A stretch of 25,363 nucleotides of DNA from a virus. Shown piece by piece: positions 1 to 25,363 of this stretch (within the stretch, counting starts at the first letter, position 1; each line of letters begins with the position of its first letter). The DNA is taken from positions 1 to 25,363 of the IMG/VR virus record IMGVR_UViG_3300006917_000138; one strand, 5' to 3'. The notes below the pieces were generated by a model. The model was not told the DNA's origin, searched no databases, and saw only the letters and a program-made list of their open reading frames with translations. A program made the translations under genes and the position numbers.

Positions 1-964
1 CACCACCAGCGATGACGTTCACCATGCCTGTGCGCCCGTCATACGGCCCTGAAACGAACTTAGAGGTCTCACCAGGTCGGGACACGAGGTAGGTGTCGGG
101 GAAAATACCGCGCTCAACGGCAATCACTTCCAGTGCCATCAGTTTCGCCTGCATCTGGTACATGCCAACCAAACCATCAAACTGCCCCTGCTGACGGTCA
201 AGGGTGATGCGGCCAGGAACGACAGCGGGGCACAAGCCTGTGCGGTTGATAACCCGCTCCAACTCCACATACCGCAGTGAAGACTGGCCGGGAATGATGG
301 ACGGGGTGACGGGGTTCACCTCAACGGCAGCGAGAACCCACACTTCATCATCCACATACTCGATAATGTCGTACAGGGTTTGCGCTGACGGCTCCTCACC
401 GTTCGCCCAGAACCGCATGGCAGCGTTCGGGTAGTGCGCTTTCAGCCACTTGTATGACCTGCCGAACGAGAAAATACAATCCGTTGGCGTTATCTGGTCA
501 ATGTCCTCAGACAGCGCAGGATACGCAGTCAAAGGGGAACGAACCTCCCACTTAGCGATACCACGCTTCGGGTCAGGACGCAACACCACCGGGCTAGACG
601 CATAACCGATGAGGAAACGTGCGCGACGGCGCAGCTTCATGCTCATCTTGTTCGCCTCATACCAGCCCAAGGTGGCTCGGCGGCGCTTGTTCGCCCTATC
701 CTCAGAAGGCTTATTGCCCGGAATGACAGGCGGGTAGAACACGTTCGGGGTGGTGGAGGCGATACGCATCGCCGTCTGGTCAAGACCCGTGGAAATCAGG
801 TTCGCCACTGAGGAACGCTCGTTACGATCCATCTCAGGCAGCGGAACAATAATGTCGCCGTTGTAGGCGTCCCGCAGTTTCATCATCTGATTCAACACAG
901 GCCCGTACGATGTTCTACGTTCCATCAGCATTGTGATGATGGATTCGATACTAGGGCCTGTCAC
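1..964 (-). CDS. Phage portal protein (3' end outside window)
   Basis: The frame is open from a GTG at 964 to the left edge, about 321 codons, so the C-terminus is missing. A GGGAG ribosome binding site lies about 7 nt before the GTG, and an in-frame TGA directly precedes it. The translated N-terminus resembles actinophage portals: an early 'LRDAYNGD' segment, then 'NLISTGLDQTAMRIAST' and a basic 'RRRATLGWYEANKMSMKLRRRARF' type stretch. Portal proteins form the dodecameric ring through which the terminase pumps DNA. The position just after the terminase on the same strand fits. I rely on residue patterns and gene order, not on a search. Confidence 0.8.
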   Translation of the reverse strand, partial: MTGPSIESIITMLMERRTSYGPVLNQMMKLRDAYNGDIIVPLPEMDRNERSSVANLISTGLDQTAMRIASTTPNVFYPPVIPGNKPSEDRANKRRRATLGWYEANKMSMKLRRRARFLIGYASSPVVLRPDPKRGIAKWEVRSPLTAYPALSEDIDQITPTDCIFSFGRSYKWLKAHYPNAAMRFWANGEEPSAQTLYDIIEYVDDEVWVLAAVEVNPVTPSIIPGQSSLRYVELERVINRTGLCPAVVPGRITLDRQQGQFDGLVGMYQMQAKLMALEVIAVERGIFPDTYLVSRPGETSKFVSGPYDGRTGMVNVIAGG

Positions 965-973
965 TCAAACTCC

Positions 974-1174
974 CTACGGGGACAACATGTAACGACACTG
1001 AATGGTCTCAAGAATACCAATCAGACGGGCAGAATCGATTGTACCGCACCTATCGAGAAGAATCCTATCCTTACCATCAGCATCAAGACCAACAAGCAGA
1101 CGCAAACCAAACACCGGCAGAAGACCCTCATCCTCAACCATGTCATCAAACGCCGACATGCCATCTACTGCCAC
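974..1174 (-). CDS. Small hypothetical protein between terminase and portal
   Basis: 66 codons from a GTG at 1174. It overlaps the terminase stop by 10 nt and ends 9 nt before the portal start, so it fits an operon. A G-rich GGGGG stretch upstream may act as ribosome binding site. The product is acidic at the N-terminus (SAFDDMVEDEG), followed by a strand-like LLPVFGLRLLVGLDADG segment. I do not recognise the family. Translational coupling to terL is likely. Confidence 0.6.
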   Translation of the reverse strand: MAVDGMSAFDDMVEDEGLLPVFGLRLLVGLDADGKDRILLDRCGTIDSARLIGILETIQCRYMLSP

Positions 1175-3015
1175 CTGTCAGCCCCCGCAAGCCACGACGG
1201 GCGCTGAAACTGCGGAGGATTCTTCGCCGACACAGTAAACAGTTTAGGCGCATTCCACACAAGGAACCAATGCGCCATCACACAGTCATCCGTCTTCCCA
1301 TCAGGCCACGTCCCCAGCTCGTGAACCAGCGGCTCCATCGCCTTCTTTGACCCGTCAGCAACCGAACCAGGCAACCTGACCCTGCCGAAAAAATAGTGCG
1401 GGGCGATAGTTTGAACACCATAATCCGCGTCACTCTTATTGCGGTTCGTGGAGTGCGGAATGATCTGCACAGACCGCTCCGAACGCCAGCGTTGAACATG
1501 GTCATACTGCAAAAGGAACCGCTGGGCAGCGTTCTGCTCCACAATCACATGCGTGATAGGTCTTTTTTGCTCAAACGACCACCACCACCAGTCCTCCAGC
1601 AGTCCCGAAAACTCCCCAGATGCGTGATGCCAATCCAGAAAGTCGGGTGCCTCCATTGGGGCGCGGTGCATGTCCACCAAATACTGCATGTGGGTTTCCG
1701 GGTTGTACAACCACCACTGCACAGCCCAAAACTTACTCGGCGAAGGGTCAGCCGTCACCACCGAGAACCACTCGCCGGCAAGGTTTCGTGGAATATTGCC
1801 CCGAACCCGCTCATCATCCCAACACCCCGGCAACAAATCCCCATTCGCATTCTTACCCCCATCAATCCACAACTTCGGCACAAGCTGATCCGCAGGATCC
1901 ACATCCTCCTGCTGGTACATGACCAGGAACCTGTCCTCACGGTTCGCCCGAATACGCTGCAACTCCCGCCACGGCAACCGCCACGGATCCAGTAGGCACG
2001 ACTTCGGCCATGCCTTCAACTTCTCCCCCTTCTTGTGCCCCTCACATTTGTCCTCATAATGCGCCCGATACAAGAAATGCGTGTATTTTTTCGCTACCGC
2101 ATCCTCATCATCCTCATCCACATCCACCAAATCCAGTGCGTAACGGTATAAATCATCCGCAGCCATCCGCTGCCCCTGCAAAATCAGCAACCCGCCCGGC
2201 TCGACACGAGTCTCAGCTTCCTGCTCCCACCACTGCTGCAACCCCTCCTGATCGCCACGCAACGTTTTCTTGTCCACAAGGTCATCCCAAATGACCAAAT
2301 CGAAACGACCACCCAAGAAACCACTATCCATGCCGTACGAGGAGAACGTGGACTCCTTGTCCTCCACCGCTGTACCATCAGTCTGCTGAAGAACAAACTC
2401 CTCAGCCCGCCACAAATCATTATTCACAGGTTTGAAAACCCCGAAATCCTCCCTCAACGTGGCAACCGCATCCCTCGCCAACCCCAACTCCACCAGCCTC
2501 GGGTCAGCCTTCACAGGAACCTCACGCTCAAACGTACGACGACACCGCCCCGTATACATGCGCGCCTGCCGCTCCGTACGCGACCCCAACAAAATACGAA
2601 TCTTCCTATCCCGAACCGCCAACCACACCGGCAAATCATGCGTAAAAAACGTTGACTTACCCGACCCAGGGGGAGCATTCACCACCACAAACTCCTTACG
2701 GTCAGACCGAAGAAGCTCACTAATACGGTCAGCAGCCTCAACCTGCCACGGCACCACAGCACGAGCCAAATACCGCACCCGAAACAAACCAAAATCCGTC
2801 AACGCCCGCTGCGCATCCCCAGCAGGCACCACAGGCCTACCCTCCCCAGCCTCCGCCAACAACCTCGACAACCTCGACTTCGGATCCCTCAACTGCCTAA
2901 AAGCAGTCGCAACCGAAACCCCAACCTCCTTACTCGCCCGCTCAACACTCCACCCCTCACCCCGCAAACGCAGCCACCTACGCCACACATCATCCGAAAC
3001 CCGAATACCCGCCAC
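1165..3015 (-). CDS. terL: Terminase large subunit
   Basis: The packaging ATPase/nuclease that cuts concatemeric DNA and drives it through the portal. With the GTG at 3015 it is 616 aa. An N-terminal HTH-like segment (about residues 20-45, 'SVERASKEVGVSVATAFRQ') precedes Walker A APPGSGKS (about 114-121) and Walker B FDLVIWDD (about 238-245). The C-terminal half has the RNase H-fold nuclease acids: VTADPSPSKF, HVIVEQNAAQ and TDDCVMAHWF. The frame extends to an ATG at 3135, but those 40 residues look non-coding and lack a ribosome binding site, so I prefer the GTG. The HTH segment may replace a separate small terminase, none of which is seen here. Confidence 0.9.
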   Translation of the reverse strand: MAGIRVSDDVWRRWLRLRGEGWSVERASKEVGVSVATAFRQLRDPKSRLSRLLAEAGEGRPVVPAGDAQRALTDFGLFRVRYLARAVVPWQVEAADRISELLRSDRKEFVVVNAPPGSGKSTFFTHDLPVWLAVRDRKIRILLGSRTERQARMYTGRCRRTFEREVPVKADPRLVELGLARDAVATLREDFGVFKPVNNDLWRAEEFVLQQTDGTAVEDKESTFSSYGMDSGFLGGRFDLVIWDDLVDKKTLRGDQEGLQQWWEQEAETRVEPGGLLILQGQRMAADDLYRYALDLVDVDEDDEDAVAKKYTHFLYRAHYEDKCEGHKKGEKLKAWPKSCLLDPWRLPWRELQRIRANREDRFLVMYQQEDVDPADQLVPKLWIDGGKNANGDLLPGCWDDERVRGNIPRNLAGEWFSVVTADPSPSKFWAVQWWLYNPETHMQYLVDMHRAPMEAPDFLDWHHASGEFSGLLEDWWWWSFEQKRPITHVIVEQNAAQRFLLQYDHVQRWRSERSVQIIPHSTNRNKSDADYGVQTIAPHYFFGRVRLPGSVADGSKKAMEPLVHELGTWPDGKTDDCVMAHWFLVWNAPKLFTVSAKNPPQFQRPSWLAGADRWQ

Positions 3016-3172
3016 AACACCACCCAAATAAGACAAACACCCTGAACAGATAGTACGCAGTACCCGCGTGGGGGGTTGTCGGCACATCCCCCGTTGGTCG
3101 TACAAGTGTTCGGGCACTCGGGCACTACCGTACATCCGTTCGGATAGCCGAGCAAACTAGACGGCACTACAC

Positions 3173-3217
3173 GGGGCGCTAGGTTCGGGGGCGCTAGGAT
3201 CCTATGCGGGGCGCTAG
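3173..3217. repeat. Three direct GGGGCGCTAG repeats
   Basis: The 10-mer GGGGCGCTAG occurs at 3173-3182, 3188-3197 and 3208-3217 (start spacings 15 and 20 bp). A fourth copy is at 3467-3476 in the same intergenic region. Spacings of 1.5 to 2 helical turns suit a protein-binding array. The core is the genome-wide CGCTAG motif described in the findings. Confidence 0.7.
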
Positions 3218-3439
3218 AAACGCGCCAGGGGCGGCATGTAGGGCCGTTTAGAGGGTGCCGGTGTGAGCTGCGTTTGGGATTAGGTTCGAATGTGTGTATC
3301 GGGTGTGTGTGTGTTTAGCGTGGGCGTGGGGTGTTGGGTGTGTGTTTGTGTGTTGGGTGTGGGTGTGCGGCTTGTGTGTGTCCCTCTACCCGTAGGGGTG
3401 TCTATCTGCGCTAGGTGTGTGTGTTGCCGTATATAGCGA

Positions 3440-3474
3440 AGCGCCCCCGTATCCGCTAGGGACGCAGGGGCGCT
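3440..3474 (-). terminator. Candidate terminator after the 30-aa membrane gene
   Basis: Perfect 8-bp inverted repeat AGCGCCCC (3440-3447) / GGGGCGCT (3467-3474) with a 19-nt loop. It lies 12 nt past the stop of the gene at 3487-3579 on the minus strand. It is followed by TATATA-rich sequence rather than a clear U tract, so termination is likely but not certain. Confidence 0.45.
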
Positions 3475-3486
3475 AGGCGTGTGTGG

Positions 3487-3579
3487 CTAGTGTGCTAGTA
3501 GGTAGTCAATGCGCCCCCACAGGATGAGGATCACGGCGCAAGCAATGAATGCGACTAGCTCGCCTCGGGGTGTCAGCAT
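3487..3579 (-). CDS. 30-aa single-pass membrane peptide
   Basis: ATG at 3579 inside an ATGCTGA overlap with the stop of the upstream gene, ending with TAG at 3487. The peptide is MLTPRGELVAFIACAVILIL followed by WGRIDYLLAH: a short polar N-terminus, one hydrophobic helix of about 14-16 residues, and an amphipathic tail. Tiny one-helix proteins at operon ends are common in actinophages. The function is unknown; a lysis accessory is one option. Confidence 0.6.
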   Translation of the reverse strand: MLTPRGELVAFIACAVILILWGRIDYLLAH

Positions 3580-4028
3580 GTCCGTGCCTTACACATGTCG
3601 CACGCGCGTGTTGTACAGGGTTCGACATCTTGTCCGGCGTGCTTACAGACATAGCATCGAATCTCGCGCTCTTCTTCATCTTCCAATGCGCGCAGGTCTG
3701 TTTCATGCGCTAGCACGATTAGGTCTAGTTTGTCGGCGCTTTCCCACTGTGTCGGGTCTGTGATGAATGCGTCGATGGTGCCGTCACGTTGCGCTAGGTC
3801 CCACACGCAAGCGAAACACATGTCGTTACCCTCAATGGTGTGGTACATGACGCGCGCGCCGCATGCCGTGGCGTTGTCGTGATGAGCGATTAGCCACTGT
3901 TCCAAGGTCTCACCGTAGTAGGCGCACTGTTCGTCAGCGAACGTTAGAAACTCTGCGCTAGTCATAGCCGCACCGGTGTCGGGTGTGCGCTCAGCTCGCG
4001 CCCACGTCATAACACGTACTAGATCCAT
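3573..4028 (-). CDS. Cys-rich conserved hypothetical protein (151 aa)
   Basis: ATG at 4028 with GGGAGGA about 6 nt upstream. This is preferred over an in-frame ATG at 4043, which would lie upstream of that site. Cysteine pairs occur mid-protein (CFAC, next to 'MYHTIEGNDMCFACVW') and at the C-terminus (CYVCKHAG ... CTTRACDMCKARTC), suggesting two small zinc ribbons separated by a long acidic helix rich in D/E. No catalytic motif is visible. It sits downstream of the dnaN terminator and so may have its own promoter. Confidence 0.7.
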   Translation of the reverse strand: MDLVRVMTWARAERTPDTGAAMTSAEFLTFADEQCAYYGETLEQWLIAHHDNATACGARVMYHTIEGNDMCFACVWDLAQRDGTIDAFITDPTQWESADKLDLIVLAHETDLRALEDEEEREIRCYVCKHAGQDVEPCTTRACDMCKARTC

Positions 4029-4105
4029 GTCTGTTCCTCCCATAGGTTGCGCCCGATTGCGCTAGGCACAGTCTGCCACGGCTCGCAAAGATTCCGCAAC
4101 ACAAA

Positions 4106-4137
4106 CGCGCCCCCGCAACCTAAGTCACGGGGGCGCG
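4106..4137 (-). terminator. Rho-independent terminator of the dnaN unit
   Basis: Perfect 10-bp stem CGCGCCCCCG (4106-4115) / CGGGGGCGCG (4128-4137) with a 12-nt loop, followed on the minus strand by TTTGTGTT. It lies 12 nt beyond the dnaN stop. Confidence 0.75.
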
Positions 4138-4149
4138 CTAGTGGCGGGT

Positions 4150-5112
4150 CTAGTTGCGTATCGGCATCAGGAGCGCCATGCGGGAGCCGTCACGGATAAC
4201 TAGCGGGCGCGTAATCATCTCTGCCGTGTCTGCCGATTCGATAGCGCCCTGGCAACCCGCCAAAGCTGCGCCAAGGTAGGCGGCGTTCACGGTGAAAGTC
4301 TGGCCGGCGCTGGTGGCGTTCACGGTGGCGAGCACATCGCCGGGCGTTTTCGACTTGGGACGGAACCCGAACACATCCGCGCCCGTGGCGCTCACCTTGA
4401 CGGCACACACGGCCTTATCCGCTAGGTAAGGCTTGACGATTGCCACATTCTCGGCGGGCATTACCGGGTGTGTGGTCTCGGGGATGATATTCCCAAAGTT
4501 GGGAAAGTCTCCCAACACTGTGCGCACGGTGAGGGAGATGGATCCGCTAGCGATAGTCGCCACGCCTAAATCGGTGTCTATGGCGACTGTGGCGGCGGGC
4601 ACGCGCGCTAGCCACGCCACGCTAGCGGCGGGGACAGTGCCCGCGCATGGCATCGGTAGGTCTGCCACATGTAGGCGGAACCTGTCCGTTGCGGCTACCT
4701 TGTCCCCATCGAAACGAACCGCGCACAAGATAGGCATGCCGTAATCTGTGGCGCTTGCGCTAGCAACCCAAGCAACGTCGGCAGGATTCACAGGGACACC
4801 ATTAGGCACGGGCGCTAGCGCCGGGGGCGCATCCGGCGCGTTAGGGATAGTGAACGAAAGGCCTTTCCCGTTAGTAACGGTTGCGCCCGTGTCGGTAGGC
4901 GTGACTGTTGCGCCCGTAATCATGTCTCGCGCAATATCGCGCGCGTATGTGACGGGTGCGAGAGTGGCGCTAGGGATAGCCACGCGCAGAGTAGCGTTAG
5001 TGCCGCTAATGGTGATGCCGTCGGCGTTGGCGCTAATGGTGCGCCCAAACTTGCCGGCGCTGGATTCGAACGCGCGCAAGATAGCGCCCGCTAGTGTTGC
5101 GTTGATTTTCAT
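4150..5112 (-). CDS. dnaN: DnaN-like DNA polymerase sliding clamp
   Basis: 320 aa from an ATG at 5112 with an AGAGGGA site upstream; a longer open frame to 5187 is ignored because it runs through the promoter. Clamp signatures are spread along the chain: TDRFRLHVADLP mid-protein, then 'TVRTVLGDFPNFGNIIPE' (the FP.Y..IIP motif), VNAAYLGAALAG, and the C-terminal RPLVIRDGSRMALLMPIR, which matches the end of bacterial DnaN. It would encircle DNA as a processivity factor. It is shorter than bacterial clamps (about 366-400 aa) but probably keeps three domains. It forms its own unit between a promoter and a terminator. Ala/Thr/Val-rich composition and many GCGCTAG motifs set it apart. Confidence 0.85.
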   Translation of the reverse strand: MKINATLAGAILRAFESSAGKFGRTISANADGITISGTNATLRVAIPSATLAPVTYARDIARDMITGATVTPTDTGATVTNGKGLSFTIPNAPDAPPALAPVPNGVPVNPADVAWVASASATDYGMPILCAVRFDGDKVAATDRFRLHVADLPMPCAGTVPAASVAWLARVPAATVAIDTDLGVATIASGSISLTVRTVLGDFPNFGNIIPETTHPVMPAENVAIVKPYLADKAVCAVKVSATGADVFGFRPKSKTPGDVLATVNATSAGQTFTVNAAYLGAALAGCQGAIESADTAEMITRPLVIRDGSRMALLMPIRN

Positions 5113-5158
5113 TAGGTTCCCTCTCATAGGTGCCGGGCGGGGTGCCCTGGCATGTCGA

Positions 5159-5187
5159 ATAGTGGCAGACCCGTAACGGATCCGCAA
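5159..5187 (-). promoter_or_regulatory. Promoter of dnaN
   Basis: -35 TTGCGG (5182-5187), 17-nt spacer, -10 CACTAT (5159-5164), with a predicted start near 5152 and a leader of about 40 nt. It shares CGTAAYGCTTGCG over the -35 and TGCCACTAT over the -10 with the promoter at 6418-6446. The repetition is the main support. Confidence 0.65.
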
Positions 5188-5220
5188 GCGTTACGCGCCA
5201 CACACGGGGGCGCGCGCGCG

Positions 5221-5331
5221 TTAGCGCTTGTGCGCCGTGTTGCTTGCATCCCAACCTTGCGCCCAACCACGGCGAAAGCCGTAAAGGTTAGACACAAGCG
5301 AAACGGCGGCAACGATGACGGCGACCCTCAC
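5221..5331 (-). CDS. 36-aa small membrane protein
   Basis: GTG at 5331 in a GTGA overlap with the stop of the preceding gene, ending TAA at 5221. The first 18 residues (VRVAVIVAAVSLVSNLYG) form a hydrophobic helix, then FRRGWAQGWDASN and a basic end. I recall similar tiny proteins from actinophages but know no function. Confidence 0.65.
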   Translation of the reverse strand: MRVAVIVAAVSLVSNLYGFRRGWAQGWDASNTAHKR

Positions 5332-5489
5332 AGTTTGCCCCCCCACATGGCGACAAGCTCAGCGGCGGTAGGCATGCGTTGACCCTCAGGGCTAGCGGCC
5401 CAACAGTCAAGACACAGACCGCCGGGGAAGGTGGCTAGCGGGTCGGTGGGTTGTGCGCATGTGGCGCAGGGCACGGGTTCGCGGCTCAT
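5328..5489 (-). CDS. 53-aa zinc-ribbon-like protein
   Basis: ATG at 5489 overlapping the upstream TGA, stop at 5328 overlapping the next GTG. It has CATC near the N-terminus and CLDCW about 18 residues later, i.e. two CxxC knuckles, then PEGQRMPTAAELVAMWGGKL. It may bind zinc; the partner is unknown. The double stop/start overlap is strong support that it is real. Confidence 0.7.
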   Translation of the reverse strand: MSREPVPCATCAQPTDPLATFPGGLCLDCWAASPEGQRMPTAAELVAMWGGKL

Positions 5490-5803
5490 GCGGTCACCGG
5501 CTCATGCTCGGCCGCGCTAGACGTGGCGCAGTTGTCTAAACACGCCCCGCATACAGTCTCGCCGGGTGCGTAGCCGTCGAGTTTGTAATCACACGCGCAA
5601 AACCCGCACACGCACCGGCTTACAGACTCGGCGCTAGATGCGGTCTGCGCCTCAGACATGGCGAGCGCCACCGCGTACCGGTGCGAATCTGTCAGGCCCT
5701 CTAAGTAGTCCCACGTCTCGGGCGTGATGTTTGACGTATCCAACACGACAAGGCCGGCAGCGTCACCGTATGAGCCATCGGCGGCGAAATATGCGCGACT
5801 CAT
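5486..5803 (-). CDS. Conserved hypothetical with Cys cluster (105 aa)
   Basis: ATG at 5803 in an ATGA overlap with the upstream stop; an in-frame ATG at 5821 is less likely. The N-terminal part reads as small strands, then 'ITPETWDYLEGLTDSHRYAVALAM' is a helical segment. The C-terminal third has CVCGFCACD and CGACLDNC, a likely zinc site. Second gene of the 6372-5221 operon. Confidence 0.7.
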   Translation of the reverse strand: MSRAYFAADGSYGDAAGLVVLDTSNITPETWDYLEGLTDSHRYAVALAMSEAQTASSAESVSRCVCGFCACDYKLDGYAPGETVCGACLDNCATSSAAEHEPVTA

Positions 5804-6372
5804 CGGGCACCGCCCAAGCAATCAACCGCGCAAACCTCACCCGCAGGCACGTCGCAACCCTCGCACGCACGCGCTAGCCACGGATGCCCCCACACCTGGC
5901 AGCCGTGACAATCGCAAGCCGCCAGCAGCCGCACCGCTTCATCGTTGAACGTGGTGCGGGTAAGCGCGCGAACCGATTCGACAACAGTGAAAGGTTGCTC
6001 AGGATCCTGAACGGGTATGCCGTCACGCATGCCGCGCCACACCGCTACGAGCGAACCGAACCGGCACCACACGCTCACCGCATACTCGCGCCCGTCGCTA
6101 GGGTCGAACCCTGCCCCGCGCGATTCGCGCACAAGAAACCCGAACGGCTCGCGCGGGTTTCCGTCGTTCATGATGTTCCACGACAGGACACGCGAGCGGA
6201 AGAAACGCCGCGTATCGGTGTCGAAGTAGTGCGAACCCATGTGCCGCGTTGCTTGGATCACCGTGTATTCACTAGCGCCCGCGTAAAGCTCAGGCAGATA
6301 GCCCCGGCACCCGTTACAGGTACACGGGAAAGCCTTGCGCGGTGTCTGTCCCGCGCCGATGTTTCTAGCCAT
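5800..6372 (-). CDS. Conserved hypothetical protein, first gene of operon (190 aa)
   Basis: ATG at 6372 with a GAGAGGA site; the frame runs on to 6450 but crosses the promoter, so the inner ATG is chosen. Cysteines cluster at both ends: CTCNGCRGY near residue 20 and CDCHGCQVWGHPWLARACEGC near the C-terminus. The middle is beta-rich (FFRSRVLSWN, EYAVSVWCRFGSLVAVWRGM). No enzyme motif is recognised. It leads four overlapping genes ending at 5221. Confidence 0.7.
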   Translation of the reverse strand: MARNIGAGQTPRKAFPCTCNGCRGYLPELYAGASEYTVIQATRHMGSHYFDTDTRRFFRSRVLSWNIMNDGNPREPFGFLVRESRGAGFDPSDGREYAVSVWCRFGSLVAVWRGMRDGIPVQDPEQPFTVVESVRALTRTTFNDEAVRLLAACDCHGCQVWGHPWLARACEGCDVPAGEVCAVDCLGGAR

Positions 6373-6417
6373 TGTTTCTGTCCTCTCAAACAGTGCCGCC
6401 ACTGTGACGGCCTGCGC

Positions 6418-6446
6418 ATAGTGGCACAAACCAAACCCGCGCGCAA
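6418..6446 (-). promoter_or_regulatory. Promoter of the 6372-5221 operon
   Basis: -35 TTGCGC (6441-6446), 17-nt spacer, -10 CACTAT (6418-6423), predicted start near 6411 and a leader of about 40 nt. Near copy of the dnaN promoter, including the 13-mer CGTAAYGCTTGCG and the 9-mer TGCCACTAT. Confidence 0.65.
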
Positions 6447-6569
6447 GCATTACGGCGAAACACTTTCACGGGCGTGTCCCCTGGCACATCGAACAGAACC
6501 CGCGAACAGGATCCGCGCAAGCCTCGGCGCAGAAGATTCGCGCAAGCCTTGGCAAGGATCCGCGCAAGC
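6442..6569. repeat. Four GCTTGCG boxes (iteron/operator-like)
   Basis: CGCAAGC (GCTTGCG on the minus strand) occurs at 6442-6448, 6516-6522, 6541-6547 and 6563-6569; the three upstream copies are 25 and 22 bp apart, and two follow GGATCCG. The first overlaps the -35 element. A fifth copy is in the dnaN promoter. Consistent with a regulator binding site repeated upstream. Confidence 0.55.
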
Positions 6570-6582
6570 ATTGACAGACACA

Positions 6583-6706
6583 CCGGCAGCGGCTGGAAAC
6601 GCCGGCAGCGGCTGAGCAGTTCACACGCGCGGGCACACGCGCGGGCACACGCGCGGGCGCGCACGAGACGGAAGGGAAGGTGGGAGGGAAGGTGGGAAGG
6701 TGGGGG
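6583..6706. repeat. Direct and tandem repeats in intergenic region
   Basis: CCGGCAGCGGCTG occurs at 6583-6595 and 6602-6614. Three perfect head-to-tail copies of ACACGCGCGGGC fill 6623-6658. A purine tract of GGGAAGGTG-type units follows at 6671-6706. With the GCTTGCG boxes and hairpins, the non-coding stretch 6373-6809 is the most repeat-dense in the window. Confidence 0.75.
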
Positions 6707-6714
6707 CAAAAGAA

Positions 6715-6750
6715 ATCCCCCCGCACAGTGAGAGGTCTGTACGGGGGGAT
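6715..6750 (-). terminator. Strong Rho-independent terminator
   Basis: Stem of 14 pairs with one mismatch: arm 6715-6728 (ATCCCCCCG then CACAG) with 6737-6750, loop of 8 nt, followed on the minus strand by ATTTCTTTT. It closes the unit containing the 92-aa gene at 6810-7088. Confidence 0.8.
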
Positions 6751-6751
6751 C

Positions 6752-6799
6752 TTCCCGCCCTGCTGGGGGAGGGGCGGGGAACTAGCGCCGTGGCGCTAG
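6752..6799. repeat. Second hairpin and CTAGCGCC palindrome
   Basis: A 9-bp inverted repeat pairs 6752-6760 with 6772-6780 (CCCGCCC/GGGCGGG core). It is followed by a perfect palindrome CTAGCGCC-GT-GGCGCTAG at 6782-6799. Together with the terminator at 6715 there are three hairpins in 85 nt. Confidence 0.6.
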
Positions 6800-6809
6800 G
6801 ACTGTAACC

Positions 6810-7088
6810 CTACACAATCGCTGGGGGTTGGTCAAGTGCGTGCTTGTCGTAATCCAGTTCGGTGAGTTCTTTGGTTCGAAGGTCACGGTAGTCGGCCAGT
6901 GCTGACAGGATGTCGGTGACGAGTGCGCGTGCCTCGGGCAGGGTGAACGTCATGCTGAAAGTGGACAGTTGCGGCGCGTCAGCATCGGTGCTTGGGGTGA
7001 AGTGGCTGCCGCTGATTTGGATGCTTTGTGTTTCTTCGAACAAGGTCACCTTCGGTTGAAGGTTGGATGTGTTGATGTATGACCGCAT
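6810..7088 (-). CDS. Hypothetical protein (92 aa)
   Basis: ATG at 7088 with AAGGAGG 6 nt upstream. Beta-rich N-terminus (KVTLFEETQSIQISG) and a helical C-terminal half, 'LPEARALVTDILSALADYRD'. No cysteines, no signal peptide, no recognised family. It has a good promoter (7122-7150) and a strong terminator (6715-6750), so it is probably a single-gene unit. Confidence 0.7.
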   Translation of the reverse strand: MRSYINTSNLQPKVTLFEETQSIQISGSHFTPSTDADAPQLSTFSMTFTLPEARALVTDILSALADYRDLRTKELTELDYDKHALDQPPAIV

Positions 7089-7121
7089 GATTTGCCTCCT
7101 TGTTGTGCGGTTAGGTGGGAG

Positions 7122-7150
7122 AAACTAGTGGCGCTAGCAACGAAAGTCAA
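7122..7150 (-). promoter_or_regulatory. Promoter of the 92-aa gene
   Basis: -35 TTGACT (7145-7150), exactly 17-nt spacer, -10 TAGTTT (7122-7127); start near 7115, about 27 nt before the ATG. The spacer contains GCTAGCGCC. Confidence 0.6.
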
Positions 7151-7159
7151 GCGACACGC

Positions 7160-7345
7160 CTAATCTTCTTCAGCTTCCTCAATCTCCACATCGAACGGGT
7201 TCCAGTTAGCTGCCTTCACCTGGCTGATTGATTGGGTCATGAGTTCCACTGCGCGGTTAGCCATGTCATGCGCTGCGTCCGGGTAAGGCTTATCCGATTC
7301 CAAACTGATCTCAATCTGGCCTAAGGTGACGGTGATTTTCAGCAC
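7160..7345 (-). CDS. Small hypothetical protein, possibly leaderless (61 aa)
   Basis: Starts at GTG 7345 (VLKITVTLGQIEISLESDK...). A longer version from ATG 7384 would put its start codon in the loop of a strong hairpin and has no ribosome binding site. TACAAT ends 6 nt before the GTG, the spacing expected for a leaderless actinobacterial mRNA, and no Shine-Dalgarno is present. The product has an N-terminal sheet, a helix (AHDMANRAVELMTQSISQ) and an acidic tail EIEEAEED. Confidence 0.55.
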   Translation of the reverse strand: MLKITVTLGQIEISLESDKPYPDAAHDMANRAVELMTQSISQVKAANWNPFDVEIEEAEED

Positions 7346-7360
7346 GGTCTGATTGTAGAA

Positions 7361-7402
7361 CCCGCACCCCCCGTGGTTGACCATGGAACACGGGGGGGCG
7401 GG
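7361..7402 (-). terminator. Very strong GC hairpin after the transglycosylase gene
   Basis: 14-bp stem with one bulged A: 7361-7375 pairs with 7389-7402 (CCCGC...CCGTG / CACGG...GCGGG), 13-nt loop. It starts 9 nt past the stop of the gene at 7412. The following minus-strand bases TTCTACAAT give a poor U tract, so it may be a terminator, an mRNA stabiliser or an insulator. Confidence 0.6.
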
Positions 7403-7411
7403 AGTATGAAT

Positions 7412-7843
7412 CTAATACCAGCCGTGGTTGTCGTGGTGCGCTAGCGCTGCACAAGGTGTGGAATACCTGTGGACGATGTATGTGATGCCCCGCTGAATCT
7501 GCTCACGCACCGGCGTGTCCGGGTCAAGCCCAAGAATCTGCGGGACACCACCCGCGCCGCTGCGACGGTTCAATGCTTGGGGGCGGAAGTTTGATTCCCT
7601 CGTCCACAAGCGCATGAGGCAAGCAAGTTGGTTCCCACGCCAGCCTTGTTCACGCGCAAGAACCACAGTGATCTTGCGGGCGAAAAAAGGTGTTCGGCTG
7701 GCGCGGGGCGTGGATGTGGTGGGAATTGAACCCACGTCCACGACCAGGCACTTCGGCTTTATGGCCGTGTCGAAACCTTCCACACCCGTAGGCGCTAGCG
7801 ATGCGCCCACAAGCAGAACACTAGCGGATACTCTCAATAGCAT
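7412..7843 (-). CDS. Exported lytic transglycosylase-like protein
   Basis: 143 aa from ATG 7843, with AAAGGGG about 7 nt upstream. Residues 1-22 resemble a signal peptide (hydrophobic VSASVLLVGASLA). Residues about 72-143 match the SLT-like domain of actinobacterial/actinophage secreted proteins: CLMRLWTRESNF with Glu83 as candidate catalytic acid, SGAGGVPQILGL, then 'GITYIVHRYSTPCAALAHH' and GWY at the end. It would cleave peptidoglycan glycan strands, in lysis or as a virion-associated enzyme. Oddity: codons 19-45 coincide with a tmRNA-like RNA (7711-7787), so the signal/linker part may be a chance open frame and the true start could be downstream. Confidence 0.65.
   Translation of the reverse strand: MLLRVSASVLLVGASLAPTGVEGFDTAIKPKCLVVDVGSIPTTSTPRASRTPFFARKITVVLAREQGWRGNQLACLMRLWTRESNFRPQALNRRSGAGGVPQILGLDPDTPVREQIQRGITYIVHRYSTPCAALAHHDNHGWY
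7711..7787 (-). ncRNA. Compact tmRNA-like (tRNA-like domain) RNA
   Basis: Read on the minus strand: 5' GGGUGUG pairs with 3' CACAUCC (7-bp acceptor, one G-U), then GGUUUCGAC, the diagnostic tmRNA 5' motif in place of a D-arm. A 7-bp P2-like helix follows, CACGGCC (7763-7769) with GGUCGUG (7739-7745), closing a 17-nt loop. Then comes a perfect T-arm GUGGG-UUCAAUU-CCCAC (7719-7735), joined directly to the acceptor, with discriminator A. CCA is not encoded (CG follows). A run of six T lies about 25 nt downstream. No mRNA-like domain or pseudoknots fit in 77 nt. It could be a minimal TLD RNA or a tmRNA remnant. No canonical D-arm or anticodon arm is present, so it is not an ordinary tRNA. Confidence 0.55.
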
Positions 7844-8009
7844 CACGCACCCCTTTCGGGTTTCCCTCAGGCCCTAACGCGGCGAGTTGTTCCACTGTGA
7901 GTAAGTGAATGTCAGTGTAGACGCGGCATTCACGGCACACCTTCTGGTCTCTAGGTTTCCATGCGCAACATTCGGGGCAGTCATTGTTTGCTGTAGTTTC
8001 GTTGCACAT
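7821..8009 (-). CDS. Small zinc-ribbon protein (62 aa)
   Basis: ATG at 8009, overlapping the WhiB gene end by 29 nt; the frame is open further upstream but only as a shadow of WhiB. It contains MCNET, CPECC and CRECR, i.e. three cysteine knuckles in the first 35 residues, then a helical 'LLTVEQLAALGPEGNPKGVRD' segment. Probably a structural zinc protein in the WhiB operon. Function unknown. Confidence 0.6.
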   Translation of the reverse strand: MCNETTANNDCPECCAWKPRDQKVCRECRVYTDIHLLTVEQLAALGPEGNPKGVRDAIESIR

Positions 8010-8310
8010 TCTGCAATCCCAGCGTGTAAAGGTAAGTGTCCCCGGATACGTTGTGGGGGGTGATGCCGAGTCTTTTACGTTCGGCAATGATTTTGCGTTC
8101 CGTGTATCCACCCCACACACCGTCTACGCGGTTGTGGAGCGCGTATTCGCGGCATTTCAACAGTAGTGGGCAGCCGTGGCACACTTGAGTGACCGCGAGC
8201 TGGTGGTCGTGTTCTTCGATGAAGAACCAGTCTGGGTCTACACCGGGGTCTACGCATCTGGCGCTGTCGTTGATCCATGACAGGTCGTTGGCTTTCACTT
8301 CGGGCATCAT
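7981..8310 (-). CDS. whiB: WhiB-family transcription regulator
   Basis: 109 aa, ATG 8310 overlapping the upstream stop. The Fe-S cluster cysteines are Cys19, Cys44, Cys47 and Cys53 (C-x24-C-x2-C-x5-C; CHGCPLLLKC), followed by the GVWGG turn at 64-68 and a basic ERKIIAERKR segment for DNA contact. WhiB proteins are restricted to Actinobacteria and their phages and bind the host sigma factor. Phage copies can compete with host WhiB proteins. This is the strongest host indicator in the window. The tail past residue 85 is longer than minimal WhiB proteins. Confidence 0.93.
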   Translation of the reverse strand: MMPEVKANDLSWINDSARCVDPGVDPDWFFIEEHDHQLAVTQVCHGCPLLLKCREYALHNRVDGVWGGYTERKIIAERKRLGITPHNVSGDTYLYTLGLQNVQRNYSKQ

Positions 8311-8594
8311 CCCTGCTCACCGTCCAATGCTTTGATGGTTTCGCAGGGCCACCGCTCCATGCCGTAGTCCGGGTGGTACGGACAGCCGTGGCACTCCAAC
8401 ACCGTCCGCGATGTGCATTCAGGCTTGCACTGCCATCCTTGACGCCAAACCCATTGAGTCTCGCGGTGAGGACAATCGCTGCCGTGAACCCACTGTCGGG
8501 ACTCCACGGGCTTATGCAGATGACGGACACGTTTGGTAGCGGCGATGGCTTTGTCCAGTGCAGTCTCTAAAAATCTGACTTCATCGGTGCTCAT
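8307..8594 (-). CDS. Cys/His/Trp-rich hypothetical protein (95 aa)
   Basis: ATG 8594 in an ATGA overlap with the upstream gene; stop overlaps the WhiB start. The N-terminal helix MSTDEVRFLETALDKAIAAT is followed by CPHRETQWVW, CKPEC and CHGCPYHPDY, so a zinc or Fe-S site is likely. CHGCP recalls the WhiB neighbour, but GVWGG is absent. No known family. Confidence 0.65.
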   Translation of the reverse strand: MSTDEVRFLETALDKAIAATKRVRHLHKPVESRQWVHGSDCPHRETQWVWRQGWQCKPECTSRTVLECHGCPYHPDYGMERWPCETIKALDGEQG

Positions 8595-8770
8595 CCCCGC
8601 TCACCATGCTTACCATCATTGACATCCCGACGCATTCTCTCCTGCGCCGCCCGCAACCCACGCCTATACGCCTGACGCAGCTTCATGCACATCGTGCAAC
8701 CCGTGAACTCATACCCAGCCAACGCACACTCAGGCTCATGCGTCACCTTCAAAACATCATGCCTCATCAT
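8591..8770 (-). CDS. Small hypothetical protein (59 aa)
   Basis: ATG 8770 with GGGAGG 6 nt upstream; overlaps the previous gene by 14 nt and the next by 4 nt. Sequence: MMRHDVLKVTHEPECALAG, then CTMCMKLRQAYRRGLRAAQE and a charged end. Three cysteines suggest metal binding, and the C-terminus is a basic helix. Unrecognised. Confidence 0.6.
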   Translation of the reverse strand: MMRHDVLKVTHEPECALAGYEFTGCTMCMKLRQAYRRGLRAAQERMRRDVNDGKHGERG

Positions 8771-8918
8771 CCACATCCTCCCACTCCCAAATCTGGTCAT
8801 AATGTGCCGGCTGGCACTGCGGGCAATATGCGTCGATACGCCCATACGCTGTGTACTCATCCCACTTGCCATAATCACCGCAACGGCAACACATACGCAA
8901 ATCACGCTGCCTGCTCAC
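8757..8918 (-). CDS. Small zinc-ribbon protein (53 aa)
   Basis: GTG 8918 with GGAGG 7 nt upstream; GTGA overlap with the preceding gene. CCRCGDYGKWDEY and CPQCQPAHYD form a typical two-knuckle CxxC...CxxC ribbon; the C-terminus is acidic (WEWEDVDDEA). Likely a nucleic-acid or protein-binding accessory of unknown role. Confidence 0.6.
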   Translation of the reverse strand: MSRQRDLRMCCRCGDYGKWDEYTAYGRIDAYCPQCQPAHYDQIWEWEDVDDEA

Positions 8919-9097
8919 CGCAACACCTCCATAGCCAACTCGATAGCGACAACAGCGATACCGCAATACACGGCCAGAGTCTTGTCCGTCGTGTTGCGCT
9001 GCAAATCTTTCAGCGTGGACAAAATGTTGTGAAGATCCCCGAAATCGTGTGCGTCGGGTTGGCGCTGGGGCTGTTTGCTCCCAAGGTCTAAAACCAC
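8915..9097 (-). CDS. Small membrane protein with hairpin-masked RBS (60 aa)
   Basis: GTG 9097 preceded by AGGAGG at ideal distance, but that site lies in the 3' arm of an 11-bp hairpin (9098-9132). The first 35 residues are polar (possible amphipathic helix HDFGDLHNILSTLKDLQ), then one hydrophobic helix LAVYCGIAVVAIELAMEVL. It sits a few genes after the holin-like gene; a lysis regulator or antiholin is possible. Inference only. Confidence 0.6.
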   Translation of the reverse strand: MVLDLGSKQPQRQPDAHDFGDLHNILSTLKDLQRNTTDKTLAVYCGIAVVAIELAMEVLR

Positions 9098-9132
9098 GAT
9101 TGCCTCCTAACCGTAGTGGTCAGGAGGCAATC
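9098..9132 (-). promoter_or_regulatory. RBS-sequestering hairpin
   Basis: On the minus strand GATTGCCTCCT (from 9132) is followed after 13 nt by its exact complement AGGAGGCAATC ending at 9098, just before the GTG at 9097. Three more pairs are possible in the loop. The AGGAGG ribosome binding site is fully paired. No U tract follows, which argues against a terminator. Confidence 0.7.
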
Positions 9133-9153
9133 TATGGGATGCGGGAAGGGCTG

Positions 9154-9525
9154 TCAAGCATCCAAAGCAGCGAGTTGCTCATCAATAGCCACAACCATCT
9201 CCGCGAGAGTCACAAGGTTCTGGTCAGCTAGGGCTAGTTCGTCGTGGAAGTCCCGGTCAGGGTTCGCCTGGTGGATTAGTTGCAGGCGCTGCTTGCTGCG
9301 TTGCGTGTCGTAGCCCTGGCCGATGATGGCTTGGCGTTCGGCTTGCAGTGTGGCGCGCTGTGTTTCAACGCTGATTGCTGCGGTGAAGTCGATTTTGTTC
9401 AGGTCTGGTCGCCAGTCAGGTTGAATTGGAGCTGGCGGGTTCTCGTTCGGCCCCACCGCGAGTCGGAGGGGTCGAGTGCTGTGATTGCTAGTGGCAGGGT
9501 GCTTGCCAGTGCTGCTGCGAGCCAT
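9154..9525 (-). CDS. Hypothetical helical protein (123 aa)
   Basis: ATG 9525 with GGAGGA about 9 nt upstream. It overlaps the holin-like gene by 127 nt in another frame, which is unusual, but the ribosome binding site is good. A Pro-rich N-terminus (about 1-45) leads to heptad-like helices, 'ETQRATLQAERQAIIGQGYD' and 'ALADQNLVTLAEMVVAIDEQ', suggesting a coiled coil. No known family. A later start is possible but none has a comparable ribosome binding site. Confidence 0.55.
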   Translation of the reverse strand: MARSSTGKHPATSNHSTRPLRLAVGPNENPPAPIQPDWRPDLNKIDFTAAISVETQRATLQAERQAIIGQGYDTQRSKQRLQLIHQANPDRDFHDELALADQNLVTLAEMVVAIDEQLAALDA

Positions 9526-9632
9526 GTTTTGGTGTCCTCCAGTGTGACGGTTGTGAGGTCAGCGCCTTGCGCTAGGAACAGGGTGAGGATGCTGGCGAGG
9601 AAAACCTTGCCGTAGGACTTCAAGATGATCAT
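9399..9632 (-). CDS. Holin-like membrane protein (77 aa)
   Basis: ATG 9632 in an ATGA overlap with the upstream gene. Two hydrophobic segments, VFLASILTLFLAQG and TWLAAALASTLPLAITAL, are separated by a short turn, ending in LDPSDSRWGR. This two-helix plan with the conserved 'ALDP.D.R(W/F)GR' end is what I know from actinophage holin/membrane proteins. It would permeabilise the inner membrane for endolysin release, but endolysin genes are not adjacent. Confidence 0.65.
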   Translation of the reverse strand: MIILKSYGKVFLASILTLFLAQGADLTTVTLEDTKTWLAAALASTLPLAITALDPSDSRWGRTRTRQLQFNLTGDQT

Positions 9633-10153
9633 GGTTGGACGCTATCACATTCGCAGTGGCGCTTGTGGCAGTTGATGCACATTCCGGCTTTCTGTTCTGA
9701 GGCGCAGCCTCGGCAGGGTTGTGGATTGTCGTGGTAGTTGCAGCGTTGTTGATATTTATTGTTGTTATTACTGTTGTAACCAAGCCCAGTTGGGGTTTTA
9801 GCGTCCCCAGTTGGGGTTTTAGGGGGGGTGGAGTTGGGGTTTTCTTCCCCAAAACCCCAAGTGAGTTGGGGTTTTATTTCGGGGTTATCCACAGCCTTCA
9901 GGAAGCGAAACTCGGTGGCCTTACCCCGACCCCAACCCTGCTTTGTGACCTCAATCACACCATCCTCAATGAACTTCAACAACGTCAACCGCGCATACTC
10001 CACCGAACACCGGGCCTTCGCCGCTAGCGCCGCTTTCGACGCGAAAAACACCCCCTCATCGGTTGCCCAATCAGCTACCGCCAGAAGAACCAGAAGTTCT
10101 TTTCCATCGTAGGGTGCGCTTGTCCACACTCGGCTCATCAGTTTGATACTCAC
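9629..10153 (-). CDS. Winged-helix replication-initiator-like protein
   Basis: 174 aa, GTG 10153 with a perfect AGGAGG 6 nt upstream. Residues about 10-85 form a winged helix-turn-helix: SAPYDGKELLVLLAVADWAT, FFASKAALAAKARCSVEYAR, FIEDGVIEVTKQGWGRGKA. A low-complexity linker follows (PPKTPTGDAKTPTG, NSNNNNKYQQ), encoded by the AGTTGGGGTTTT repeats, then a Cys/His ribbon (CNYHDNPQPCRGC ... CINCHKRHCEC). The plan (HTH, Asn/Pro linker, zinc ribbon) fits phage replication organisers. Binding to its own internal repeats is an inference. Confidence 0.7.
   Translation of the reverse strand: MSIKLMSRVWTSAPYDGKELLVLLAVADWATDEGVFFASKAALAAKARCSVEYARLTLLKFIEDGVIEVTKQGWGRGKATEFRFLKAVDNPEIKPQLTWGFGEENPNSTPPKTPTGDAKTPTGLGYNSNNNNKYQQRCNYHDNPQPCRGCASEQKAGMCINCHKRHCECDSVQP
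9788..9876. repeat. AGTTGGGGTTTT iterons inside the winged-helix gene
   Basis: Four direct copies start at 9788, 9809, 9832 and 9864 (spacings 21, 23, 32 bp). An inverted copy AAAACCCCAA at 9851-9860 forms a 10-bp hairpin with 9866-9875. AT-rich sequence (TTGATATTTATTGTTG) lies alongside at about 9745-9780. The arrangement resembles phage origins placed within the initiator gene. Confidence 0.7.
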
Positions 10154-10403
10154 GGGTTGCCTCCTGAATGGTTTCTAGCGTTGTCTTCGCCTGCGAGACG
10201 GGGGTGTGCCAGCGTCCGTTGTGGCTGACCAAACCCATCTCGGTTGCGGGGTCTTTGCAGCGCAGCCGATCCTTGTGCTGGTCTTGGTTGTGGTTGTCGA
10301 ATGTTTCGTGGCAGGTGACGCAGTGCCACGCGCTGACCTCCCAGACGGCTTTACAGGCTCGACAGCGGAACCATTGACCATTTACCTTGCCTGATAGCCT
10401 CAT
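10071..10403 (-). CDS. Zinc-finger protein (110 aa)
   Basis: ATG 10403; the C-terminal 27 codons overlap the start of the winged-helix gene. N-terminal cysteines FRCRACKAVWEV and WHCVTCHETFDNHNQDQHKD form a C2..C2/H-type zinc module (residues about 12-45), with LRCKDP beyond. A Zn module upstream of a replication initiator suggests DNA binding. The last 25 residues (basic, SGSSGGS) may be only loosely constrained because of the overlap. Confidence 0.65.
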   Translation of the reverse strand: MRLSGKVNGQWFRCRACKAVWEVSAWHCVTCHETFDNHNQDQHKDRLRCKDPATEMGLVSHNGRWHTPVSQAKTTLETIQEATREYQTDEPSVDKRTLRWKRTSGSSGGS

Positions 10404-10421
10404 CGTGGCTCTCCGTTCGTT

Positions 10422-11255
10422 TTAGGGGCCTTCTAGGGGCATTGTAGGGGCAGGGTCTTCATAATCCACGAAGCAACCACACCCGCCGATATCAAAATCA
10501 TCAAACATGGCAGGCTGCTCCTCCACCCGCCGCCGAATCTCCACCAAAGGAAGATTACGTTTCACACCCTTACTCACCTCAGTCAGAATCGTCTGATCCT
10601 TACCGAGGAACTCGGCCACCTCTTTCTCTTTCTGCTCCCAGCGGGCAAACCGTTCCGGCATCAACTCAAGTAACTGCTTGAACTGTGCCTGCCCAGCTCG
10701 AACACACCCCCCGCCACAGTTGTTGTGGGAGAAACCCAAGTCATACAACCGAGGAGTTGTGAGACCTTCACTGCGTGCCCACTCAATCATCTCCTTCTTC
10801 GACAAGTACGGGGGTTCAATCAGCGGGGCTTTCGCCACATACGGCAGATAGTGGCGTTCAATTGCCGGGAACCTGTGGGTTTCAGTCCAGTCAATACCCA
10901 CATACACAATCGTTTCCGCTGGGTCACAATTCTCGTTCAACCATTTGCGGGACGGCTTCTGCTTCAACTCCGTCGAACAGTTCGCTTGACGTGAATTGCC
11001 CAGAAACTTGCGATCCTTGAACACCTGCCAAATGTCCCGGCCATCAGCCACAATCACCAGTTCAGCACCAACATTCTCGGCGGCATCGTGAATGAACCTG
11101 TAAGTGTCCTCATCCTCACCGACGTGCGGATCAGGATTGTTGCCTTTCACGTCAGCGAACAAGAGAATCAAATTCTCAGTGCCGTGTTCCTCAGCCACTC
11201 GTTTCGCTGTGGCCCACGAACCGATACCGCCACTGAACATCACAACATGCTTCAT
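10422..11255 (-). CDS. PP-loop ATPase, PAPS-reductase-like (II)
   Basis: 277 aa, ATG 11255 overlapping the nuclease stop. The PP-loop is FSGGIGSW (residues 7-14). Family motifs follow: DVKGNNPDP, NSRQANCSTELKQKP, VGIDWTETHRFPAIE, and C-terminal cysteine clusters NNCGGGCVRAGQ and DIGGCGCFVD. Such adenine-nucleotide alpha-hydrolases adenylate a substrate, in sulfur transfer or nucleoside modification. The in-family Cys clusters suggest a metal/Fe-S site. Sulfate assimilation is unlikely for a phage; a DNA/nucleotide modification role is inferred from the neighbours. Confidence 0.8.
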   Translation of the reverse strand: MKHVVMFSGGIGSWATAKRVAEEHGTENLILLFADVKGNNPDPHVGEDEDTYRFIHDAAENVGAELVIVADGRDIWQVFKDRKFLGNSRQANCSTELKQKPSRKWLNENCDPAETIVYVGIDWTETHRFPAIERHYLPYVAKAPLIEPPYLSKKEMIEWARSEGLTTPRLYDLGFSHNNCGGGCVRAGQAQFKQLLELMPERFARWEQKEKEVAEFLGKDQTILTEVSKGVKRNLPLVEIRRRVEEQPAMFDDFDIGGCGCFVDYEDPAPTMPLEGP

Positions 11256-11596
11256 AGTTCCTCCATTTGTTTCAAGATGGCAAGAAACTCAGCGCCGGAC
11301 ATGGTGACAAACCAATCCCTCGCGCTGCCCTTGCCCTTCCTGCGATGCCACACCACACCGAACTCAGCGCCAGCGTTGGTCTTCTCCCGCTCTACCTCAC
11401 CCAACCACTCAGCGAGCTTGCCCGCATAGGAGTCGTGGGCTTTCACCTCAAACACCCACCCCGGCACCCCAAGCACATCACCCTTGTCGAGGGTTCCCGC
11501 TAGCGCTCTACGTTCGGCGTGAATGAATCCGGCTTCCTTCAGGGCTTCAACGACAGCGTTCTCACCCCTGGTGCCTTTCGCTTTCGCTTTGCTCAT
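11252..11596 (-). CDS. Holliday-junction-resolvase-like nuclease
   Basis: 114 aa, ATG 11596 in an ATGA overlap with dpdA. It starts KAKGTRGENAVVEALKEAGF (the RG.xxE helix of Hjc/archaeal-type resolvases), then GDVLGVPGWVFEVKA, i.e. a PD-(D/E)XK core with GD...EVK, followed by LAEWLGEVEREKTNAGAEFG. It would cut branched DNA before packaging. VRR-NUC-type nucleases are an alternative. Confidence 0.75.
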   Translation of the reverse strand: MSKAKAKGTRGENAVVEALKEAGFIHAERRALAGTLDKGDVLGVPGWVFEVKAHDSYAGKLAEWLGEVEREKTNAGAEFGVVWHRRKGKGSARDWFVTMSGAEFLAILKQMEEL

Positions 11597-12225
11597 GTCT
11601 CACTCATTTCAAAATCAAGGATGTGTTGCATATCCCAACCATCAACCCACGACATAAGTTTAGGCGCGTTCACATTCGGCCCAAAGGCTATGTAGGTTCC
11701 GTCCATACTGTCTGCGCCACGAGCCGCCATTCCTTCATACCTTCTTCGACTGTTGACGCGACCAACGTGAACCCACTTTCCTTTCTCCTTCGCAATTTCC
11801 ATAAGCCGGTAAGCGTCATTTCCCAATTTCCATTCAGTAGATCCACCAACAAATAGGGCATCAAACTCTTCCCACGGACAGTTTTTATTAGTTAGTCCGT
11901 CTTGAGCCACAAATGAAGCCTTATAACCTAACGATTTGATGCGGGCAAGCCAAGGAATTGAGCGTTGCAATGTCGCTTTGGCATCACCAACTACATCTGG
12001 TGCAGTGGCAAAAAGGCATAGACCACGAACCAGCTCGGGAAATGAATCAAGCCACGCAAACCAACGCTCGTCACCAACATAGTTTTTGCCAAAACAACCG
12101 TTGTCTGCTGCCCATATCCATTGGTTCATAGTGTGGCAATTGGCTGGAGTATTCATATAACCGAGACGTTGTGCGTCTAAAAGATGACGCACGCCCGTCA
12201 CGCTTCCCGTGAGATAGATCGCCAC
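11593..12225 (-). CDS. dpdA: DpdA-family DNA guanine transglycosylase
   Basis: 210 aa, GTG 12225 overlapping the transporter end by 28 nt. The tRNA-guanine transglycosylase (TGT) pattern is visible in order: AADNGCF (39-45; cf. SDSGGF of TGT), APDVVGD (75-81), FVAQDG (105-110), FVGGS (125-129), HVGRVNSRRR (153-162) and GADSMDGT (170-177; cf. GVDMFDC, whose last Asp is the nucleophile, here Asp175). The short length and DNA-virus context point to the DpdA branch, which swaps guanine in DNA for a 7-deazaguanine. I see no zinc-site Cys cluster of the tRNA enzyme. Confidence 0.85.
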   Translation of the reverse strand: MAIYLTGSVTGVRHLLDAQRLGYMNTPANCHTMNQWIWAADNGCFGKNYVGDERWFAWLDSFPELVRGLCLFATAPDVVGDAKATLQRSIPWLARIKSLGYKASFVAQDGLTNKNCPWEEFDALFVGGSTEWKLGNDAYRLMEIAKEKGKWVHVGRVNSRRRYEGMAARGADSMDGTYIAFGPNVNAPKLMSWVDGWDMQHILDFEMSET

Positions 12226-12695
12226 GATAGTCCAGCCGCTGCAATTGCCGCGATGATGGTTTTGACGATGAATTGACCAATAACAGCCTCGGTTGTTACT
12301 CCAAATCCTGCTAGTTGAAGAAACAGAATGGTGTCAATTGGGGCCGAAGCAACGCTTGAACCAATAACTGCCAGCGGCAAACTCCGCTTCCTCAGTGGCG
12401 TGTAAATGAAAAAATCAACAAGTTCAGATGCGAAAAACGCCAAACAAGAAGCTAGTGCCAGGGAAGGATTCGATGTTGCAGCAGATATGACTGCACCGAC
12501 AACGATTGAAACCAGCACAAACTTCTTGTCAGTAACCTCTTGAAGCCCGTCGCGCAAAACAAGAACCGCGCCAGCTAGGAAAGTTCCGGCAGTGACAGTG
12601 ATGCCAATGATGGAAACGAGTCCAAAGGTTTCGGTTGCGACATTTGCCGCAATGATTGAACTGATGTAAGCAACTGCAAAAGCGATTTTCTTCAC
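12198..12695 (-). CDS. yhhQ: VUT/YhhQ-family queuosine-precursor transporter
   Basis: 165 aa; start GTG 12695 with AGGAGG 7 nt upstream, not the longer frame to 12776. About five to six membrane helices: FAVAYISSIIAANVATE, 'GITVTAGTFLAGAVLVLRDG', FVLVSIVVGAVISAATS, LALASCLAFFASELVDF, VIGSSVASAPIDTILFL, FIVKTIIAAIAAAG. The motifs LRDGLQEV, SELVDFFIYTPLRKR and APIDTILF are typical of the VUT family, which imports preQ0/preQ1. It overlaps dpdA, the enzyme that would use the imported base. Confidence 0.85.
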   Translation of the reverse strand: MKKIAFAVAYISSIIAANVATETFGLVSIIGITVTAGTFLAGAVLVLRDGLQEVTDKKFVLVSIVVGAVISAATSNPSLALASCLAFFASELVDFFIYTPLRKRSLPLAVIGSSVASAPIDTILFLQLAGFGVTTEAVIGQFIVKTIIAAIAAAGLSWRSISREA

Positions 12696-12729
12696 GATAA
12701 AACCTCCTGTTTGGATACTGCTGGATTGG

Positions 12730-12804
12730 TTAGCGGAACAATCTGCGGGCAATCTCAACCGCAGCGCAAGCCACAATGATGATGAACACCGACTGGGTAA
12801 TCAT
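12730..12804 (-). CDS. 24-aa hydrophobic micropeptide
   Basis: ATG 12804 in an ATGA overlap with the PP-loop gene stop, ending TAA at 12730. Sequence MITQSVFIIIVACAAVEIAR then RLFR: one membrane helix plus a basic end. It lies 35 nt before the transporter start and may be a small membrane partner or a coupling leader peptide. Short, so uncertain. Confidence 0.45.
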   Translation of the reverse strand: MITQSVFIIIVACAAVEIARRLFR

Positions 12805-13658
12805 TCTTCAAACGCCAAAAAACGCTCATCGCAACCGCTGCACAAGATGCCACTCTTGGATGGTTTCTGCTTATTGCCACCCCATCCCCAACGGCAACGC
12901 TCTAACCCAGCAGCCTCAACTTCTTTTTCAAGTTCACGGATCTCAGCAGCAACCTCTGGAAACCAAAAGGCAATCTCATCTAACTCTCCTGGCTTAGCAA
13001 AGGCCCCACACAAACACTCACCCGACATATGGAGAGTGTCACTTGCTAAGTTGCGTGGAATATCGGGATTCAACTCTCGATACCAACCTAAATCATTTTT
13101 AGTCCAATGAACCATCGGGCTAATCCACACAATACTTCCAGTCACATTTACCTCTGGGACATTTGCGCGACGACTCGACTCGTCTCGACGACGGCCAGCC
13201 AAATAAATGATGCGTTGTTTGCGAGGTTCTTTGACGTAATCGCGTCGAACCTTCATCAGACCACGTTCTTTGAGCCGTTGGTACATTTTGAAATGCATTG
13301 CTGGGCCGGGGAATCCCTGATCTAAAACAAGTTCACGATAAGTGCTACCCGGAGGTGGATGCTCCTCAATCAAGGGAAGATTCCAGCTTGCGCAAGTGTC
13401 CCGTACAAACTGGCGAGTTTGTTCGATTCCGATTCCCGTATTCACATGCACCGCACAGTCAACCCAATTTCGAAATAAGTGGGTCATTGTTGTGGAGTCA
13501 TTGCCACCCGAATACAAGGCGCATTTCTTCACAATCTCGCGGTCACCAACATACATTTCAATGGCATCATTGATAATTCTCCAAGATTCTTTCACCAAAT
13601 TTGCAATGTGGTCTTCTCTGTAATTTTGGTTACCCGAAATATCTGTATCGTAAATCAT
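12801..13658 (-). CDS. PP-loop ATPase, PAPS-reductase-like (I)
   Basis: 285 aa, ATG 13658 with GAGGAGA upstream. PP-loop CALYSGGNDSTTM (about 46-58), then HVNTGIGIEQTRQFVRDTC, 'STYRELVLDQGFPGPAMHFK', AGRRRDESSRRA, a Cys pair ECLCGAF and a C-terminal WGWGGN...CSGC. This is the phage type of the phosphoadenosine phosphosulfate reductase/adenine-nucleotide hydrolase superfamily, also the fold of QueC and DndC. It differs from the second PP-loop protein at 10422 in nearly all motifs, so it is not a recent duplicate. The role is unknown; the position suggests involvement in the modification cassette. Confidence 0.8.
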   Translation of the reverse strand: MIYDTDISGNQNYREDHIANLVKESWRIINDAIEMYVGDREIVKKCALYSGGNDSTTMTHLFRNWVDCAVHVNTGIGIEQTRQFVRDTCASWNLPLIEEHPPPGSTYRELVLDQGFPGPAMHFKMYQRLKERGLMKVRRDYVKEPRKQRIIYLAGRRRDESSRRANVPEVNVTGSIVWISPMVHWTKNDLGWYRELNPDIPRNLASDTLHMSGECLCGAFAKPGELDEIAFWFPEVAAEIRELEKEVEAAGLERCRWGWGGNKQKPSKSGILCSGCDERFLAFEE

Positions 13659-13807
13659 TTGCGTCTCCTCACCTTCAAATCCTCAAGCCTGCGCCACGCC
13701 TCATACGCCTCCCGCAAGGCCTGCGGCACAAAACCCCTATCGTTCACAAGGATCTTGTGCCGCCTAGCCCAACGGCGAATCTCCCGATCAGAATGGGGGC
13801 TGCTCAT
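13655..13807 (-). CDS. Lsr2-like DNA-binding protein (50 aa)
   Basis: ATG 13807, overlapping the SSB end by 20 nt and the next start by 4 nt; the longer frame to 13894 is a shadow of SSB. SDREIRRWARRHKILVNDRG and FVPQALREAYEAWRR match the C-terminal DNA-binding domain of Lsr2 (IR.WA...G..V..RGR.P..v..AY), an actinobacterial nucleoid silencer. The usual RGR minor-groove clasp reads DRGF here, so binding may be altered. No dimerisation domain; possibly a dominant-negative or small regulator. Confidence 0.75.
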   Translation of the reverse strand: MSSPHSDREIRRWARRHKILVNDRGFVPQALREAYEAWRRLEDLKVRRRK

Positions 13808-14228
13808 CAACAATCTTCCCACCAAGAGAAGCCACCACATCAGCAGCAGACAACGGATTAGCCAACTGCTCCCGACCCTGACGGCGCTCCACACGACTCA
13901 CAGAAGCCTTCTGATTCGACAACGCCACACCAACCTCGCTGGCAACAAGTTCCCAACCGCGCTGCTCCTGACCGTCCTTGTCGTACACGGTCTCCTTCAA
14001 CTCCCCGGACACAATCACCTTCGTGCCCTTCGCAAGGGACTCAGCAACATGCTCGGCTAGCGCACGCCACGCCGTCACCCGATACCACGTCGTCTCACCA
14101 TCAGTCCACTGGCCGTCCTTCTGCACACGCTTCGACACAGCCACACTGAACTTCGCCACACCCACACCGCTAGGCAAGAACTTCAACTCAGGTTCCCGAC
14201 CCACATTCCCAACAATCACTGTTGACAT
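13788..14228 (-). CDS. ssb: Single-stranded DNA-binding protein
   Basis: 146 aa, ATG 14228 with AGGAGA upstream. OB-fold signatures: TVIVGNVGREPELKFLPSG, VAKFSVAVSKR, ETTWYRVTAWRALAEHVAES, LAKGTKVIVSGELKE, GWELVASEVG. A shortened linker leads to the acidic tip DEQPPF, the site where SSB recruits partners. It acts with the annealing protein and exonuclease encoded just upstream. Confidence 0.93.
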   Translation of the reverse strand: MSTVIVGNVGREPELKFLPSGVGVAKFSVAVSKRVQKDGQWTDGETTWYRVTAWRALAEHVAESLAKGTKVIVSGELKETVYDKDGQEQRGWELVASEVGVALSNQKASVSRVERRQGREQLANPLSAADVVASLGGKIVDEQPPF

Positions 14229-14242
14229 GCTTTCTCTCCTAC

Positions 14243-14500
14243 TCAATTGGATTTCCGCAACCACCCTTGGGTCTCCGCATCACGGGGGTGAGTGGTGACC
14301 CAAAAGTGGCAGTCGTGGCACAGCGCCACACAATTGTCCCGATCAAGAATCGACCCGCCTCGGGCACGGGACAACAACTCATGCACCTCACTGGCGCGAG
14401 CTTGCTCACATCTAGCGCACACAGCATCTTCAAGCATCTCAGCGACCAGTTTCCTGCGTTCACGGTAGATGCGCTGCATCCGCAACGAACGATGCCTCAC
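14243..14500 (-). CDS. HNH endonuclease
   Basis: 85 aa, GTG 14500. Zinc-knuckle HNH core: CARCEQARASEVHELLSRAR, then GGSILDRDNCVALCHDCH and a trailing His in VTTHP. CxxC...CxxC supports the fold, His in EVHELL and Asn/Cys in RDNCVALC give the HNH residues. A basic N-terminal helix precedes it. Phage HNH proteins act in packaging or recombination; here it stands with ssb and the exonuclease. Confidence 0.85.
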   Translation of the reverse strand: MRHRSLRMQRIYRERRKLVAEMLEDAVCARCEQARASEVHELLSRARGGSILDRDNCVALCHDCHFWVTTHPRDAETQGWLRKSN

Positions 14501-14509
14501 AGCCCGCCC

Positions 14510-14674
14510 CTAAAACAACGGCACATCCCCACCATCAGCAGGCGACAACAATGTGCCATTGACCTGAATCGTGGTATTGCCACCACGAATCCACCAGAAA
14601 TTCGGCTCATCACCAGGGCACACCACCTGAAACATCTTCCCTTGAAACATCACCGGCTGGCGGGGTTTGAACAC
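14510..14674 (-). CDS. Small hypothetical beta-rich protein (54 aa)
   Basis: GTG 14674 with GAGGA 4 nt upstream; overlaps the exonuclease C-terminus by 65 nt, ends TAG at 14510. Reads as strands: FKPRQPVMFQGKMFQVV, PNFWWIRGGNTTIQV, LLSPADGGDVPLF. A start at ATG 14635 would shorten the overlap. No family recognised. Confidence 0.5.
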   Translation of the reverse strand: MFKPRQPVMFQGKMFQVVCPGDEPNFWWIRGGNTTIQVNGTLLSPADGGDVPLF

Positions 14675-15554
14675 TTTTCCTCACATCTATCCGCTGGAAT
14701 GGGCCTTCTTCCCTCATTATCTCAACCCAACGGACAACCACACCATCATCGGTGACACCTTCCACGCCGTCCAAGTGTTGCCGTGCCCCCTCTTTCACCG
14801 CTGTCCACTTCTTGATTGCCTCATTCGCTTCCACATACACGCCCGCAGCGGCAGCAGGTTCACCTTCGATACGCCCGCTAGGGGTGTCGTCACGGCGGCA
14901 AGAGAAATAGAACTGGCAGAACCTTCGACACATTTCACGCGGCCAGTCCTTTGACGCCTCCTCATTATGTTTCACCGCGTAAATAATGTCCTCAATGAAC
15001 GCATCGGAGAAACGAACATTCGTCTCATCAAACGGCAACTCCACCACGAACGGCAACTCATCCCGACCCGAACGGTCAAGATACGCCACACGAATCAACG
15101 GATCAGGCTTCAAAACCCCTGCCTGCACCAAACCCAGCGCGTACAAGGTGACCTGCCGGACATGATTCTCATCCACACCGATGCGCTTGCGGTAGGCAAG
15201 GTCGGCTACCGTTTTGAAATCGGTGACCGAGTTCTCGTCAACATCAACCTCATCAGCATGACCAGTAATGACCACCCCGCTAGGTAACGTGATAGACACC
15301 TCAACCTCATGGCGAAGATTCGGGTTGACGGCAGCGCGTGCCTCTTGGATTCCCTTGTGTATAGCTGTTCCAAGAATCGCAGCCAAGCTTGATGATTCAC
15401 GATCAGGGACTGCCCCGATGGTGACACGTCTGGCGCGTTCACGGCATACCAGGTCGGATGGGCCGAGGATGCCGGATTGGGCTTGTTGAGACCTGTCGCT
15501 GCCCCTGTCGTGTTCGAGTAGGTCTGCCCTGAACGTGGCTGCCCAGTCATTCAC
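14610..15554 (-). CDS. Cas4/RecB-type PD-(D/E)XK exonuclease
   Basis: 314 aa from GTG 15554 with GGAGGA upstream, overlapping the annealing protein stop by 8 nt. The frame continues upstream to 15668 as a shadow. Motifs: LGPSDLVCRERARR (first Cys), LGTAIHKGIQEA, HADEVDVDENSVTDFKTV (catalytic D...DxK), HVRQVTLYALGLVQAG (QxxxY), and C-terminal CRRFCQFYFSC. Four cysteines in the Cas4/AddB arrangement predict a 4Fe-4S cluster. It would resect DNA ends for annealing by the upstream Rad52-type protein. Confidence 0.85.
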   Translation of the reverse strand: MNDWAATFRADLLEHDRGSDRSQQAQSGILGPSDLVCRERARRVTIGAVPDRESSSLAAILGTAIHKGIQEARAAVNPNLRHEVEVSITLPSGVVITGHADEVDVDENSVTDFKTVADLAYRKRIGVDENHVRQVTLYALGLVQAGVLKPDPLIRVAYLDRSGRDELPFVVELPFDETNVRFSDAFIEDIIYAVKHNEEASKDWPREMCRRFCQFYFSCRRDDTPSGRIEGEPAAAAGVYVEANEAIKKWTAVKEGARQHLDGVEGVTDDGVVVRWVEIMREEGPFQRIDVRKSVQTPPAGDVSREDVSGGVPW

Positions 15555-16053
15555 TTGTCTCCTCCGTGATTGATACAACGGTTGGTTCTTCTGGTTTGAC
15601 GAGGGTGTCACGCACCACCGCGCTAGTCGTGCCATCCTTATAGAGCGACAAGCCGAACTGGTCACCAAGGTTCACGGCGGCACGTTTGAATGCCTGTGAT
15701 TCAGCGGTTTTGATTGCCATATCGTGCGCATCGGCACGGGACGGGTTGTTCTGTGAGTCGCCCGCAGCGGCTTCGGTGTAAGTGGCGAAAGTCCAGTTGG
15801 CGTGGACGGTGAGTTTCACGGTGGCGCGGTAGGCGACAGTCCACCGGGATTTGCCGTCACGCTGCGTCTCGGACTCAAAAATCTGTTCCAGCGCAATCAG
15901 TTCGGCTGACCAGCCGAGGAATCCGAATACGCGGTTCAGGTGGGCGCGAACATCCCACGCTTCAAGGTGTGAGAATCCTTTGCCGTCTTTGCCGACTCGG
16001 GTGGGGTTGATGGGTTTCAGCAGTTGGTCGTACTGCTCTTTTGTCACACTCAT
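15547..16053 (-). CDS. Rad52/Rad22-family single-strand annealing protein
   Basis: 168 aa, ATG 16053 with GAGGAGGA upstream. It begins EQYDQLLKPINPTRVGKDGK, then 'FSHLEAWDVRAHLNRVFGFLGW' (the Rad52 LN..FG..GW motif), RWTVAYRATVKLTV and 'AHDMAIKTAESQAFKRAAVN' with LGDQFG (the A.TdA.KRA...G..lG signature). It anneals ssDNA and pairs with the exonuclease that follows in an overlapping reading order. First gene of the recombination unit. Confidence 0.9.
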   Translation of the reverse strand: MSVTKEQYDQLLKPINPTRVGKDGKGFSHLEAWDVRAHLNRVFGFLGWSAELIALEQIFESETQRDGKSRWTVAYRATVKLTVHANWTFATYTEAAAGDSQNNPSRADAHDMAIKTAESQAFKRAAVNLGDQFGLSLYKDGTTSAVVRDTLVKPEEPTVVSITEETSE

Positions 16054-16115
16054 GGTTCCTCCTCAGGTGGTGTGCTAGGGTGGACAGTATCATAATCTAG
16101 CGGGAAAGTGAGGCT
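16054..16115. promoter_or_regulatory. Divergent promoter region
   Basis: Only 62 nt separate the divergent starts at 16053 (-) and 16116 (+). A minus-strand TATGATACT element at about 16089-16097 could be a -10 hexamer; TGATACTGT recurs at about 18621-18629 upstream of the small HTH gene. CATAAT serves the plus strand. No good -35 is seen for either. The short gap suggests that the HTH protein controls both sides. Confidence 0.45.
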
Positions 16116-16403
16116 ATGACACTCCAAGAGGAAGCCATCAGGCTTCAAACCGAAATGAAACAAGCAACCCAACACATGCGCGACCTGAACAGGCAACGCC
16201 AAGAAGTGTTCCTAGCGCTACACAGGCAAGGCATGACCCCACGGGCAATAGCCAAACTCGTTGGCGTCAACCACTCCATCATCTACAAAGTACTTGAACG
16301 CGCTGGCTACGAACCCGAATACTCATTCAAGGCAGCCCACCTGCGCAAACAAACCCAACGCATGATCGTGGAAAAAGCTCGGATAAAGATGGCTAAAAGA
16401 TAA
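16116..16403 (+). CDS. Helix-turn-helix regulator, only plus-strand gene
   Basis: 95 aa, ATG 16116 with GTGAGG upstream. A long charged N-terminal helix (LQEEAIRLQTEMKQATQHMR) precedes a resolvase/sigma-4-like HTH: LALHRQGMTPRAIAKLVGVN then HSIIYKVLERAGY. The C-terminus is strongly basic. It is divergent from the recombination operon and convergent with the endolysin gene (stops 6 nt apart). A repressor or switch protein is plausible. Confidence 0.75.
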   Translation: MTLQEEAIRLQTEMKQATQHMRDLNRQRQEVFLALHRQGMTPRAIAKLVGVNHSIIYKVLERAGYEPEYSFKAAHLRKQTQRMIVEKARIKMAKR

Positions 16404-16409
16404 TCAGGG

Positions 16410-16910
16410 TTACTTCACTGCGGGCGGGACACGATCCCCAGCCACATAGCGAAGATGCCACGGCTCGGACTGTGATTCCCAACTGAACCCGAACCGCGCT
16501 GCGTTCGCCAACAACCACGCCAGTTTGCGTTCACTCATTGAAGCAATATCGATTGCTAAACCCCAGCCGTGAAATGAAGTGCCGGGAACAGCGACACCTG
16601 CTTTGCGGGGCTTCAACCACCAGTCCTTGCCCTGATACTTCTCGTGGCGGGTGTCCCTCGGGGTGTTGTCATACCGTGCGAAAAACGCCTTCTCCTGAAT
16701 TTTCAAAGGCCGGTAAGTATCGACGTGACTTGTCGGTTTCAACCACAAGCGGCTCTTGCGGGCATCCTCACGCAGCGCTAGCCACGCCTGCGCAGCCAGA
16801 TGATGCAACTTCCCGCCAGGAATAGCACGCAGCAGGGCATCATCAACGAGGCCGTTGGTTTGCCCCTTCAAATCTTTCGGCAACACCACAGGCTTCACAG
16901 GCAGTTTCAT
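16410..16910 (-). CDS. VanY-type peptidase endolysin
   Basis: 166 aa, ATG 16910 in an ATGA overlap. Residues about 55-160 form the LAS-type D-Ala-D-Ala carboxypeptidase / L-Ala-D-Glu peptidase domain: TSHVDTYRPLKIQEKAF, then TSFHGWGLAIDIA with zinc ligands His114 and Asp121, and SEPWHLRYV with Glu149 and His152. No signal peptide, so it would need a holin. It cleaves peptidoglycan stem peptides at lysis. No separate cell-wall-binding domain; the N-terminal 50 residues are helical. Confidence 0.85.
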   Translation of the reverse strand: MKLPVKPVVLPKDLKGQTNGLVDDALLRAIPGGKLHHLAAQAWLALREDARKSRLWLKPTSHVDTYRPLKIQEKAFFARYDNTPRDTRHEKYQGKDWWLKPRKAGVAVPGTSFHGWGLAIDIASMSERKLAWLLANAARFGFSWESQSEPWHLRYVAGDRVPPAVK

Positions 16911-17185
16911 ATGCGTAGAGTACCCGCCCCTAGCGCTGCGTAAGCTGCCCCATCAACCCAATTGTCACGATGCTCAGGGGTGATTTGGGAACGCACCAGT
17001 TTCATTCCCGCTAGCATCGCTGCCACCGTGTGCGGTGCAATGGGTAATGGCAGGTCAAGCAGCGCCCCCCACACCTCCCCAATACGCCGAAAATCGTGCA
17101 ACGCATCCCCATACACGGCATTCCTGTCCGTGGACAAAAGCCGGCCAGCCTCAGTGAGAACCTCAGTGGCGTAATCGCCAGTCAC
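16907..17185 (-). CDS. DUF6378-like protein
   Basis: 92 aa, second of two tandem GTGs chosen because AGGAGG (17191-17196) is then 5 nt away. Pattern LTEAGRLLSTDRNAVYGDAL, FRRIGEVWGALL, VAAMLAGMKLVRSQITPEHR, DNWVDGAAYAALG is the phage DUF6378 pattern (DR...YG ... K..R ... DN..D). It resembles MazG-like helical nucleotide hydrolases but lacks the clear ExxE metal motif, so I claim no activity. Confidence 0.65.
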   Translation of the reverse strand: MTGDYATEVLTEAGRLLSTDRNAVYGDALHDFRRIGEVWGALLDLPLPIAPHTVAAMLAGMKLVRSQITPEHRDNWVDGAAYAALGAGTLRI

Positions 17186-17194
17186 CACAACCTC

Positions 17195-18352
17195 CTACAC
17201 GACAGCAATATCGGAAACAAACTCACCCAACCCTACAACGAACGTGAGAGTTCCCGGTGTTGACCATGATCCGCTGGTGTCCTCAAACCATTTCGACCCG
17301 CCATCGTTGGAGGGGCATTGCAGCCTCCACCACGGCCCCATGTCTTCCACCCGCAAATGGTGGCGGTGGGCGGTGACCCACACTCGCGGTTCCCTGCCGT
17401 TCTCGCGCAACAGGCGAATGGACTGACCGCGTAGCCAGTCCAATTCCTTATTGCCGCTAGGAATCTTGTGACCGTGGGTGAACGCCACAGGCACACCCGA
17501 CAGGTCATGCAGGACAGTCATCTCATCGTGTGGGATGACCCATTCGATAGGTTCATCGGCGAGAATCCTCTGTAGCGCATCGGCGAGGAACCCGTCAGCG
17601 GAGTCTGAGTCTGAGGTGAGGGACTTGCCCCCGGTTGAGCGTCGCATCCACTCCCCATGATTTGACAGGACAGTCACGACGGTCAGTTTGTTGGCTAGCG
17701 GAAGGAGCCTTTGAATGCCTTCCACATACAGGTCTAGCGCCGCTAGAAGCTGTTGTCTGAGGGTCAGTTCCACTGTGAACATTTGGGACTCGTAATGCCC
17801 CACACACCCCTCAATCGGGTCACCCATCAACGCGATACAAATATCGGAGACGGGAACCCCAGCCTTGCGTAACGCTTTCAATCTGCGCTCGGTGGCACGG
17901 AACGATTTCCTGACACGCTCCAGAACGCCCTGGAAGCCACCACCAGCGGATTTACCTATCTGCCAGTCAGCCCAGCACACGACCATAGTGCCAACGCCTG
18001 AGAATGGCTCCTGTGGTTTCCTAGGGGCATTCCTGCCTGACGCTAGAATCCGGGCAAAATCATCATCCGATAACAGCGCCGAGGCACACCTCTTGAACTG
18101 CGCCCGATACGAATACAACCAAATCAGGTCACGGTCACCATTCTCCAGCCGCTTCGACTGCTGCCACTTCGACATACGAACCGTGTCCCCCACCACCTGA
18201 AACACGGCAGGATCCAAACCAAACGAACGCAAAATAGGTGACCAGTCCGAGCCAATCGGCTCATCCAACGGCCCCGTCTCAAGGGTTCCCCCATCAAGAC
18301 CAATCTCAGCGCGAGCCTTCACCGGCTCCTCAAACTTGTCTTTCAAGCTCAT
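17195..18352 (-). CDS. Metallophosphoesterase
   Basis: 385 aa from ATG 18352 (ATGA overlap with the upstream stop). The calcineurin-like motif set is complete: WADWQIGK (about 127-134), MGDPIEG (about 176-182), SNHGEW (about 230-235), THGHKIPSG (about 293-301) and TAHRHH (about 327-332). Such phage enzymes act on DNA ends or nucleotides (Mre11/SbcD-like). An N-terminal segment of about 115 residues, including SKWQQSKRLENGDRDLIWLY, may bind DNA. It follows a small HTH gene, a pairing I recall from other actinophages. Confidence 0.85.
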   Translation of the reverse strand: MSLKDKFEEPVKARAEIGLDGGTLETGPLDEPIGSDWSPILRSFGLDPAVFQVVGDTVRMSKWQQSKRLENGDRDLIWLYSYRAQFKRCASALLSDDDFARILASGRNAPRKPQEPFSGVGTMVVCWADWQIGKSAGGGFQGVLERVRKSFRATERRLKALRKAGVPVSDICIALMGDPIEGCVGHYESQMFTVELTLRQQLLAALDLYVEGIQRLLPLANKLTVVTVLSNHGEWMRRSTGGKSLTSDSDSADGFLADALQRILADEPIEWVIPHDEMTVLHDLSGVPVAFTHGHKIPSGNKELDWLRGQSIRLLRENGREPRVWVTAHRHHLRVEDMGPWWRLQCPSNDGGSKWFEDTSGSWSTPGTLTFVVGLGEFVSDIAVV

Positions 18353-18597
18353 CGGGAACCACACTGCTTACGGCGGTGGCGGGACACTGACTGCAACCCC
18401 ACCGAATAGCCTTCCTCAGTGAGAATATCCGCTATCTTCGCATCAGAGAAACGGGACTTATCATCACTGGGCTTGTTGAAGTTATCGACAAGGAACTCGC
18501 GGTCACCCTGGTCTAGTTGGGTGAGGATGTGGCAGACGCGGCAGATGCTGCGCGGATAATGTGGCGGTTCATCCACAAGTTTTTCTCTGATACCCAC
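18349..18597 (-). CDS. Small HTH protein with Cys motif (82 aa)
   Basis: GTG 18597 with GAGGAGG about 5 nt upstream. SICRVCHILTQLDQGDREFL, then FSDAKIADILTEEGYSVGLQ and SVSRHRRKQC: a Cys pair followed by a predicted HTH. It overlaps the metallophosphoesterase start. It could be a small-terminase-like or regulatory DNA-binding protein; I prefer the neutral call. Confidence 0.7.
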   Translation of the reverse strand: MGIREKLVDEPPHYPRSICRVCHILTQLDQGDREFLVDNFNKPSDDKSRFSDAKIADILTEEGYSVGLQSVSRHRRKQCGSR

Positions 18598-18641
18598 AGT
18601 GACCTCCTCATTGTTGTGGACAACGAGGACAACAGTATCAC

Positions 18642-18884
18642 CTAACGGCGAACAATTTGATAAACAAAAGAGGCAACAGCCAAAATGGTTGCCACGCTAG
18701 GCAGCGCCCACACCCGACGCTCCAACTCCCGAACCCGCTTCTCGTGATCCGCGAGCGTCTTCGCCTGATTATCGGAAGCATCCCCCATGCGGTCAAGCCT
18801 AGCGACAATCGTATTCAGAATTTCCTTCTGTTCCCTCAACTCGTCCCACACGTCCCCCAAAGTGACAATGACTTGATGCTCCAT
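18642..18884 (-). CDS. Coiled-coil protein with C-terminal membrane helix (80 aa)
   Basis: ATG 18884 in a TGATG overlap with the upstream gene. Residues about 10-58 have heptad character (VWDELREQKEILNTIVARLD, DNQAKTLADHEKRVRELERR), followed by one membrane segment VATILAVASFVYQIV and RR. This plan matches small phage holin/lysis-associated or tail-membrane proteins of actinophages. Confidence 0.65.
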   Translation of the reverse strand: MEHQVIVTLGDVWDELREQKEILNTIVARLDRMGDASDNQAKTLADHEKRVRELERRVWALPSVATILAVASFVYQIVRR

Positions 18885-19186
18885 CACGCGCTCACCGTGC
18901 TGACCGTAATCTCAATCGTGTCATTCGGGGAAACAGTCTCAGTGATAGTCAACGCATTCCCCGCCGCATACCCGCTACCACCGGCAAACAACGTCACACT
19001 CGTGATAGGCGAATTAGACCCACCACCCGAACGAACCACCGTGAACTGCGCCCCCGAACCAGACCCACCCGAGGCCGTGTAAGTACGGGTAGAAGCACTA
19101 CCGAGCAAACCATTATCAGCGTAAGTGAACGTCAAAATGGAACCTGAAGGCACATCAGCGGAGACAGTGATAAGCCTGCGAGCCAT
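18884..19186 (-). CDS. Small virion decoration/fibre protein (100 aa)
   Basis: ATG 19186 in a TGATG overlap with the fibre gene. Almost all beta strand, rich in Ser/Gly/Thr with no charged helices (ASGGSGSGAQFTVVRSGGGS, VTLFAGGSGYAAGNALTI). The GGSGYAAGN piece recalls fibre beta-repeats. Likely a virion surface or fibre-tip part. Confidence 0.6.
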   Translation of the reverse strand: MARRLITVSADVPSGSILTFTYADNGLLGSASTRTYTASGGSGSGAQFTVVRSGGGSNSPITSVTLFAGGSGYAAGNALTITETVSPNDTIEITVSTVSA

Positions 19187-20484
19187 CAGGCAAAAGCCTT
19201 CCCAGACAAGAAGCCGAACACGTTGTTCGTGGAACCCGCGCTGCGGTTCACAACAAGAGTCACAATGTCAACCTGTCCCGCCGAGGTGGACAGTGTGGGC
19301 GCTGCCCCACTCGCCCACTTCGGGGCCACAGCCGAACTGTTGATAGTGGTGGAACCCCACGCAATCGTCTTCGACCCACCCGTGCCCTGCGTGATAACAA
19401 GAGTCAACGTGGTGGAACCAGCATTCGGCAGGTTCGTGAACGCAAGCACAGCGCCAGTGCCAGTGACAGTCAACGTGAAAGTCGTGCCAGTAGAACAATC
19501 AAGAGTGACCGTGCCAGTCACACTCGTGTTCGACACAATCGGCTCAACCGCGACAATCCCACCACCGGACACCACGCGGGTAATCACATTGCTACTGGAA
19601 TCCTGAAACTGCGCGATATCGCCAGGGGTTGTCGCATTAGCCTTCACGACCACACCGACACCACTAGCTGCCGCATTCACAGCCACACCCGTGCCCGAAG
19701 TGGGGGTCACAGTCTGGGTCGCTGTGAATGTGTTGGCCGTCAACACTGCAGCCGTGCCCGTAATCTTCGATGCGGCGATAGACCCCGCAAGCATCGTGTT
19801 AGTGACAGTGCCAGTATCCCCAGCAGTGATAGCAGTACCAGAAATCTTGGTCTTGTCGATAGCGGCGCTAGCGTTGATATCAGCGTTGACGATAGTGCCA
19901 TCAGCAATCATCGTTGATGTGACCGTGCCAGTGTCAGCATCCGAAATCAGGGTGCCAGTCACAGCGGGAATCGTTACTGTCCCTGATGCTGCCGATGCGC
20001 CACGAATCACAGTCGTGCCACTGGAAGTACCAGAAATCTTTGCCGAAGTCAGGGTTTTGTTGGTCAGTGTCTGCGTGTCAGTAGTGCCCACCACACTTGA
20101 TCCGACAGCCAAACCGTGAACATTGATAGCGGAAGTGGAAGCCGATGAAGAAACGTGCGCGTTAGCCTCATCAGCATCAGTAGCTGACCACGACACCCAC
20201 ACCGAATCACCCTGATTGTGGGCGCTAGCCGATGTGCCATCAGCGCCACGACCACCCGAAGCAACCGTCACCGTTGTACCCGAAGTACCCGAACACAAGA
20301 TGCGTTCCTCAGTGGACGTGCCCGCCCCAATCGTCACCCAAAAATTCTCCGATGAGGCAGTCGGCCAGTTCGTCGGAACCGTGATAGTGAACGTGCCATC
20401 ACTGACAGTCATAGCGGCAGCAAGCGTCGTCACCACCGGGGCGTTCGTGAACTTGTACCGTCTACGAGTGGGAAGGGAAGCCAT
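19186..20484 (-). CDS. Tail fibre protein
   Basis: 432 aa, Ser/Thr/Gly/Ala-rich. N-terminal domain (about 1-110), then the fibre signature 'TDTQTLTNKTLTSAKISG'. A run of repeats follows with the pattern DADTGTVTSTMIADGTIVNA / TSAKISG / AGDTGTVTNTML. The C-terminal KTIAWGSTTINSSAVAPKWA, TAGQ-like 'SAGQVDIVTLVVN' and NVFGFLSGKAFA form the typical distal knob of fibres. It would recognise the host surface. Confidence 0.85.
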   Translation of the reverse strand: MASLPTRRRYKFTNAPVVTTLAAAMTVSDGTFTITVPTNWPTASSENFWVTIGAGTSTEERILCSGTSGTTVTVASGGRGADGTSASAHNQGDSVWVSWSATDADEANAHVSSSASTSAINVHGLAVGSSVVGTTDTQTLTNKTLTSAKISGTSSGTTVIRGASAASGTVTIPAVTGTLISDADTGTVTSTMIADGTIVNADINASAAIDKTKISGTAITAGDTGTVTNTMLAGSIAASKITGTAAVLTANTFTATQTVTPTSGTGVAVNAAASGVGVVVKANATTPGDIAQFQDSSSNVITRVVSGGGIVAVEPIVSNTSVTGTVTLDCSTGTTFTLTVTGTGAVLAFTNLPNAGSTTLTLVITQGTGGSKTIAWGSTTINSSAVAPKWASGAAPTLSTSAGQVDIVTLVVNRSAGSTNNVFGFLSGKAFA

Positions 20485-20493
20485 CAGAGTCCT

Positions 20494-22410
20494 TTACGCT
20501 ATCTGCCGCAAAACCAGCACAAGTGTACCTTGGAAACGCTTAGCCTTCGTGGAGAACTTCTCAGGTATCCACGAGAAATCATCCACCACCACCGAATAAG
20601 TGGACTCACCCTCTTGATAGGCGATGATTGTCTGATCCGAGTGGAGCTGGGTGAGGAAGTCGTACTCCACCCCCACATCCAGTGGGTAGTCCCGCTGGTT
20701 CAAAGTGGTCACCGAGTCATACAACAACACAGGCACAGTGAAGCGGGTCAAACGGCGGGGGGACGGGTAGGAGCGGGCAAGGACACCAGTGACAGCGCAA
20801 GCCCCGCTAATAGAAATTTTTGTCTCAATGAACGTGTTGCGCTGCCCCACATAGTAGTCGGGGGATTGCAGCGACCCGATGATGCTGGATGTGCCGACAG
20901 GGTTGAAATCCCCACCATCCACTGAATGCTCGATAGTGACAGACTCGCCGGTGGTCAAAGCAGTGTGGCGCACACCTTGGAACACGGTCACTTTCTGGTC
21001 GGTGATGCCGTGCGTAATCTCACCACTAGACACCCAACCTGAGGAAACAAGGCTGCCCGATTCGGTGTAAATACCCGAGCCGACCACACTGAACGCGGTA
21101 GCCCCGCCACTGGTCGTCACAATCGACGACACTGTGCCAGTCACATCCGACATGAGATCCGTGGCATACGCGGGCTGTAACGGCTTGTTGAACACCGTCA
21201 AATCGACCCGACCCAACCCAGCAAACCCACTATCGGCGTTGTCAGACCAGCCGAACCATACGAACCTGTCCTGACCTTCAGCGCAATACACGGGCTTCGG
21301 GGTGGCAATCAGTGGGCCGAGAATCAGATTGCCGGTACTGTCCTGCTGCGCCATGCGGAAACCCTTAGACGTTCCGATGAACATGTACCCGAGGTAGGAG
21401 TGCAGGAAAGTGACCGACTCCCCATCAGGCATGGTCAGCGCAATAGTCGGCGCATCCAGTTTCGTGGTGTTCGTGTCAGCCAAAGTGGTCTTATAGATAA
21501 TTGACTTGTCGGCGTAGTAGCCACCGAAATAGTGGTACTCCCCGAGCGCGTCACTAGAATTCCACACCCAGCTTGGGGTGTAGCGCATCATGTGGGTGGA
21601 GTCGTTCAACGTCATAAGCGCATAGTTCTGCGACGATGAGTAAGCGGTTGCCAGCGCTGTGGAAGCGGTCTCAGTCACCTCATTCAAAACACCCGTAGTC
21701 TGAGACGCGAACAATCTTCCGTTGTTGAACCACAACCCGTTGCACGAGTTAGACCCAGACATGGTGGCAATCTGCGTCGCGGTGCCAGGGGAAGTCACAT
21801 CCACACGATAGATGCCGTTTGTGCCGAACGCAGCGAATACATACCTGCCATTCGTGGCAATCGCCGTGCCCGCTGTGGCCGGTGTACCTGACACGGTTGT
21901 TGCTGTACCCCAAGTGGAGCCAGTAATCTGCGAATACTTCAACGAGGCATTGTCAATCCAAAACACATACCCGTCAGCGACCACCATTTGAACATTGCTG
22001 TTCGTGGCAGTCTGCTTCAACGTGGTGCCATTCAGCAAAGAAATCTGACCAAACGACCATGGGTCAATACCGACACTAGCGTTGAAACGGTACGGGTCGG
22101 AATCCTCACGGTCATAATGCGACTGCCCAGCACCCTTATGCCACGAATCAATCGACCTGCGCCACAAGTTCTCAGGCGACACACTCGACTCACCCGAAGT
22201 GCGGGCACTGTCAGCTTGTGTGCGCAGCAAAGGCAGCGAGTCACGACTGAACCTGATACCCAGCGAGAACTGCGGGTCAAGGTTCACCAGATAAGGCCTG
22301 CCCGCCAACCCCACAGGGAACATGCCCGGAATGGAGGCGTTCGCTGCGCTAGCCGAAGATGAAAGACTAGCCCCGAAATGCGCGCCAAGGCTTACCGAAT
22401 AGTAAGACAT
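20494..22410 (-). CDS. Large beta-rich tail protein (tail nozzle/hub-like)
   Basis: 638 aa, ATG 22410 in a TGATG overlap. After a short Ser/Ala-rich start it shows repeated propeller-like blades: VQMVVADGYVFWIDNASLKY, AIATNGRYVFAAFGTNGIYR, GLWFNNGRLFASQTTGVLNE, and 'FLHSYLGYMFIGTSKGFRMA'. The C-terminal third is a beta-sandwich (SVTIEHSVDGGDFNPVG). The order after a neck-like protein suggests a tail nozzle or distal hub; a podovirus-type tail is possible. No enzymatic motif. Confidence 0.65.
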   Translation of the reverse strand: MSYYSVSLGAHFGASLSSSASAANASIPGMFPVGLAGRPYLVNLDPQFSLGIRFSRDSLPLLRTQADSARTSGESSVSPENLWRRSIDSWHKGAGQSHYDREDSDPYRFNASVGIDPWSFGQISLLNGTTLKQTATNSNVQMVVADGYVFWIDNASLKYSQITGSTWGTATTVSGTPATAGTAIATNGRYVFAAFGTNGIYRVDVTSPGTATQIATMSGSNSCNGLWFNNGRLFASQTTGVLNEVTETASTALATAYSSSQNYALMTLNDSTHMMRYTPSWVWNSSDALGEYHYFGGYYADKSIIYKTTLADTNTTKLDAPTIALTMPDGESVTFLHSYLGYMFIGTSKGFRMAQQDSTGNLILGPLIATPKPVYCAEGQDRFVWFGWSDNADSGFAGLGRVDLTVFNKPLQPAYATDLMSDVTGTVSSIVTTSGGATAFSVVGSGIYTESGSLVSSGWVSSGEITHGITDQKVTVFQGVRHTALTTGESVTIEHSVDGGDFNPVGTSSIIGSLQSPDYYVGQRNTFIETKISISGACAVTGVLARSYPSPRRLTRFTVPVLLYDSVTTLNQRDYPLDVGVEYDFLTQLHSDQTIIAYQEGESTYSVVVDDFSWIPEKFSTKAKRFQGTLVLVLRQIA

Positions 22411-23306
22411 CACGCATCCTTGATGATCGGGTAGAACGCATCCAATCTCTGCTTCTCAGCCTCAATGCGCTGCGAACGCAGCAACCGCAAACCATTCACC
22501 GAAGCGGCAGTCGCACCCACAGGAACCTCCACCGCACGGCGAGTATCCCCTTGTGTCTCCGTGAACGCCCGCTTGATTTCACGCCCAGCCATGAGCTGAA
22601 TCGCAGCGCCAAGCGGAGGCAAGTCATACGCTGTCGTCGGCAAACCCGTGGTGGACACGTCAGTGGTTGTGGACGCTAGCGCCGTGAACCCCTTCTTATA
22701 CGTCACCCAAATCGGGTAACCCGCGTACATGTCCTCATACACGAACAATGCTTTACCGCTAGCAAACCCACCCGAACCAGTCGGCGCGGTCTGCATCACC
22801 CGCATCTTGTGCGTTGCGATACGCGGCCAATCCTTATAGATACCGGGAGTCTGCCCGCGAGCCTCAATCACCGAAATCAGGTCAGTGACACCATCAAGGT
22901 CATAACCCGTCAACAGCGGGTTGTACGTCAACGTCTCCGTACCCACCTGATACAAACCATTCGCGGGACTAGACAAGTCCACAAGATCCGTGTTCAACGC
23001 ATCCAGAATCTGTGCAGCGGGGAACCTCGGGTTCACGGTGACAATCGCACCGGCGCTAGCGTTTGCGTCCGTGGTGCCTTCCCAACCGCCAGTGACAGTG
23101 GCAGTGTTACCCGCCACAGCCCACACATACAGCAAATTGGTGCCAATCTCAATGCGCGACCCAGGCTGAATGCCCATCAAATCGTAAGAAACCGTAATCG
23201 ACCCAGACCCAGCCGTGTACGCCGAATCCAGTTTGTTCTTCTCCTCCTGCACCCCAGACAGCAAATAGCCCTTAGTGCGCTCAATCCAATCAGATGCCAG
23301 AGTCAC
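22410..23306 (-). CDS. Neck/head-tail connector-like protein (298 aa)
   Basis: ATG 23306 overlapping the previous stop. N-terminal helix TLASDWIERTKGYLLSG, a central beta-domain (SITVSYDLMGIQPGSRIEIG), then helices FPAAQILDALNTDLVDLSS and a C-terminal AAIQLMAGREIKRAF plus NGLRLLRSQRIEAEKQRLDA. This helix/beta/helix plan occurs in phage neck or adaptor proteins. Evidence is structural impression and gene order. Confidence 0.55.
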   Translation of the reverse strand: MTLASDWIERTKGYLLSGVQEEKNKLDSAYTAGSGSITVSYDLMGIQPGSRIEIGTNLLYVWAVAGNTATVTGGWEGTTDANASAGAIVTVNPRFPAAQILDALNTDLVDLSSPANGLYQVGTETLTYNPLLTGYDLDGVTDLISVIEARGQTPGIYKDWPRIATHKMRVMQTAPTGSGGFASGKALFVYEDMYAGYPIWVTYKKGFTALASTTTDVSTTGLPTTAYDLPPLGAAIQLMAGREIKRAFTETQGDTRRAVEVPVGATAASVNGLRLLRSQRIEAEKQRLDAFYPIIKDA

Positions 23307-23671
23307 TGCGCTGCCTTTGCCGGTTCGAAAACACTACGACCAATACTTTCCTGAACAAAGGATACAGCCTCAGACACCTGCTTCTCACGGCCCGGAAACG
23401 CCCGCCCAGACTCAATCTCAAACCTACTGGAAGCCTGCGACTCTAGTGCTGCGCTACCATCAATACTCGGCGGCTGGTAACCCTGCTCACGCAACCGTCT
23501 ATAGGCGGGCATATCAGCCGCCCACCGCTTCTCCATGTTCTTCTCCCGCAACGCGGCAGCCCCCCACTCCGTTGTCGCAGCCACACTCGGGGCAAGCATC
23601 AAAGTGGATACTTTGCAAGCGAAACACCCATCCACAGGGGACGGGTGGGTGCGACGCTGATGCAACGACAT
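23303..23671 (-). CDS. Hypothetical virion-region protein (122 aa)
   Basis: ATG 23671 with GTAGGAGG upstream. Starts HQRRTHPSPVDGCFACKVST, an N-terminal CxxC with His that may bind zinc; then helical, 'EKNMEKRWAADMPAYRRLRE', QGYQPPSIDGSAALE. I have an impression of similar proteins in aquatic phages but no function. Confidence 0.6.
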   Translation of the reverse strand: MSLHQRRTHPSPVDGCFACKVSTLMLAPSVAATTEWGAAALREKNMEKRWAADMPAYRRLREQGYQPPSIDGSAALESQASSRFEIESGRAFPGREKQVSEAVSFVQESIGRSVFEPAKAAQ

Positions 23672-23679
23672 GGAACCTC

Positions 23680-24216
23680 CTACGCCTGGTAAGTGAACTG
23701 GTAAGTGTTACCGCTGTTCACACTGTTCTTCGGTGTCAAACTGATTGTGTACAACGTGCCTGTGTTGAATGTGACCCCTGTGATACTGACACTGGAAGCC
23801 CCATAAGTCCCCGCCACAGTGCCAGACTGCGTGCCCCCATCCACCACAGACCAATCGATAGACGCGCTACCTGCGGCAGCCACACCCCGCGAATACTGGC
23901 CCACAGGCAACGTCACCAAAATGTTCCCGCCCGACACTTCCGCTAGCGGAATATCGTCCGGTGTCAACGTGTACCCCGCCGTTAGAAGCCATCCTGCTAC
24001 CTGATCCGTGACACCCACAGGGTCATGCCCGCCAAGGAACTCGTAGGTAGCGCGGTCTGTTGGTGGGTTGTAGTTTTCCGCTACACGCCCATCCGACCAC
24101 ACAAACACGTTCGGCGCTTTCAACGTTCCCTTGTAATACTTGAACGGCGCATCCGAACGTTGCTTCGTCAACACAGGCGGGTTACGCAAACTCGTTGGTG
24201 GGGTGAAAGCTGGCAT
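23680..24216 (-). CDS. Virion structural/decoration protein (178 aa)
   Basis: ATG 24216 in a TAATG overlap. N-terminus with KYYKGTLKAPNVFVWSDGRV and PTDRATYEFLGGHDP; C-terminal half a beta-sandwich (VSITGVTFNTGTLYTISLTP, NTYQFTYQA) like an immunoglobulin-type decoration domain. Probably on the virion surface or fibre base. Confidence 0.55.
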   Translation of the reverse strand: MPAFTPPTSLRNPPVLTKQRSDAPFKYYKGTLKAPNVFVWSDGRVAENYNPPTDRATYEFLGGHDPVGVTDQVAGWLLTAGYTLTPDDIPLAEVSGGNILVTLPVGQYSRGVAAAGSASIDWSVVDGGTQSGTVAGTYGASSVSITGVTFNTGTLYTISLTPKNSVNSGNTYQFTYQA

Positions 24217-24512
24217 TACTTCTTCTTGTTCCTTGCGCTAATCGCGGCAGCCTTCTTACGGGCATCAGCCTTACTGGAAGCCCCCCACGCATTCAACGAC
24301 AACAGCAGGCGGGTTGGTTCACCATTCGGTTTACGTTCCGGCCCAGGCATGTTACCCATCCGTGCAAGAAACGAAGCGCGACGAGGATTATCACCAGACT
24401 TTACAGGTGCCTTCAAGTTCATGCCCTGCGCATGGGCTGAAGCGCGACCTTTGGCGTTCAACCCGCCTTTAGGGTTTTTGCCTTCCTTGCGCTGCCAAGC
24501 GGGAGTAGTCAT
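24216..24512 (-). CDS. DUF6321-like phage protein (98 aa)
   Basis: ATG 24512 with GGGAG upstream. AWQRKEGKNPKGGLNAKGRA, NLKAPVKSGDNPRRASFLAR, MGNMPGPERKPNGEPTRLLL and SLNAWGASSKADARKKAAAI match the very conserved phage family I know as DUF6321 (abundant in marine/freshwater phages). Strongly basic and probably nucleic-acid- or capsid-associated; function unknown. Confidence 0.75.
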   Translation of the reverse strand: MTTPAWQRKEGKNPKGGLNAKGRASAHAQGMNLKAPVKSGDNPRRASFLARMGNMPGPERKPNGEPTRLLLSLNAWGASSKADARKKAAAISARNKKK

Positions 24513-24529
24513 TCGTCAACTCCCAGCAC

Positions 24530-24664
24530 TCATTCAGCCTGGTTCGGGTAAGTGAGGTTCCACCCGATTTCGTTTCTATCCTTGTCGCGCACAATGACGA
24601 GGATGCTGCCGTCAGGCTGGGTCACAGGCTTGTCGTAAAACGACTCGTTCACAGGCTTGCTCAT
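24530..24664 (-). CDS. 44-aa hypothetical protein
   Basis: ATG 24664 in an ACATGA overlap with the upstream stop, TGA at 24530. MSKPVNESFYDKPVTQPDGS then ILVIVRDKDRNEIGWNLTYP: a compact beta hairpin with charged turns. The overlap and the sequence texture support a real gene; no family known. Confidence 0.6.
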   Translation of the reverse strand: MSKPVNESFYDKPVTQPDGSILVIVRDKDRNEIGWNLTYPNQAE

Positions 24665-25281
24665 GTCAACCTTATGTAGGGTGCAGCGCCGACAGTCGTG
24701 CCAAGGGTCACGGGGCTGTTGGTGATGTCGGTTTGACCTGTCGCGCCGCCAACAATCAGCGGCAGCAGGCTTGTGTTGTTGAAGAGGATGGTGCCGGATG
24801 GGGGAGAAATGCTCGCCAAGGTCGGCCCAGCGAATGTTCCACCCGTGTTGTAGAACAACACCCCGGCAGCATAAGTGGTTCCAGCCACAATGGTGTACGA
24901 GGACGAGTAACCGGCCTCGCTAGTAAATGCCTTGGTGTACAGGGTGCTGCTGGTCTGACCGAGGTTTGCATCGTTTGCGGAGCGAGCCACGCAGGTGATT
25001 GTCCCTGCGCCGCTGTTGTAGGTGAACAGGCCCATCCTGCGAACAGTCGTGCCACCGCCGGTGTCCAGCGCGCCCGTGGTGCATGCAATCGTGAAGTTTG
25101 ACACCGTGAGGGTGCGGGTCGGGGTGAAGAACACCACGCGCAACACACCGTTGCTTTGTGCCCCGGTAGTGGATGCCAACGCCCTGTCCGGAACATCAAT
25201 GCCGTTTGACGGCTGGTACTGCCGGTCACGCAAAGCCGAGATAGTGAGGGCTTCCTCAGTCCACGCAAGAATCTTAGGCAT
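24661..25281 (-). CDS. Virion fibre/decoration protein (206 aa)
   Basis: ATG 25281 in a TGATG overlap. N-terminal short helix (KILAWTEEALTISALRDRQY), then a jelly-roll-like sequence: RVVFFTPTRTLTVSNFTIAC, GLFTYNSGAGTITCVARSAN, 'SSSYTIVAGTTYAAGVLFYN' and FNNTSLLPLIVGG. This resembles the beta-sandwich found at fibre tips or carbohydrate-binding modules of actinophage tails. Role inferred. Confidence 0.6.
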   Translation of the reverse strand: MPKILAWTEEALTISALRDRQYQPSNGIDVPDRALASTTGAQSNGVLRVVFFTPTRTLTVSNFTIACTTGALDTGGGTTVRRMGLFTYNSGAGTITCVARSANDANLGQTSSTLYTKAFTSEAGYSSSYTIVAGTTYAAGVLFYNTGGTFAGPTLASISPPSGTILFNNTSLLPLIVGGATGQTDITNSPVTLGTTVGAAPYIRLT

Positions 25282-25363
25282 CAAGCACGTCCTGCCAAAA
25301 CATTCACAACCTGCGTACCAGAAGCCACAACCCCATACAAATCCTCATTCTGATCCACATCAA
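25281..25363 (-). CDS. C-terminus of an upstream virion gene (partial)
   Basis: Only the last 26 codons are in the window (DVDQNEDLYGVVASGTQVVN then VLAGRA), ending at TGA 25281-25283, which overlaps the next ATG. No other clue to identity. Confidence 0.5.
   Translation of the reverse strand, partial: DVDQNEDLYGVVASGTQVVNVLAGRA

What the first reader, a model, noticed from the sequence alone, without database searches (positions are those of the whole stretch)
11593..12695. DpdA plus precursor transporter: salvage-type 7-deazaguanine DNA modification
Seen: a 210-aa protein with the TGT motif order (ADNGCF, PDVVGD, QDG, GGS, GADSMDGT), overlapping by 28 nt a VUT/YhhQ-type transporter. Known: DpdA proteins insert 7-deazaguanines into phage DNA and protect it from restriction; VUT proteins import preQ0/preQ1. 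Inferred: because no FolE/QueC/QueD/QueE is visible, this phage would draw precursor from host or medium through its own transporter. Translational coupling of importer and transglycosylase is a tidy two-gene system.
Basis: partly seen in the sequence, partly recalled or inferred. Interest (0 to 1): 0.82.

Follow-up and report, generated by a model that had tools for sequence, protein, structure and literature searches.

The report
Phage DNA-base swapper with precursor importer
This phage carries two overlapping genes, one for a membrane importer of modified-guanine precursors and one for a small enzyme related to those that insert such guanines into phage DNA; the same pairing recurs in many unrelated phages, which suggests phages that disguise their DNA with a base taken from their surroundings.

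Summary
The 210-aa protein (11593-12225, minus) overlaps the transporter gene (12198-12695, minus) by 28 nt. The transporter passes Pfam Vut_1. The 210-aa protein matches no named family (only phrog_15826, unknown function), but its AlphaFold model (pLDDT 89.8) has tRNA-guanine transglycosylase as best PDB match. It is profile-homologous to phage DpdA proteins, and its TGT-type residues (D41, D77, Q108, G127-G128, D175) are invariant in 14 relatives. It lacks the TGT zinc domain. New here is how strong the pairing is. Among viral relatives (80% clusters), 53 have the transporter, 10 have preQ0-synthesis genes, 5 neither, 0 both. On 32 whole contigs, 23 have the transporter without QueC and 8 have QueC without it. 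Starting from the transporter, 54 of 62 clusters carry the enzyme. A second DpdA-like family shows the same pairing (41 of 46). Some hosts lack queuosine genes altogether, so imported precursor would have no tRNA use. Best reading: a compact two-gene salvage cassette for 7-deazaguanine DNA modification. The DNA chemistry is not shown. A DndC/SspD-like ATPase gene is enriched about 13-fold within 1 kb, so a tailoring partner is possible. New variant of a known kind.

The parts
11593..12225 (-). small TGT/DpdA-like transglycosylase, 210 aa (phrog_15826)
   Evidence: AF2 pLDDT 89.8; Foldseek PDB best hit TGT 3s1g E 8.9e-6; hhalign to phage DpdA 94.4%, E 8.5e-8; phrog_15826 E 7.8e-70
12198..12695 (-). 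VUT/QPTR (COG1738, YhhQ-type) membrane transporter, 165 aa
   Evidence: Pfam Vut_1 1.3e-12, 48.8 bits over cut-off 27.2; phrog_4899 2.5e-34; hydrophobic segments
12198..12225 (-). 28-nt overlap of transporter 3' end and enzyme 5' end (translational coupling inferred)
   Evidence: overlaps of 4-41 nt recur in many relatives
12703..12708 (-). AGGAGG ribosome-binding site of the transporter gene
   Evidence: read from sequence
12103..12105 (-). codon of Asp41 (ADNG; TGT Asp102-type general base)
   Evidence: invariant in 14 relatives; aligned with DpdA DSGA
11995..11997 (-). codon of Asp77 (PDVVGD; TGT Asp156-type)
   Evidence: invariant; aligned with DpdA LDVIGD
11902..11904 (-). codon of Gln108 (QDG; TGT Gln203-type; His in known DpdA alignment)
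11842..11847 (-). codons of Gly127-Gly128 (GGS; TGT Gly230-type)
11701..11703 (-). codon of Asp175 (GADSMDGT; TGT Asp280-type nucleophile)
   Evidence: invariant; aligned with TGT G-V-D-x-F-D-C (weak overall match)
10422..11255 (-). SspD-like PP-loop ATPase, 277 aa; downstream end of the overlapping run, possible partner
   Evidence: PADLOC SspD 3.1e-11; phrog_424 3.6e-59; PP-loop genes enriched within 1 kb of the enzyme
12801..13658 (-). DndC/PAPS-reductase-like PP-loop ATPase, 285 aa; upstream neighbour, possible partner
   Evidence: Pfam PAPS_reduct 1.8e-11; weak DndC 2.1e-4; 54% identical to the enzyme's neighbour in ReqiPine5
11252..11596 (-). small PD-(D/E)XK / RusA-like nuclease, 114 aa, 4-nt overlaps on both sides; same transcript likely, role unrelated
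   Evidence: phrog_244 2.7e-26; overlaps read from sequence

Best explanation
It is a two-gene salvage cassette for 7-deazaguanine DNA modification. The VUT transporter brings a queuosine precursor (preQ0, preQ1 or a relative) into the infected cell. The small TGT-like enzyme, a short DpdA without the zinc/tRNA-binding domain, exchanges guanines in phage DNA for that base, which would protect the DNA from restriction. The two genes are translationally coupled so that import and insertion are made together. Shown here: the genes, their overlap, the transporter family, the enzyme fold and its homology to phage DpdA, conserved active-site positions, and the strong alternative pairing with either a transporter or preQ0-synthesis genes. 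Inferred: the substrate, DNA as target, base exchange, translational coupling, and protection.
For: Fold: AF2 pLDDT 89.8, pTM 0.88. PDB Foldseek top hits are TGT, E 8.9e-6, prob 1.00; viral library hits include the 'queuine tRNA-ribosyltransferase' (DpdA) of Sonali, Megan and Bella96. Homology: profile match to known phage DpdA 94.4%, E 8.5e-8, and to a bridging VUT-adjacent family that itself matches DpdA at 98.6%, E 9e-16. The DpdA of phage Knocker, which lies beside FolE, QueC, QueD and QueE, hits phrog_15826 at 3.5e-5. Pairing: 80% clusters of viral relatives give 53 VUT only, 10 Que only, 5 neither, 0 both. 32 long contigs give 23 VUT+/QueC- and 8 QueC+/VUT- (Fisher p 1.3e-7, not corrected for relatedness). 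7 of the 8 QueC+ contigs have no other DpdA of the known type, so the small enzyme fills the DpdA slot there. Parsimony gives 7 switches between the two supplies, at least 2 forced by well-supported branches. Reverse test: 54 of 62 VUT clusters carry the enzyme, always same strand. Second DpdA-like family: 41 of 46 clusters next to VUT. Target: genomes of Nonomuraea turkmeniaca, Micromonospora and Planomonospora carrying the cassette have no convincing QueC, no TGT and no other VUT; complete phages GreaseLightnin, Aoka and ReqiPine5 have VUT but no QueC, and M. smegmatis has none of the Q genes (PMC6884629).
Against: No nucleoside measurement exists. Sequence profiles link the enzyme to DpdA, not to TGT itself (6%), although known phage DpdA scores TGT equally weakly (9%). 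Ribulose-phosphate epimerase barrels score close behind TGT in the fold search. VUT substrate cannot be read from sequence (PMC11130926). Some genomes carry the enzyme with neither VUT nor QueC nor TGT anywhere (Planotetraspora, two Nonomuraea). Seurat-type phages carry transporter plus full synthesis (PMC8310023), so the alternative is a trend of these families, not a law. The window is a fragment. Relatives were sampled from the best 80 of 455 matches.
Confidence: 0.74

Rival explanations
1. The pair serves tRNA: the phage imports a queuosine precursor and its small TGT puts it in host or phage tRNA to tune translation.
For: TGT fold; VUT-TGT pairs for tRNA salvage exist in bacteria (PMC11130926); chromosomal VUT lies next to TGT in Nocardia-type genomes here.
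Against: Homology is to phage DpdA, not TGT. The CxCxxC...H zinc region of TGT is absent (compare invariants). Several hosts have no QueC or TGT, so no tRNA pathway to feed. The enzyme shares clusters with phage preQ0 operons.
Confidence: 0.1
2. The enzyme is a TGT-fold glycosylase or transglycosylase that uses a different base or nucleoside, and VUT imports that compound; it is DNA modification but not with a known 7-deazaguanine.
For: Short distinct family; Gln at the position where the DpdA alignment has His; PP-loop ATPases enriched next to it.
Against: Repeated replacement of VUT by QueC/QueE/QueD next to the same enzyme points to a preQ0-related substrate.
Confidence: 0.1
3. The two genes are a selfish or host-benefit moron: VUT feeds the host a micronutrient during lysogeny and the enzyme is decayed or structural.
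For: G+C of the pair is 47.7% against 56.2% for the window, so it may be a recent insert; several relatives are in bacterial genomes.
Against: All active-site-type residues are invariant across divergent relatives; hosts without Q genes would gain nothing; the pair sits in a replication/recombination gene region with overlapping genes.
Confidence: 0.06

Closest known systems
Phage DpdA / DpdA2 with FolE-QueD-QueE-QueC (9g, CAjan, Rosebush; PMC6884629)
   Same: TGT-type active-site order, profile homology, phage DNA-metabolism setting, same slot in preQ0 operons of some relatives
   Different: 210 aa against 282-319 aa in the DpdA set aligned here; no C-terminal extension; precursor comes through a transporter instead of synthesis; not matched by named TGT models
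'DpdA-only' phages, group 3 of Hutinet et al. 2019 (Orion, Salmonella phage 7-11)
   Same: DpdA without synthesis genes; uptake of precursor was suggested there
   Different: Orion (no modification found) was listed as DpdA only. That paper saw no correlation of YhhQ with any phage group; here a tight one is found for two short DpdA-like families
'DpdA-like tRNA-guanine transglycosylase' of actinophages (Aoka gp40, GreaseLightnin gp55)
   Same: Same family, 46-50% identical over the alignment, VUT gene immediately or one gene upstream
   Different: Annotated by name only; the neighbouring VUT is called membrane or hypothetical protein and no function or pairing is stated in those records
Enterobacter phage EC151 / Seuratvirus (PMC8310023)
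   Same: phage preQ0 transporter plus DpdA
   Different: Has complete synthesis as well; longer DpdA
Bacterial dpd islands with YhhQ (about 9% of islands; PMC11888242)
   Same: transporter near a DNA 7-deazaguanine system
   Different: Large islands with dpdB-K; not a two-gene phage cassette

Membership tests
DpdA (7-deazaguanine DNA transglycosylase) | sequence homology to known phage DpdA | tested here: met
   hhalign 94.4%, E 8.5e-8; bridge family 93.3% and 98.6%; Knocker DpdA hits phrog_15826 at 3.5e-5
DpdA (7-deazaguanine DNA transglycosylase) | TGT-type TIM barrel | tested here: met
   AF2 model pLDDT 89.8; Foldseek top hit TGT, DpdA models in viral library
DpdA (7-deazaguanine DNA transglycosylase) | conserved active-site residues (Asp, Asp, Gln/His, Gly-Gly, Asp) | tested here: met
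   D41, D77, Q108, G127, G128, D175 invariant in 14 relatives; no coordinates were superposed
DpdA (7-deazaguanine DNA transglycosylase) | inserts 7-deazaguanine into DNA | not testable with these tools
   needs LC-MS/MS or nanopore data
TGT (Pfam PF01702, bacterial tRNA enzyme) | match to the curated TGT model | tested here: not met
   no Pfam hit at E<=1, none in the six-frame search of the window, profile match 6%
TGT (Pfam PF01702, bacterial tRNA enzyme) | C-terminal CxCxxC...H zinc region | tested here: not met
   invariant in the TGT set (C308, C310, C313, H339), absent in this protein and its relatives
VUT/QPTR (COG1738, YhhQ) transporter | Vut_1 domain over curated cut-off | tested here: met
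   48.8 bits against 27.2
VUT/QPTR (COG1738, YhhQ) transporter | NCBIfam TIGR00697 equivalog cut-off | tested here: not met
   34.9 bits against 50.95: same family, more divergent than the curated core
VUT/QPTR (COG1738, YhhQ) transporter | transports preQ0, preQ1 or queuine | not testable with these tools
   substrate differs between members and cannot be read from sequence (PMC11130926)
Salvage-only phage (no preQ0 synthesis) | no QueC/QueD/QueE in the complete genome | tested here: inconclusive
   absent from the window, a fragment; QueC absent in complete relatives Aoka, GreaseLightnin, ReqiPine5 and in all 23 VUT+ contigs

The most novel reading that the evidence does not exclude
The cassette has a third, optional part: a DndC/SspD-like PP-loop ATPase that chemically tailors the salvaged base (for example an ATP-dependent sulfur or nitrogen transfer) before or after insertion, giving a DNA base not yet described. 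In the window two such genes flank the pair, and one ends the overlapping run of four genes.
Probability: 0.2. Interest if true: 0.85.

Novelty: new variant of a known kind. Interest (0 to 1): 0.62.

Why it matters
If right, two phage protein families of unknown function (phrog_15826, phrog_4899) gain a joint function, and a class of phages has DNA modification that depends on a nutrient in the surroundings. The state of the phage DNA, and so its sensitivity to restriction, would change with the medium. This is directly testable because isolated phages with the cassette grow on M. smegmatis, a host reported to have no queuosine genes at all. It also offers a reason why DpdA-only phages can look unmodified in laboratory medium, and gives a roughly 210-aa DNA transglycosylase as a possible tool.

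Tried and rejected
Pfam and NCBIfam scans of the enzyme gave nothing, as did sequence search of the PDB with its profile; structure and profile-profile comparison were needed. The transporter profile has no PDB sequence relative. A wide transporter alignment was too diverse for a DNA scan, so two narrower ones were used. Scans with Sonali DpdA and with one Que-type member found only near-identical records. The PD-(D/E)XK nuclease between enzyme and ATPase was considered as a part: its relatives lie at variable distances, so it is taken as an ordinary phage gene. No Rfam hit, including preQ1 riboswitches, near the cassette. PADLOC does not recognise the enzyme. Papers on four further phage deazaguanines and on CAjan nanopore mapping are not in the library, so a description of this short family there cannot be excluded.

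Full report
WHAT IS THERE. The window is a 25,363-base IMG/VR virus record, probably a fragment. Terminase, portal, SSB, Rad52-type annealing protein and exonuclease genes mark it as a tailed phage. An Lsr2 DNA-binding domain and terminase relatives mostly in Streptomyces and Microbacterium phages suggest an actinobacterial host (inference). On the minus strand four genes overlap head to tail: transporter (12695-12198), small enzyme (12225-11593), PD-(D/E)XK nuclease (11596-11252) and SspD-like ATPase (11255-10422). A DndC/PAPS-reductase-like ATPase (13658-12801) lies just upstream. The transporter has a perfect AGGAGG site and the enzyme none, so coupling is likely. The pair has 47.7% G+C against 56.2% for the window, as if acquired.

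THE ENZYME. It matches no Pfam or NCBIfam model, only phrog_15826 of unknown function. The AlphaFold model is confident (pLDDT 89.8, pTM 0.88). The best solved structures are tRNA-guanine transglycosylases (3s1g, E 8.9e-6, 14% identity), with ribulose-phosphate epimerase barrels close behind, so fold alone would not settle it. Sequence profiles do better. The family matches a set of phage DpdA proteins at 94.4% (E 8.5e-8), and a bridging family of about 225-245 aa at 93.3%, which matches DpdA at 98.6% (E 9e-16). PHROG models agree: the DpdA of phage Knocker, encoded beside FolE, QueC, QueD and QueE, hits phrog_15826 at 3.5e-5 and the bridge family hits it at 7.8e-5. Asp41, Asp77, Gln108, Gly127-128 and Asp175 are invariant in 14 relatives down to 29% identity. 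The zinc region of TGT is missing. I therefore call it a short DpdA-like transglycosylase, related to DpdA but in a family of its own.

THE TRANSPORTER. Vut_1 at 48.8 bits, over its cut-off; below the stricter TIGR00697 equivalog cut-off. Characterised members of this family transport preQ0, preQ1 or queuine, with differing specificity (PMC11130926; PMC5372724).

THE PAIRING IS NOT CHANCE. Scans and annotated records gave 170 loci, plus the window, that encode the enzyme. Seventy-eight of these 171 have a VUT gene, always on the same strand and mostly directly upstream with short overlaps. Those without it often have QueC, QueE and QueD next to the enzyme instead. At 80% identity the viral clusters split into 53 VUT only, 10 Que only, 5 neither and 0 both. 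On 32 long contigs with curated Pfam models, 23 have Vut_1 and no QueC, 8 have QueC and no Vut_1, 1 has neither. Seven of the eight QueC contigs have no other known-type DpdA, so the short enzyme sits where DpdA normally sits. On a tree of 90 enzymes the supply label changes 7 times by parsimony; strongly supported branches force at least 2. Starting from the transporter, 54 of 62 clusters carry the enzyme or its bridge-family relative; that set was seeded with transporters found beside the enzyme, so it is not fully independent. The bridge family gave a fresh sample: 41 of 46 clusters have VUT next door, all same strand, in phages as far apart as a cyanophage, an Escherichia drexlervirus and a gut siphovirus.

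WHY DNA RATHER THAN tRNA. Three actinomycete genomes carrying the cassette have no convincing QueC, no TGT and no other VUT, so imported precursor would have no tRNA use. M. smegmatis, host of GreaseLightnin and relatives, is reported to have none of the Q genes (PMC6884629). Arthrobacter phage Sonali and one contig carry both the short enzyme and a longer DpdA, which may mean different target sites; this is unexplained.

WHAT WAS KNOWN. Hutinet et al. 2019 (PMC6884629) proposed that DpdA-only phages could use host or imported precursors, noted that some phages encode YhhQ, and saw no correlation with any phage group. EC151 has a transporter as well as full synthesis (PMC8310023). About 9% of bacterial dpd islands have YhhQ (PMC11888242). 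Actinophage records already name this protein 'DpdA-like'. What appears new is the short family as the sole DpdA-like enzyme, its near-constant pairing with VUT, and the either-or with synthesis. Two central papers could not be read here, and the 2024 review was not held.

AN UNASKED-FOR PARTNER. PP-loop ATPase genes resembling DndC or SspD occur within 1 kb of the enzyme 12 times among 88 representatives, always same strand, against 5 in the remaining 937 kb (Poisson p 3e-10). They sit on either side in different lineages, including Caballeronia/Paraburkholderia loci with a clear DndC match (1.2e-32). Such genes are also common in actinophages without the enzyme, so this is a lead, not a conclusion.

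VERDICT. The missing step is chemistry: no 7-deazaguanine has been measured in the DNA of any phage with this cassette in the work available here.

Noticed in passing
L131 7617-9415; L135 about 4334-10681 and similar Caballeronia/Paraburkholderia loci: A distant branch of the enzyme is followed after about 240 nt by a DndC-like PP-loop gene in most of some two dozen Burkholderiales loci; in L135 an SMC-like ATPase and an integrase-like gene lie nearby, with no VUT or Que genes within 8 kb. Looks like an undescribed mobile modification or defence island.
   Followed up: partly
L106, L108, L110, L113 (Thermocatellispora, Planotetraspora, Nonomuraea genomes): The enzyme occurs in genomes where no VUT was found and QueC and TGT are absent (three genomes searched whole), in L113 beside a C5-cytosine methylase and a PP-loop gene; the base it would use is unexplained.
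   Followed up: partly
L090 and L094 (QueC at G017:7374-7943, G018:26263-26832): QueC next to the enzyme carries an in-frame TGA in two records; pseudogene, error or recoding not tested.
   Followed up: no
L300 3932-4524 (Escherichia phage phiG7): A remnant-like, split copy of the enzyme family lies between the sliding clamp and DNA polymerase genes of a Seuratvirus that also has a full DpdA pathway.
   Followed up: no
L004 (Sonali gp81 and gp87); L051: Two different DpdA-like transglycosylases in one phage, the short one and a longer one, suggesting divided target sites.
   Followed up: no
BFVD A0A0F7L9Z1 (uncultured marine virus, 499 aa): The closest viral model (TM 0.77, 24% identity) contains the short enzyme as part of a much larger protein, possibly a fusion.
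   Followed up: no
window 13655-13894 (-): A 79-aa protein with an Lsr2 DNA-binding domain, typical of actinobacteria and their phages.
   Followed up: no
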